From: Rhodohalobacter sulfatireducens
Lineage (GTDB): Bacteria; Bacteroidota; Rhodothermia; Balneolales; Balneolaceae
DNA: 49,975 nt
Direction of reading: 5' to 3'
Assembly (NCBI RefSeq): GCF_022012475.1
Contig: NZ_JAKLWS010000032.1
Location: 1-49,975 of the forward strand
Shown piece by piece: positions 1 to 49,975 of the stretch. Every line of letters begins with the position of its first letter. Within the stretch, counting starts at the first letter, position 1. The notes under the pieces were generated by a model. The model did no database searches, was not told the origin of the DNA, and saw nothing but the letters and a program-made list of their open reading frames with translations. The translations under genes and the position numbers were made by a program.

Positions 1-25
1 CCGGCTGGTTGCTATCAAATAAAAA

Positions 26-57
26 AACCCTTACGAGTATGGAAGCTCATAAGGGTT
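26..57 (-). terminator. Hairpin terminator, first copy
   Basis: AACCCTTA (26-33) pairs with TAAGGGTT (50-57), extended by GAG/CTC across one mismatch, around an 8-nt loop. The A-run at 19-27 becomes a U-tract when read on the minus strand. It lies just downstream of a tRNA-Leu 3' remnant in minus-strand orientation. Confidence 0.7.
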
Positions 58-155
58 TTGGAAAAGTACCGTGGGCCGGGCTTCCCGATTCGCTTCACTC
101 ATTTCCCTTCGGCGGGACAGGCTTCTCGCCCGGCGTGCTAATATCAAAATAAAAA

Positions 156-187
156 AACCCTTACGAGTATGGAAGCTCATAAGGGTT
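156..187 (-). terminator. Hairpin terminator of the original tRNA-Leu locus
   Basis: Same hairpin as at 26-57 (AACCCTTA 156-163 with TAAGGGTT 180-187), followed on the minus strand by a T-run. It sits just downstream of the 3' tRNA fragment at 197-257. It is probably the chromosomal terminator that served the tRNA before the element inserted (inference). Confidence 0.75.
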
Positions 188-192
188 ATGAA

Positions 193-257
193 AAAGTACC
201 GTGGGCCGGGCTCGAACCGGCACTGGCATTTTGATGCCAATTGGATTTTAAGTCCAA
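193..257. repeat. attL: left 65-bp direct repeat
   Basis: Identical to 7231-7295 over 65 bp. Identity ends at TCCAA (253-257), after which this copy continues AAAAAGG while the right copy continues CGCGTC into the 5' half of the tRNA. The breakpoint falls at the anticodon stem. Confidence 0.93.
197..257 (-). pseudogene. 3' fragment of tRNA-Leu(UAA) left by integration
   Basis: Reads on the minus strand from the anticodon stem-loop through the variable arm, T-arm (GGTTCGAGCC) and acceptor end, and is identical to the matching part of the intact gene at 7235-7322. The 5' half (acceptor, D-arm) is absent, so it cannot give a tRNA. It represents the original chromosomal 3' end displaced by the element. 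Confidence 0.9.
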
Positions 258-361
258 AAAAGGTGCATTTCATAGTATTTCAGGTTTATTGCAAAAAACT
301 GCCAATCCGTTGTAAATAAGCCGTTTAACCCTTACTTTAGATTACAGTTGAAACAACGTTC

Positions 362-393
362 ACGGCTTAAAATGTTGTGCCATTGTTGTGCCG
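362..393 (+). repeat. Left 32-bp subterminal direct repeat
   Basis: The 32 bp at 362-393 are identical and in the same orientation to 7123-7154, inside both ends of the element. Each copy holds two GTTGTGCC motifs exactly 11 bp apart (here 374-381 and 385-392), one helical turn. This is the layout expected of arm-type integrase or excisionase binding sites (inference). Confidence 0.85.
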
Positions 394-401
394 GGATCGC
401 T

Positions 402-409
402 GGCACAAC
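402..409 (-). promoter_or_regulatory. Inverted GTTGTGCC motif before the integrase gene
   Basis: GGCACAAC is the reverse complement of the GTTGTGCC motif found twice in the repeat at 362-393, and lies 24 bp before the integrase ATG. Two direct motifs plus one inverted motif just before int could let integrase or AlpA bind and repress int transcription (inference). Confidence 0.5.
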
Positions 410-433
410 AAAACCTGAATAAAATCTGTTACT

Positions 434-1651
434 ATGGAAACCGAAAAAAAACAGTTGAATCACAAACGTTTAAAATTCTATCCTAAACCAGACAAGAGAG
501 TTACTCTTACCGATCATGAAGTAGGTGGCCTTTCTGTTCGTATCTATCCATCTGGAAACAAGGCTTTTTACTACCGTTACCGATGGAATGATTCAGTGAT
601 TGATTACAAAGTTGGTGACTATCCAGATACCAGCCTCTCAGATGCCAGAGAGGAAGCGAGAGAATTAAAAGGCAAAGTACAGGATGGCTTAAATCCAATG
701 GCTGAAAAGAAAGCCAGGAAACAAGCTCCAGACGTTATCACAGTTCGCGATCTAATCGAAGATTTTAAAAGGGATTATCTGCCAAAGAAAAAAGCATCAA
801 CTCAGAGTTCATACAAAAGCAGAATCAATAAAATTGAAAAGAAATTTGGCAAAAAGTCCATTGAAGAACTTACCAGACGAGATGTAAAACGGTGGTTAAA
901 AAAAGTTGCTAAAAAACACCCTGTTAACGCCAATCGAATACAAGCTATATTTTCAAAGATTTATAGCTATGCAGTTAAAGAAGATTACACAAACAACCAT
1001 CCAATAAAAGGATTGGACAAGGTTGGTGGAAAAGAGAAAAACAGGGAATTGAACTACACTCATGATGATATTCGCAATTTATGGAATGCATTTGAGACAC
1101 AACGGGAACCGATGCAAAGCGTTTTAAAAATGCTACTTCTTACTGGCCAGCGATTAGGGGAAACATCCCGGATGAAGTGGAGGGATATTGACCAGCACAA
1201 TGCGTTATGGATTATTCCGAAAACAGAGACAAAAGGCGGTGAAACTCATATTGTACCATTAACTGAAATGGCTATTGAATTACTTGAAAATGTTCATCAA
1301 ATAACCGGAAAGAAAGATTATGTTTTTGCCAGTCCGAAAAAGGAAAATTCACCTTTAGCCTTTTTTGGCAATGTAACCGATCGAATCAGACCAATAGCAG
1401 AATTACCAGATTTTAAAATACATGACTTACGGCATATCGTAATTACCGGAATGATAAGTTTAGGCGTTGATATGGTTCATGTTGGTAAGGCCGTATCACA
1501 CAAAGGATTAGCCAAAGAGTATGCTATCACTAACCGATACAGCCATTATGAGTTTCTGGATGAAAAACGAAAAGCCCTGGAGCGTTGGAATTTCCATCTT
1601 AAAGAGATCCTGGAAGGTGAAACTGAAACGAAATTTTTCAAAATAGGGTAA
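434..1651 (+). CDS. int: P4-type tyrosine recombinase/integrase
   Basis: This 405-residue protein integrates and excises the element at tRNA-Leu. Residues 1-90 form the DUF4102-type arm-binding domain typical of P4-like integrases (GGLSVRIYPSGNKAFYYRYR). Residues 100-195 form the SAM-like core-binding domain. The catalytic domain shows R240 (TGQRLGE), H330 and R333 (HDLRH), H356 (VSHKG) and the probable nucleophile Y369 (NRYSHY). The length is normal for the family. It lies 176 bp inside attL and reads into the element, as is usual for islands that use tRNA 3' ends. The next gene starts 6 bp downstream, so they are probably co-transcribed. All catalytic residues are present, so the enzyme looks active. 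Confidence 0.95.
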   Translation: METEKKQLNHKRLKFYPKPDKRVTLTDHEVGGLSVRIYPSGNKAFYYRYRWNDSVIDYKVGDYPDTSLSDAREEARELKGKVQDGLNPMAEKKARKQAPDVITVRDLIEDFKRDYLPKKKASTQSSYKSRINKIEKKFGKKSIEELTRRDVKRWLKKVAKKHPVNANRIQAIFSKIYSYAVKEDYTNNHPIKGLDKVGGKEKNRELNYTHDDIRNLWNAFETQREPMQSVLKMLLLTGQRLGETSRMKWRDIDQHNALWIIPKTETKGGETHIVPLTEMAIELLENVHQITGKKDYVFASPKKENSPLAFFGNVTDRIRPIAELPDFKIHDLRHIVITGMISLGVDMVHVGKAVSHKGLAKEYAITNRYSHYEFLDEKRKALERWNFHLKEILEGETETKFFKIG

Positions 1652-1657
1652 AATGTT

Positions 1658-2215
1658 ATGAAGCCTACAAATTATAAAGAAACGGATCATTTTTTGGCTG
1701 ATGAATCTATTCCTTTAAATGAAAAAATAGACTATCTGGAATCGTTTATTATTAAGTATAAATCAGATTTAGGGGAACTCAGACAACAATACGATAACTT
1801 TAAATTTTATGGGCCGAATACACCATCTGATGATGATTTGGAGTTATGGGAGGGAGATATTGAAAAGGCTGAATTTCATCAGAAAGCCAAATGGGAAAGC
1901 AAGGTTAGAAGTATTGAAAGGCAAATAAAAAATAAAGAGAATGCTATTTATAAACTGAATGTAAAGCTGAAATACTATCAGAAACTTAAGCGAGATACTA
2001 ACGAAACTATAAATAGCTCTGTAAAGCCACACAAAGATGATATTTATAGAAAATATGGAGCCTTGAAGGGGGAATTTGGAGTTGATAATGCCTTTTACAA
2101 GCTATGTGATTGGATCAAGAATTTAGAATGTGATGTAGGTGTAACTGATTACATAAAAACGGACACTCCACAAAACTTTGATAAATCATATCGGGTATGG
2201 TTGAAAAGGAAATAG
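1658..2215 (+). CDS. Hypothetical coiled-coil protein
   Basis: No family is recognised for this 185-residue protein. It is highly charged and rich in Lys and Glu, and has a predicted helical/coiled-coil stretch at about residues 60-115 (EKAEFHQKAKWESKVRSIER and following). No signal peptide or membrane segment is seen. The ATG lies 6 bp after the integrase stop, so both genes are likely on one message, which could mean a role linked to integration or element maintenance (inference only). The AT-rich codon use fits the rest of the element. Confidence 0.7.
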   Translation: MKPTNYKETDHFLADESIPLNEKIDYLESFIIKYKSDLGELRQQYDNFKFYGPNTPSDDDLELWEGDIEKAEFHQKAKWESKVRSIERQIKNKENAIYKLNVKLKYYQKLKRDTNETINSSVKPHKDDIYRKYGALKGEFGVDNAFYKLCDWIKNLECDVGVTDYIKTDTPQNFDKSYRVWLKRK

Positions 2216-2306
2216 CTTTCCTAATTTTCGGAAACCCAATTCTCTAATCTTTCGCACCTCTTGCACTATCATTCAAGTGTAATCAATCGCAATAAACACT
2301 TGAAAG

Positions 2307-2516
2307 ATGGAAAATCAACTCTCAATAATTCGGCCATCCCAATTGGCTGAAATCCTATCTGTAAACCCCGTAACCGTTTGGAGAATGGAAAAACGGGGGG
2401 AACTGCCACCCCGGAAGAAAATTTCTAACCGCTGTGTAGGGTGGCTGGAATCTGATATAAGGGAATGGCTTGAAAACAGGCCCAATGCAACCGAACCCGA
2501 ACCCGCAACGGCATAA
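2307..2516 (+). CDS. AlpA-like helix-turn-helix regulator/excisionase
   Basis: This 69-residue protein has a MerR/AlpA-type HTH (QLAEILSVNPVTVWRMEKRG, about residues 12-31), a wing (ELPPRKKISNRCVGWLESD) and the C-terminal EWLENRP helix typical of AlpA/Xis proteins. In P4-like islands AlpA regulates int and may act as directionality factor. Small size and position after int fit that role. The GTTGTGCC motifs at both ends of the element are candidate binding sites (inference). The 91 bp before it hold a short AT-rich region likely to contain its promoter. Confidence 0.85.
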   Translation: MENQLSIIRPSQLAEILSVNPVTVWRMEKRGELPPRKKISNRCVGWLESDIREWLENRPNATEPEPATA

Positions 2517-2520
2517 AAAA

Positions 2521-2583
2521 GCCCGACTGTTGGAAGCAGTCAGGCAGGAAGCGACACTGTTTAAAAATAGTGAAATCGCTTCC
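2521..2583. other. Two adjacent inverted repeats in a short intergenic gap
   Basis: First hairpin: GCCCGACTG (2521-2529) pairs with CAGTCAGGC (2537-2545) with one mismatch, and the A-run just upstream would be a U-tract on the minus strand. Second hairpin: GGAAGCGA plus CACT (2547-2558) pairs with AGTG plus TCGCTTCC (2569-2583) with an AAA bulge. GCGACACT occurs in the second hairpin (2551-2558) and again directly before the next ATG (2605-2612). This could be a leader structure or a regulator-binding region for the gene at 2613. Confidence 0.6.
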
Positions 2584-2612
2584 GATATGCACATAATCAT
2601 TGAGGCGACACT

Positions 2613-2891
2613 ATGGATCAACAAACTTTCAATAACCAATTAGAAGAGACTAACAGAGCTTTTAGGAATGCACCAAAAACGATGAAGCAGGTTTCTGTTG
2701 AAACTGGTATCGACCGGCCAAATATCTGCCGTTACGTTGCATATTTGAGGAAACGAAACAAGATAGCAGTTGTAAAAAAAGACATTTGCCCGGTTACCAG
2801 GCATTCAGCTCAATTTTTTTCAACCGATCCCGAATTAATTCCGAAACCGGGTCAGGCAGAACTTTTCAAAGCTGAAAGGTGCAGAGTATGA
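2613..2891 (+). CDS. Winged-helix-like DNA-binding protein, unknown
   Basis: Residues 22-60 of this 92-residue protein read as a helix-turn-helix followed by a wing (MKQVSVETGIDRPNICRYVAYL then KRNKIAVVKKDICPVTRHSA), similar in style to small HTH proteins of Bacteroidota mobile elements. The exact family is not recognised. Its ATG follows the repeated GCGACACT motif by zero bases. Its stop overlaps the next start (ATGA), so the next gene is translationally coupled. Probably a regulator of the element (inference). Confidence 0.75.
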   Translation: MDQQTFNNQLEETNRAFRNAPKTMKQVSVETGIDRPNICRYVAYLRKRNKIAVVKKDICPVTRHSAQFFSTDPELIPKPGQAELFKAERCRV

Positions 2892-3631
2892 TAATCCCGG
2901 TTGAAATATCGCATTTCGCATTGAGTGAGGGTAAAGAATATCCCATTCATTGCTTTCACCTGCTAAAACACGTAACCCCCGGCCATACCTATTTGAACAA
3001 ACGTCAAATTTCCGTTTTAAGCGCTTATCTCAATCGAAGCAATAGAACGGTAAGGCGTTACCTTCAATATCTTGAGGGAATAGGCTGGATTGAGCCTAAC
3101 GGCAAGGTGCACGTGATTAAGTCCTGGAAAAAAGTATTTCACCAGATGGGATTTCGATATGTGATTGGTGTAGAAATCAATCCAAAGATTATTAAGAATC
3201 CACGTGCTTTTTTTGCAGGTGTAGTATTAGGCAGGCTTACGAACTTTCAAAAATATAAACGGAATAGCACGGGCAAGGGTAAGACCGCAATTTCAAGCCA
3301 CGGTGGTTCTGCCAGGCCCGGCTATTCCAATTATTTTCCCGTTGCAGATCGGGCATTGGCTTCAATTTTAGAAATAAGCAGATCGAAAGCAAATAAGCTA
3401 AAAAAACTGGCTAAGCTACATGGTTACATAGAATTGAAGTACAATTTTTATCCGTATGAACTAAATGGCAATTTCATCAAAATTGACAACCTGGATAAAC
3501 ATCTTTTCAGGAAAATATTTGAAGATGTTGGCCACAAAATGAGAATTGACAAGGCAGGCCGTGTAACGGTTCAGGATTCAGATTTAGTCCGGGCAAATTT
3601 GAAGTATAAAAAGAGCTGGAATTACCTATGA
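2888..3631 (+). CDS. Protein with two putative winged helices, possible replication or regulatory protein
   Basis: I chose the ATG at 2888, which gives 247 residues and an ATGA overlap with the upstream stop; an in-frame GTG at 2879 is the alternative. An N-terminal HTH (SAYLNRSNRTVRRYLQYLEG, followed by a short wing GWIEPNGKVHVI) and a second HTH near residue 158 (ALASILEISRSKANKLKKLA, wing YIELKYNF) are visible. Two winged helices in one protein recall replication initiators, but no initiator family can be named from the sequence. No nuclease or primase motif is seen. It is co-transcribed with the gene at 2613. The AT-rich region directly downstream (3632-3896) would be a natural place for an origin (inference). 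Confidence 0.7.
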   Translation: MIIPVEISHFALSEGKEYPIHCFHLLKHVTPGHTYLNKRQISVLSAYLNRSNRTVRRYLQYLEGIGWIEPNGKVHVIKSWKKVFHQMGFRYVIGVEINPKIIKNPRAFFAGVVLGRLTNFQKYKRNSTGKGKTAISSHGGSARPGYSNYFPVADRALASILEISRSKANKLKKLAKLHGYIELKYNFYPYELNGNFIKIDNLDKHLFRKIFEDVGHKMRIDKAGRVTVQDSDLVRANLKYKKSWNYL

Positions 3632-3896
3632 CAAAAAAAAGGCAATACATGTACCACATGTTCCAAGTACTCTAAAACTCATTAATAATACATCTGCATA
3701 AATGATGATTCAGAAAACAAATTATAGAGTGTTATTGGATATTAAATCCAATTGGAGTTAATCAATCAAAAAAAATTATTTTAATGTAAACTATTGATAA
3801 TAAACCGATTACAAATAAAACTGATTAAAGATTATTCAGAGACATTATTCTCTGGCACAACAATAACCCAACAAATAACTAAGTAAAACTAAGATA
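3632..3896. other. AT-rich intergenic region with an att-like core and an arm-type motif
   Basis: These 265 bp hold no gene. ATTGGAT (3734-3740) and ATCCAAT (3746-3752) form an inverted repeat around ATTAA. 3744-3755 (AAATCCAATTGG) exactly matches the tRNA-Leu anticodon arm used as att core, but on the opposite strand to attL and attR. GGCACAAC at 3854-3861 repeats the motif found at both element ends, and CAGAG/CTCTG flank 3838-3854. It may be a regulatory region, a second att-like site or an origin. Confidence 0.55.
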
Positions 3897-4616
3897 ATGG
3901 CTAAACCAATGGAACAGAAATCAGCAATATCAGAAATCCCAAAAACTCCGTTGCATTTGAAAGCGGAGGGAATCCGTAGCGAATTACCAGAAAATCTCAA
4001 AGTTAACTCAACGATTAGTACAGGACTGAAAGCTCTTGAAAAGGCAGATCAGATCATTCAGGAGACGTCGGAAACGATTCAGAAATTGAACCAGGATCGG
4101 ACCAGGAACTCGATTGATAAAAGGGTGACGGCATACGAATATTCAAGTAAGAAACTGGAAAAGATCCGAGACTTTGGGAGCCGGGCTGAGCGAGACCTTC
4201 GAGATGTAGTGAACTCCATAAACAGCCGAATAGAGGAAGGAATTGAAGATAACGCCTCGCGGAAGCCTCTTGCAAAAGAGACGCGAGCCCTCTTCCGTGA
4301 AATGGATGACTCCAAGAAACATAGTTTCCTGAACAAGGCCATCGACAGTGGTAAGTTTGAACTGGCTGAATATGTGCTTGGAGTACCTTCAGAATTGACC
4401 GGATTTGATGACGAAACACGAGACCGGTTTATCGAACACTTTAAGCAAACCAAGTTCAAAGATGAGATCGAAAAACGCGACCACATAAAATCGGTTGCAG
4501 ATAGTGTTGGACAACTTTCCAATTATTTTGGCCGGTATGTTCAAAAGTTGGACAACTACGAGGTTCAACAATCATTGAAGTTGAGAAATGACGTTGATAC
4601 AGCACTGAAAAGATAA
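3897..4616 (+). CDS. Hypothetical helical protein
   Basis: No family is recognised for this 239-residue soluble, charged protein. Residues 40-110 look like a coiled coil (ALEKADQIIQETSETIQKLN), followed by a more globular helical part to about residue 175 and a C-terminal helical tail. No signal peptide or membrane segment is seen. It has its own upstream region (3632-3896) and a strong terminator 17 bp after its stop, so it is probably a single-gene unit. It could be a structural or adaptor protein of a satellite-like element, but nothing in the sequence proves that. Confidence 0.7.
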   Translation: MAKPMEQKSAISEIPKTPLHLKAEGIRSELPENLKVNSTISTGLKALEKADQIIQETSETIQKLNQDRTRNSIDKRVTAYEYSSKKLEKIRDFGSRAERDLRDVVNSINSRIEEGIEDNASRKPLAKETRALFREMDDSKKHSFLNKAIDSGKFELAEYVLGVPSELTGFDDETRDRFIEHFKQTKFKDEIEKRDHIKSVADSVGQLSNYFGRYVQKLDNYEVQQSLKLRNDVDTALKR

Positions 4617-4632
4617 TGTTTTAGGCCAGGTG

Positions 4633-4670
4633 CCCGGTTGGGGTTATCGCACCTCAGCCGGGTTCTTTTT
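4633..4670 (+). terminator. Strong intrinsic terminator
   Basis: CCCGGTTGGGGT (4633-4644) pairs with ACCTCAGCCGGG (4651-4662) in a 12-bp stem with two G-T pairs, with hexaloop TATCGC and the T-rich tail TTCTTTTT. It ends the unit of the gene at 3897-4616. Confidence 0.9.
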
Positions 4671-4792
4671 AAGCTCCAGCCCCTCTAAACTAATTTTCAA
4701 GCGGGGGTATAATGATCCTATTTAATTGTTAAAAAACAGTTATTTACAATTATTTCAACCCTTGTTTGAATCGAACTTAATAGCATAAAAGA

Positions 4793-5047
4793 ATGGCAAA
4801 ATCTTATAAATACAGTAGATCCAGAAAGCCCCTCACATTAACAGAGGCAAAGCTACGCATGACTGACTCGATAAAAGCCATTGAGAAAATCGTACTTACC
4901 AGCGACGACGACGAGAAGCAGATCCGAAGCGCGTATGCAATGGCTGGGCTTATCGGAAAATATCAAAAACTAATCGAAACAACGGATCTTGTGGAAAGGA
5001 TCGAAAAACTTGAGCAAAATTATGAATCTATCAAACAGAGTAAATAA
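4793..5047 (+). CDS. Hypothetical small helical protein, first of a five-gene run
   Basis: This 84-residue protein starts basic (SYKYSRSRKPLTLTEAKLR) and continues with helices ending in a RIEKLEQNY coiled-coil motif. The pattern of a helix with a DDD turn and an E..DL.ERIEKLE end resembles small proteins found near packaging genes in phages, but this is only resemblance. It begins 122 bp after the terminator, so a promoter should lie in 4671-4792. The next gene starts inside its last 26 bp, so the two are coupled. Confidence 0.7.
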   Translation: MAKSYKYSRSRKPLTLTEAKLRMTDSIKAIEKIVLTSDDDEKQIRSAYAMAGLIGKYQKLIETTDLVERIEKLEQNYESIKQSK

Positions 5048-5405
5048 AATTGAAGAACAGGCTGGACTAAAGGATTTCTACCAGGAATCGTGCAACCTCA
5101 TATTTGATTTAATGTACCCGGCTGTTAATGAATACGAGCATTCACCAGCCATGACCAAAGAAGAGGCCCGGCAATGGATTCAAACGCGGAAAAAAATTCA
5201 TGAACATGAACAAAACTATCACCACGGCACATTCTTTAAATTAATGCTTGAACTTAATGACTGGATGCATGGTGAATTGTTAAGCGAGATAGCTCCCCGA
5301 TTTCCACAATGGCCCAATCATCTTAAGCCGTACCGCGATGAAATCGAATGTATACTTACTGCACACTTACTTCACAAACACGAACTCAAATTCTCAGAAA
5401 TATGA
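5022..5405 (+). CDS. Hypothetical protein, paralogue A of a tandem pair
   Basis: I chose the ATG at 5022 (127 residues) because it gives the N-terminus MNLSNRVNKIEEQ, which matches the next gene; an upstream in-frame TTG at 4989 is less likely. The C-terminal part WPNHLKPYRDEIECILTAHL plus HKHELKFSEI also matches the next gene. The middle (about residues 15-90) does not match and is rich in His, Glu and Trp. It overlaps the previous gene by 26 bp and the next by ATGA. The family is not recognised and no catalytic motif is evident. Confidence 0.75.
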   Translation: MNLSNRVNKIEEQAGLKDFYQESCNLIFDLMYPAVNEYEHSPAMTKEEARQWIQTRKKIHEHEQNYHHGTFFKLMLELNDWMHGELLSEIAPRFPQWPNHLKPYRDEIECILTAHLLHKHELKFSEI

Positions 5406-5716
5406 ACCTGAATAAACGCGTTGACAAGATCGAACAGAAATCAACCATAAATGAAACCTCTACATTTTTGGTAGTGACACTTGACGAAAAGGGTGTTCAT
5501 ATTCCAAATGAACCCCAGACCAGAGATAAGGCTATTCATGCCATTCGTAGAATGAGAACAGCCACAGGCCCTGCTAAAAGGTTAGTCTTAAAAGGTGTTG
5601 GTGTTGATGCATGGCCCGCGAACCTCTTACCGTACAAAGAAAGAACCAACGATGTTGTGGAAGCCTATTTAATGCATAAATTCAAAATTACAGAGGCAGA
5701 GATCAATGCAGTATAG
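5402..5716 (+). CDS. Hypothetical protein, paralogue B of a tandem pair
   Basis: The ATG at 5402 overlaps the previous stop (ATGA) and gives 104 residues with the N-terminus MNLNKRVDKIEQK. It shares with paralogue A this N-terminal helix and the C-terminal pattern WPxxLxPY, then AxLxHK and a final EI. The central part here (STFLVVTLDEKGVHIPNEPQ) looks like a short beta-hairpin and is unlike paralogue A. This suggests a duplicated adaptor with exchangeable middle (inference). It overlaps the next gene by 11 bp. Confidence 0.75.
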   Translation: MNLNKRVDKIEQKSTINETSTFLVVTLDEKGVHIPNEPQTRDKAIHAIRRMRTATGPAKRLVLKGVGVDAWPANLLPYKERTNDVVEAYLMHKFKITEAEINAV

Positions 5717-6098
5717 TAAAGAAGATATTGTCACAGTAGCACCCTCACGCGGTAGCTGGACCGGGATAATTATTCAGGTAACAACCATTGGCGACAGGTG
5801 GGCATATCTTGTCCAGCCTCTTGAATTATTTCATGAACCAGAGGCAGAAAAAGCCCGGACTGCTCAAACCGTTCTTGAAGATGAGATTGTTTCAGCGAAC
5901 CGAAATTACCCGGAATTTTCAGTTGGTGAACAGGTCTTTCTGTTTGGCCTTGCTGGAGAGATTAAAAGTATTAATGGCGACATTTACAGGGTTAAAACCC
6001 AAACTCCAAAGCGACATTATACACAAATACGTCACCACAATGTTTACAGGTGGCAGTTAATGATATGGAACTCCGATTTATACGAACCTCCAGCATAG
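5706..6098 (+). CDS. Hypothetical beta-rich protein
   Basis: The family of this 130-residue protein is not recognised. The alternating hydrophobic pattern (EDIVTVAPSRGSWTGIIIQV, then VGEQVFLFGLAGEIKSINGD and IYRVKT) suggests two small beta-barrel (SH3/KOW-like) folds. There is no signal peptide or membrane segment. It starts inside the last 11 bp of the previous gene and is part of the same operon. The barrel pattern would suit binding nucleic acid or protein, which is inference only. Confidence 0.7.
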   Translation: MQYSKEDIVTVAPSRGSWTGIIIQVTTIGDRWAYLVQPLELFHEPEAEKARTAQTVLEDEIVSANRNYPEFSVGEQVFLFGLAGEIKSINGDIYRVKTQTPKRHYTQIRHHNVYRWQLMIWNSDLYEPPA

Positions 6099-6137
6099 TA
6101 GAACCTAAAAAAACCTAAGATTTTGGAAACCTCAACT

Positions 6138-6362
6138 ATGCTTCAAATTGCAGAAATCCGGAAACTTAGAGCCAAAGCAATAAGGTGTATTCCTAACCCT
6201 TCCACAATCCTTCGAGAGATCGACAAAGCAGAGATTAAATACATCATTGAAAAGAACCATAAAGAAACCGGCGTCTGCTTACCTAAAATGCTTCGAGAAA
6301 CCTTAGCCAAAAAGTATAATTACAGTGAAAAACTTATTGAGAGAATAGCTTACGGTGGTTAG
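6138..6362 (+). CDS. Hypothetical small helical protein, last of the run
   Basis: The ATG at 6138 gives 74 residues (MLQIAEIRKLRAKAIRCIPN); an in-frame TTG at 6123 is the alternative. It is basic, helical and Lys-rich, with a possible HTH-like end (LRETLAKKYNYSEKLIERIA). It follows the previous gene by 39 bp on the same strand and converges with the zinc-ribbon gene at 6373. Function unknown. Confidence 0.65.
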   Translation: MLQIAEIRKLRAKAIRCIPNPSTILREIDKAEIKYIIEKNHKETGVCLPKMLRETLAKKYNYSEKLIERIAYGG

Positions 6363-6372
6363 CCCGATCTTA

Positions 6373-6828
6373 TCATTCTATTCTAAGCTCTAAGAGCTTC
6401 CAGTTATCTTCTGATGTTTGTTGAATCCTTGCAAAAAAAGGAGTTCGTACCATGGCGCCCATTTGGTTTTGAGAATCAACGTAGCTATCTATTTCATAAA
6501 TCTGATCTGGAAGTCTTGATATGTGATCCCGATACTCAAGCGTTCCGGGAAATTCTGCCGTTGACGGGCTTATCAATCTATCCTTTACCCAATTTTCAGC
6601 CATAATATAGGCCATTGTTGAATTATCCCGTTCGTTCCAAGGCTTTTCATTAGAAGAAGATTCAGGCCAAAAGTAAAACCCAGCAATAATAATGAACACT
6701 ACAATTAAGCATCCTATTGCAGATTCTTTTTCTTCACGTTCTTTTTTTATTGAATATCCGCAATGAGGGCAAGTATCTGCATCACTGCTAATTTCTCTTT
6801 CACATTCTTTGCAATTCACTAAAGCCAT
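6373..6828 (-). CDS. Zinc-ribbon membrane protein of unknown role
   Basis: This 151-residue protein has an N-terminal zinc ribbon (C6-x2-C9 and C20-x2-C23; NCKECEREI and DTCPHCGYS), a basic linker, one membrane segment at about residues 38-55 (AIGCLIVVFIIIAGFYFW) and a globular C-terminal domain of about 95 residues. The C-terminal domain should be outside the cytoplasm (inference). It is the only minus-strand gene of the element and ends 10 bp from the convergent gene at 6362. It could be an accessory (moron) gene affecting the host envelope, but no family name is certain for the C-terminal part. Confidence 0.75.
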   Translation of the reverse strand: MALVNCKECEREISSDADTCPHCGYSIKKEREEKESAIGCLIVVFIIIAGFYFWPESSSNEKPWNERDNSTMAYIMAENWVKDRLISPSTAEFPGTLEYRDHISRLPDQIYEIDSYVDSQNQMGAMVRTPFFARIQQTSEDNWKLLELRIE

Positions 6829-7122
6829 AATCCCCTCTTTTAGATAAGTGTTTATACCAACTGCAACATTAATTACTAAAAAACTGCTACTCTAAAAAAT
6901 TAGAATCCTTGAATATAAATTTTTTGGGGTACTTTCTGATTTTGAAGAGACGGAGGATAATAAGTAGCAAAAAAAAATTTTGTAAGGGATTCCGTTTTTT
7001 CGGTTCATACAAGTAATGATGAATAGTCCTGGCCGTGTGAGTTGATAGCTTGTACGGCCAATCTTTTTGATGCTCAATTTCCTTTACTTGGAGCGCTTAT
7101 AAAGAAATTCCAATATGTTTTT
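6829..7122. other. Intergenic region with no clear gene
   Basis: About 294 bp of AT-rich sequence between the zinc-ribbon gene and the right subterminal repeat. A 61-codon open frame on the minus strand (6892-7077) has no recognisable features. The part next to 6828 should hold the promoter of the zinc-ribbon gene. Nothing else is supported. Confidence 0.5.
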
Positions 7123-7154
7123 ACGGCTTAAAATGTTGTGCCATTGTTGTGCCG
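7123..7154 (+). repeat. Right 32-bp subterminal direct repeat
   Basis: Identical to 362-393, with GTTGTGCC motifs at 7135-7142 and 7146-7153. It ends 76 bp inside attR, whereas the left copy begins 104 bp inside attL. It is a probable arm-type recombinase/excisionase site (inference). Confidence 0.85.
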
Positions 7155-7190
7155 AAAAAGATATAGCCTATCATATCTACATGAAATAAA

Positions 7191-7230
7191 AAACCCTTGC
7201 AATCCATAAATCATTGAACTGCAAGGGTTT
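7191..7230 (-). terminator. tRNA-Leu terminator supplied by the element
   Basis: AAACCCTTGCA (7191-7201) pairs with TGCAAGGGTTT (7220-7230), and the A-run upstream reads as a U-tract on the minus strand. It begins 4 bp past the tRNA 3' end. The sequence differs from the left-end hairpin, so the element appears to bring its own terminator (inference). Confidence 0.85.
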
Positions 7231-7295
7231 AAAGTACCGTGGGCCGGGCTCGAACCGGCACTGGCATTTTGATGCCAATTGGATTTTAAGTCCAA
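7231..7295. repeat. attR: right 65-bp direct repeat
   Basis: Identical to 193-257. Beyond 7295 the sequence continues into the 5' half of tRNA-Leu, which is chromosomal. Confidence 0.93.
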
Positions 7296-7322
7296 CGCGT
7301 CTACCAATTCCGCCACCACGGC
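7235..7322 (-). tRNA. tRNA-Leu (anticodon UAA)
   Basis: The 88-nt class II tRNA starts GCCGTGG on the minus strand and ends CCACGGTA. The acceptor stem pairs with one G-U at position 1-72. The D-arm contains TGGTAGACGCG. The anticodon stem TTGGA/TCCAA encloses the loop CTTAAAA, giving anticodon UAA. A long variable arm (TGGC/GCCA) and T-loop GGTTCGAGCC follow. CCA is not encoded. The 3' 61 nt come from the integrated element and the 5' 27 nt from the chromosome, so the gene is intact and probably functional. Confidence 0.96.
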
Positions 7323-7339
7323 ACATCATTTTAAGACCT

Positions 7340-7371
7340 CAAATATAAGGGTACACCCGGTTCTTCTACAA
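7340..7371 (-). promoter_or_regulatory. Bacteroidota-type promoter of tRNA-Leu
   Basis: On the minus strand TTG (7371-7369) is followed after 21 nt by TATATTTG (7347-7340), matching the Bacteroidota -33/-7 consensus (TTG and TAnnTTTG). The -7 box ends 17 nt before the tRNA 5' end, a normal distance for a short 5' leader. Confidence 0.6.
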
Positions 7372-7435
7372 GAATGATTTTGGTTAATTTTGTAAGCTAA
7401 TTTCTGCCGAAAGATAAAGATTACGAAACAAAGTT

Positions 7436-8773
7436 TTATGGAGTTCTCTTTCTTGCAACCAGGAAAACAGGAACTCCAACAGCAAGTACCGCAATACCCA
7501 CAAGGGCTCCCATCCCGGTAAAGGCGAGACTGGAATAGAGCATGTAGGAGCATGCAAGAAGGAAAAGAATCGGTGTAACGGGATAAAGTGGTACTCGGAA
7601 GGGCAGAGAATCTTTTCCTGATCGGGCACGAAATATGAAGAGTGTAATGGTTGTCAGTAAAATAAAAAACCAGAACACGGGAGCTGTATAATCAACCATT
7701 GTACTTACAGCTTCCTGGGACCAAACACCTAAACCGACTAAAATTAAAGCAATAATTCCCTGAACTATTAAGGCATTTGAGGGAGTGTTATTATTTTCAC
7801 TCCACTTTCCTAAAAAACGCAGCAGTTTAAAATCACGCCCTAAAGCATAGTTTGTTCTTGCTCCCGTGATGATTGTGGCATTGGCCGTTGAAAGTGCAGT
7901 TGCTATGACAATAAATGCCACAATCAGCGAGCCTTCAGTACCAAAGATACGATCGGTCAGGTCAGCCCCGACGGTTTGCGAATTTTGAAGAGCTTCCAGT
8001 CCCATAACATGGAGATAGGCAACATTTACTAGTACATATAGCCCGGTTATGATTACGATTCCGAACAGAAGTACTTTCGTCATATTCCGTTTAACGTCTT
8101 GCAGTTCTCCCGATAGATATACTGCTTCGTTCCACCCTCCATAGGTTAACAAGACAAAAATCATGGCAGAGCCGGCAGCACCACCTGTAAATAACCCGTC
8201 ATCAGAATTTGACAAGTCCGGTAGTGATTCAGCCGGTGCAGAGAACAAACCGGAAAGTGCGAGAAGTATCAGCATCAATACAATTAAACCTGTAAAAAGG
8301 TTTTGCATTCTGCTGGAATGATGAGTGCCAAGTAAGTTAAGTCCGGTCAGAACAATAATTGTTATAACAGCGTAAATCGCTGAACTGTTAGGCCCCAGGT
8401 CAAGAATGAGGGAAGCATAATCACCCAGGATAAAAGCAATCAAAGCGATGGAGCCGGTTTGAATGACGGTCATACGCCCCCAGGAAAAGAGGAAACCAAC
8501 CGGTGCACCAAATCCTTGTGTCAGGAAGTGATACTCACCGCCGGCATCCGGTTTTGAGGATGCGAGTTCGGCATAGCACAAAGCGCCCATCAGGGATATG
8601 AAACCACCGGCTACCCAGAAGGATATAAATTGGAATTCATTCGCAGAATTTGCGGCCACGATGGGAGGGAGGCGGAATATTCCAATCCCCACAACAATGC
8701 CCACCATTACGGCTACGGAGCTTAGAGTTGTAAATGTGGGGAGTGGTTTATTTCCCGAAAGAGTCTTTTCCAT
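7436..8773 (-). CDS. APC-family amino acid permease
   Basis: This 445-residue inner-membrane protein with about 12 membrane segments takes up or exchanges amino acids. It begins with the APC signature of TM1 (VAVMVGIVVGIGIFRLPP, the GIGIF unwound helix) and has a conserved ALCYAELASSKPDAGGEY region, typical of APC transporters of the LAT/polyamine type. The substrate cannot be told. Its ATG overlaps the stop of the upstream methyltransferase gene by one base (TAATG), so the two form an operon. Length is normal. Confidence 0.9.
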   Translation of the reverse strand: MEKTLSGNKPLPTFTTLSSVAVMVGIVVGIGIFRLPPIVAANSANEFQFISFWVAGGFISLMGALCYAELASSKPDAGGEYHFLTQGFGAPVGFLFSWGRMTVIQTGSIALIAFILGDYASLILDLGPNSSAIYAVITIIVLTGLNLLGTHHSSRMQNLFTGLIVLMLILLALSGLFSAPAESLPDLSNSDDGLFTGGAAGSAMIFVLLTYGGWNEAVYLSGELQDVKRNMTKVLLFGIVIITGLYVLVNVAYLHVMGLEALQNSQTVGADLTDRIFGTEGSLIVAFIVIATALSTANATIITGARTNYALGRDFKLLRFLGKWSENNNTPSNALIVQGIIALILVGLGVWSQEAVSTMVDYTAPVFWFFILLTTITLFIFRARSGKDSLPFRVPLYPVTPILFLLACSYMLYSSLAFTGMGALVGIAVLAVGVPVFLVARKRTP

Positions 8774-9663
8774 TAATCACTCAGCGTTGCAGACCATTCT
8801 TCAATTGATTGCGCATCTTTAGTATGAACCTGGACAGTTCCACTGACGGTATGATTCTCTACAACACCGCTGTAGATATATCGGGTATTGTTTTCTTCAT
8901 CCATTACAATCAGATTGATCCGCTTGCCCTTGAGAGTAGCTTCCTCAGTTATGAGAGAACGATTTCCGCTATTCAACTCTACGCTGATTTCCTGGAATTC
9001 CTGTTCAGCATTCATGGAAAAATTTTCTCCGTTGATGCTCCAATTCCAACTTCCATCTATATCAGCAGGTATAATCCAGAAGTAAAGATCGCGATTTGCA
9101 ATCTCCACGGATTCATCGGGTCTCCACTCACCCATATCAAAACTATGTGAAACAACTCGTGTACCCGGTTCAAGATTCTCCAGCAGTGAAGGACGTAATT
9201 CCAGGTTTACAGAAGTTAGAAGGTAAAGTGTGATGACGGAAGCCTGGCTGAAGTCGGTTTCAAAGATATCGCCCTGCATAAACATAATCCGATCACTCAC
9301 GCCTTCTGTTTCAGCATTCTCCCGTGCTTCTGCAATCCGTTCAGGATCGAGATCAACCCCATGGCCGACCGCACCGCGTTTGGCCGCTGCAATTACAATA
9401 CGTCCGTCACCTGAACCCAGATCAATTACATAATCACCAGGTCCAACATCAGCCATGTCAAGCATTCGTTCAAGTACATCGTTGGGAGTGGGTACATATG
9501 GTACATCAAGGTTCTGTGCATTCAATTGAGAAAAGAAGAACAAGAGTAACACAGGTATCAAAAATACGGATCGTTTTATGCTGTTCAACTTTCTGATGCG
9601 TAAGATCACATCAACTATAAAATTTTTCTCTTCAAATGTGGAGTGTTTCTTTCTTGTATTCAT
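8773..9663 (-). CDS. SAM methyltransferase-like protein with signal peptide
   Basis: This 296-residue protein has a basic, Lys/Arg-rich N-region and a hydrophobic segment ending LNAQ (about residues 30-50), which looks like a signal peptide or anchor. Residues 50-190 form a class I SAM methyltransferase fold: motif I VIDLGSGDGR, an acidic GVDLDPER, QGDIFETD, and the ending GTRVVSHSFDMGEW. Residues 200-296 look like a beta-sandwich domain. The family is known and often carries a leader; its substrate is unknown. It overlaps the permease start. An export signal on a SAM-dependent enzyme is odd and is treated in the findings. Confidence 0.85.
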   Translation of the reverse strand: MNTRKKHSTFEEKNFIVDVILRIRKLNSIKRSVFLIPVLLLFFFSQLNAQNLDVPYVPTPNDVLERMLDMADVGPGDYVIDLGSGDGRIVIAAAKRGAVGHGVDLDPERIAEARENAETEGVSDRIMFMQGDIFETDFSQASVITLYLLTSVNLELRPSLLENLEPGTRVVSHSFDMGEWRPDESVEIANRDLYFWIIPADIDGSWNWSINGENFSMNAEQEFQEISVELNSGNRSLITEEATLKGKRINLIVMDEENNTRYIYSGVVENHTVSGTVQVHTKDAQSIEEWSATLSD

Positions 9664-10029
9664 TCAATAAGCTCCTGTTAAATTGCGATTCGCTTGAAAT
9701 TTATATGGCCTACTGTCAGCGTTATATCTAATAGAGTGAATGGAATTTATGAAACCATTTAAATTCATTCCTGCTTCTATTATAAATAAAACATAATCAG
9801 GAAATGATTTATAAATATTTGTAACGATTTTAATTGAAATAAAAGGCAATTCTGGTTGATTATACAATCAAATTGACCGGATTAGATTGTCTTGAACAAG
9901 ACAGGCCGGAATATCAAAACAGTGAGGTTGTTGAATAGCATTGAATAGATCTGGAAGGAACCGAATTTCCTGATTTTTCGTTCTAATAAGTTGAGGAAAA
10001 TGAATTCTATAATAAAATAATGGGGACGT
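9664..10029. other. Intergenic region between divergent genes
   Basis: These 366 AT-rich bp separate the methyltransferase gene (minus) from the aldo/keto reductase gene (plus), so both promoters should lie here. GGGGAC lies just before the ATG at 10030 but is not a clear ribosome binding site. No RNA gene, strong hairpin or repeat is seen. Confidence 0.5.
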
Positions 10030-11121
10030 ATGAAATACCGAACATTGGGAAACAGTGGATTAGTAGTAAGTGAAGTAGCGCTTGGAACGATGCAATTTGG
10101 TGAAGCGATGCAGATGGGAGGTCTCGGCCAGGAAGAGACCAATGAAATGGTAAAATTTGCTTTGGATCATGGTATCAATTTCATCGATACGGCGAACGTG
10201 TACAGCCTTGGTGAGAGTGAAACATTGTTGGGAAATGCTCTGAAAGATGTTCGTGAAGATATCGTTTTGGCCACGAAGTTTCGATTGCCAATGGATGAAC
10301 ATCTAATCCACAGTGGAGTCACACGTGGAAATATTATGCATTCCGTTGAAAAAAGCCTGGAACGGCTTCAAACTGATTATATCGACCTTTACCAGGTACA
10401 CAGCTGGGATCCTTACACACCAATTGAGGAAACGCTTCGGGCTTTTGATGACCTGGTAAAACAGGGTAAAGTTCGATATATCGGACTGAGTAACTATATG
10501 GCCTGGCAGGCGGCAACCGCACTTGGTATCCAGGAAAAAGAGGGACTTGAAAAATATGTAACTGCACAGATGTATTACAGTCTTGTCGGTCGCGATTTGG
10601 AGGATGATTTCATGTCATTTGCGAAATATCATAACATGGGAATACTCGTTTGGAGTCCTCTTGCGGGCGGATTTCTAAGTGGAAAGTACGACCGTGACAA
10701 TCCACCACCCGAAGGAACCCGTTTTGCGGAAGCCGGACAGTTTGTTCCATTCGATATCGAAAAGGGATTTCAAATTGTCGACACACTTAAGGAAGTAGCA
10801 GACCGACATGGTGTGAGCCCGGCCCGTACAGCTTTAGCATGGACACTCTCCAGGGAAAATATAAGCAGTGTATTGATTGCCGCCCGTAAATTGGAGCACC
10901 TGGAAGATAATATCAAAGCAGTGGACCTTGAACTGACTGATGAAGATATCCAACAACTCGATGAAGTTTCCGACCGTGGTGTTCCTTACCCGCGTTGGAT
11001 GGTACTTCAGCAAGCGATGGCTGAGGATCCGAGAGCCAAAGCACTTGAACCCGGTAAATTTAAAGATGGCGGTCCCTGGGAAGATCTCAGGTTTAAGAAA
11101 ATGCCTCTGGAAGGAGAATAG
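10030..11121 (+). CDS. Aldo/keto reductase
   Basis: This 363-residue NAD(P)H-dependent reductase belongs to the voltage-gated potassium channel beta-subunit/YhdN-like branch. The catalytic tetrad is D53, Y58 (DTANVY), K83 (ATKF) and H124 (YQVHSWD). The cofactor-binding end SSVLIAARKLEHLEDN is present. The TIM-barrel domain is complete. The C-terminal tail of about 40 residues (RWMVLQQAMAEDPRAKALEP) is longer than usual. The native substrate is unknown. It is a single gene with 160 bp to the next. Confidence 0.92.
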   Translation: MKYRTLGNSGLVVSEVALGTMQFGEAMQMGGLGQEETNEMVKFALDHGINFIDTANVYSLGESETLLGNALKDVREDIVLATKFRLPMDEHLIHSGVTRGNIMHSVEKSLERLQTDYIDLYQVHSWDPYTPIEETLRAFDDLVKQGKVRYIGLSNYMAWQAATALGIQEKEGLEKYVTAQMYYSLVGRDLEDDFMSFAKYHNMGILVWSPLAGGFLSGKYDRDNPPPEGTRFAEAGQFVPFDIEKGFQIVDTLKEVADRHGVSPARTALAWTLSRENISSVLIAARKLEHLEDNIKAVDLELTDEDIQQLDEVSDRGVPYPRWMVLQQAMAEDPRAKALEPGKFKDGGPWEDLRFKKMPLEGE

Positions 11122-11284
11122 AGAGTTCCAATTAATAATGAGTAAAAGTTTTGTAAAACCCTCGATTCGTAGTCATTGAATTGTGCTTAAGATCTATAAT
11201 CGGAGATCTGCATTTAATTCAGGATGACCGATGAGGGTTTGCAAAGTACTCGAATTGAAATCTTAAAATAAATATTAACCTCTT

Positions 11285-12223
11285 ATGAAAGCAGTATTTG
11301 TAGAAGAAACAGGAAGTCTTGATTCACTAAAATTTGGAGATATTGATACCCCTGAAGTAGGTGAGGGAGAGGTCTTGGTTCGAATTAAAGCCGCAGGTGT
11401 CAATCCTGTTGACGCCGCTGTGGTTCAGGGATACCTTGAAGGCAGAATACCTCATGATTTTCCACTTATTCCAGGCTGGGATCTCTCGGGAGTTGTAGAA
11501 AAGTGCGGATTTAGCTCTCGAAGATTTAATGAGGGAGATGAAGTTTATGCTTATGCCCGCCGGCCGATGGTACAATGGGGTACGTTTGCAGAATACACTG
11601 TTATCCCGGAAAGCTATCTGTCTCAAAAACCCAACAGCATTTCTCACGAAGAATCCGGGGCGATCCCGTTGGTTGGATTGACCGCATATCAATCTTTGTT
11701 TGATGCGGGAAATTTGCAAGGAGATGAAACCGTATTAATTCTCGGGGCATCCGGCGGTGTAGGCTCTTTTGCGATTCAGCTGGCGAAAGCGAAGGGTGCG
11801 AATGTGATAGGCGTTGCAAGTGAAAGAAACTTCGAGTACATGAAAGAGTTAGGTGCTGATGAAACGATCTCATACGAAGTCTCAAATATTGCGGAATCAG
11901 TAGAAAATGTAATACCCGATGGCATTGACTTGATTTTTGATTGCAGTCGGGGAGATGCTCTGCAAAAAAGTATAAACGTATTGAAAGATGGTGGCAAGCT
12001 GGTTTCCATTACAAAAAGTAAGCCGGACATCCGTTCAGATATTGCCTTTGAATACGTCTTTGTGGAACCAAATTCTAAACAGCTGGACCATTTGAGAGAG
12101 CTGGTAGATGAGGGGAAAGTTTCAGTTCCTGTCTCAAAAACATTTTCACTGGAAAATACAGAAGAGGCACTGAAGCAAATTCAAACACTTCATACAAGAG
12201 GTAAGATTGTAATTACGCCTTAA
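11285..12223 (+). CDS. Zinc-less MDR-family NADP-dependent oxidoreductase
   Basis: This 312-residue quinone-oxidoreductase-like protein has an N-terminal GroES-like domain (GEVLVRIKAAGVNPVDA) and a Rossmann domain with GASGGVGS at 154-161. No zinc-binding cysteine cluster is present, as expected for the QOR branch. It probably reduces quinones or activated alkenes, but the substrate is unknown. It lies 45 bp upstream of the short SDR gene and both may be co-transcribed. Confidence 0.9.
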   Translation: MKAVFVEETGSLDSLKFGDIDTPEVGEGEVLVRIKAAGVNPVDAAVVQGYLEGRIPHDFPLIPGWDLSGVVEKCGFSSRRFNEGDEVYAYARRPMVQWGTFAEYTVIPESYLSQKPNSISHEESGAIPLVGLTAYQSLFDAGNLQGDETVLILGASGGVGSFAIQLAKAKGANVIGVASERNFEYMKELGADETISYEVSNIAESVENVIPDGIDLIFDCSRGDALQKSINVLKDGGKLVSITKSKPDIRSDIAFEYVFVEPNSKQLDHLRELVDEGKVSVPVSKTFSLENTEEALKQIQTLHTRGKIVITP

Positions 12224-12268
12224 AAAATTCAGAGTTCATAAAAGCTAATCAATAAGATTGATTCAAGA

Positions 12269-12865
12269 ATGAAAATTATCATTGCAGGTGCTACCGGAAC
12301 AATCGGCAGCAAGATAACTGAAGATCTTGAAAGTGATCACGAGGTTATAAAAGTTGGATCGAACAGCGGTGATATCCATGCAGATATTACCGATTCAGAA
12401 TCCATCGAAAATCTGTTTGAGGAAGTGGATTCTTTTGATGCACTCGTCAGCGCTACCGGTGTCGGACATTTTGGCCCCATTAGTGATATGAAAGAAGAGG
12501 ATTTCCGGGTGGGGTTAAACAGTAAATTGATGGGGCAGATAAACCTCGTTTTGATCGGTCAAAAGTATATCAATCCCAACGGTTCATTTACATTAGTTTC
12601 GGGAATATTGTCGGAAGATCCTGTATTTGCATCCAGCAACCTTGCAGCAGTAAATGGGGCTGTCAACAGCTTTGTAAAAGCGGCATCTATGGAACTGCAG
12701 AATGGAGTTCGGATTAACGCCATTAGCCCCGGTGTTGTTGAAGATTCACCTGAATTCTTTGGCGCATTTCCGGGTCATAAACCTGTAGCTATGGAGGATG
12801 TGGTCAGAGGTTTCCGGAAGAGTGTGCTTGGCAATATTAATGGGGAAGTGGTGAAAGTTTATTGA
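12269..12865 (+). CDS. Short SDR-family protein without the YxxxK motif
   Basis: This 198-residue protein is shorter than the usual 250. It has the nucleotide-binding motif GATGTIGS (7-14), SATG and a serine at 111 (LVSGIL), but at the place of the catalytic YxxxK it reads LAAVN (125-129), so Tyr and Lys are replaced by Leu and Asn. The following GVRINAISPGVV is the normal SDR segment. Similar short dehydrogenase-like proteins exist in many bacteria; most are uncharacterised. It may be a binding protein or use different chemistry (inference). Confidence 0.85.
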   Translation: MKIIIAGATGTIGSKITEDLESDHEVIKVGSNSGDIHADITDSESIENLFEEVDSFDALVSATGVGHFGPISDMKEEDFRVGLNSKLMGQINLVLIGQKYINPNGSFTLVSGILSEDPVFASSNLAAVNGAVNSFVKAASMELQNGVRINAISPGVVEDSPEFFGAFPGHKPVAMEDVVRGFRKSVLGNINGEVVKVY

Positions 12866-12905
12866 ACGATTAAAAAGCAACCTGCAAGAGCATCTGTGCT
12901 TTTCA

Positions 12906-12921
12906 TCCCGACCTTTCGGGA
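12906..12921. repeat. Small palindromic repeat
   Basis: TCCCGA (12906-12911) and TCGGGA (12916-12921) enclose CCTT. The same stem occurs at 17408-17423 around AGCG. Such short stems near gene ends are a dispersed repeat type in this genome, and 12906-12921 lies 41 bp after the SDR stop. Confidence 0.55.
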
Positions 12922-12976
12922 CTGGCAGAGTTGCGTCAGCGTGAATAAAGTTACTCACGTTTTAAAGTGAAAATCC

Positions 12977-13021
12977 GAACTCTGACAGGACCTACGCTTC
13001 GCTACGGACTCTGTCAGGTTC
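12977..13021. repeat. Intergenic inverted repeat at the end of rhaM
   Basis: GAAC plus CTGACAG (12977-12988) pairs with CTGTCAG plus GTTC (13011-13021) with a one-base bulge; the loop contains ACGCTTCGCT. The stop codon of the mutarotase gene (13014-13016) lies inside the right arm, so the last bases of that frame are repeat-derived. It may act as a bidirectional terminator for the two convergent units. Confidence 0.6.
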
Positions 13022-13358
13022 TCTGTTTGTTCAGCGAAAAAATCCGATTCATTTGCACCCATTTTTGATGTTCTTTCGCAAATGGTAATCGTTTTTGATA
13101 GTTATTCATCAGCGATTCCCATTCCTGTACTTTCGGGTTGTTTTGATCGGCTTCTGCTTTCGCTTCAGGGTCAAAATCATCGGTGGTTTCCATGATCATA
13201 AAAAGCCGGTTGCCAACATTGTAAATCTCCATATTTATGATTCCTGCATTGGTGATACTATCCAATATTTCCGGCCAAACATTCTCGTGTTGTTTGATAT
13301 ACTCGTCAATCAGTTCCGGATCATTTTTCAAATCCAAAGCAAAACAGAATCGTTTCAT
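13014..13358 (-). CDS. RhaM-type sugar mutarotase (L-fucose or L-rhamnose)
   Basis: The ATG at 13358 gives 114 residues starting MKRFCFALDLKNDPEL, the conserved start of the RhaM/YiiL family (the longer frame needs a TTG). Family residues such as the WPEI segment (ENVWPEILDSI), IYNVGNRLFMIMET and the Trp-rich LPFAKEHQKWVQM end are present. It interconverts sugar anomers. Being last in the L-fucose operon it probably feeds beta-L-fucose to the dehydrogenase (inference). The C-terminus NKQRT runs into an intergenic repeat, so the final residues may not be ancestral. Confidence 0.88.
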   Translation of the reverse strand: MKRFCFALDLKNDPELIDEYIKQHENVWPEILDSITNAGIINMEIYNVGNRLFMIMETTDDFDPEAKAEADQNNPKVQEWESLMNNYQKRLPFAKEHQKWVQMNRIFSLNKQRT

Positions 13359-13392
13359 CGTGGATGGTTTCAAGTTTCAGGTTCAAAGTAGC

Positions 13393-13458
13393 CCGGCTCG
13401 CCTAAGCCGGAGTTCACTGAACTGCTCATTTTCGGGTTTCCCTATGGGTCAGCGACCC
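13393..13458. repeat. Palindromic module A, 3' of fucP
   Basis: Three palindromes follow each other: CCGGCT/AGCCGG around CGCCTA (13393-13410), AGTTCA/TGAACT around C (13411-13423), and GGGTC/GACCC around AGC (13446-13458). A related module lies on the other side of fucP at 14770-14837, in the same orientation. Between the two, the last stem keeps pairing while changing G-C to A-T. Confidence 0.7.
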
Positions 13459-13477
13459 GTGCTACAAATTTTCTGTT

Positions 13478-14737
13478 TCATCCAATCGTCATTTTTCTAT
13501 TACTAAACCCAAAGTAAGCTACCACGAGAAAGCAGATCATCGGGATGAAAAAGGAGAGATGAATACTGCCGCTGATATCGGAAACTTGTCCCTGGATAGC
13601 CGTTAATACCGCTCCCCCCAGAATTGCCATAATCAAGCCGGATCCGGCAATCTTTCGGTCCTGGCCCAAGCCCTGGGAAGCCAATCCAAATATGGTTGGA
13701 AACATTAGCGACATGCAACCCGAAATTCCAACAAGGGCAAGTACGCCGACAAATCCTCCCACAAAAATAACGATAAGTAAAAATCCAACAGCTACGAATG
13801 CGCTCCAAATTAAAAGAATGGAACCACGGAAACGTTTGAGCAATCCCGTAAATGCAAATCGCATGACGGTAAAAAGAATCAAAGCCGCTAAATAATAATT
13901 CGAAGCGCCACTTTCATCAAGACTCAGTTCAGCCATCACATAGCGAATTGTGTACGACCAAACTCCAATTTGTGCTCCCACATAGAAAAATTGTGCTACC
14001 ACTCCCCATTTGTAATTAGAGTTTGCAAAGAGTTTTTTCAGGGAATCTCCAAGATGGATGCTCTCGGTATGATGTGAAAATGTGGGCATTTTTATAACTG
14101 AAATTGTTACCCAAATGACAAGAAGCAAAAGAGCAACTCCCACATAAGGACCCATTACCGCTGATAACTCCTGTTGCTGCATGACTTGCAATTCCCCCGC
14201 ACTGAGTCCGGCGCGGGCGGTGGCGTCGGCTGTATTCAGGTTTTCGAGGATAAAAAATTTGCTCAGCAATACTCCTGAAATCGATCCGATTGGATTGAAT
14301 GCCTGAGCAAGGTTGAGCCGTTGCACGCTGCTTTCATCCGATCCCATCGCCAAAATGTAGGGATTCGCTGTTGTTTCAAGAACGGATAACCCGCCGGCGA
14401 GGATAAACAGGGCTGTTAAAAAATGTCCATAAACCATCGTTTGGCTGGCAGGGTAGAAGAGTAGTGCTCCCAGAATGAAAAAGCCCAAACCAAGAAGAAT
14501 GCCCGATTTATAGGTGAATTTTCTGATGAATATAGCAGCCGGAAGGGCAAGGCAGAAATAGGAACCATAAAATGCCACCTGGATCCATGAGGTCTGGAAA
14601 TCAGTCATACTCATGATGCGCTTGAAGGCAGCGAGGAGCGTATCCGTCATATTATTGGCCAGTCCCCACATAAAAAACATGCTGGTGACAAGGATAAAGG
14701 GGATCAGGTATTTTCTTTCAACAACGGAGCTTCGCAT
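13478..14737 (-). CDS. fucP: L-fucose:proton symporter
   Basis: This 419-residue MFS permease with 12 membrane segments imports L-fucose. It is typical FucP: an N-terminal FFMWGLANNMTDTLLAAFKR segment with the conserved Asn-Asp-rich TM1 end, ETTANPYILAMG in TM4 and LNLAQAFNPIGSISG in TM5. The context of a complete L-fucose catabolic set strengthens the call over other FucP-family hexose carriers. It lies between the dehydrogenase and mutarotase genes, with palindromic modules on both sides that may modulate its message (inference). Confidence 0.92.
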   Translation of the reverse strand: MRSSVVERKYLIPFILVTSMFFMWGLANNMTDTLLAAFKRIMSMTDFQTSWIQVAFYGSYFCLALPAAIFIRKFTYKSGILLGLGFFILGALLFYPASQTMVYGHFLTALFILAGGLSVLETTANPYILAMGSDESSVQRLNLAQAFNPIGSISGVLLSKFFILENLNTADATARAGLSAGELQVMQQQELSAVMGPYVGVALLLLVIWVTISVIKMPTFSHHTESIHLGDSLKKLFANSNYKWGVVAQFFYVGAQIGVWSYTIRYVMAELSLDESGASNYYLAALILFTVMRFAFTGLLKRFRGSILLIWSAFVAVGFLLIVIFVGGFVGVLALVGISGCMSLMFPTIFGLASQGLGQDRKIAGSGLIMAILGGAVLTAIQGQVSDISGSIHLSFFIPMICFLVVAYFGFSNRKMTIG

Positions 14738-14769
14738 AGATTAAGTTTATGGTTCAAGGTTAAGATATC

Positions 14770-14837
14770 TCGGCTCGCCTGAGCCGGAAAACATTATGAT
14801 TTCTTCTATGAATTCATGTCCTGTGGATCAGTGATCC
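14770..14837. repeat. Palindromic module B, 5' of fucP
   Basis: TCGGCT/AGCCGG around CGCCTG (14770-14787), then GGATC/GATCC around AGT (14825-14837). It matches module A at 13393-13458 in order, spacing and orientation, with base changes that preserve pairing in the second stem. Confidence 0.7.
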
Positions 14838-14875
14838 GTTTTATATATAATAAATCCCGTATCCTGGATCTTGTC

Positions 14876-15661
14876 TCAAGCATTATACGCCCGATCAAAG
14901 TGTACATACCCACCATCCACAAACAGCCACTGTCCTGTGGTATGGGAGCTTCGGTCACTGAGAAGGAATACGGCTGTATCGGCAATCTCTTCTGAGGTTG
15001 TAAACCGTTTTTCCAGCGGAATGCGGTTTTCAATTTCTTTGAGTCGTTGTTCGGGATTATTAAACGAGTTGATCCATTTTTTATAGAGTGGTGTCATCAC
15101 TTCAGCGGGAACAATTGCATTGACACGAATTCCATATTGAGCTAACTCCACGGACCATTCACGGGTCAATGCAAGTTGAGCACCTTTGCTTGCAGCATAA
15201 CCCGAGGTGCCACCCTGTCCTGTAAGAGCCGTTTTAGAGCTTATATTTACAATGGCTCCTTTGGTTTTCTTGAGATAGGGTAGCGCATAGTGCACTAAGT
15301 CAAAGTAGTGCATCAGGTTCGTTGTAACGGAATTTCGAAATTCTTCCGGACTGCCTTCTTCAAGACCCACACCATCATTTACTCCGGCATTATTCACAAT
15401 TCCATGCAGTGCTCCATAATTTTCGACTGCTTTCTGAACTGTTTGCTTACAAACTTGCGGGTTCGGTAGCTCTGCGATTACGTTCAAACATCTACCGCCC
15501 TTCTCTTTGATCTTTTTTTCAAGTTCCAGGCTTGGTTCATTCGATCGGCCTAAGATTACGGGGATTGCCCCTTCATTCACTAACCCCCAAACGATGGATT
15601 CCCCAATTCCTTTGGCTCCACCGGTTACAATGAACACTTTATCTTTGAGATGCAGATCCAT
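14876..15661 (-). CDS. L-fucose dehydrogenase (SDR family)
   Basis: This 261-residue NAD(P)-dependent SDR should oxidise L-fucose to L-fuconolactone. Visible motifs are TGGAKGIG (13-20), NNAG (90-93), S141-S142, Y155 and K159 (GYAASKGAQ). The substrate-loop sequence VPAEVMTPLYKKWI is characteristic of L-fucose dehydrogenases. The gene lies 6 bp downstream of the fuconolactonase gene, so it is in the operon. Other sugar substrates cannot be excluded without assay. Confidence 0.88.
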   Translation of the reverse strand: MDLHLKDKVFIVTGGAKGIGESIVWGLVNEGAIPVILGRSNEPSLELEKKIKEKGGRCLNVIAELPNPQVCKQTVQKAVENYGALHGIVNNAGVNDGVGLEEGSPEEFRNSVTTNLMHYFDLVHYALPYLKKTKGAIVNISSKTALTGQGGTSGYAASKGAQLALTREWSVELAQYGIRVNAIVPAEVMTPLYKKWINSFNNPEQRLKEIENRIPLEKRFTTSEEIADTAVFLLSDRSSHTTGQWLFVDGGYVHFDRAYNA

Positions 15662-15667
15662 AGAAAA

Positions 15668-16498
15668 TCACTCGTTTAATTGATAAAATTCAACAGCTGT
15701 TTTCCCCATAATGTCATCATATTCCTCTTGGCTCAAGCCATCAAGAAAATCTTCGATAATGCCGACTACTTCTCCATATTCGGCGGCCAGCAGACAGACC
15801 GGCCAATCGGAACCGATCATCAGCCGATCGGCCCCAAAATGTTCAAGGCAAGTTTCAAGGTAGGGGGTAAAATCTTTGGTTTGCCAGTGATCCCAGTCAG
15901 CTTCGGTTACCATTCCCGATAGTTTGATATGAAGATTGGGAAAATCTGAAAGTTTCTTCATCGAGTCAGCCCACTCATCAAAAGAACTTTCTTTAATCAC
16001 GGGTTTCGCGATATGATCGACAACAAAATGCATCTCCGGGAAATGCTCAACGAATTTAATGCACTCCCGCAGTTGATTTTCGAAGATCAGGATATCATAA
16101 CGAAAACGTGTTTTTTGCAGTGCTTCGATACCACTGATAAACCGTTCATCTAACATAGATCCCGGAGGTTCACCTTGCAAAATTTCTCTGAAACCTTTCA
16201 GTTTTTTAAACTGATCAAAATGAACAAGTCGATTCTCCAGTTTTGGAGATGTCAGATCAACCCAACCCACTACACCTTTGATGAAGTCGTGATTCTCTGC
16301 AAGTTCAAGAAGAAAATTAGTTTCCCGTTCGGATGGGTCAGCCTGCACCGTAATACAACCATCAAATCCGGCATCCGATAGATGGGGTTCCAGGTCTTTT
16401 GGCATGAAATCTTGTTTCAGGATCTCCATGGAATCATCAATCCACTCATCCCGAACGGGGTCGTACTCCCAAAAATGCTGATGTGAATCAATTTTCAT
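15668..16498 (-). CDS. L-fuconolactonase (amidohydrolase family)
   Basis: The ATG at 16498 (276 residues) lies 2 bp after the upstream stop; the longer frame would need a TTG at 16504. It is a metal-dependent TIM-barrel hydrolase with H6 and H8 (SHQHFW), H162 (VVDHIAKP) and the GSDWPVC motif (229-235, catalytic Asp). It hydrolyses L-fucono-1,5-lactone to L-fuconate. The COG3618 lactonase family is clear, and the specificity comes from its neighbours. Confidence 0.88.
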   Translation of the reverse strand: MKIDSHQHFWEYDPVRDEWIDDSMEILKQDFMPKDLEPHLSDAGFDGCITVQADPSERETNFLLELAENHDFIKGVVGWVDLTSPKLENRLVHFDQFKKLKGFREILQGEPPGSMLDERFISGIEALQKTRFRYDILIFENQLRECIKFVEHFPEMHFVVDHIAKPVIKESSFDEWADSMKKLSDFPNLHIKLSGMVTEADWDHWQTKDFTPYLETCLEHFGADRLMIGSDWPVCLLAAEYGEVVGIIEDFLDGLSQEEYDDIMGKTAVEFYQLNE

Positions 16499-16500
16499 GG

Positions 16501-17355
16501 TCAACCATTTTCTTTGTAGGCAACTGCGGTTTGCTTCGAAGTGCCGAGTCCGTCAATTCCCAATTCCATTACATCACCGGGCTTGAGATAACGAGGTGGA
16601 TCAAATCCAAGTCCAACGCCTTCGGGAGTTCCGGTTGAAATGATATCTCCGGCTTGAAGACTCATAAATTGGGACAGGTAACTGATGACCTTAGGAATGT
16701 TAAAAATGAAATCACTTGTATTTCCATCTTGCAGGGTCTCATCGTTTAATTTCAGCCAGAGCCGCAGATTGTGGGGATCGGCAATTTCATCTTTGGTTAC
16801 CAGGTATGGGCCTATGGGCGCAAACGTATCACAGCTTTTGCCTTTTACCCATTGACCTCCTCTTTCAAGTTGAAATTCGCGCTCACTTACATCGTTGTGA
16901 ACAGCATATCCCGCAACGTAATCCATTGCTTCCTCTTCGCTAACATAACTGGCTTCTTTGCCGATGATAACGGCCAACTCAACCTCCCAATCGGTTTTCT
17001 TGCTGTTTTTGGGTATGACGACTGAGTCAAACGGGCCGGTAATAGATGAGGTTGCTTTGAAAAATACAACAGGCTCTTTAGGAATATCTGACCCACTCTC
17101 TTCTGCATGCTTGATATAGTTCAAACCAATACAAACAATTTTACCCGGTTTTGAAACGGGAACCCCGATACGCTCAAACTCATCCACTTTCACAGCATCA
17201 TCAGGGTCGAAATCGGACCGTAACTTTTCCAGACCTCCGTTGTTGAAAAATTCTTCGTTATAATCATTTATTAGATAGCTGGCATCGTATTTAACGCCAT
17301 CTACTTCAATACCGGGCTTTTCGGCTCCCGGCTGGCCATATCTGAATAATTTCAT
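16501..17355 (-). CDS. 2,4-diketo-3-deoxy-L-fuconate hydrolase (FAH family)
   Basis: This 284-residue fumarylacetoacetase-fold protein has GKIVCIGLNYIKHA (71-84), metal ligands E124 and E126 (DWEVELAV) and D155 (HNDVSERE), and the C-terminal STGTPEGVGLG loop. In the non-phosphorylative pathway this enzyme cleaves 2,4-diketo-3-deoxy-L-fuconate to pyruvate and L-lactate. It lies directly before the lactonase gene. Other FAH-family diketone hydrolases look similar, so the substrate rests on context. Confidence 0.87.
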   Translation of the reverse strand: MKLFRYGQPGAEKPGIEVDGVKYDASYLINDYNEEFFNNGGLEKLRSDFDPDDAVKVDEFERIGVPVSKPGKIVCIGLNYIKHAEESGSDIPKEPVVFFKATSSITGPFDSVVIPKNSKKTDWEVELAVIIGKEASYVSEEEAMDYVAGYAVHNDVSEREFQLERGGQWVKGKSCDTFAPIGPYLVTKDEIADPHNLRLWLKLNDETLQDGNTSDFIFNIPKVISYLSQFMSLQAGDIISTGTPEGVGLGFDPPRYLKPGDVMELGIDGLGTSKQTAVAYKENG

Positions 17356-17407
17356 TGGAAAATTATAAAGTGTTGCAGGTTTTTTTGTTAGAACGCTGCG
17401 AGAGTGC

Positions 17408-17423
17408 TCCCGAAGCGTCGGGA
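17408..17423. repeat. Small palindromic repeat within the operon
   Basis: TCCCGA (17408-17413) and TCGGGA (17418-17423) enclose AGCG. The same stem occurs at 12906-12921. It lies in the 141-bp gap between the 2-keto-3-deoxy-L-fuconate dehydrogenase and FAH genes. Confidence 0.5.
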
Positions 17424-17496
17424 TCGCAGAGTTCGGAATTAAGGCAAAACAACTCTTTCATACCAATTTCTCGGGATGAAAGGATGTTTTACACCG

Positions 17497-18243
17497 TTAG
17501 TTATTTATGTTTATAAATCCACCATCAATTGGATAGTCGGTTGCGGTGATGAAATCAGCTTTATCTGAGCAAAGAAACAAAGCAAGATTTGCTACCTCCT
17601 CCGGTTTAGCCATCCGTCCAATAGGTTGTGTTTTTGATAATTTCTCAAACATCTCTTTCTCTTTTCCGGGATAATTTTGAGCCAGGTAACCATCTACAAA
17701 TGGTGTGTGAACCCGGGCCGGCGAGATGGAATTACATCGAACTCCATCATCAATATAATCTTTTGCTACCGAGTAAGTCATTGTCAGAACGGCGCCTTTC
17801 GTCATGGTATAGGCAAAACGGTCGGGGATGCCCACATGCGAAACAACTGAAGCCATATTCAGAATACAGCCTTTCGTTTTTTTGAGCGGACGAATGCAAG
17901 CCTGGATACAGTTAAAAATACCTTTAATGTTTACACTGTAGAGTCGATCGAGATCCTCTTCAGTAGTCTGTTCCACATTTCCGATGTGGGCAATACCCGC
18001 ATTATTCACTAAAATATCCAACGGTTCTGCTTCGGTGATTTTACCAATCACGTCGTGAACTTGTTGATGGTTGGATACATCGCACTGGTGGATCTCAATA
18101 TCCTGATCGCCTTCAATTTTAGCTCCTTTCTCGATCTCTAAAACGTGAACTTTTGCGCCATTAGCGGCAAATACATTGGTTATTGCCAGGCCAATTCCAC
18201 TGGCTCCTCCGGTTATGATTGCTGTTTTGTTCTTTAATTCCAT
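17497..18243 (-). CDS. 2-keto-3-deoxy-L-fuconate dehydrogenase (SDR family)
   Basis: This 248-residue SDR has TGGASGIG (11-18), NNAG (80-83), Y145 and K149 (YTMTKGA). The sequence CNSISPARVHTPFVDGYLAQNYPGKE resembles known 2-keto-3-deoxy-L-fuconate dehydrogenases, which oxidise C4 of the deoxy keto acid with NAD+. It is second in the operon after the dehydratase, as the pathway order requires. A general SDR of another specificity is the alternative. Confidence 0.87.
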   Translation of the reverse strand: MELKNKTAIITGGASGIGLAITNVFAANGAKVHVLEIEKGAKIEGDQDIEIHQCDVSNHQQVHDVIGKITEAEPLDILVNNAGIAHIGNVEQTTEEDLDRLYSVNIKGIFNCIQACIRPLKKTKGCILNMASVVSHVGIPDRFAYTMTKGAVLTMTYSVAKDYIDDGVRCNSISPARVHTPFVDGYLAQNYPGKEKEMFEKLSKTQPIGRMAKPEEVANLALFLCSDKADFITATDYPIDGGFININN

Positions 18244-18308
18244 AGGTTTTGTACTTCTAATTTGAAGTTAATTTAATTCACAAATTGTTCTTTTCTCGAT
18301 TCAACAGA

Positions 18309-19640
18309 TCATCCCCCTGAGCCCCCTTCAAAGGGGGAATTGTCTTGCTCTTGCCAGATTTTTCCGATTGGGAATTCATAATCTTTGAGTGATTCTTTCT
18401 TTATTTCAATGCTATAACCCGGTTTTTTTGGTGGCACGTACGCTCCATTTTTGATTACGACCGGATCCAAAAAATGCTCATGCAGGTGATCCACATATTC
18501 AATGACACGGTTCTCTTTACTGCCACTAATTGCAATGTAATCAATCATCGATAGATGTTGTACATATTCGCAAAGTCCAACGCCTCCCGCATGCGGACAA
18601 ACCGGGATTCCAAATTTAGCGGCCATCAGCATTATCGCCAGGTTTTCGTTGACTCCGCCCACCCGGCAACTATCAATCTGGCAGATATCTATCGCTCCGG
18701 CTTGCATCAATTGTTTAAAAACAACCCGGTTCTGGCAGTGTTCACCGGTTGCAATTTTTACGGGCCGGATCTCTTTACCGATGGCAGCATGTCCTAAAAT
18801 GTCGTCAGGACTTGTGGGCTCCTCAATCCAATACGGATTAAAATTGGCAAGAGATTTCATGTTGGAGATCGCCTCATTCACATCCCATCTCTGATTGGCG
18901 TCCATCATCAATTCCATATCCGTACCAATCACCTCACGAATGATGCCGGCGCGTCTCATATCATCTTCCAAATCTGATCCGACCTTCATTTTCAGGTGTT
19001 TAAATCCATCCTCTTTAGCTTCACGGCTTAAACGACGAATTTTTTCATCAGAATATCCCAGCCATCCGGCGGATGTTGTGTATGCGGGGTAACCGTTATT
19101 AAGTAATTCTTCAACTCTCTCGCGCTTTGTAGCTTCATTCTTTTGAAGTATTGACAAAGCCGCATCCCGTGTTATGGCATCGGTGATATAAGTAAAATCC
19201 ACACATTGCACGAGCTCTTCGGGAGACATATCCGCCAAAAGCTTCCAAAGAGGTTTGCCTTCCACTTTCGCATAAAGGTCCCAAACGGCATTTACAAGAG
19301 CTCCCGTTGCGAGATGAATCACACCTTTTTCAGGGCCAAGCCAGCGAAGCTGACTGTCGCCGGTTATCATCTTCCAGAAAGCTCCCATATCAGATGTAAA
19401 ATCCGACAATTTATTTCCAATTAGCAGGTAAGACATCGATTCAATAGCCCGGCAGCAGATCTCATTGCCGCGGCCAATTGTAAATGTGAGCCCGTGCCCC
19501 TCATATTCCGAATCGGTTTTTAAAATGACATATGCAGCCGAATAATCCGGATCGGGATTCATCGCATCCGAACCGTCAAGCGATCGGCTGGTGGGAAACC
19601 GAATATCTTTTACATCGATGGCAGTTATGGTAATATCCAT
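18309..19640 (-). CDS. L-fuconate dehydratase (enolase superfamily)
   Basis: The ATG at 19640 gives 443 residues (the longer frame needs a TTG at 19646). It belongs to the mandelate racemase subgroup: KxK at K217/K219 (HLKMK), metal ligands D247 (MMDANQ), E273 (WIEEP) and E300 (ATGEH), and H350 (CPHAGG). It dehydrates L-fuconate to 2-keto-3-deoxy-L-fuconate. It is first in the operon. The C-terminus SPFEGGSGG comes from an intergenic repeat (CCCCCTT/AAGGGGG at 18322-18337), so the original end was probably near residue 431 (inference). An inverted repeat GTTAA/TTAAC at 19721-19735 lies in the upstream gap. Confidence 0.92.
   Translation of the reverse strand: MDITITAIDVKDIRFPTSRSLDGSDAMNPDPDYSAAYVILKTDSEYEGHGLTFTIGRGNEICCRAIESMSYLLIGNKLSDFTSDMGAFWKMITGDSQLRWLGPEKGVIHLATGALVNAVWDLYAKVEGKPLWKLLADMSPEELVQCVDFTYITDAITRDAALSILQKNEATKRERVEELLNNGYPAYTTSAGWLGYSDEKIRRLSREAKEDGFKHLKMKVGSDLEDDMRRAGIIREVIGTDMELMMDANQRWDVNEAISNMKSLANFNPYWIEEPTSPDDILGHAAIGKEIRPVKIATGEHCQNRVVFKQLMQAGAIDICQIDSCRVGGVNENLAIMLMAAKFGIPVCPHAGGVGLCEYVQHLSMIDYIAISGSKENRVIEYVDHLHEHFLDPVVIKNGAYVPPKKPGYSIEIKKESLKDYEFPIGKIWQEQDNSPFEGGSGG
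18322..18337. repeat. CCCCCTT/AAGGGGG palindrome read into the dehydratase
   Basis: CCCCCTT (18322-18328) and AAGGGGG (18331-18337) form a strong short stem around CA. On the minus strand it is in frame with the preceding gene and encodes SPFEGG. This type of stem is a familiar dispersed repeat in Bacteroidota genomes. Confidence 0.7.
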
Positions 19641-19720
19641 CTTCAATACTTTTAGAAATTAGATCAATAAAAAAATAGAGCATGGATGAAGTTCACCCAC
19701 AAAGAGTGTAGGAAAAAGTT

Positions 19721-19735
19721 GTTAAAAATGTTAAC
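19721..19735. promoter_or_regulatory. Possible operator upstream of the L-fucose operon
   Basis: GTTAA (19721-19725) and TTAAC (19731-19735) form an inverted repeat with a 5-bp spacer, 80 bp before the dehydratase ATG in the gap between divergent units. No regulator gene lies in the operon, so the protein that might bind is unknown. Weak evidence. Confidence 0.25.
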
Positions 19736-19844
19736 CATATCTTGTCATTTCCTTTGTAGAGTTTTGCTTTCAGTTCGGTGTTCAGAAGTGAGAGAACAAT
19801 CTTTATATTTAAGGTTAAATATCTGCTAACATAATCACCAATTC

Positions 19845-20771
19845 ATGTCAAAACGTGTATTAACTATCACTATGAATCCAGCTGTGGATGTAAACAGTAT
19901 GGCTGACGAAGTAATGACTAATCAAAAAGTGAGATGCGAAAAGCCTGATTACGATCCAGGCGGCGGCGGAATAAATGTGGCCCGAGTTTTGACCAGGCTG
20001 GAAGCTCAAGCCAATGCGATTTACCTTGCAGGCGGTATTGCAGGTGGACTTTTAACGTACTTATTGGATTCGGAGAAGGTTCCTCATGAACAAATTGAGA
20101 TCAGCGGTATGACAAGGGAAAACACTTCAGTTATCGATAAAAAAACCGGTGAACAGTATCGATTTGTATTCCCGGGGCCCGAAATTCAGGAGGCAGAATG
20201 GAAAGAAGCGCTGAAATGGATCGAAAAAAATATTGATGATTACAATATTGTTGTAGGCAGTGGCAGTTTGCCCCCGGGGGTTCCAACTGATTTTTACAGC
20301 AGGGTTGCAAAACTCGTTCTTGAAAATGATAAAGCGTACATTTTAGATACATCAGGTGATTTTTTGGTCGAGGGGCTGAAAAACGGTGCTACATTCATCA
20401 AACCAAATCAGGAAGAGTTCGAGCAATTAAAAGAACAAACGGGTTCAACAACGAAAGATGAACTGATCCAAAAGTTGTTTGAATCGAATATCGAGAATAT
20501 TGTGCACACGATGGGGAAAGTGGGTACAATACTGATCAATAAAGAAGGGAAGAAAGAGTTCAAACCGCCGGAAATTGAAGTGAACAGTTCTATTGGTGCC
20601 GGTGATAGTTTTGTGGGAGGGCTGGTTTTCGGGTTGTTAAATGAAATGAAGGCACAGGATGCTGTTTGTTACGGTATCTCTGCGGCCGCAAGTACTCTGA
20701 AAAGTGCAGGAACAGATCTATGTGAATTGAAAGATGTACAAGCGATCCACGCAGAACTTTGTGGGTCATAG
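19845..20771 (+). CDS. PfkB-family hexose-phosphate kinase
   Basis: This 308-residue ribokinase-fold protein resembles PfkB and 1-phosphofructokinase: the N-terminus MSKRVLTITMNPAVDVNS, a DPGGGGINVARVL sugar-binding segment (37-49), KPNQEE (186-191) and the catalytic GAGDSFVGG loop with D254. It probably phosphorylates fructose 6-phosphate or a related sugar phosphate. It is divergent from the L-fucose operon, but that pathway yields no hexose phosphate, so a link is not required. The VOC gene follows 27 bp later. Confidence 0.88.
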   Translation: MSKRVLTITMNPAVDVNSMADEVMTNQKVRCEKPDYDPGGGGINVARVLTRLEAQANAIYLAGGIAGGLLTYLLDSEKVPHEQIEISGMTRENTSVIDKKTGEQYRFVFPGPEIQEAEWKEALKWIEKNIDDYNIVVGSGSLPPGVPTDFYSRVAKLVLENDKAYILDTSGDFLVEGLKNGATFIKPNQEEFEQLKEQTGSTTKDELIQKLFESNIENIVHTMGKVGTILINKEGKKEFKPPEIEVNSSIGAGDSFVGGLVFGLLNEMKAQDAVCYGISAAASTLKSAGTDLCELKDVQAIHAELCGS

Positions 20772-20798
20772 AAATATTAAAAGATTAATTGTTGATTT

Positions 20799-21173
20799 AT
20801 GCCTAAAAATGCTATTCAAAATTTTCAAATACCTGTCATCGATTTTGACAGGGCGCTATCCTTTTACAGTAAAATTATGAATTACGAGCTTGAACAGCTG
20901 GAATTACAAGATGTAAAACTTGGGGTTTTTCAGTGTGATGAGGAGGATGGAGTAAGTGGTACGATTATTTTGGGGAATGGCCAATTGCCTTCAAAAGAGG
21001 GTGCCCTTGTTTATCTACATTGCCAAAACGATTTGAATGTTCATCTCCAACAGGTGGAGGAGGCCGGCGGAGAAATTTATATCGGTAAAACTGAACTTGG
21101 CCCCGAAATGGGTTACTTTGCCATTATCCACGATACTGAGGGTAACAGGATAGGATTGTTCTCGAATGAGTGA
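20799..21173 (+). CDS. VOC/glyoxalase-superfamily protein
   Basis: This 124-residue protein shows the paired beta-alpha-beta-beta-beta folds of the VOC superfamily. The start is MPKNAIQNFQIPVIDFDRALSFYSKI and the end YFAIIHDTEGNRIGLFSN, both typical of COG3324-like proteins. Function of this subgroup is usually unknown. It probably shares a transcript with the kinase gene. It ends 14 bp from the convergent histidine kinase gene. Confidence 0.85.
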   Translation: MPKNAIQNFQIPVIDFDRALSFYSKIMNYELEQLELQDVKLGVFQCDEEDGVSGTIILGNGQLPSKEGALVYLHCQNDLNVHLQQVEEAGGEIYIGKTELGPEMGYFAIIHDTEGNRIGLFSNE

Positions 21174-21186
21174 TTCAGTTTATAAT

Positions 21187-22470
21187 TCAAGATGTAGGCT
21201 GAATATGTGATCCGGCTCCTTTCCAAACTCCTTTTTCAAAAACAAGTTCAAAAATTTCGATATCATCATTAGTTGTTAAGCTGACTTCTCCATTAATCTG
21301 CTTAACCAAAGCATGCATAATTCGTGCGTCAAGAGATTGTGAATCGTTTATATCAGCCTGTCCATTTGCCGGTTTACCGTTGTTTTCCACTGAGAGTTTT
21401 ACTCGGCCGTTTTCTGCCGTTAACTGAATGTTTATAAACGAATTTTCAATATCGGTAAACTCCCTTGTATATGCGTGGATAAGTATTTCATTACAAATCA
21501 ATCCAACAGGAATCGCTTGGTTGATGTTTAACTCTATATCTCTATTTGTTTTACGATACTCGATTTCGGTTTCGCTCATGTCGAAAACATGTTTTAAATA
21601 ATTGTACTGTTCATTCAGAAACCACTTAAAATCGATATTTGGCTCTTTCTCAACTCCTTTGAAGTTGTCATAGATTAGTGAGAGCGATTTAAGGCGGGTT
21701 TTATAGTGATAAAGAACCTCGTTTAGATAATTAGAATCAGAATTCATTAATTGCAGTTCAAGGAGCGCTGACATAAGGGCGATATTATTTTTTACGCGGT
21801 GGTGAACCTCTGCAAGAAGAATCTCTTTTTCCTCGAGGGTCTGTCGTAATCTTGCCTGATCTTTTTTCTGCCGGCTGATATCCTCAATGATTGCAATCAG
21901 GTACTTCACGTCTCCATCTTTATCTCGAACAGATCCCTTTGTTAGTTGAATATCTATGAACGATCCATCTTTTCTTTTGTACCTCTTCTCGTCTTTATAG
22001 CTTGAAATCACACCATGAATAATATCCTGGTCAAGTTGGCGCCCTCGTTGGAGGTCTTCAGGGTGAATAAAATCATCGAAGTTTAGTTGGAGTAGTTCAT
22101 CTTTTTTATAGCCCAGAATGTTGCAGAGGGTTTGGTTTACTAACATCCATTTTTCATCGGGCTTGTGATGAGCAATACCGACAGGTGCTTTCTGGAAAGT
22201 AGCCTCAAATTTATCTTTCTCTTTACGAGTATCATCGAATAAATTTTTGACTAAAACATTACTTTGATACACCAGGAAATAGATCAGTATACTGCTGGCA
22301 AGGACATAAAACCAACCTTTAAATGATTGGATCTGGGTGATAGTGTCGCTATCATCAAACATAGCGAGAACAGCCTGATCTGAGTATTGGATCCACAAAG
22401 CTCCAACTATTAAATAGATGAATGCAATGATAAATGGACTGCTCTTGATGATTGTTTTAAGTTTATCCAT
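21187..22470 (-). CDS. PAS/HisKA_2 histidine kinase with degenerate ATPase domain
   Basis: This 427-residue protein has two membrane segments (about 12-29 and 52-68), a PAS domain (about 85-195), then a HisKA_2 dimerisation domain with EVHHRVKNN and phospho-acceptor H224. The ATPase domain departs from the family: the N-box reads NEILIHAYTREF, with His at the second Asn position (332), and the G1 box reads VENNGKP instead of DxGxG. It may be a weak or inactive kinase, or phosphorylated in trans. No response regulator is adjacent, as is common for HisKA_2 proteins. Confidence 0.85.
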   Translation of the reverse strand: MDKLKTIIKSSPFIIAFIYLIVGALWIQYSDQAVLAMFDDSDTITQIQSFKGWFYVLASSILIYFLVYQSNVLVKNLFDDTRKEKDKFEATFQKAPVGIAHHKPDEKWMLVNQTLCNILGYKKDELLQLNFDDFIHPEDLQRGRQLDQDIIHGVISSYKDEKRYKRKDGSFIDIQLTKGSVRDKDGDVKYLIAIIEDISRQKKDQARLRQTLEEKEILLAEVHHRVKNNIALMSALLELQLMNSDSNYLNEVLYHYKTRLKSLSLIYDNFKGVEKEPNIDFKWFLNEQYNYLKHVFDMSETEIEYRKTNRDIELNINQAIPVGLICNEILIHAYTREFTDIENSFINIQLTAENGRVKLSVENNGKPANGQADINDSQSLDARIMHALVKQINGEVSLTTNDDIEIFELVFEKGVWKGAGSHIQPTS

Positions 22471-22602
22471 ACGTAGTCTTTTTTGTAGGATTCAATTAAA
22501 TCACGGAATTTTATGAATCAATTCAAAACGAAGAGCAAAATTGTGTTCTTGATTAGAATAGAAAGCTTTTAATTAATTTTTGAGTCTAAAAAATCCTAAA
22601 AT

Positions 22603-23517
22603 ATGAAACCAATTCTATCACTTTTAATTTTTTTTCTGTTAAACTTTACAGTAGTGATTACAAGCGACGATCCGTTTATTGATAATGAATCAGAGGTCTT
22701 CCAGGATTCCCCAGATACTATTCGGGTAATGACATTTAACCTCCGATTGGATACACCGAGTGATGGTTCAAACGCATGGCCGCACCGGAAGGAGATGGTG
22801 GCTCAAACAATGCGATTTCACAGTGCTGATTTTGTAGGAATACAGGAGGGACTGCCACATCAGTTGGAACAATTGGATGAAATGCTCCCGTACTTTGATC
22901 GGATTGGAGTCGGACGAAATACAGAAGATGATCCTGGGGAGTATTCGGCAATCTACTACAAAAAAGATCGGTTTGAGTTGATCGACAAAAACACTTTTTG
23001 GCTTTCGGAAACTCCTGACGAAGTTGCAAGCGTGGGGTGGGATGCGGCTCTCCCCAGAATTGTAACGTGGGGGGAATTCAGGGACTTACATTCAGGGGAA
23101 ACCTTTTTTGTGTTCAACACTCATTTCGATCACATCGGCGAAACAGCTCGCGAAGAAAGTGCATCGCTGATTTTGGAAAAAATTGATGAGTTAGCGAGTA
23201 ATTTTCCCGTAGTTGTTATGGGTGACTTCAATACAACCGAGGAGGATCCGCCATACAAAGTGCTAACCGGTGAGATAGGAGAGCATGAAAATGTATTGGA
23301 TGATGGATTTTACGCTTCCGAATTTGGTCATCACGGGCCCACATCTACCTGGAATGGATTTGAGGAGATAATTCCAGGCAGAAGAATTGATTTTATATTC
23401 ACAAATTCCGGGTTTGATGTGATTCAACACGCAATATTAGCTGATCAATATGAAGGCGGGCGGTTTCCATCTGATCACATGCCGGTTGTGGCTGATGTTA
23501 AATTTGAAAAGGAATAG
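22603..23517 (+). CDS. Secreted endonuclease/exonuclease/phosphatase-family protein
   Basis: This 304-residue protein has an N-terminal signal peptide (residues 1-20, LSLLIFFLLNFTVVIT). The EEP fold is complete: N46 (MTFNLRL), E82 (IQEGL), H174 (NTHFDH), D208 and N210 (MGDFNT), D263 and D291-H292 (PSDHMP). This branch (COG3568-like) contains metal-dependent phosphodiesterases and phosphatases. Substrate unknown; a periplasmic or outside location is expected. It converges with galE across a repeat-filled gap. Confidence 0.88.
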   Translation: MKPILSLLIFFLLNFTVVITSDDPFIDNESEVFQDSPDTIRVMTFNLRLDTPSDGSNAWPHRKEMVAQTMRFHSADFVGIQEGLPHQLEQLDEMLPYFDRIGVGRNTEDDPGEYSAIYYKKDRFELIDKNTFWLSETPDEVASVGWDAALPRIVTWGEFRDLHSGETFFVFNTHFDHIGETAREESASLILEKIDELASNFPVVVMGDFNTTEEDPPYKVLTGEIGEHENVLDDGFYASEFGHHGPTSTWNGFEEIIPGRRIDFIFTNSGFDVIQHAILADQYEGGRFPSDHMPVVADVKFEKE

Positions 23518-23531
23518 ATAAATTTAAAAAG

Positions 23532-23555
23532 GGCACAAGCGGGGACGCTTGCGCC
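23532..23555. repeat. Hairpin repeat after the EEP gene
   Basis: AAGCG (23537-23541) and CGCTT (23546-23550) enclose GGGA, flanked by GGC/GCC, giving a strong hairpin 15 bp after the stop at 23517. Stems of this type are dispersed repeats in Bacteroidota genomes; it could terminate transcription. Confidence 0.55.
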
Positions 23556-23598
23556 ATCACCAATCAGTAAATATTTTAACCTCAAGATCGAAATATGA

Positions 23599-23633
23599 GC
23601 GTCCTTGGCCAACGAAGCTTTAGCTTAGTTGAC
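23599..23633. repeat. Dispersed palindromic repeat, copy 1
   Basis: Starts GCGTCCTTGG and ends TAGTTGAC, with GCCAAC near one end and GTTGAC at the other. Closely matches 49771-49807 at the other side of the window, apart from the loop. Both copies lie in gaps at the ends of gene units. Confidence 0.7.
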
Positions 23634-23690
23634 TCGCTCTTTCTTTGCTTCAATACTTAATTCTATGAAATGTGCCCGATCACGTAGATT

Positions 23691-24701
23691 TCAGTAACCA
23701 TTGGGGTTTTTCTGTTGCCAGTTCCAGGCATCGCGGCACATCTCCTCCAGGCCTCGTTCAGTTGTCCAGCCAAGTTCTTTTTCCGCTTTGGAAGGATCGG
23801 CAAAACAAGATGCTGCGTCACCGGGACGTCTTGGCGCAATTTCGTAGGGCACAGACACTTCATTAATTTTCTCAAACGTTTTTACCAATTCAAGAACGGT
23901 ATATCCGCTGCCTGTACCGAGATTATAAACGACCAGCCCTGGGTTCTCTTCAAGTTTTTTGAGCGCTTTCAGATGGCCGATGGCAAGATCTACTACATGA
24001 ATATAATCGCGCTCCCCGGTTCCGTCACGTGTCGGATAATCGTTTCCAAACACGCTTAGTTTTTCTCGTTTACCGACGGCAACCTGGGTCACATACGGCA
24101 TCAGGTTATTGGGAATTCCGCTGGGATCTTCACCGATTTCTCCGCTTTCATGCGCGCCGACGGGGTTAAAATATCGAAGGAGCGCCACATTCCAGTCCGG
24201 ATTAGCGGTTTGAAGATCTTTCAAAAGATACTCGGTCGTCAACTTGGTTTGGCCGTATGGATTTACGGCGCTGAGCTCAGAGTCTTCAGTTAGTGGAGAT
24301 TGGGAGGGATCACCATAAACCGTTGCTGAGGAGCTGAATACAAAATTATTAACCCCGGCTTCCTGCATAATTTCACAGAGATTTATCGTCCCGCTGATAT
24401 TGTTTCTGTAATATCGCAGCGGTTCTTCAACCGATTCACCAACTGCCTTCAGTGCAGCAAAATGGATAACGGCATCAAATGAGTAGGCATTGAATACCTC
24501 TCTCAAATCTTTTTTATTCAAAAGATCCATCTGGTAAAAGTCGATCTTTTTCGAAGATAAGGACTCAACCCTCGAGATTGCCGTGAGTTTGCTGTTGCTT
24601 AGATTATCAATGACTACAACTTTATACCCGGCATTTAAAAGTTCCAAAGCAGTATGGCTTCCTATAAATCCCGCTCCTCCTGTTACAAGAATACTCTTCA
24701 T
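23691..24701 (-). CDS. galE: UDP-glucose 4-epimerase
   Basis: This 336-residue extended SDR converts UDP-glucose and UDP-galactose. Motifs: GGAGFIGSH (8-16), DNLSNS, a Ser-rich FSSSATVYG (122-130), Y149 and K153 (NPYGQTK). The GalE-specific LLRYFNPVGAH and RDYIHVVDLA are present. Length is normal. It is a single gene, but its product may supply galactose units to the polysaccharide locus starting at 29757 (inference). Confidence 0.95.
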   Translation of the reverse strand: MKSILVTGGAGFIGSHTALELLNAGYKVVVIDNLSNSKLTAISRVESLSSKKIDFYQMDLLNKKDLREVFNAYSFDAVIHFAALKAVGESVEEPLRYYRNNISGTINLCEIMQEAGVNNFVFSSSATVYGDPSQSPLTEDSELSAVNPYGQTKLTTEYLLKDLQTANPDWNVALLRYFNPVGAHESGEIGEDPSGIPNNLMPYVTQVAVGKREKLSVFGNDYPTRDGTGERDYIHVVDLAIGHLKALKKLEENPGLVVYNLGTGSGYTVLELVKTFEKINEVSVPYEIAPRRPGDAASCFADPSKAEKELGWTTERGLEEMCRDAWNWQQKNPNGY

Positions 24702-24786
24702 TCTTTATTTCTGATTTTTTTGATCACTGAATTCTTCGCCCAAGATAAGCCCTAAATGTGATAAGCAAAAAAGGATCTGCAGGAGA

Positions 24787-26247
24787 TTACCTGGGCATCA
24801 TGATTTTGAAGGTAGTTCCTTTATTCAGTAAGCTTTGAACTGTAATCTTTGCACCATGGAGTTCCAATATTTTTTGAGCGATTGAGAGTCCTAATCCCGC
24901 ACCCGAACTGTTTGACCGGCTTTTATCTACCTGGTAAAAGCGATCAAAAATATGAGGAATGTCCGATTCCGGAATCCCTCTGCCTGAATCACTGATCTCC
25001 AGGCTGATATCTTTCCCGTTCTGGATGGATTTGATAGTCACCGTTCCGCCTTCCGGAGTATGCTGTATAGCATTGTCAATGAGGTTCGAAAGTGCACGAT
25101 CCAGTAAGCCTATATCTGCGTAAATTTGTGCATGAGGATTTTCGGGATAGATGGTTTTAATCTGGATATTCTTCTGATCTGCAATAGGAGTGAACTGCTG
25201 TACCAGGTCCTGTACCAATTCAGCAAGAGAGATGTCTTCCAGGTTGGGTGTTACATTTTCCGCATCAAGCTTCGAGAGATCGAAAAGATCGTCGATCATT
25301 CGATTTAGTTTTTTGGTATTTGAAAGCACCGGTTCCAGGTACCTTTGTAGTTCTTCTCGAGTGATCTCATCACCTTTCATCTGGATCGTTTCAACATATC
25401 CTTGGATGGAAGAAAGCGGATTGCGCAGATCGTGTGAGACATTTGCTACGAGATCCCTGCGAAGTTTGTCGGCTTTTTTCATATCGTTCATGCTTTCGAC
25501 TACTGTATCCGCCATTCTGTTAAAGCAAAGCGAGAGATCTGTAATTTCATCATTACTTTTGATGGGAATTCTCTTATTCAGTTCACCTCGCTCAAAATCT
25601 TTTACAGTTCTTTTAATTACATCCAAACGCCTGGTAAGCATTCTAAAGATGAAAAATCCAATGGCCAATCCAATCAACAGAATAGTGCCGATAAAAATGA
25701 GAGATCCGCGAAGAATATAGCTGTCTTCAATCATATCAGCAGTTTCAGTGAACTGATTTCCCTCCAAGACCACGTAAATAAAGCAGTCTTCTTCACCCAT
25801 AATAGTTATGTTAGCCGCGCTGAAAGGCTTCAGCAGATTGGGATTCCTGGGATCCATGCCGAGAATAGGAAGAGGCTCACCGGCTATGAACTGATTGAGT
25901 GGTTTAACATCTACCATAGGGGTTTCAGGTTCCCTTCCATTGTTTTGCCCCTGGATAAAACTTTTTATCATCCCCTGACGGCTGAGCAGGTAAAAATCGA
26001 ACTGGGGATTTTCTCCACTCAGTTCCCTCAGCTTTTGGGCAATTGCCTCTTCATCAAAATTGTCGTCAACGATAGGCTGAAATTCCGGTACAAGTCTGCT
26101 CGCCAGGTCTTTATTTGTTTTCTGGATCGATTCCTGGATGATTCGTGAAGACGCCCGGATACTTGTATATGCTACAAGTGCCCCAAAGAGAATCATTATT
26201 CCCGAAAAGATGGCAATCAGTTTAAAGTAGAAACTACGCATTGTCAT
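24787..26247 (-). CDS. Sensor histidine kinase, HAMP/HisKA type
   Basis: This 486-residue inner-membrane sensor has TM1 (about 9-29), a periplasmic domain of about 150 residues, TM2 (about 182-202), HAMP (about 205-257) and HisKA with H272 (VSHDLRNPLSSIQGYVE). The ATPase boxes are all normal: NLIDNAIQH, DSGRGIP, IFDRFYQ and GAGLGLSIAQ. It overlaps its response regulator gene by 14 bp, so the two form a pair. The signal is unknown; the sensor domain shows no recognised fold. Confidence 0.93.
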   Translation of the reverse strand: MTMRSFYFKLIAIFSGIMILFGALVAYTSIRASSRIIQESIQKTNKDLASRLVPEFQPIVDDNFDEEAIAQKLRELSGENPQFDFYLLSRQGMIKSFIQGQNNGREPETPMVDVKPLNQFIAGEPLPILGMDPRNPNLLKPFSAANITIMGEEDCFIYVVLEGNQFTETADMIEDSYILRGSLIFIGTILLIGLAIGFFIFRMLTRRLDVIKRTVKDFERGELNKRIPIKSNDEITDLSLCFNRMADTVVESMNDMKKADKLRRDLVANVSHDLRNPLSSIQGYVETIQMKGDEITREELQRYLEPVLSNTKKLNRMIDDLFDLSKLDAENVTPNLEDISLAELVQDLVQQFTPIADQKNIQIKTIYPENPHAQIYADIGLLDRALSNLIDNAIQHTPEGGTVTIKSIQNGKDISLEISDSGRGIPESDIPHIFDRFYQVDKSRSNSSGAGLGLSIAQKILELHGAKITVQSLLNKGTTFKIMMPR

Positions 26248-26962
26248 CGGGGTCTTGATGCTCGGTAAACCTGTACCCGACTCCCCAAACCGTTTTTATG
26301 AAATGCTGGTTGGAGGGATCCTTCTCAATTTTACTGCGCAACCTGTTAATGTGTGAATTAACAGTATGGCTGTATCCCTCATAGCTGTAGCCCCAAACCT
26401 TATTTAAAAGTTGTTCGCGGCTGTATGCTTTACCCGGATTGGAACTGAAAAGCAATAAAAGGTCATACTCTTTGCTTGTCAGGTCAATGGTTTTACCAGA
26501 TAACGTAACTTTCCGTTTATTTGGATAGATTTTTAAATGATCATACACCAACTTTTCGGGAAGTTTTTCATCTTGATCTTGATCAACCTTAATTCGCCTG
26601 AAGATCGCTTTTACACGTGCGGTTAATTCCCGAACGCTGAAAGGTTTCGTCATATAGTCATCAGCTCCGAGTTCCAGTCCGAGAATAGTATCTACCTCCT
26701 CGGTTTTGGCTGTAAGCATCATAATTGGAACTTTTTGGTCCTCTTTTCGGATGCGTTTACAAACTTCAAACCCATCCAATTTTGGGAGCATGATATCAAG
26801 TATAACAAGGGAGGGTTCCTTTTTCTCAAAAATTTCCAGGGCTTCTAAGCCGTCTAGAGCTGTGTGTACAAGATATCCCTGATCTTCAAGATTTATTTTT
26901 ATGAGTTTAACCAGGTCACGGTCGTCTTCGACAATCAGTATAGAGTTGGATGGTTCCTGCAT
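26234..26962 (-). CDS. OmpR/PhoB-type response regulator
   Basis: This 242-residue protein has a receiver domain with acidic EDD (12-14), phospho-acceptor D56 (VILDIMLPK) and MLTAKTEE, followed by a winged-helix domain (about 140-235) with SKEYDLLLLFSSNPGKAYSR and the recognition region VNSHINRLRSKIE. It is encoded upstream of, and overlapping, the histidine kinase gene. Its targets are not visible here. Confidence 0.95.
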   Translation of the reverse strand: MQEPSNSILIVEDDRDLVKLIKINLEDQGYLVHTALDGLEALEIFEKKEPSLVILDIMLPKLDGFEVCKRIRKEDQKVPIMMLTAKTEEVDTILGLELGADDYMTKPFSVRELTARVKAIFRRIKVDQDQDEKLPEKLVYDHLKIYPNKRKVTLSGKTIDLTSKEYDLLLLFSSNPGKAYSREQLLNKVWGYSYEGYSHTVNSHINRLRSKIEKDPSNQHFIKTVWGVGYRFTEHQDPDDNA

Positions 26963-27038
26963 AGATAATGGTTCTATATTTGAGCAGGAAAAATGTCCCG
27001 TTCAGTTACTGTTTTTCATCACAGAATAGTAACATCTG

Positions 27039-27386
27039 CTACTCAAGTTGTTTTAGTTCCTTTATGAGTTGTTTACAGAATTTATTCATGCTTTCAGCCA
27101 GTTTCTTAATCTCTTGGTCAGATGCATCCTCTTCAAGCATGATTTTGGATGTTTCGTACATGGTAACTACGTCATCCAGTTTCATCATCTGGGCAACAGG
27201 TTTAATTTTGTGCCCGGCTTGACGGAGCGTTTCCATATCCCTCTGTTTCAATGATTTTGAATATTTTGTCTTAAACTCGGTAAATGATTCGATGGAGGCT
27301 GATGCAAATTCGCTCACATAATCTTCATCTCCATATAAAAGATCTACAATGACCTGTTTTTCAATAATAGGTGTTGGTATATCCAT
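27039..27386 (-). CDS. Stand-alone histidine phosphotransfer (Hpt) protein
   Basis: This 115-residue four-helix protein has the Hpt motif RQAGHKIKPVAQMM, with phospho-acceptor H59 and the usual Lys two residues on. Such proteins pass phosphate between a hybrid kinase and a response regulator. It starts 4 bp after the thioesterase stop and lies 77 bp upstream of the response regulator gene. Because the neighbouring kinase is not hybrid, its partner must be elsewhere, unless it takes phosphate from the local regulator (inference). Confidence 0.85.
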   Translation of the reverse strand: MDIPTPIIEKQVIVDLLYGDEDYVSEFASASIESFTEFKTKYSKSLKQRDMETLRQAGHKIKPVAQMMKLDDVVTMYETSKIMLEEDASDQEIKKLAESMNKFCKQLIKELKQLE

Positions 27387-27389
27387 GGG

Positions 27390-27782
27390 TTATCTGTTTA
27401 CAGGTTTTTTAATTCCATGTGGTTTAGGTCGTCCATCCTCATCGAGGTGAACAAAAACTATTTTGTCAATTCGAATGATCGGTTTTCGGGTGAATTTATG
27501 CCGTACTTCGCATTTTACAGTGATAGATGTTTTTCCAAGAGAAACGGTTTCCATACCGATCTCTATGATATCACCCAGTTTAGCTGAACTTACAAAATCA
27601 ATCTCAGACATAAACTTGGTTGCAATATTTCCCTTTCCAAGCTGACAAATAACATAGATAGCCGCTTCTTCATCAACCCAGGCCAGTACGGATCCCCCAA
27701 ATAGAGTTCCATGTGCATTCAAATCCTCTGGTTTGATGAGTTTCCTGCTGAAAAAACGCATCTTTGGAAAAGTATCTTCCAT
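27390..27782 (-). CDS. Acyl-CoA thioesterase (hotdog fold, YciA-like)
   Basis: This 130-residue protein is of the acyl-CoA hydrolase family that contains YciA. The active-site helix region reads NAHGTLFGGSVLAWVDEEAA, with the conserved Gly-rich turn and Asp; RHKFTRKP and the end follow the family. It hydrolyses acyl-CoA in the cytoplasm. It is first of the short Hpt-containing operon. Length is normal. Confidence 0.9.
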   Translation of the reverse strand: MEDTFPKMRFFSRKLIKPEDLNAHGTLFGGSVLAWVDEEAAIYVICQLGKGNIATKFMSEIDFVSSAKLGDIIEIGMETVSLGKTSITVKCEVRHKFTRKPIIRIDKIVFVHLDEDGRPKPHGIKKPVNR

Positions 27783-28026
27783 GAAAAAGCCAGATTTAAA
27801 GTTATAATTTCTAAGGATTTATGAATATTCGTGATTTTTTCAAATGATCTTTAAAGATAGGAGGATTATCTCAATTCTGACAACATAATCATTTGCAAAA
27901 AGATGAACTTCTCTGACTCTTTGTTTCTTTTTTTTAATAATGCATTAACATTTAGTTAATGAGGGATGAATATGTTCTTACCAGTAACTCCAAAGCGTAC
28001 TATCGACAATCATATAACGGCAAAAG
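27783..28026. other. AT-rich gap upstream of the thioesterase unit
   Basis: It should hold the promoter of the minus-strand thioesterase unit. ATTAAC (27944-27949) and GTTAAT (27955-27960) form an inverted repeat. A 33-codon open frame on the plus strand starts at 27971 and runs over the terminator at 28027; it shows no recognised features and is probably not a gene. Confidence 0.4.
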
Positions 28027-28053
28027 AAGCCCTCTTGACTGAGGGCTTTTTTT
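28027..28053. terminator. Intrinsic terminator, possibly bidirectional
   Basis: AAGCCCTC (28027-28034) pairs with GAGGGCTT (28041-28048) around TTGACT. A run of seven T starts inside the stem end on the plus strand, and an interrupted TTCTTTT follows on the minus strand. It lies 17 bp past the end of the lipase-like gene, so it can stop that gene's message; the better U-tract, however, faces plus-strand transcripts. Confidence 0.8.
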
Positions 28054-28069
28054 ATTTCCGGTCTTCTCT

Positions 28070-29545
28070 CTAAGACCAGGGCTTAATATCGAGGTAGAGT
28101 TTTGCCTCGAATCCTTTTTTGGATGATAGTGGAATATAAATGCCTTTATCATCGGAGAGTACATCTTTTCCAAGTTTTTCACCCCACTGTTCATCCGTTA
28201 GAATATACCGGATGTTCCAGCCATCATCTGCAATTGTAGCCCGGACGGTGAGTTTATCACGGTATAAATTCTCCTCTGGAATTCTTTCATCAAAGAAGAG
28301 AAAATTATCGATTCGGTACTCTGTAGTTCGAACCACAATGTCTATTGTAAACACGAGTGTCCGTCCATGGGTAATTTTGCTGCTGTCAAGGAAAACTGAA
28401 AATAGTATGGGGAACCTGGGTTTACTGCGGTCGAGGTTTTCCGGTCGCAGAAGTTCATCAAATGTTCGAAAAACGGCTGAACTGTGATCTATTTTCCGTT
28501 CGGTGAGTTTGTATGTAAAAGAACCGCGCGGGGCTACGGTTGACTCAAAAAAGTAGGATGCTTTAATATTTTTCCCTTCATCATATGCTTTTTGAACAGA
28601 TGGGGGGAGTGGCAGCGAAGTGGGTTCCAGAATTCCTTTTACCCTTGTATTTCCAAACAGAAACCTGACCAGATTTTGATATCCTTCCTCGGAATTCACC
28701 ATCCCAAAATGACCGCTGTGGCTATGGTGTGTATAGGCTCTTGGTGATCTGTCGACCGTTGCATTTTTAATTTTCACAAGTCCGTCGCTCATTGGGCCAA
28801 CGGCGTATTTCGATGCATTATAGTCTTTGTGATTGGTTCCTACCAGGCAGAAAAATCGAGAGGAGTCGAATTTTCCATCCAGGGTGTTTACATCCTCAGA
28901 ATTTTTATCAAGATCAAGATAGGAGGCCATCTTGTCCCGATTGAAATTGTTCATGTCCCAGATTCCAAGAAAGCCGGGTACGTTTGCTCCTCCAACCTCG
29001 ATACCGTTGTGCGGTGTTCCGTATGTGAACACTTTATCAACTAACGATTTAATATTTAGAGTACTCACGTCATCGTTCTGCAGGAGGCAGCGGCAGATCA
29101 ATCCGCCCATGGAATGAGCCACCAGGTACACTTTAAAATCATCTAAAGCCTTTTGATCCTCTCCACAGACAAGTTTCCTGGTTTTTTCAATCAATTTCCC
29201 GAGAGCTTTGGCAGCATCAATAATGGATGGAGTGTCGCCTGCCCCAATATCCTCGGATGCAACATCATAATATCGATGAATGATGATACTTTTTGCCGGA
29301 ATGGAGTCTTCAATTTCGGTTCCGTTTAAGTAGTTGTCTGCATAACCATAATCTTTCATAAGGCGCACGAGCGGGGACTCAAAAATATGCTTCTTAATTT
29401 CTCCGTCCCACTCTTGTCGAATTTTAGTGGAGCCAAGGTTAAAACCCATATATGGTGTTGCCACGGTATCTTCAATTTCAGATTGCCGCATTGCATAGCC
29501 GCGTACATAGATTATTGGATAGAAAGGTGGATTGATAGCTGGCAT
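28070..29545 (-). CDS. Lipase/esterase-like alpha/beta hydrolase
   Basis: This 491-residue protein has the nucleophile elbow VAHSMGGLICR with S145, an oxyanion region PIIYVRGYA near residue 11, and a candidate catalytic His around residue 285 in the THHSHSGHFG stretch. The remaining C-terminal part (about 320-491) is probably a separate beta-rich domain of unknown family. No clear signal peptide is seen, so it may be cytoplasmic. Related to PGAP1/LCAT-like lipases in general organisation. Substrate unknown. It is a single gene with its own terminator. Confidence 0.82.
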   Translation of the reverse strand: MPAINPPFYPIIYVRGYAMRQSEIEDTVATPYMGFNLGSTKIRQEWDGEIKKHIFESPLVRLMKDYGYADNYLNGTEIEDSIPAKSIIIHRYYDVASEDIGAGDTPSIIDAAKALGKLIEKTRKLVCGEDQKALDDFKVYLVAHSMGGLICRCLLQNDDVSTLNIKSLVDKVFTYGTPHNGIEVGGANVPGFLGIWDMNNFNRDKMASYLDLDKNSEDVNTLDGKFDSSRFFCLVGTNHKDYNASKYAVGPMSDGLVKIKNATVDRSPRAYTHHSHSGHFGMVNSEEGYQNLVRFLFGNTRVKGILEPTSLPLPPSVQKAYDEGKNIKASYFFESTVAPRGSFTYKLTERKIDHSSAVFRTFDELLRPENLDRSKPRFPILFSVFLDSSKITHGRTLVFTIDIVVRTTEYRIDNFLFFDERIPEENLYRDKLTVRATIADDGWNIRYILTDEQWGEKLGKDVLSDDKGIYIPLSSKKGFEAKLYLDIKPWS

Positions 29546-29756
29546 AATAGTCTCCCGGATTTTAAATAAAATGATTATTGATTGAATCTAAATAAATAAA
29601 TGAAAAACAATAATGATTTACTATTTTTGATCGGATAATTGATTTATTTGATTCATCAGATCTAAGACAAAACTTATATCTTGGGTTCTGGTAGAATTAT
29701 TTGGATTATTTCGCATGTAGAGAAGAGAAATATCATCTGAACTAAACAGTTACACG

Positions 29757-30797
29757 GTGCCAGATTTGACAATAATTGTTGGTATTATTTTTATCGCCGG
29801 GTGTAATTACCTTGCAACCGGTTGGTTCATCAAGTATGCACGAAAAAATAACATCACAGATATTCCCACAGAACGAAGTTCTCACAGTACCCCTACACCA
29901 AGAGGTGGGGGACTGGGATTTGTTCTCACGTCGATCATCGCATTTGTTGTTTACTTTGCCCGGGAAGGGTTGCTGACCTCAAGTGGATACCTGGCCTTCA
30001 TCGTTACGATAAGCATTGTTGCATCTCTTGGCTGGTTTGATGACAGAAAAAATCTCTCTCAAATCATTCGATTTACAATACAGGTGATAGCCGCTGCATT
30101 TATTTTATTTTTTATAACCGGGCTGAAAACATTTTCTTTGCCCTATGTACAGGAATTCTCACTGGGATTTTTCAGTCCGTTTTTGGGAATTCTTTGGATT
30201 ACAGGTGTCACAAATATTTATAATTTTATGGACGGGGTCGATGGAATCGCTACAGTGCAGGCTCTTACAGCTTCAGGGGGTTGGGTAGTATTTGCGCTTT
30301 TATGGAGTGAACCTATTCTATTCACGTTAAATTTGATTGTATTTGCAACTGTACTCATTTTTTTGATTTACAACTGGGCGCCGGCAAAAATATTTATGGG
30401 AGATGTTGGCAGCCTGTTTTTGGGCTTCTTTTTTGCCGTAATGCCCTTTATTGCAGCTTATGTTTCAGAAGAGACGACTATAGCATCAACATTGTGGATC
30501 GGAGTTATTTTGCTTTGGCCATTCCTTTTTGATAGTTCATCAACCTTGGTTCGAAGGCTTAGAAATGGAGAGAATATATTTAAAGCCCACAGGTCTCATC
30601 TTTACCAGAGGTTGAATATAGCAGGTTGGAGCCATTCAGAAATTTCAACCCTCTACCTGGCTTTTGCATTATTTTGTTTGATTATTGCTCTTTTTTATTA
30701 TTATGAGAGTGATATTGTACAAATTTTACTTCTTCTATTTTTACTAATATTGTCATTCCTGTATTCATGGGGAGTTCAAATCATAGAGAAAAAGTAA
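29757..30797 (+). CDS. WecA/WbpL-type undecaprenyl-phosphate sugar-1-phosphate transferase
   Basis: The start is GTG (346 residues), at the natural N-terminus of the family. The inner-membrane protein has about ten segments and transfers a UDP-linked sugar phosphate to undecaprenyl phosphate, starting polymer synthesis. Motifs: DIPTERSSHSTPTPRGGG, GWFDDRKN (Asp-Asp), NFMDGVDGIA, MGDVGSLFLG and HRSHLYQRL. The WbpL-like DVGS and HRSH suggest N-acetyl-fucosamine or N-acetylglucosamine as first sugar (inference). It is the first gene of the polysaccharide locus. Confidence 0.92.
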   Translation: MPDLTIIVGIIFIAGCNYLATGWFIKYARKNNITDIPTERSSHSTPTPRGGGLGFVLTSIIAFVVYFAREGLLTSSGYLAFIVTISIVASLGWFDDRKNLSQIIRFTIQVIAAAFILFFITGLKTFSLPYVQEFSLGFFSPFLGILWITGVTNIYNFMDGVDGIATVQALTASGGWVVFALLWSEPILFTLNLIVFATVLIFLIYNWAPAKIFMGDVGSLFLGFFFAVMPFIAAYVSEETTIASTLWIGVILLWPFLFDSSSTLVRRLRNGENIFKAHRSHLYQRLNIAGWSHSEISTLYLAFALFCLIIALFYYYESDIVQILLLLFLLILSFLYSWGVQIIEKK

Positions 30798-31023
30798 AAA
30801 ATAAGAATCAAGAAATTATCAATACTTACTTAAAATTAGTTTATACAATTAAATAGATAATATTTAAGTACCCGTCAGACAGTTTAATTGCAATTACATC
30901 AATTTAAAAGTGCTTTGCATCAATTTTAAATTAGTTAATATTTGCTATATTATTCCTGTGGCTGAGGGATTATTATATAATTGACTTGATTCTACTTAAA
31001 TAGTAGACTTTTAATAGAATAAA
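30798..31023. other. AT-rich gap before the first CapD gene
   Basis: 226 bp of AT-rich sequence with no gene. It probably contains the promoter for the gene at 31024, but no box is clear enough to name. No terminator is visible, so read-through from the upstream transferase gene is possible. Confidence 0.4.
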
Positions 31024-32907
31024 ATGGCAACACTAAAGGGATATTCGCGACGTGCGTTGTTTTTTATTGCAGGAGATGCAGTTGCTATTTTATTGGCTTC
31101 ATTCATATCTGCCTTTATTTTAACATCCATATCTGGTTATTCAGGTGAGTTATCGCTCCTTAACTTGCTGATTTATATAACACTTTCCCTTTTATTTCTA
31201 GGTCTTTTTAAAATGTATAGGGTGAGCTGGCGATTTACCAGTTTACGCGAGTTGTTAATGATAGTAAATGCATTAACAATAGCAGCAGTAACTTTTACTG
31301 GTTATTTAATTATTTCAGGTCAAGCAAATAGTATGGAGCTTTCACTGCTTGCTATTACATATCTGCAGAGTATCCTGTATGTCGGTGCTTTTCGAATTAG
31401 TAAACGGGTTAATCTTGAAATTTTCCAGAATCAAAATCACGAAAAGAGAGCAATTGTATTTGGCGCTGGAAATGCGGGCGACCAGATCATGCGGGATATA
31501 AAACGCCATAAACACTGGAATCTCAACATTATTGCAATTTTTGATGATGATGAGCATTTACACGGTCTCTCAATGCATGGTGTACCAATAAAGGGTGACC
31601 GCAATAAAATGATCCAGTTTTTGAGATATACTGATATTGATGAGTTGATCATTGCAATTCCCTCACTGCCCAAGCAAGAATTGAAATCAGTTTTAAATCG
31701 AATAAAAGATTTAAAACCAAATTTAAAGGTAAAAGTACTTCCATCATTTCACCTTTTGTCTGATGACCCGGTTGGAGTTAAAAATATTCGTGAAATTAGT
31801 ATTGATGACATACTTGGCCGGGAGCCTGCAAAAATTGATATGGATACAATCCGCAGCAGTGTTGAGGGGAAAACTGTATTAATTACCGGTGCAGGCGGGT
31901 CTATTGGGCGTGAGATAGTCAGACAATGTGCCAGCCTGAATGTCGGTAAACTGATTGCACTGGATATAGATGAAACCGAGGTTTTTCATATCCAAAAAGA
32001 GTTTCAAGACGGGGACGTTAATCTTGTTCCATATGTAGCAAATGTTATAGATGAACAGAAAATGAGCAGGCTTTTAGAAACGGAAAAGCCCGAGATTATC
32101 TTTCATGCTGCTGCTTACAAACATGTACCAATGATGGAAGATTTTCCGGAAGAAGCGATTAAAGTAAATGTGCAAGGAACAGATGTTCTTGCCAGGTTAT
32201 GCTGCATGCACGATGTAGAAAAATTTGTGTTGATCTCCACAGATAAAGCCGTGAATCCGACGAATGTTATGGGAGCGACCAAACGGATTGCAGAAGAGGT
32301 TTGCCTGGCTCACAACGACCTTTGCATAACCAAGTTTATAGCGGTTCGTTTTGGAAACGTATTAGGATCGCGAGGCTCCGTAGTTCCAATTTTTATAGAT
32401 CAGATTCGAAATGGTGGCCCCGTTACGATCACTCACCCCGAAGTAAAGCGTTATTTTATGACAATACCGGAGGCTGTGTTACTTGTAATGCAGGCCGGTG
32501 AGATGGGTAAAGGCGGAGAGGTATTCGTATTAGATATGGGAGAACCGGTTAAAATTTTAGATATGGCCAAACAGCTTATTCAGCTTCACGGTTTGGTTCC
32601 TGATAAAGATATTCCAATAGAATTTATTGGTTTGAGACCCGGTGAAAAAATGTTCGAGGAACTGTTAAAGGCTGAAGAGGGCGTGGAGGATACCTCTCAC
32701 GAACTGATTCATAAAGCTATTTGCAGAAAAGATGTAAATACCGATGAACTCGAAATGGTAATTTCACAACTATTAGAAAATATAGAGAATGGGGATACTG
32801 AGACATTGCGGAATCACATTAAGAAAATCGTACCCACATACTCTTTTAAAGAACCACAAACAATTACAAAGAATGGACAAAAATCAGTAAAGGAATATGT
32901 TGATTAA
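31024..32907 (+). CDS. PglF/WbpM/CapD-type NDP-sugar 4,6-dehydratase, membrane-anchored
   Basis: This 627-residue protein has four N-terminal membrane segments (about 10-125), a first Rossmann-like domain (about 140-270; AIVFGAGNAGDQIMRDI) and a catalytic SDR domain with TGAGGSIGREIVRQ at about 286 and STDKAVNPTNVMGATKR at about 404, where Met replaces the usual Tyr of YxxxK as in the PglF family. It makes UDP-4-keto-6-deoxy-HexNAc. Another copy of the same architecture lies at 35716. It should feed N-acetyl-deoxyhexose units to the initiating transferase (inference). Confidence 0.93.
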   Translation: MATLKGYSRRALFFIAGDAVAILLASFISAFILTSISGYSGELSLLNLLIYITLSLLFLGLFKMYRVSWRFTSLRELLMIVNALTIAAVTFTGYLIISGQANSMELSLLAITYLQSILYVGAFRISKRVNLEIFQNQNHEKRAIVFGAGNAGDQIMRDIKRHKHWNLNIIAIFDDDEHLHGLSMHGVPIKGDRNKMIQFLRYTDIDELIIAIPSLPKQELKSVLNRIKDLKPNLKVKVLPSFHLLSDDPVGVKNIREISIDDILGREPAKIDMDTIRSSVEGKTVLITGAGGSIGREIVRQCASLNVGKLIALDIDETEVFHIQKEFQDGDVNLVPYVANVIDEQKMSRLLETEKPEIIFHAAAYKHVPMMEDFPEEAIKVNVQGTDVLARLCCMHDVEKFVLISTDKAVNPTNVMGATKRIAEEVCLAHNDLCITKFIAVRFGNVLGSRGSVVPIFIDQIRNGGPVTITHPEVKRYFMTIPEAVLLVMQAGEMGKGGEVFVLDMGEPVKILDMAKQLIQLHGLVPDKDIPIEFIGLRPGEKMFEELLKAEEGVEDTSHELIHKAICRKDVNTDELEMVISQLLENIENGDTETLRNHIKKIVPTYSFKEPQTITKNGQKSVKEYVD

Positions 32908-33081
32908 ACATTATTATTTTCTAACCATTTAGTTTAATTAACGAAACCAACACCAAATCTGCTTTTTATGATACAAATAAGCAGATAAATAATATTATTC
33001 ATCAAGCTATTTACATTTCTCAATTCCTATAGGAATCTTATATTCCATGTTGCACAAATTAATTATTTATTAAAAAGATAA

Positions 33082-34410
33082 ATGAGCAATAAACAGTTAC
33101 TACAAAAAATTCATAAAAGAGAGTTTAAAGTTGGCATAATCGGACTTGGATATGTAGGGTTACCATTAATGTGGACCTTCCATGACAAGGGCATGCCTGT
33201 TATTGGATACGATATTGATGAATATAAGGTGAAATGTATCGAAGAAGGTACCCCTTATATAAAGCATCTCGGCGTTGATAAAATGAAGGTACTTTCAGAA
33301 TCGGAGAGGTGTTTCGCTACAGCAGATTTCTCCAGGTTAGTGGAAGCCGATGCTCTCTTGATGTGCGTACCGACACCGCTCAATACTCACAGAGAGCCCG
33401 ACATGACATATGTTGTTGAAACAACCAAGGTTATTGCTAAACACCTAAGAAAAAATCAGCTGGTGATACTTGAATCAACAACCTGGCCCGGTACTACCCA
33501 GGAATTGATTATTCCTATTTTGGAAGAGGAGAGTGGATTAACATCCGGTGAAGATTTTTATGTGGCATATAGCCCTGAACGTGAAGATCCGGGAAATGCA
33601 GAATTCAATACATCCAAGATACCTAAAGTTGTAGGGGGGCATGGTGAAGAAGCGGTAGAGTTGGCATGCGAGCTCTACAATACATCTATTGTAAAAACTG
33701 TCCCGGTCAGCGATACAAAAACCGCTGAAGCTGTAAAATTGACTGAAAATATTTTTCGATCCGTGAATATCGCTTTGGTAAACGAGTTAAAAGTGATCTA
33801 CAAAGAGATGGGGATTGATGTCCACGAAGTTTTGGATGCGGCCGAAACCAAGCCATTTGGATTTATGAAATTTACGCCGGGGCCGGGTTTAGGCGGACAT
33901 TGTATTCCAATCGACCCTTTTTATTTGACATGGAAAGCGCGTCAATACGAGCAAAATACAAGGTTTATAGAACTTGCCGGTGAAATTAACACTGAGATGC
34001 CGAAATATGTGGTAAACCGGACTTTACAGGCACTCAACTCTCATAAAAAGGCAGTGAATGGAAGTAAAGTGTTAATTCTGGGTTTGGCTTATAAACCCAA
34101 TGTGGATGATGACCGTGAATCACCGAGTTATAAACTAATGGACCTTTTCGACTCCATGGGGGCGGATGTTTACTATTATGACCCATTTGTTCCGGTTATA
34201 AAGAAATCCAGGGAACATGCACATTGGGCCGGAACGAAATCTGTTGAATGGAATAAAGAAACAATTCAACAGTTCGATGTCGTTGTAATTTCAACAGATC
34301 ACGATGAAGTAGATTACAGGGAATTATCCGAATGGAATAACCTGATCGTTGATACTCGTAACTCAATGAAGCATATACTTTCTAAAAACGGTAAAGTTTG
34401 GAAGGCTTGA
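33082..34410 (+). CDS. UDP-sugar 6-dehydrogenase (WbpA/UDP-GlcNAc type)
   Basis: This 442-residue NAD-dependent four-electron dehydrogenase oxidises C6 of a UDP-hexose or UDP-HexNAc to a uronic acid. Motifs: the Rossmann GLGYVGLPLMW near residue 21, CVPTPLNTHREPDMTYV, ESTTWPGTT, YSPEREDPGN, catalytic C274 in GGHCIPIDPFYLTWKA, and GLAYKPNVDDDRESPS. GGHCIPIDPFYL and LTENIFRSVNIALVNEL fit the WbpA/WecC branch better than simple UDP-glucose dehydrogenases. It lies 89 bp before the UDP-glucuronate 4-epimerase gene. Confidence 0.92.
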   Translation: MSNKQLLQKIHKREFKVGIIGLGYVGLPLMWTFHDKGMPVIGYDIDEYKVKCIEEGTPYIKHLGVDKMKVLSESERCFATADFSRLVEADALLMCVPTPLNTHREPDMTYVVETTKVIAKHLRKNQLVILESTTWPGTTQELIIPILEEESGLTSGEDFYVAYSPEREDPGNAEFNTSKIPKVVGGHGEEAVELACELYNTSIVKTVPVSDTKTAEAVKLTENIFRSVNIALVNELKVIYKEMGIDVHEVLDAAETKPFGFMKFTPGPGLGGHCIPIDPFYLTWKARQYEQNTRFIELAGEINTEMPKYVVNRTLQALNSHKKAVNGSKVLILGLAYKPNVDDDRESPSYKLMDLFDSMGADVYYYDPFVPVIKKSREHAHWAGTKSVEWNKETIQQFDVVVISTDHDEVDYRELSEWNNLIVDTRNSMKHILSKNGKVWKA

Positions 34411-34499
34411 TGTTGCTTTTTGGGCCAATATTTATTGGTTTATTCGCAAAACGCAGAGACTTATCTTTTCTTGAACGAAATCTCAAATAATATTAAGAA

Positions 34500-35522
34500 A
34501 TGAAAATTCTAATCACCGGGACAGCCGGGTTTATTGGATTCCATTTAACACGACGTTTACTTGAGGAAAATCATCAAATAGTGGGGTTGGATAACATCAA
34601 CGACTACTATGATGTGGGACTAAAAAAAGATCGGCTAAAAGAAACAGGTATTGTTGAGATAAAAGAGAATGAACTTGTAAAGAGTTCAATAGATGATAAT
34701 TATCGTTTCATCAAAACGGATCTTCAAAACAGGGAAGTCGTAGAACAGCTTTTCGAATCTGAAAGATTTGATGCTGTTATTAATCTGGCAGCCCAGGCCG
34801 GGGTACGATACAGCCTTGAAAATCCACACACATATGTTGAAAGTAATATTGTTGGGTTTCTGAATATTCTTGAAGGTTGTCGCCATACAGATGTATCACA
34901 CCTGATGTACGCTTCATCCAGCTCCGTGTACGGTTCAAACAAAGAGATGCCTTTTAAAACAACGGATAATGTAGATCATCCGGTAAGTTTGTATGCAGCA
35001 AGCAAAAAATCTGATGAGCTAATGGCACACACCTATTCTCATCTTTATGACATTCCAACAACCGGACTTCGATTCTTTACTGTCTACGGACCATGGGGCC
35101 GGCCGGACATGGCACTGTTTCTATTTACAAAGGCAATGATTGAAGGACGTACAATAGACGTTTTTAATCATGGGGATATGGCCCGCGATTTTACATATGT
35201 AGATGATATCGTAGAGGGAATGAAAAGGTTACTTCATAAAGCGCCTTCTAAATCGAGCGAGAAATCCACAGCTCCATACCAGTTATTTAATATTGGTTAT
35301 GGGAGTCCGGTAAACCTCATGGATTTTATACATGAAATTGAGAAAAATCTTGAAATCGAAGCAGAAAAGAATTTTATGGATATTCAGCCGGGGGATGTTC
35401 CAAAAACCTGGGCAGATGTTGAACCGCTTAATAATTTAACGGGATTTCGTCCGCAAGTATCGGTCAGAGAAGGAGTTAAAAAATTTATAAATTGGTATAA
35501 AAAGTACTATACTCACTCATAA
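34500..35522 (+). CDS. UDP-glucuronate 4-epimerase
   Basis: This 340-residue extended SDR has GTAGFIGFH (7-15), LDNINDYYDVGLKKDRL, SSSSVYG, Y165 and K169 (YAASKKSDE), FFTVYGPWGRPDMALF and FNHGDMARDFTYVDDI, all typical of the CapI/LpsL/GAE family. It converts UDP-glucuronate and UDP-galacturonate. A direct UDP-glucuronate supply would need the upstream dehydrogenase to accept UDP-glucose. Together the two genes indicate uronic acids in the polymer. Confidence 0.92.
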   Translation: MKILITGTAGFIGFHLTRRLLEENHQIVGLDNINDYYDVGLKKDRLKETGIVEIKENELVKSSIDDNYRFIKTDLQNREVVEQLFESERFDAVINLAAQAGVRYSLENPHTYVESNIVGFLNILEGCRHTDVSHLMYASSSSVYGSNKEMPFKTTDNVDHPVSLYAASKKSDELMAHTYSHLYDIPTTGLRFFTVYGPWGRPDMALFLFTKAMIEGRTIDVFNHGDMARDFTYVDDIVEGMKRLLHKAPSKSSEKSTAPYQLFNIGYGSPVNLMDFIHEIEKNLEIEAEKNFMDIQPGDVPKTWADVEPLNNLTGFRPQVSVREGVKKFINWYKKYYTHS

Positions 35523-35715
35523 TCATCTGCAAATTGTTGGCTAAGAAACATCAGACTAACTTTTGAGTTAAAAAAGGGCGCAAAAAGGTATAAGGCGTAG
35601 TATGTAAATTGAAAAAATACAAAGATTTAAATCTATATTAATTCTTAGTTTCTACTTGCCTTGATGCGAAATTAACTGTATAGTTTTTCTTTTTTTAAAT
35701 TTTTAACCGTTGGTA

Positions 35716-37584
35716 ATGTTAAAAAGAATTATTGATCAAAGGGATTTTTGGAAGTTCTTTTTAGAGCTTGGGGTTTGGACATCCATCACAATCGTTGCAT
35801 TTGCGCTTCGTCTTGAAGGGGAGTTTAATGGCTATATTCAGGAAATTGTACTGGTAACTGCTGTACTTGCCGTTTTTAAAGCAATTTCTATTTATCTGTT
35901 TGGAACTTTCCGGCAATCATGGAGAAATATCGGCTTTCGAGATCTTTTTTCGCTTTTGAAGTCCATTTCCCTTGTCAGCATTTTATTCCTTGCCTCAGCA
36001 TTTCTGCTCCGTAATGAATTCGTTATTCCTTACTCCGTTCCGGTTATTGAATATTCTTTATCTCTCCTGATTCTTTCAGGTATGCGAGTGAGCACACGCT
36101 TTTATCTTGTTTATTGGAATCCAACATATGTTCGAAAAAAAGGAAAGAATAAGTACAGGGTTTTAATTGCAGGTGCCGGAGAAAGCGGAAACATGGCGGC
36201 CCGCGAAATGTTTAGACACCCGCAAGCCGGAATGCATCCCGTGGCATTTTTAGATGATGATAAATCCAAACAAGAGCAAAAGTTTTTGGGAATCCCTGTC
36301 GTTGGTACTATCGACGATATGGAAGAGGCAGTCAAAAAATATAAGATCGATGAAATTTTAATTGCCATGCCCTCTGAATCGGGAGAAGTGATTCGCAGAG
36401 TAGTTGAGCAGGCGAGAAAAACGGACGCCAAATACAGAATTATACCAAGCATATACGATTTAATCAGCGGAAAAGTATCGATTAACCAGATCAGGGATGT
36501 CGATGTTGAAGATCTGCTTCGCAGGAAACCTGTAGAGTTGAACACCGGTTTGATTAAAGATTACACGGAAGGTAAAACGATTCTTGTTACCGGCGCCGGC
36601 GGATCAATCGGTTCAGAAATTGTACGACAACTCTCCAGATTTAACCCCGGGGAGGTTGTGTTGATGGGGCGTGGTGAGAATAGTATTCACCAGTTGATAA
36701 ATGAAATTAATTATCATTTCAGTAACCTTAATTACGCTATAGAGATCGGAGATGTAAGAGATTCTGAAACTCTTGAACGTCTTTTTAAAAAGTACGAACC
36801 GCAAGTTGTTTTTCACGCTGCTGCCCATAAACATGTACCGCTGATGGAAGCAAACCCCGAACAGGCAATTTTCAACAATGTATGCGGAACACGAAACCTG
36901 GTTCAGATTGCTCTTGAATTCAATGTTACCCACTTTGTAAATATTTCAACGGATAAAGCTGTAAATCCCACTTCTGTGATGGGAGCTACCAAAAGAATAT
37001 CAGAGCAAATTGTCCAGTGGGGGGCAAATCAAACAAAAAATGGTGAAGTTTTTGTGTCCGTAAGGTTTGGGAACGTGCTCGGAAGTCGTGGAAGTGTAAT
37101 CCCGAAATTCAAAGAACAAATTAAAAGGGGGGGACCCATTTCTATTACTCATCCGGACATGGTTCGGTATTTCATGACTATCCCGGAAGCCTCTCAACTT
37201 GTTATGCAGGCAGGTGCTTTAAATATGAATGGTTCTGTGTTTGTACTGGATATGGGTGAACCGGTTAGTATAGAAACCATGGCAAGGGATTTGATTACCT
37301 TGTCGGGCTTTGAACCGGATAAAGATATTGAAATTGAGTATACCGGCATGCGCCCGGGTGAAAAACTCTTTGAAGAACTTTTAACGGCTGAGGAAGGAAC
37401 GGATATGACTCAGCATGAAAAAATTTACGTAGCTAAAAGTATTGATGTAATAAACGATCTTTCAAATAAGCTTGATCAACTCGAGAAAATAGCGTCTGGC
37501 GGCAATCACGAACAGATTAAATCGGCTATAAAAGATATCGTACCAACATATCAATTCGAGGCTAAAGAAGTCTTAAATTATTAA
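35716..37584 (+). CDS. Second PglF/CapD-type NDP-sugar 4,6-dehydratase
   Basis: The ATG at 35716 gives 622 residues (MLKRIIDQRDFWKF); a TTG at 35710 is the alternative. Same architecture as the gene at 31024: four N-terminal membrane segments, VLIAGAGESGNMAAREMF near residue 150, TGAGGSIGSEIVRQ at about 290 and STDKAVNPTSVMGATKRISE at about 410. The two are clear paralogues but not close copies, so they may make different sugars or act at different points. The 187-bp gap before it shows no clear terminator. Confidence 0.92.
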   Translation: MLKRIIDQRDFWKFFLELGVWTSITIVAFALRLEGEFNGYIQEIVLVTAVLAVFKAISIYLFGTFRQSWRNIGFRDLFSLLKSISLVSILFLASAFLLRNEFVIPYSVPVIEYSLSLLILSGMRVSTRFYLVYWNPTYVRKKGKNKYRVLIAGAGESGNMAAREMFRHPQAGMHPVAFLDDDKSKQEQKFLGIPVVGTIDDMEEAVKKYKIDEILIAMPSESGEVIRRVVEQARKTDAKYRIIPSIYDLISGKVSINQIRDVDVEDLLRRKPVELNTGLIKDYTEGKTILVTGAGGSIGSEIVRQLSRFNPGEVVLMGRGENSIHQLINEINYHFSNLNYAIEIGDVRDSETLERLFKKYEPQVVFHAAAHKHVPLMEANPEQAIFNNVCGTRNLVQIALEFNVTHFVNISTDKAVNPTSVMGATKRISEQIVQWGANQTKNGEVFVSVRFGNVLGSRGSVIPKFKEQIKRGGPISITHPDMVRYFMTIPEASQLVMQAGALNMNGSVFVLDMGEPVSIETMARDLITLSGFEPDKDIEIEYTGMRPGEKLFEELLTAEEGTDMTQHEKIYVAKSIDVINDLSNKLDQLEKIASGGNHEQIKSAIKDIVPTYQFEAKEVLNY

Positions 37585-37668
37585 TTTTCTGTCTGCCATT
37601 ATTCGGGTAGATTTATTAAGAAGTCAATCATTTCTATATTACCCTAAAATTTCAACTAATTTAGCCTC

Positions 37669-38949
37669 GTGTCAGATTATAACCATAGTGAGCCGGATCT
37701 TCCCGAAGAGGATAACTTAGGAAAGGAAGGTGGAAGTCAGCTCCAGAAAAAGTCAATTAAAGAGGAATACAGGCTTATTCCGGTAACGGAGAGTGGATAT
37801 GAAGACCCCGAAGATCAAGTTTTTATTGATCTGGTAGGCATTTTTAAAGATTTGTGGGTAAATAAGAAAACAATTATTACCTCTACAATAGTCGTTTTCT
37901 TAATTGGAGTGGGTATCTATATGGGCAGTGATCCAATATACTATTCCGAAGCACAATTAATGCCTCAATCCAGCTCAAGCCAATCTCAAATAGGGCGCCT
38001 ATTCCAGCAATACGAAAATTTCTTTGGCATTCAAGGCTCTCAAGAACAGAATGATATTGAGGTAACCATGTATCCGCATATTGTTGAAAGCCTGAACTTT
38101 CAAATAGAGTTAATGCAACACGAGGTATATTTCAGCAACCTGGATAGTACGATCACAATTTTTGATTATTTTAACGATCATCACCGACCCGGGTTGATTG
38201 ATAGAACCACCGATTTCATTTGGAATTACACAATTGCGCTTCCATTTACGCTTTGGGATGGAATAAAGAGTCTTTTCTCAGATGGAAGCCGAGAACGCGC
38301 TGAGATAGATTTTTCAAGATTTGAGGAGTTTGATGTACCCAAAGAAGTGGATAGCCGGATTAAGCGTGCGGCAAATACAGCCAGTGAATTGATAACGATC
38401 AACCGTGAAGCTCAGACAGGATTCGTGAATATTGGCGTTTCGCTGCCGGATCCCCAGGCATCAACAGAAATGGTTATTTTGGTTAAAGACCTACTTCAGG
38501 AATATGTAACGGATTACCGAACTGAGAAGGCGATAAATAACCTGGAATTCATAAAAGAGCGGTATGAAGAAGCGAAAAAAACATTCCAAATGCGCCAGGA
38601 TTCGCTGGCACAGTTTCGTGACCGAAACGTTAATCTAAACTTAGAAAGTGTAGCCGTCGTTGAACAACGGCTTCAATCTGAATACGATTTAGCGTTTAGC
38701 CTGTATAATACACTGGCCCGAAGATTGCAGGAAGCGGAGATCCAGGTTCAGGAAGAAACACCGGTATTCCGGGTCCATGAACCCGCAGTTATTCCGGGAA
38801 GTCCTTCTGAACCCGATCCGCTTAGGATTTTTGGTGGAGCCATATTTGTAGGACTATTTTTTGGTGTTGCTTTTATATACCTGAGAAGGTGGTTTTATCA
38901 CTTTTGGGAAGAATTTAAAAATAAAGATCCAAAACCTTACTTGAACTGA
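37669..38949 (+). CDS. Wzz-like polysaccharide chain-length determinant
   Basis: The GTG start gives 426 residues. An acidic cytoplasmic N-terminal extension of about 60 residues precedes TM1 (about 69-86), then a large periplasmic part with coiled coil (about 280-350; ERYEEAKKTFQMRQDSLAQF), and a Pro-rich PAVIPGSPSEPDP stretch before TM2 (about 387-406). This is the Wzz/PCP fold. No tyrosine kinase domain is fused. The next gene starts 2 bp after its stop. It sets chain length of the polymer or stabilises the export complex. Confidence 0.88.
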   Translation: MSDYNHSEPDLPEEDNLGKEGGSQLQKKSIKEEYRLIPVTESGYEDPEDQVFIDLVGIFKDLWVNKKTIITSTIVVFLIGVGIYMGSDPIYYSEAQLMPQSSSSQSQIGRLFQQYENFFGIQGSQEQNDIEVTMYPHIVESLNFQIELMQHEVYFSNLDSTITIFDYFNDHHRPGLIDRTTDFIWNYTIALPFTLWDGIKSLFSDGSRERAEIDFSRFEEFDVPKEVDSRIKRAANTASELITINREAQTGFVNIGVSLPDPQASTEMVILVKDLLQEYVTDYRTEKAINNLEFIKERYEEAKKTFQMRQDSLAQFRDRNVNLNLESVAVVEQRLQSEYDLAFSLYNTLARRLQEAEIQVQEETPVFRVHEPAVIPGSPSEPDPLRIFGGAIFVGLFFGVAFIYLRRWFYHFWEEFKNKDPKPYLN

Positions 38950-38951
38950 GT

Positions 38952-40754
38952 TTGAAGTTATTTGAGAGTATTACTTACTATTTTGGAGTTTATAAACATT
39001 TTATCGGGAAGAGGCTCTACATTGTTTTCGCCCTGACAGCGGCAGCGGCTATCACCGAAGCTTTTGGAATAACCCTTATCTTACCGTTGATTGAAGCAGC
39101 AGACGCCGGTGACGGCGGCCTTGAGCGAGGAGGGAGAGCCGTACAGTTTTTATATGCTACTCTTGAACTGATTGGGATTCAAGACTCCGTCGTGGGAATA
39201 CTTATCTTCATTGGCGCTATTTTTATCGGTAAAGGATTTTTGAAGTTCGTGGAGGGAGGATATGCAAGTTATCTCCGTGCTCAATTGATGAAAGAGATTA
39301 AGGGAAAGATGTTTAATGCCTACCGGTTTATGGATTATCGATATTATGCCGATAATAACACCGGTCATTTTATAAATGTGATAAACGGGCAAATCAACAA
39401 TTTTATACGAACGTTTGATACATTTACCCGCTTTCTCACAATGATCATCATTACGGCTTCGTATCTCTCAATAGCATTTTTACTTGCCTGGAAATTTGCA
39501 CTGATGGCCATTGCCGTAGGTTTCGTTCTCCTTTTTCTATTCAGGTATCTTAATAAGTATGTCCAGGACCTTTCAAGGAAAACCTCCAAAGAAGAAAGTT
39601 TACTGAATAAGTTTTTAGTTCAAACCATTCAATCTTTCAAATATCTTTCATCTACAAACCAGATGCAGTATTTGAAGGGCGGTGTGATGTCGAGCATTAA
39701 AAGACTGGCTTTCTACATGTTTCGACAGGGAGCTGCCAGCGCATTTACCAAAGCCATTCGCGAGCCCGTTTCCGTAATCTTTCTGTTATTTGTAATTATT
39801 GCGCAGGTCGTTGTTTTTGATTCACCCATTGCCCCGATTTTTGTGGCTTTATTGCTTTTTCACAGGGGGATGCAACATATGATCGGTATCCAGGACGACT
39901 GGCAAAAAACAATGGAAAAAATCGGCTCGCTTGAGATGGTTGTCAATGAATTTGAGGTTCTCGAAAAGCACCGGGAAGAAAGTGGTGAACGACCCATTGG
40001 AAAACTTAGAGAAGGGATAGAGTTGCATAATGTTAGTTTCCGCTATGAAAATAAAGACGAGGATGTTTTAAAATCGATTAATATCAGGATTCCCATCAAT
40101 AATATGATTGCCGTTGTGGGAGAATCCGGAGCCGGTAAATCTACTCTGATAGATACATTAACTCTTCTCTTAAAACCACAGGGAGGTAAAATCTATATTG
40201 ACGGGATAGATTCTTCGGAAATTGAAGTCGGTTCCTGGCGGTCACAAATTGGTTACGTTTCGCAGGAGACGGTTGTTTTTGATGACACAGTTGCAAACAA
40301 TATCTGTTTGTGGAAAGGGGATTATGAAAATGATCCGGACGTGAAAGAACGGGTGGAGGAAGCAGCCAAAAGAGCTTATGCCGATGAATTTATCCGGGAG
40401 ATGAGTGATGGCTACCAAACTGTTGTAGGCGACCGGGGCGTACGTCTTTCAGGCGGGCAGCGTCAAAGGCTTTTTATCGCACGAGAACTCTACAAAAATC
40501 CGAATCTGCTTATCCTCGATGAAGCCACAAGTTCCCTGGATACTGAATCGGAGCGATACATTCAGAAAAGCATCGATGCACTGAAAGGATCAATTACAGT
40601 CGTGATTATCGCCCATCGTCTTTCAACCATAAAAAACTCAGATTTAATCTACGTACTTGAAAAAGGAGAGATTATTGAGAGCGGCACTTATGATGAACTT
40701 TCGCTCAACTCCGAGTCGAAGTTTTCACAAATGGTTGCCATTCAGAGCCTCTAG
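38952..40754 (+). CDS. PglK/MsbA-like ABC flippase
   Basis: The start is a TTG 2 bp after the Wzz-like stop; no earlier or nearby ATG is available and the N-terminus MKLFESITYYFGVYKHFIG fits the family. This 600-residue half-transporter has about six membrane segments (20-310) and an ATPase domain with Walker A GESGAGKST (about 389), LSGGQRQRL (about 499), Walker B LLILDEATSS (about 519) and IAHRLSTI. It probably flips a lipid-linked oligosaccharide. It occupies the place where a Wzx flippase would be expected. Confidence 0.88.
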   Translation: MKLFESITYYFGVYKHFIGKRLYIVFALTAAAAITEAFGITLILPLIEAADAGDGGLERGGRAVQFLYATLELIGIQDSVVGILIFIGAIFIGKGFLKFVEGGYASYLRAQLMKEIKGKMFNAYRFMDYRYYADNNTGHFINVINGQINNFIRTFDTFTRFLTMIIITASYLSIAFLLAWKFALMAIAVGFVLLFLFRYLNKYVQDLSRKTSKEESLLNKFLVQTIQSFKYLSSTNQMQYLKGGVMSSIKRLAFYMFRQGAASAFTKAIREPVSVIFLLFVIIAQVVVFDSPIAPIFVALLLFHRGMQHMIGIQDDWQKTMEKIGSLEMVVNEFEVLEKHREESGERPIGKLREGIELHNVSFRYENKDEDVLKSINIRIPINNMIAVVGESGAGKSTLIDTLTLLLKPQGGKIYIDGIDSSEIEVGSWRSQIGYVSQETVVFDDTVANNICLWKGDYENDPDVKERVEEAAKRAYADEFIREMSDGYQTVVGDRGVRLSGGQRQRLFIARELYKNPNLLILDEATSSLDTESERYIQKSIDALKGSITVVIIAHRLSTIKNSDLIYVLEKGEIIESGTYDELSLNSESKFSQMVAIQSL

Positions 40755-40812
40755 TTTGCAAATCGATATTTGCCGCTATACATTTCCATTTCTCAATTTA
40801 GCAGAGTAAAGA

Positions 40813-41751
40813 ATGACTCCAAACCTGGCGATTGTAATACCTGCCTACAAATCAGATTTTTTATCGGAAACACTACAAAGTATCCGTGATCAATCAGATC
40901 AGCGATTTTCATTATACATTTTTGATGATGCCAGCCCAGACAACATCAAGGAGATTCTTCAACAAGCTTCATTTGATGATTCTGTTACTTTTAAACGTTT
41001 CGATACAAATGTTGGTAGTAAATCTCTGACAAAGCAGTGGGAACGTTGTATTTCAGAAACGGCAAATGAAGATTGGATCTGGCTTTTTTCTGATGATGAC
41101 ATCATGGCCCCGGATTGTGTGGAATCTTTTTATAAGTCCATTGAGTATGATTCTGATTTTTCTGCATACCGGTTCAATACAAAAAAAATATCTGCAACCG
41201 GAGAAGTGATTCGAGAAAATGAATTTCCGAATTCGTTTGACGGGGCCGGTTTTTTAAATCAAAAACTTTCCTATAAACAGGAAAGTTATATCGTTGAATA
41301 TATATTTTCCCGCACGGCTTATCACGAAATCGGTGGGTTTCCAAACTTTCCTCTTGCATGGACATCAGACGACCTCTTCTGTTTAAAACTCGCTGAACAC
41401 GGGCGCATTTCATCTATTGACGGAGGTTGCGTTTTATGGAGATACAGCGATTCAAACATATCAGGCAGTACCAACCGGGAAAATGCAAAACTGAAATTGA
41501 AGGCTGCAGCCGAATTTGTAGATTGGATATCAGATAGGCCAAGAATAGTTAAAAAGTTGCAACCAAAAGATCTGCCTCTCAGGTGGTTTGTACGACAGGT
41601 TCGATCGATGGCAGACCAACTAATGCTATTTGATGAACTTTTGGCTATCAAATCTGTATCCCGACACGACAACAAAATCTGGAAGTATTACTTTAAGATG
41701 AAAAAGAACAGAAGCAAAATTCTCGGATGGCTGAAAAAATTCTCATTATAA
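40813..41751 (+). CDS. Family 2 glycosyltransferase
   Basis: This 312-residue GT-A enzyme starts NLAIVIPAYKSDFLSETLQS and has FDDASPD and the metal-binding DDD at WLFSDDDIM (about 97-104). It should add one sugar to the lipid-linked repeat. Donor and linkage are unknown. It starts 58 bp after the flippase gene and overlaps the next gene by 25 bp. Confidence 0.9.
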   Translation: MTPNLAIVIPAYKSDFLSETLQSIRDQSDQRFSLYIFDDASPDNIKEILQQASFDDSVTFKRFDTNVGSKSLTKQWERCISETANEDWIWLFSDDDIMAPDCVESFYKSIEYDSDFSAYRFNTKKISATGEVIRENEFPNSFDGAGFLNQKLSYKQESYIVEYIFSRTAYHEIGGFPNFPLAWTSDDLFCLKLAEHGRISSIDGGCVLWRYSDSNISGSTNRENAKLKLKAAAEFVDWISDRPRIVKKLQPKDLPLRWFVRQVRSMADQLMLFDELLAIKSVSRHDNKIWKYYFKMKKNRSKILGWLKKFSL

Positions 41752-42971
41752 GCCCGGTTCCACTTTTTCCAGGACACGCCGGAAATCGCGAGCGAATTCT
41801 GGCGATCTGTACAGAATTGATGGAGAGAGGGTATATCCTGGACTTCTTCTATACAGGTTTTCATTCTGAGATTTCAGAAGATCATCATTCTTTTTTTAAT
41901 GGGTCTGTTTTAGATCATAAACTTGAAACTGAAAGAGTTCAATTTGGAAAAAATCCAGTCTCAAGACTTCAAGAAATTGCCAATGGGTTAAAAATTAAGA
42001 TAGAGAACTGGCTCAGGTATTTGCAGGATGGTTCAGCATCAGCTCGTTTTAACAGGAGTTTAACCGAATACAAAAATTTTGGTAAATGGCTATTGTTAAT
42101 GGGACAAACAGATCAATCTGCATACAAGGCAGTTATTATAAACTACGCTCCATATTCATTTTATTTTGACCTTTTTGAGGATGATACGATTAGAGTTATA
42201 GATACTCATGATCGTTTAACAGATCGATTTAAACTGTTTATCAATAGCAGCAGAGAGCCGGTGGACTGGCACAGCCTAACCCGGGAAGATGAAAAGAAAG
42301 CTCTCTCAAAAGCTGATGTTGTTTGGGCTATCACGAGCGAAGAAAAAAAGTTTTTTGAAGAATTGATTGAATCAAATGTAACCAAAGTTTACACTCTTCG
42401 GCATTTGATTCCTTTTAAGGAGATCAAGAATCAAGAAAAGGACCCTAAAATTGTTATGATCGGTTCTGGAAATCGTTTGAATATTGATGGGCTAACCTGG
42501 TTTTTAGAGCAGGTCTGGCAGAAAATCAGGCATTATGGGCTTGACCTGAAATTTCTTGTTGCCGGTTCAATCTGTGAAGCTGTAGATGAATCTATACTGG
42601 ATGATGATATTGAACTTTATGGGCGGTTTGAATCAGACGATGAGATCTATTCGAAAGGTGATCTTTTTATCAACCCAATGCAGGAAGGCACCGGTTTAAA
42701 AATTAAAACTTTTGAGGCACTAGCGAATGGTAAATTTGTTCTTTCGACAGAAGCCGGCGCTACAGGATTGAATGAGCTTGTTGGGAATGGGCTCATATGT
42801 TCAGACGATCCCGCAACCTGGATCCAGGAGATCAAGCAATTTTTTAAAGACAATTCAATCAAACAGGGGCAACGGGAAAAAACGGCTGAGATCATTTCCC
42901 AAATTTACCGGCAAAGTCTTGATGTGATCAGTGAATCATTGAATACCAAATTGGAATCTAATGAGTTGTGA
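41727..42971 (+). CDS. GT-B glycosyltransferase (group 1/GT4-like)
   Basis: This 414-residue protein has the N-terminal KILIISPVPLFPGHAGNRER, typical of GT-B donor/acceptor folds, and a C-terminal half with GSGNRLNIDGLTWFL, FINPMQEGTGLKIKTFEALA and STEAGATGLNEL, the group 1 (GT4) nucleotide-sugar binding pattern. Sugar unknown. Its start lies inside the last 25 bp of the previous gene, so translation is coupled. Confidence 0.88.
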   Translation: MAEKILIISPVPLFPGHAGNRERILAICTELMERGYILDFFYTGFHSEISEDHHSFFNGSVLDHKLETERVQFGKNPVSRLQEIANGLKIKIENWLRYLQDGSASARFNRSLTEYKNFGKWLLLMGQTDQSAYKAVIINYAPYSFYFDLFEDDTIRVIDTHDRLTDRFKLFINSSREPVDWHSLTREDEKKALSKADVVWAITSEEKKFFEELIESNVTKVYTLRHLIPFKEIKNQEKDPKIVMIGSGNRLNIDGLTWFLEQVWQKIRHYGLDLKFLVAGSICEAVDESILDDDIELYGRFESDDEIYSKGDLFINPMQEGTGLKIKTFEALANGKFVLSTEAGATGLNELVGNGLICSDDPATWIQEIKQFFKDNSIKQGQREKTAEIISQIYRQSLDVISESLNTKLESNEL

Positions 42972-43032
42972 CACAGATCATAACTTTTTCTACCTTACAT
43001 AAGATTTAATTGCAAAAGCTGAAATCTCATCC

Positions 43033-44115
43033 ATGAAAATATTAGTTCCTTACGAGGTTTCTACCACCGGAATGAAGAATCCTTACCTGTTCCTGTTGCT
43101 CAGAGAGCTGAATAAGCTGAAGGATGTCCAAAAAATTCAACATGGATTCGGGTGGTTATTTGAACCGGGGCAATGGGATGTGATACACCTGCACTGGCCT
43201 GAACTGCTTGTAAAATATCAATTGCCGGATATGTCACGAACGGATCTTCTACAAGGCCGACATTTTCAGAAGGTATTGAGTGCAATCAAAGAGCATAAGG
43301 AGAAGGGGGCAAAAGTAATGCTGACCATTCACAACGAAAAACCCCATAAAGATCAGTCAGGAATTTTTGATCATTTTTACCGGGAGATCTATCAGATTTC
43401 CGACGGGTTTATCCATTTAGGTAAGTTTTCGGGAAAAATATTACGAAATGAATACGATGATGAAACAGGTGGGAAGCCTTCATTTATAATTCCGCATGGA
43501 GACTACAGTTTCTTTCCGAATGATATGGAAAGAGCTCAGTGCCGTAAAAGGCTGAAAATCAAGGAGCAAGAAAAACTGCTGTTGTCATTCGGGGCTGTTC
43601 GATCCAAAGATGAACTTGAGCTTGGAATTGATGCTTTCAAACAAGCGGATGTCGAAAAAAGTATCTACCTGATTGCCGGGTCCATTCCAAACCCGTATCG
43701 ATCGGAGCCGGAACACTACATTGTTCGGAAGAAATTATATACCAATATGTTCAACAACCGAATCAGAACGGATGAAAAAACGGTCGCTTTTGAGGAGGTC
43801 CAGGTTTATCTGAAGGCGGCAGATCTTGTATTTGTACCACGGTTCAATACCCTCAATTCTGGAAATGTAGCTCTTGGATTCACCTTTGGAAAAGTAGTTA
43901 CAGGACCGGGGTACGGGGTAATTGGAGAGACATTAAATAAAACCGGCAATCCCGTTTTTGATCCTGTGGATTTAAACTCTGTATCTGATGCTATTTCTGC
44001 CGGTTTCGAACTAGCCGAGGCGGGTCATGGAATCAAAAATAAGGAGTATGCCAATCATCACATGCAGTGGGGAGATATCGGTGTTGACACCTTGAAAGCG
44101 TATCAAAAGTTGTAA
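43033..44115 (+). CDS. GT-B glycosyltransferase, divergent
   Basis: This 360-residue protein keeps the GT-B pattern: ILVPYEVSTTGMKNPYL at the start, a VIHLHWPELL strand (typical of GT4-like enzymes), LTIHNEKPHK and IIPHGDYSFF, and a C-terminal region around VFVPRFNTLNSGNVALGFTFG in place of the usual EGFG loop. The Glu of the classical EX7E motif is not obvious. Function as glycosyltransferase is likely, with substrate unknown. Confidence 0.8.
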   Translation: MKILVPYEVSTTGMKNPYLFLLLRELNKLKDVQKIQHGFGWLFEPGQWDVIHLHWPELLVKYQLPDMSRTDLLQGRHFQKVLSAIKEHKEKGAKVMLTIHNEKPHKDQSGIFDHFYREIYQISDGFIHLGKFSGKILRNEYDDETGGKPSFIIPHGDYSFFPNDMERAQCRKRLKIKEQEKLLLSFGAVRSKDELELGIDAFKQADVEKSIYLIAGSIPNPYRSEPEHYIVRKKLYTNMFNNRIRTDEKTVAFEEVQVYLKAADLVFVPRFNTLNSGNVALGFTFGKVVTGPGYGVIGETLNKTGNPVFDPVDLNSVSDAISAGFELAEAGHGIKNKEYANHHMQWGDIGVDTLKAYQKL

Positions 44116-44168
44116 GCGATTTGTTATGATTCACATCGCATCCCAAAATCAACAAAGCGTGTAAGTAA

Positions 44169-45095
44169 ATGGCTAAAATAAATGCTAAAACCGAACAGCC
44201 ATTCGTTTCAGTGATCATACCCTTCTATAATAATCAGGATGAGGTAATAAGAATTGAAGAAGAACTCCGGAATCAAACCTATCCGTCTGACAAAACGGAA
44301 CTAATTTTTATTGATAACGGATCTGAAAAACCGTTTAGCTTTCCCGATTCATTTTTGTCACGGAATATTCTTCTTGAAGAAAGCAAACATCTGAAGAGTC
44401 CTTATTCAGCGAGAAATCGGGGGATTGAACAATCGAAAGGAGAAGTCATAGCTTTCATAGATGCAAATTCAACTCCCGAAGCGAATTGGCTTGAGGAGGG
44501 TATATCTTGTCTTTTAACTTCAAAGGCTGATTTGGCCGGGGGTAAAGTACTTTTTGATTTCCAGGATCAAATAACCGGGGCAAAAATTGTGGATGCATTG
44601 ACCTCCATCAACATGGAAAGATCAATAAAAGAACGTGGGGCTGCTTTTACTGCCAATCTGTTCGTAAAGAAAAACGTTTTTAATGAAATGGGTTTATTTG
44701 AAGAGGGGGTACGCTCCGGCGGGGATGTACGATGGACTCTCAAAGCTAAAGAGAATGGATATTCTATCAGTTATTGTGATCAGGCAGTTATCAGGAAGTT
44801 TGCGCGACCCGCCGATAAATTATATCAAAAAAGGATCCGCACCGGGAGGGGGTATTATTACACGTGGAGAGAGGAACCGGAACGAAGGATATGGTTCTAC
44901 AATTTATTACGCTCCCTGAAGCCGCCTTCTTTTTCAAAAATCAGGAGTTTAAATTCTGATCGATACCAAGCCGGGTTTGATGATTATTTGATGGGTATTT
45001 GGTTCCATCTCTATGCTTCCGGGATCGTGGAGCAGCTCTCATTTATAAATGAGTACTTTCAATCAAAAATTTTTATGAATTCAAGGAATGAATGA
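44169..45095 (+). CDS. Family 2 glycosyltransferase
   Basis: This 308-residue protein has FVSVIIPFYNNQDEVIRIEE, a FIDNGSEKPF strand, SARNRGIEQSKGEVIAFIDA (the DxD position reads FIDANS) and GLFEEGVRSGGDVRWTLKA, a normal GT2 acceptor region. It is the last forward gene of the transferase run; it ends 7 bp from the convergent GH88 gene. Confidence 0.88.
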   Translation: MAKINAKTEQPFVSVIIPFYNNQDEVIRIEEELRNQTYPSDKTELIFIDNGSEKPFSFPDSFLSRNILLEESKHLKSPYSARNRGIEQSKGEVIAFIDANSTPEANWLEEGISCLLTSKADLAGGKVLFDFQDQITGAKIVDALTSINMERSIKERGAAFTANLFVKKNVFNEMGLFEEGVRSGGDVRWTLKAKENGYSISYCDQAVIRKFARPADKLYQKRIRTGRGYYYTWREEPERRIWFYNLLRSLKPPSFSKIRSLNSDRYQAGFDDYLMGIWFHLYASGIVEQLSFINEYFQSKIFMNSRNE

Positions 45096-45102
45096 GCTCG
45101 CT

Positions 45103-46575
45103 CTATTCAACTAAAATCATTTTTTTAGTTGAAGCCCGGCCATTTACTTTCAACCTGTATAAATAAACGCCTGAGGACAGCCCGGAAGCGTTAAAATCGA
45201 TTTGGTAAGTACCTACGGATCGAAAACGGTTTTCCAGAGTTTGAACCTTTCGACCGGCAAGGTTATAGATTGAAAGATCTACTTCACCCTCTTCTTCAAT
45301 GGAATAGTAAATTACGGTAGAGTTGTTAAAAGGGTTGGGATAATTTTGATCCAGGAAAAAAAGCGATTCTTTCTGAATAACAGGAAAATTAGCATTTGTA
45401 AGTTCCCTGTATCGAACAATGGATTCAAGAAAGTAATAATCGGCATATGAAGTACCCAGGTTGCCCTGCCCCCGCTGTCTGGTGGATCTCTTCAGGATTG
45501 AACTGATATTTGAGTTCTTTGTCATATATGCATCGGAAGAGAGAGAGCCCAATATTTCGACCGCAGTATTAAAATAGTTTTCATTATTTGTAAAGGTATA
45601 TAATTCAAACAATCCTGAAGCTGCGATCGCTGCCGCTGAAGCATCTTTTGTGCGTACGGAGGGTTCAGGTTCAAGAAAATCATAGGGAGGTACAAAATCT
45701 TCCGGTAAATTTTCGATAAAATACTCAGCACTGGCTCTGGCTGCATCTAAGAATTTCTTTTCTCTTGTGAACCTGTAGATCATAGTAAATCCATACACAG
45801 CCCACGCTTGTCCCCTTGCCCAAACCGATTCTGCACCATAACCCTGGAACGTATTTTTCCAGTTTACTATACCGGAATCTGTAAAATCAACAACATGATA
45901 TGTACTGCCATCAGCGCGAAGATGGTGTATCAGGCTGGTTTCTGCATGGGCAAGTGCAATGTCATACCATTCATCTTTGCCCACAACTTCAGCCGCCCAA
46001 AACAAAAGTTCCAGGTTCATCAAATTGTCGATGATAACAGGGTAATTTCCTACCCACTCCCAGGATTTGATAGCGCCTATATCCGGATCGTACCGTTCGG
46101 CTAATGTGGCTGCGCCCTGGAGTGTAGTTTTAAAGTAATACCTGGCCTCTTCAATTTTATATGCATTTCCGAAGCTGTTAAAAATTCGGAATCCTGTATC
46201 GTGGTCTGAAGTATTATACGCCTCTGATTCCAGGTCTTGAGTCCATTGAACGGCGTGCTCTCTCCAAAAGGGATCCCCTGTCAGTTTATACAAATACCAC
46301 ATTGAGCCGGCAAAAAATCCACTCGTCCAACGTTCCCGTCCAAGGTATTCCTCAACCCATTGCCCGGTTTCCCTGTCTGTATGAGCCGGGTGAAGTTTGG
46401 GATTATAGGAAAGCTCTTGCAGTGTTTCCCTCATCTTTTGATCTGCATGATCCAATACATCTTCGTTCGATGAAAAATTCTTTAAATTTACATCCGGGTT
46501 ACTCTGTGCAAACAACGAGTTATTTTTCACGACACAGAACAATAAAATTGCACATATGTACAGAAGAAATCTCAT
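45103..46575 (-). CDS. GH88/GH105 unsaturated uronyl hydrolase with T9SS sorting domain
   Basis: This 490-residue protein has a signal peptide (1-23, LLYICAILLFCVVKNNSLFAQ region), an alpha/alpha-barrel catalytic domain to about 400 and a C-terminal T9SS type A domain (about 405-490: DQNYPNPFNNSTVIYYS, SSGVYLYRLKVNG). Catalytic Asp candidates are D126 (SDHDTGF) and D183 (IIDNLMNLEL), matching Asp88 and Asp149 of Bacillus unsaturated glucuronyl hydrolase. It removes unsaturated uronic acids left by polysaccharide lyases, here probably at the cell surface. Position inside the polymer locus suggests it acts on the own polymer (inference). Confidence 0.9.
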   Translation of the reverse strand: MRFLLYICAILLFCVVKNNSLFAQSNPDVNLKNFSSNEDVLDHADQKMRETLQELSYNPKLHPAHTDRETGQWVEEYLGRERWTSGFFAGSMWYLYKLTGDPFWREHAVQWTQDLESEAYNTSDHDTGFRIFNSFGNAYKIEEARYYFKTTLQGAATLAERYDPDIGAIKSWEWVGNYPVIIDNLMNLELLFWAAEVVGKDEWYDIALAHAETSLIHHLRADGSTYHVVDFTDSGIVNWKNTFQGYGAESVWARGQAWAVYGFTMIYRFTREKKFLDAARASAEYFIENLPEDFVPPYDFLEPEPSVRTKDASAAAIAASGLFELYTFTNNENYFNTAVEILGSLSSDAYMTKNSNISSILKRSTRQRGQGNLGTSYADYYFLESIVRYRELTNANFPVIQKESLFFLDQNYPNPFNNSTVIYYSIEEEGEVDLSIYNLAGRKVQTLENRFRSVGTYQIDFNASGLSSGVYLYRLKVNGRASTKKMILVE

Positions 46576-46788
46576 GTGGAGCTCAAGAACAGTTTAGTAT
46601 TCAAAATAGCCATCGATCTTCAATCAAATAAACAGTTAATTGCCAAATAGTAAATGAAACCAGAAATTAATAAATAAATGTTCAACAGATGGTAAAAGTA
46701 TTTTTAACGGCATCTAATTTCTTATGAATCCAAGTCGTTAATCCCTATAATCACAGAATATAAACCTGTTAAAGGTCAACGGAATTCA

Positions 46789-47565
46789 ATGGATTTAAGA
46801 TATATAACTGACCGATTAAAAAATCTACCCACAAGGAATAAACCTCATATCTTTTATCTGCATATTCCTAAAACAGGCGGAACATCCGTGATACATGCTC
46901 TTCGGAAAAAATATCCATTTAACTTTTTTAAGATAGAAGCGGGGAGTTCTCTGCGTGCTGCGGAGTTAAAGTTTGGTGAGAATTACAAGAGTTTTAAACA
47001 GTGCTATGACCTTCGCGAATCTGTGGCTGCCTATGCCATTGAAGCAGGTTATAAATGTATTGCCGGCCACGTTCCATACTCAACAAACATTTTTGATGAT
47101 CCAAGCAACAACTACCATTTGATGACAATTCTCAGGGACCCGGTTCAACGATACATCTCGAAATACCTGTATAACTATCATAAGTCGAGTGATCACTGCA
47201 AGTTTGAAATGGATTTCGAAGATTATCTTGAGTCCGATATCGGAAAGCAATCAGGGCGCGAGTACCTTCGATATTTAAGTGGTTACTCTGTTGATGAAAG
47301 TCGAAAACCTGATGAAGAGCTGATCCAGATTTCTGTGGAAAACCTTCAAAAAATAGACCTGCTTGGGGTACTTGAAGAGCTCGATAAATTCAAGGCTCTT
47401 TTTTACAATGAAACCGGGATAAATCTTCGAATTCCTCATAAAAACAAAACAGAAGATTTAACAGAGGAGCAATCATTTGATAAAGCAACCTTGAATCGCG
47501 TCAGAGAGATTTGCAAGCCTGACATTGACCTCTACAACTTTGCCAAAGCCCGTGTTGATTTATAA
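46789..47565 (+). CDS. Carbohydrate sulfotransferase-like protein
   Basis: This 258-residue protein has the 5'-phosphosulfate-binding loop LHIPKTGGTS (24-33) and a 3'-phosphate-binding strand with Arg and Ser/Asp (TILRDPVQRYISKYL, about 112-126), as in heparan-sulfate 2-O-type sulfotransferases. It would transfer sulfate from PAPS to a sugar hydroxyl in the cytoplasm. Its location between polymer-degrading genes suggests sulfated uronate-containing polymer (inference). It converges with the PL5-like gene 13 bp away. Confidence 0.85.
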   Translation: MDLRYITDRLKNLPTRNKPHIFYLHIPKTGGTSVIHALRKKYPFNFFKIEAGSSLRAAELKFGENYKSFKQCYDLRESVAAYAIEAGYKCIAGHVPYSTNIFDDPSNNYHLMTILRDPVQRYISKYLYNYHKSSDHCKFEMDFEDYLESDIGKQSGREYLRYLSGYSVDESRKPDEELIQISVENLQKIDLLGVLEELDKFKALFYNETGINLRIPHKNKTEDLTEEQSFDKATLNRVREICKPDIDLYNFAKARVDL

Positions 47566-47578
47566 AACGAATTGACAA

Positions 47579-48847
47579 TTACCTAAATACCGTTCTTTCG
47601 ATATCCGAAAGTTTTGGATACACGAGCGTTAAGTTCGGATCACTGCAACCGCTGTCGAGCAATTGCTGCGCTATCATATCATACTCTTCTGATTCAAAAG
47701 CAACGGCAGCAGGTTTAAATACATCCAGGTACCGGCAATTATCAAAGCTGTCTGACTCGCTGAAATACTGAGAAGCATCGGCGCCATTCAGGTAAGAAAT
47801 CAGCGATTGAAGTGCGGGTTTAAGCCCCCCGTGATCCTGTGAAGCCAAGTCCGGCCAGTCTCTGTCTTGCCCTGTTCTGTTTTTTCGAACCAATGCCAGG
47901 TTCATATATGCCCGCATGTTGTAATAAACATAATGCTGAGACCGAACCCGTGATTTTTCATTCGGCAAAGCCCCATCGGAGGTCAATTGTGTGTCGATTT
48001 TTTTCTTAACGGGAGTGATATGGGAAGATGAATTCAGAAACTCTGTTTGTTCCGTAAAAAGAAAATAAACCGCTCGTTGAACATCCATCCAGGTGGATAC
48101 ATTGGTCGTTTCAAAGGCATCGGCATTATAATTCCTGGTTACCCATTTCATGAATTTATAGAACCATTTCTTCATTTCAATGTGGTCCTCACTGGTCCAG
48201 TGGGGGCTGTCGTAGAGAAGGCTAATCGCTTCAATTACCTGGATAAAATCGTTTGCATCAATAATACCCTGGGCTGAACCATTATTAACACCAAAAGCGA
48301 TCTGCGCGTGATTCATATTCGGATTCATATGTGTCTCGGGATCCAGGAACCATCCATGGATCAATTCTGAAGCTTTTTCAGCATATTTCTCCTCTTCACT
48401 GAAAAAATAAGCAAGGCTGAGCGCATAAACGGCGGATGATAACCGTGCCAGTTTGGGGCGATCATAATCATAAATTTCCGGGTTGGTTTGTCCATCTCTG
48501 ATATCATCATACACACCTGTTGAATCATTCGGCCAGGCGTACCTTGATAGACTCATGTAATCGTGGTTGTCTCCGCTTGGGGGTAATTTGGTCTTTTCAG
48601 TTACGTATGCGAACTCTTCGTCCAACAGTTGATCTACACCGCTGATTAACTGATCATAATCTCTTGACACGATGGGAAGGGAATCACGGTGTTCTTTGAT
48701 AAATTCCATGTGCCGAACATTCAGAATATATGGCCCTGTGTTTGATTCTGTAAAGTCCGGTATATTTAATGAATCTTTGCAGGAAGGAAATACGAATCCT
48801 ATGATAATGGCAAAAAATAGAACAGTAAACCAACGATGTTTATCCAT
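47579..48847 (-). CDS. Alginate-lyase-family (PL5-like) lipoprotein
   Basis: The ATG at 48847 gives 422 residues; a TTG at 48856 would give a longer start. A lipoprotein signal ends in FVFPSC with C23 as lipid anchor. The fold is alpha/alpha toroid with NVSTWMDVQRAVYFL (the conserved Asn and Trp) and EKSRVRSQHYVYYNMRAYMNLA (conserved Arg, His and Tyr), as in the alginate lyase/AlgL family. It should cleave a uronate linkage by beta-elimination and leave an unsaturated end, which the GH88 enzyme nearby could remove. Substrate not proven. Confidence 0.85.
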   Translation of the reverse strand: MDKHRWFTVLFFAIIIGFVFPSCKDSLNIPDFTESNTGPYILNVRHMEFIKEHRDSLPIVSRDYDQLISGVDQLLDEEFAYVTEKTKLPPSGDNHDYMSLSRYAWPNDSTGVYDDIRDGQTNPEIYDYDRPKLARLSSAVYALSLAYFFSEEEKYAEKASELIHGWFLDPETHMNPNMNHAQIAFGVNNGSAQGIIDANDFIQVIEAISLLYDSPHWTSEDHIEMKKWFYKFMKWVTRNYNADAFETTNVSTWMDVQRAVYFLFTEQTEFLNSSSHITPVKKKIDTQLTSDGALPNEKSRVRSQHYVYYNMRAYMNLALVRKNRTGQDRDWPDLASQDHGGLKPALQSLISYLNGADASQYFSESDSFDNCRYLDVFKPAAVAFESEEYDMIAQQLLDSGCSDPNLTLVYPKLSDIERTVFR

Positions 48848-48968
48848 CAGTGCCAACTTTTGCCATTTATTCTAAGTTTCAGTTGTAAAGCCAAGATTAA
48901 TATATAATTCGTTCTTCATATTTTCGAACATATCATGTTACATAATTATAACAATACTGTTCGTATAA

Positions 48969-49005
48969 TTTGGTCTGGTGAAAAAAAATCCAAAAATTGA
49001 CCAAA
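48969..49005. promoter_or_regulatory. Inverted repeat in the divergent gap (possible operator)
   Basis: TTTGGTC (48969-48975) and GACCAAA (48999-49005) form a 7-bp inverted repeat separated by 23 bp, between the PL5-like gene (minus) and the methyltransferase (plus). A protein could bind it to control both promoters. Weak evidence: one instance only. Confidence 0.3.
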
Positions 49006-49067
49006 CTAATTTGATGCGAATATCTCTTATCGGTAGATTCATCCTCTTTTGATCCTAATTTATTTGA

Positions 49068-49697
49068 ATGCTTCAAAATATATATAACAGATTTCGGATT
49101 TTCTTCTCCTCAATGGCCCATCGGAGAGAGGTTTGGCCGTTCACGAAAAAGCTTAAAACCAGGCATATTAAAAATTGCAGTTTGCTTGAAGACCGCATTA
49201 AAATGTTAGAAAAGATTCCAAAGGGCGGGGTTTGTGCAGAAGTTGGAATTTTAAAAGGCGATTATTCACGCTACATCCTCGATATCGTTAAACCTCAGAA
49301 ACTTCACCTGATCGATATCGATTCCAAATCTATCAAGATAGCCAGGAAGCGGTTTGAGGATGAAATTGAGCAGAACCTTGTTGAAGTTCACCGGGAAGAT
49401 TCGTCAACCTTTTTATCCACAGTGCCGGACGCAACGTTCGACTGGATCTATATTGACGGTGACCACAGCTATGAAGGTGTAAAGAGAGACCTTGAGGCCG
49501 CACACAGCAAGATAAAACCGGATGGGTTGATTTCACTGAATGACTATATCTTTTTTGGATCTTCTGATCTCACAAAATACGGTATTATAGAGGCCACTAA
49601 TGAATTTTGTATAGAGTATGATTATGAATTGGTTCATTTTGCTCTGCACGGCCGAATGTACAATGATGTAACCATCCGGCGCATCAAGAAGGGTTAA
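49068..49697 (+). CDS. Class I SAM methyltransferase
   Basis: This 209-residue protein has VCAEVGILKGDYSRYIL (motif I), LHLIDIDSKS (motif II), and DWIYIDGDHSYEGVKRDL, the Methyltransf_24-like hallmark of the branch found in polysaccharide and natural-product loci. It could O-methylate a sugar of the polymer (inference from position). No partner gene follows before the window end. Confidence 0.88.
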   Translation: MLQNIYNRFRIFFSSMAHRREVWPFTKKLKTRHIKNCSLLEDRIKMLEKIPKGGVCAEVGILKGDYSRYILDIVKPQKLHLIDIDSKSIKIARKRFEDEIEQNLVEVHREDSSTFLSTVPDATFDWIYIDGDHSYEGVKRDLEAAHSKIKPDGLISLNDYIFFGSSDLTKYGIIEATNEFCIEYDYELVHFALHGRMYNDVTIRRIKKG

Positions 49698-49770
49698 TTA
49701 TCTTTTCGGTCATTTAATACTAATTTGTTTACTCGTTCCTAGGTCCCAACTGGCGAATGTGTTCAGCGAA

Positions 49771-49807
49771 GCGTCCTCGGTCAACGAAGCCTTCTGGCGT
49801 AGTTGAC
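49771..49807. repeat. Dispersed palindromic repeat, copy 2
   Basis: Closely matches 23599-23633. GTCAAC (49780-49785) and GTTGAC (49802-49807) form a perfect 6-bp stem with an inner GCC/GGC stem. The two copies are about 26 kb apart and both lie at the end of gene units. The rest of 49698-49975 holds no gene I can support. Confidence 0.7.
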
Positions 49808-49975
49808 CCACTTGTGTCCATTTTTCGGGCTTTTTTCCCATTTTAGTCGTTCCAAAGTCCTGCCTCCATTCCAACGGTTAAGGAATCCATACATCATTTT
49901 TTGTAAAACCCCTCGATAAAAATCAAGCTTTTTCAATATTCCCTGCCTCGGGGTATATGGTTTAGAGTACATTCC

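Follow-up and report, generated by a model that had tools for sequence, protein, structure and literature searches.

Satellites and related small elements differ in the genes they bring for integration, replication and packaging. Elements of the PICI/SaPI type encode an integrase, a replication gene and genes that redirect packaging, typically including a terS homolog, and an AlpA-type regulator is present in some of them. P4-like satellites combine a P4/CP4-type integrase with an arm domain, an AlpA-like protein and a tRNA-Leu target with the genes alpha, sid, delta and psu, while cf-PICIs possess their own capsid and terminase genes. Tycheposons are small tRNA-linked elements of marine bacteria that encode a tyrosine recombinase. 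The phage-inducible chromosomal minimalist islands (PICMIs) of Vibrionaceae are described (PMC10803314) as very small elements located beside fis that encode an integrase, AlpA as the switch and a replication gene, with a primase present, and that contain neither capsid genes nor an identifiable packaging gene.

The window analyzed here, a stretch of 49,975 nt from Rhodohalobacter sulfatireducens (GCF_022012475.1, contig NZ_JAKLWS010000032.1, positions 1 to 49,975), contains an island of 7,038 bp, measured as the distance between the two copies of a direct repeat. Judged from its sequence, this island is probably an integrated phage satellite (rough probability 0.6), belonging to a family of small genetic parasites that would be carried in phage particles. 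The initial annotation had proposed a mobile island in tRNA-Leu with likeness to phage satellites, and the ends, the integrase and the related elements support this. The island shares with PICMIs the very small size, the integrase, AlpA and possible replication gene and the lack of capsid genes. It differs from them in its location in tRNA-Leu rather than beside fis, in having no recognised primase family in its 13 open reading frames (Pfam), with weak HTH matches in the gene o5, and in a block of genes, o6 to o11, with phage or terminase neighbours elsewhere. An integrase, an AlpA-like regulator, a possible replication gene and candidate packaging genes recall PICI/SaPI elements, but its gene o7 has no homology to TerS; the likeness to PICIs is otherwise one of described features. 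The CP4-type integrase with arm domain, the AlpA-like protein and the tRNA-Leu target are reminiscent of P4-like satellites; however, no alpha, sid, delta or psu was present among the Pfam and PHROG matches of the island. Two sister elements bring their own TerS and TerL as cf-PICIs do, whereas in the island itself no capsid or terminase gene was recognised (Pfam, PHROG) and the full virion gene set is absent. By description alone, the small size, the tRNA linkage and the tyrosine recombinase also resemble tycheposons. Among the listed papers on satellites, tycheposons, Balneolaceae and Rhodohalobacter, judged from titles and abstract openings, none describes elements of this kind from these bacteria.

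The 65-bp direct repeat noted previously is exact, with copies at 193-257 and 7231-7295. ARAGORN identified a single tRNA gene in the window, tRNA-Leu(UAA) at 7234-7322 on the minus strand, which is the integration target. The left copy of the repeat represents the 3' part of tRNA-Leu on the chromosome side. The right copy lies inside the tRNA gene, reaching 3 bp past it, and as this copy provides the 3' part, the gene is whole. The integrase gene is located at the tRNA-distal end of the island. A terminator scan detected a hairpin at the boundary of att core and element, 3' of the tRNA gene (7191-7230, minus strand). Similar hairpins were seen by eye 3' of tRNA-Leu in other genomes. A different, second terminator-like hairpin is present past the far att copy (156-187, minus strand). 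The insertion is less clean than had been described, since positions 17-82 and 147-212 on the left side are 97% alike copies of a unit in which a 3' fragment of tRNA-Leu is combined with a terminator hairpin, and the contig terminates at this array. The motif TGTTGTGCC occurs six times in the window with 0.25 copies expected, and none of 100 shuffles reached six or more. Four copies form arm-type site pairs near both ends, one at 373-392 (plus strand; starts 11 bp apart) and one at the opposite end at 7134-7153 (plus strand), with comparable pairs in other elements. Single copies are found inverted upstream of the integrase gene (402-410, minus strand) and as a possible operator upstream of o6 (3854-3862, minus strand), where 27 nt show 78% similarity to 397-423. 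The six copies and their pairing near both ends suggest an attP.

Related genomes were inspected for the occupancy of the site. In one congener (G012), the tRNA-Leu gene is unoccupied and situated beside the same permease, although the other flank differs; the expectation of an empty site in a relative is borne out in part. In a second genome (G005), both flanks are found next to the tRNA and the island genes are missing, but it was rejected as an empty site. The contigs end within the tRNA at precisely the repeat boundary, as an assembler would break them at a duplicated repeat, so that another element may be located there. The satellite interpretation does not depend on this genome. No close copy of the integrase was present in 27 congeners (best match 42%, in G012), and a search of 244 genomes of the class detected o7 below an E-value of 1e-6 in 10, its own genome counted and thus in nine others. 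The gene set is accordingly no stable core region.

The integrase (405 aa, 434-1651, plus strand) is a tyrosine recombinase with the Pfam domains Arm-DNA-bind_3 (2e-18) and Phage_integrase (1.8e-21), a PHROG integrase match (5.3e-68) and matches to lambda Int and CP4-like integrase chains. Residues R240, H330, R333, H356 and Y369, which we take to be catalytic, are invariant across six aligned sequences including the window's integrase. The enzyme thus appears intact, as had been claimed, and by its anatomy the island has its own recombinase and att site for integration. The AlpA-like gene (69 aa, 2307-2516, plus strand), a likely excisionase or regulator, was also correctly recognised from the start; it matches Phage_AlpA above the cut-off (Pfam, 3.8e-9, 36.7 bits against 21) and the excisionase family phrog_2790 (3.9e-13). 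The following gene o4 (92 aa, 2613-2891, plus strand) encodes a winged-helix-like protein (MarR_2 0.0034, under its cut-off) and is present in 6 of the 18 element stretches compared, the window counted. The HTH protein o5 (250 aa, 2879-3631, plus strand) matches HTH_11/HTH_36 near 1e-3, under the cut-off, and a DnaD-like loader in PHROG (0.0014), and is a possible replication initiator.

In all, 18 element stretches were compared, that of the window included, and 13 elements have both ends defined, the island being one of them. The 12 other bounded elements of the order measure 4.9-15 kb, mostly occupy tRNA-Leu and share parts of the island's gene set, with different replication modules. In all 12, the integrase gene and the intact tRNA are located at opposite ends. 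Two of them, L023 and L100, encode TerS (phrog_309, 3.8e-8 and 4.8e-14) and TerL (Terminase_3, 1.4e-12 and 5.7e-13). In L100, these genes are enclosed by, upstream, a relative of o6 (239 aa, 3897-4616, plus strand; also found in L101) and, directly after TerL, a relative of o11 (79 aa, 6123-6362, plus strand; 45%, E 1.7e-15). The window has o7 in this place (84 aa, 4793-5047, plus strand), whose product has a basic N-terminus and a helical hairpin. None of the 13 bounded elements contains both o7 and TerL (carriers 8 and 2), a pattern with a 13% chance expectation by hand calculation in a sample in which six of the eight o7 carriers came from the o7 search. An o7 profile detected at least four loci in genome contigs, and relatives are present in records of Rhodohalobacter halophilus and Fodinibius salsisoli strains. 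Homology of o7 to TerS was considered and rejected, as HHalign gave 0.1% against the TerS family of L100 and L023, the hairpin fold is generic (best PDB match E 0.57), and the 16 PHROGs that match its ten members all do so at E 0.004 or worse and are all without description. Similarly, a relationship of o6 to a coiled-coil family of 185 aa that occurs in other elements was rejected (HHalign 0.7%). The gene o8 (5022-5405, plus strand; frame open from 4989, ATG at 5022) has an N-terminal RVxKIE motif. Its paralog o9 (5402-5716, plus strand; frame open from 5348, ATG at 5402) may have a relative in L101, which only an iterated profile detected, and in 128 genomes nothing better than E 0.004 was found outside its own genome.

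Another related element (L045, genome G068) joins an integrase related to that of the window (37%) and homologs of AlpA and o5 with a MobA/VirD2 relaxase (1.2e-23), a NikA-like protein (1.1e-9) and a ParA-type ATPase (AAA_31, 2.5e-53). This combination would be in line with an integrative mobilisable element that uses conjugation in trans, its oriT being recognised by the relaxase of another element. Such a nature of the island is unlikely, as no relaxase, mobilisation or conjugation protein was found in its 13 open reading frames (Pfam), none of the other 17 element stretches contains a relative of the L045 relaxase, and o6, o10 and o11 are associated elsewhere with phage genes or a terminase.

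The gene o10 (130 aa, 5706-6098, plus strand) encodes predicted tandem SH3-like barrels; in a fold search, the likeness to SH3/Tudor domains in tandem was generic (best E 0.0046; viral library 0.0036). Its homologs directly follow the capsid gene in two phage contigs. In a 36-kb contig of G081, listed as virus by IMG/VR, the homolog begins on the last base of the major capsid gene (phrog_247, 2.6e-81), a one-base overlap, and in a metagenomic virus contig a second homolog starts 57 bp after a capsid gene that is 50% identical to the first. A third capsid relative (L106, 35%) and L107 are without an o10 homolog. The initial annotation had listed neither phage structural genes nor a recognisable function beyond integrase and AlpA. 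This has to be revised for several cargo genes, which have informative relatives in neighbouring genomes, and for o6, o10 and o11 with their phage or terminase neighbours elsewhere.

Searches of viral contigs with o10 alone, o7 alone, the o7 profile or the TerL of L100 returned nothing, and the integrase as single query matched neither viral nor genome contigs. Likewise, o7 and the phage o10 homolog had no match in 50,697 phage records. An integrase profile retrieved 419 relatives from viral contigs, 80 of which were kept; the best is located on a 47.5-kb contig (L114, 55%). By eye, a Mu-type transposase-like gene follows this integrase. BLAST with the island proteins against 84 viral loci, each covered over no more than about 21 kb, yielded, besides integrases, five AlpA-like genes and the two o10 homologs, and profiles of 11 families yielded nothing in these loci. 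The relatives found in viral contigs are those of integrase, AlpA-like gene and o10, none co-occurring with another island gene. No relative of the G081 capsid protein was detected across the 18 element stretches, capsids being diverse. The R. sulfatireducens genome has no Terminase_6N match, so that no resident helper was seen. A phrog_247 capsid search of 28 genomes of the genus carries no weight, as its control matched 0 of 14.

The homology of o10 to a capsid-adjacent gene and the lack of a recognised terminase or capsid gene in the open reading frames would both fit a decayed prophage reduced to its integrase, one regulator and some genes of the head region. This origin is improbable, because 12 other elements, differing in their replication modules, show the same compact size and end layout, and proposed genes occupy 82% of the island interior. 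The two remaining cargo genes are o2 (185 aa, 1658-2215, plus strand), with no homolog across the 18 element stretches, and o12 (6373-6828, minus strand), an accessory zinc ribbon gene (UPF0547, 7.5e-8) that shares 51% over 82 aa with an L025 gene. By eye, some related elements contain genes resembling kinases and toxin-antitoxin pairs, two kinase-like genes being related. The small size, these relatives, the isolated o2 and the accessory o12 could speak for an autonomous integrative element with anti-phage defence cargo moved by chance transduction, but this is the least probable of the explanations, as PADLOC, applied to 10 proteins out of the 12 proposed, gave a best value of 7.7e-4, to the AlpA-like protein.

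As a phage satellite, the island would be integrated by Int, which may recombine a lambda- or P4-like attP, whose tRNA-derived core is flanked by paired arm sites, with the 3' part of tRNA-Leu. After integration, the tRNA gene would be left with a terminator supplied by the element. A helper phage would induce the AlpA-like protein; together with Int, this protein would excise a circle, and o4 and o5 may initiate replication. Packaging of the helper, a tailed phage, would be redirected by the block of tRNA-proximal genes from o6 to o11, with o7 possibly standing in for TerS-TerL of the sister elements and o10 perhaps acting on the helper's capsid. A broader interpretation is possible but doubtful, in which, throughout the order to which Balneolaceae belong, one chassis made up of integrase, an HTH protein such as AlpA, and an initiator or primase swaps its transfer module between terminase (L023, L100), relaxase (L045) and the tRNA-proximal o7 module, the latter being an undescribed helper-packaging route without TerS homology.

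The 13 bounded members from one order of environmental bacteria combine defined ends and recurring genes with terminase or relaxase cousins. Such a family would make it testable how a satellite alters its travel by swapping one gene block, and the small conserved protein o7 is a candidate for a packaging factor that differs from those known. Even if the satellite reading were wrong, the family would still exemplify how one set of integrase, AlpA and initiator is combined with quite different transfer genes.

The window begins at base 1 of its contig (C64), and the island in it lies between the two copies of an exact 65-bp repeat (193-257 and 7231-7295). The right copy forms the 3' part of the sole tRNA gene found in the window, tRNA-Leu(UAA) (7234-7322, minus strand). 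The integrase gene int (434-1651) lies at the opposite end and reads toward the tRNA. Arm-binding, core-binding and catalytic domains were identified in its product (Pfam), and by profile comparison this protein matches integrases with solved structures, lambda Int and CP4-like ones. Residues R240, H330, R333, H356 and Y369, which we take to be catalytic, are kept in an alignment of six sequences that includes the window's integrase. The interior (6,973 bp) has a G+C content of 38.5% compared with 40.9% in the remaining window, and the proposed genes cover 82% of it with gene starts chosen by us. Judged from sequence, the island is as good as certain to be an integrated mobile element.

Close orthologs of the permease gene adjoining the tRNA (7436-8773) were found in two of 27 congeners, G012 (80%) and G005 (78%). 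A second copy of the tRNA 3' part was not found in an 18-kb stretch of G012, where the tRNA-Leu gene leads into a terminator-like hairpin followed by an unrelated gene; the flank on the hairpin side differs from that in R. sulfatireducens. In G005 the permease contig breaks off within the tRNA gene and the remainder of this gene lies on the end of another contig, where seven proteins are 71-90% identical to proteins of R. sulfatireducens contig C44. That contig carries another, degraded copy of the 3' part of the tRNA about 1 kb before its end, and the island proteins gave no match to that stretch. Both flanks thus join at the tRNA in G005 without the island genes. As the contig break falls exactly at the repeat end, another element may occupy the G005 site. 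Positions 1-74 of C44 are an exact reverse overlap with window positions 1-74. From this overlap, even though it lies within a repeat, and from the synteny in G005, C44 is the likely left-hand neighbour of the window. An insertion is the best description of the island, in line with the initial annotation, but it is not as clean as was claimed there: the unit at 17-82 recurs at 147-212, each copy carrying a tRNA-Leu 3' fragment and a hairpin, perhaps remnants of earlier insertions. The contig ends of both the window and C44 (L006, 1-143) hold tandem copies of about 130 bp in which a tRNA-Leu 3' fragment is combined with a GC-rich stretch and a terminator hairpin.

Six copies of the word TGTTGTGCC are present in the window, all of them within the island (373, 384, 402 on the minus strand, 3854 on the minus strand, 7134 and 7145), compared with 0.25 expected occurrences; none of 100 shuffles contained at least six. 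Four of the copies form two pairs, with 11 bp between the starts in each; one pair lies near each island end, as would the arm sites of an attP, and these are candidate arm sites. Words common to both ends were sought in 10 of the 13 elements with both ends defined, without a chance control; this comparison yielded paired TGTTGTCCC in L048 and L020, paired TTGTAACC in L079, paired TGTTACCCC in a 15-kb element of genome G030, repeated GTGTACCA in L023 and shorter words in L075, L076, L081 and L100. The single TGTTGTGCC copies upstream of int and o6 fall in a 27-nt similarity (78%), so these sites may double as operators. A T-run hairpin is located 3' of the tRNA on the element side (7191-7230) and another beyond the far att copy (156-187). 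Similar pairs were seen by eye in elements of G099, G030 and G041, and the hairpins on the tRNA side are similar to those that follow tRNA-Leu in G012, G019 and G020. Integration geometry assigns the tRNA-side hairpin to the element, which therefore appears to provide the tRNA gene with a terminator. This reading does not fully account for G005, where the two hairpin kinds occur in reverse order; stretch 8850-9940 of locus L099 was part of the hairpin comparison.

Relatives were gathered by int (58 genomes), o5, o6 and o10 (128 each) and o7 (244). The o7 search matched 18 of 244 genomes at E <=0.05 and ten, including R. sulfatireducens, below 1e-6; the o7 analysis was limited to these ten. Both ends were defined for 13 elements, counting the island, with sizes of 4.9-15 kb and end repeats of 15-72 bp; ends are less certain in five with repeats below 20 bp (L074, L075, L078, L100, L101). 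Targets are tRNA-Leu (UAA, CAA or GAG) in ten, tRNA-Val in two (L078, L101) and tRNA-Asp in one (L020), and int lies opposite the intact tRNA in all 13. No end was defined for four related loci (L080, L045, L051, L044), and L077 is truncated where its contig ends. The comparison left out the int- or o5-found loci L021, L022, L024 to L031, L046, L047, L049, L050 and L052. In L079 the far att copy (13946-14030) is still called a tRNA-Leu by ARAGORN despite its differing 5' part. The L051 integrase is split over two adjacent reading frames (8194-9390), and this element may be inactive for that reason. In L114 (1-5566), a 47.5-kb virus contig, a 55%-identical integrase stands first and precedes a gene that by eye looks like a Mu-type transposase.

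Gene families were defined by profiles iterated at E 1e-3 over 18 stretches, late members depending on earlier ones, and are listed here in gene order. The island carries int, o2, AlpA, o4 and o5 to o12. L048, assigned to Fodinibius salsisoli through its identity with L085, has int, AlpA, o4, o5, a 185-aa coiled-coil family, a 78-aa family and o7, while L079 has int, AlpA, o4, an HTH protein, a BT4734/PriCT-2 primase, the 185- and 78-aa families and o7; L075 and L076 are like L079 without an AlpA match. L074, L078 and L081 combine int, a D5-type helicase, a DUF6371 protein and o7; the Pfam domain assignments in these o7 carriers are from L074 and L079 only. L023 contains int, AlpA, DUF3987, a primase-like gene and small and large terminase genes (TerS, TerL). 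In L100, with int, o6, TerS, TerL and o11, the terminase genes are enclosed by the relatives of o6 (25%, 3e-17) and o11 (45%, 1.7e-15). By eye, the ORF lists of L023 and L100 showed neither a portal nor a capsid gene; only part of their proteins were scanned. L101 encodes a D5-type helicase, a DUF6371 protein, o6 and a possible o9 relative; a 186-aa protein between the latter two matches best a PHROG without known function (2e-5), the best named one being TerS (0.0032). The G030 element (L053/L019, G030:C4:1934298-1949418) has an integrase of the same type (53%), kinase-like genes, a DUF2280 match (7.8e-30, Pfam) and a 1,095-aa protein that looks tape-measure-like by eye (PHROG of unknown function 8.5e-9, tail protein 0.025, no Pfam match). 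Neither o7 nor TerL was found in this element or L020 with the iterated profiles. The two occur together in none of the 13 bounded elements, a lack of co-occurrence that counts as weak evidence.

The 84-aa o7 protein has a basic N-terminus and two predicted helices, at 16-36 and 40-83 (mean pLDDT 87, five sequences); E31, E62, R69, L73, E74 and the start are kept in ten aligned members. Structure comparison was unspecific: besides unrelated hairpins, the matches include the small terminase of phage 44RR (E 1.7) and a domain of a phage capsid (E 1.1). HHalign gave 0.1% against the TerS family of L100 and L023. It is solely by its position that o7 is a candidate packaging factor.

A homolog of o10 (33% identity, E 1.6e-15) is encoded on contig G081:C16, where it shares one base with the end of a major capsid gene (Pfam Gp13-like 2e-10; PHROG major head protein 2.6e-81). 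This capsid is of the SPP1 gp13 kind (39.9% to SPP1), and the contig also carries a tape-measure gene, a Mu F-like gene and a head-tail adaptor. A contig in IMG/VR is likewise 36,358 bp long and has the identical capsid gene. In virus contig L105, whose capsid is 50% identical to that of G081, an o10 homolog (40% over 67 aa, 8.6e-12) starts 57 bp past the capsid gene; none was found in L106 and L107 (capsids 35%), nor was the phage homolog found in 50,697 phage records. The o10 protein is predicted to be mainly beta (mean pLDDT 82, three sequences), its nearest folds being tandem SH3/Tudor domains with weak scores.

A phage satellite is the best reading of the island, with a probability of about 0.62. 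Terminase_6N had no match in the R. sulfatireducens genome (control positive in 6 of 14), and a resident helper was not seen there. Transfer by a conjugative route is unlikely; it is kept open by L045 (G068:C22), a conjugative cousin with island-type int, AlpA and o5 together with a relaxase, a NikA-like protein and a ParA-type ATPase. The o5 protein would be a replication initiator, as it occupies the place of primases or helicases in other elements and its L045 relative lies near these three genes. The AlpA-like protein may be the switch of the island too, by analogy with phage-inducible chromosomal minimalist islands (PICMIs), for which PMC10803314 gives AlpA this role.
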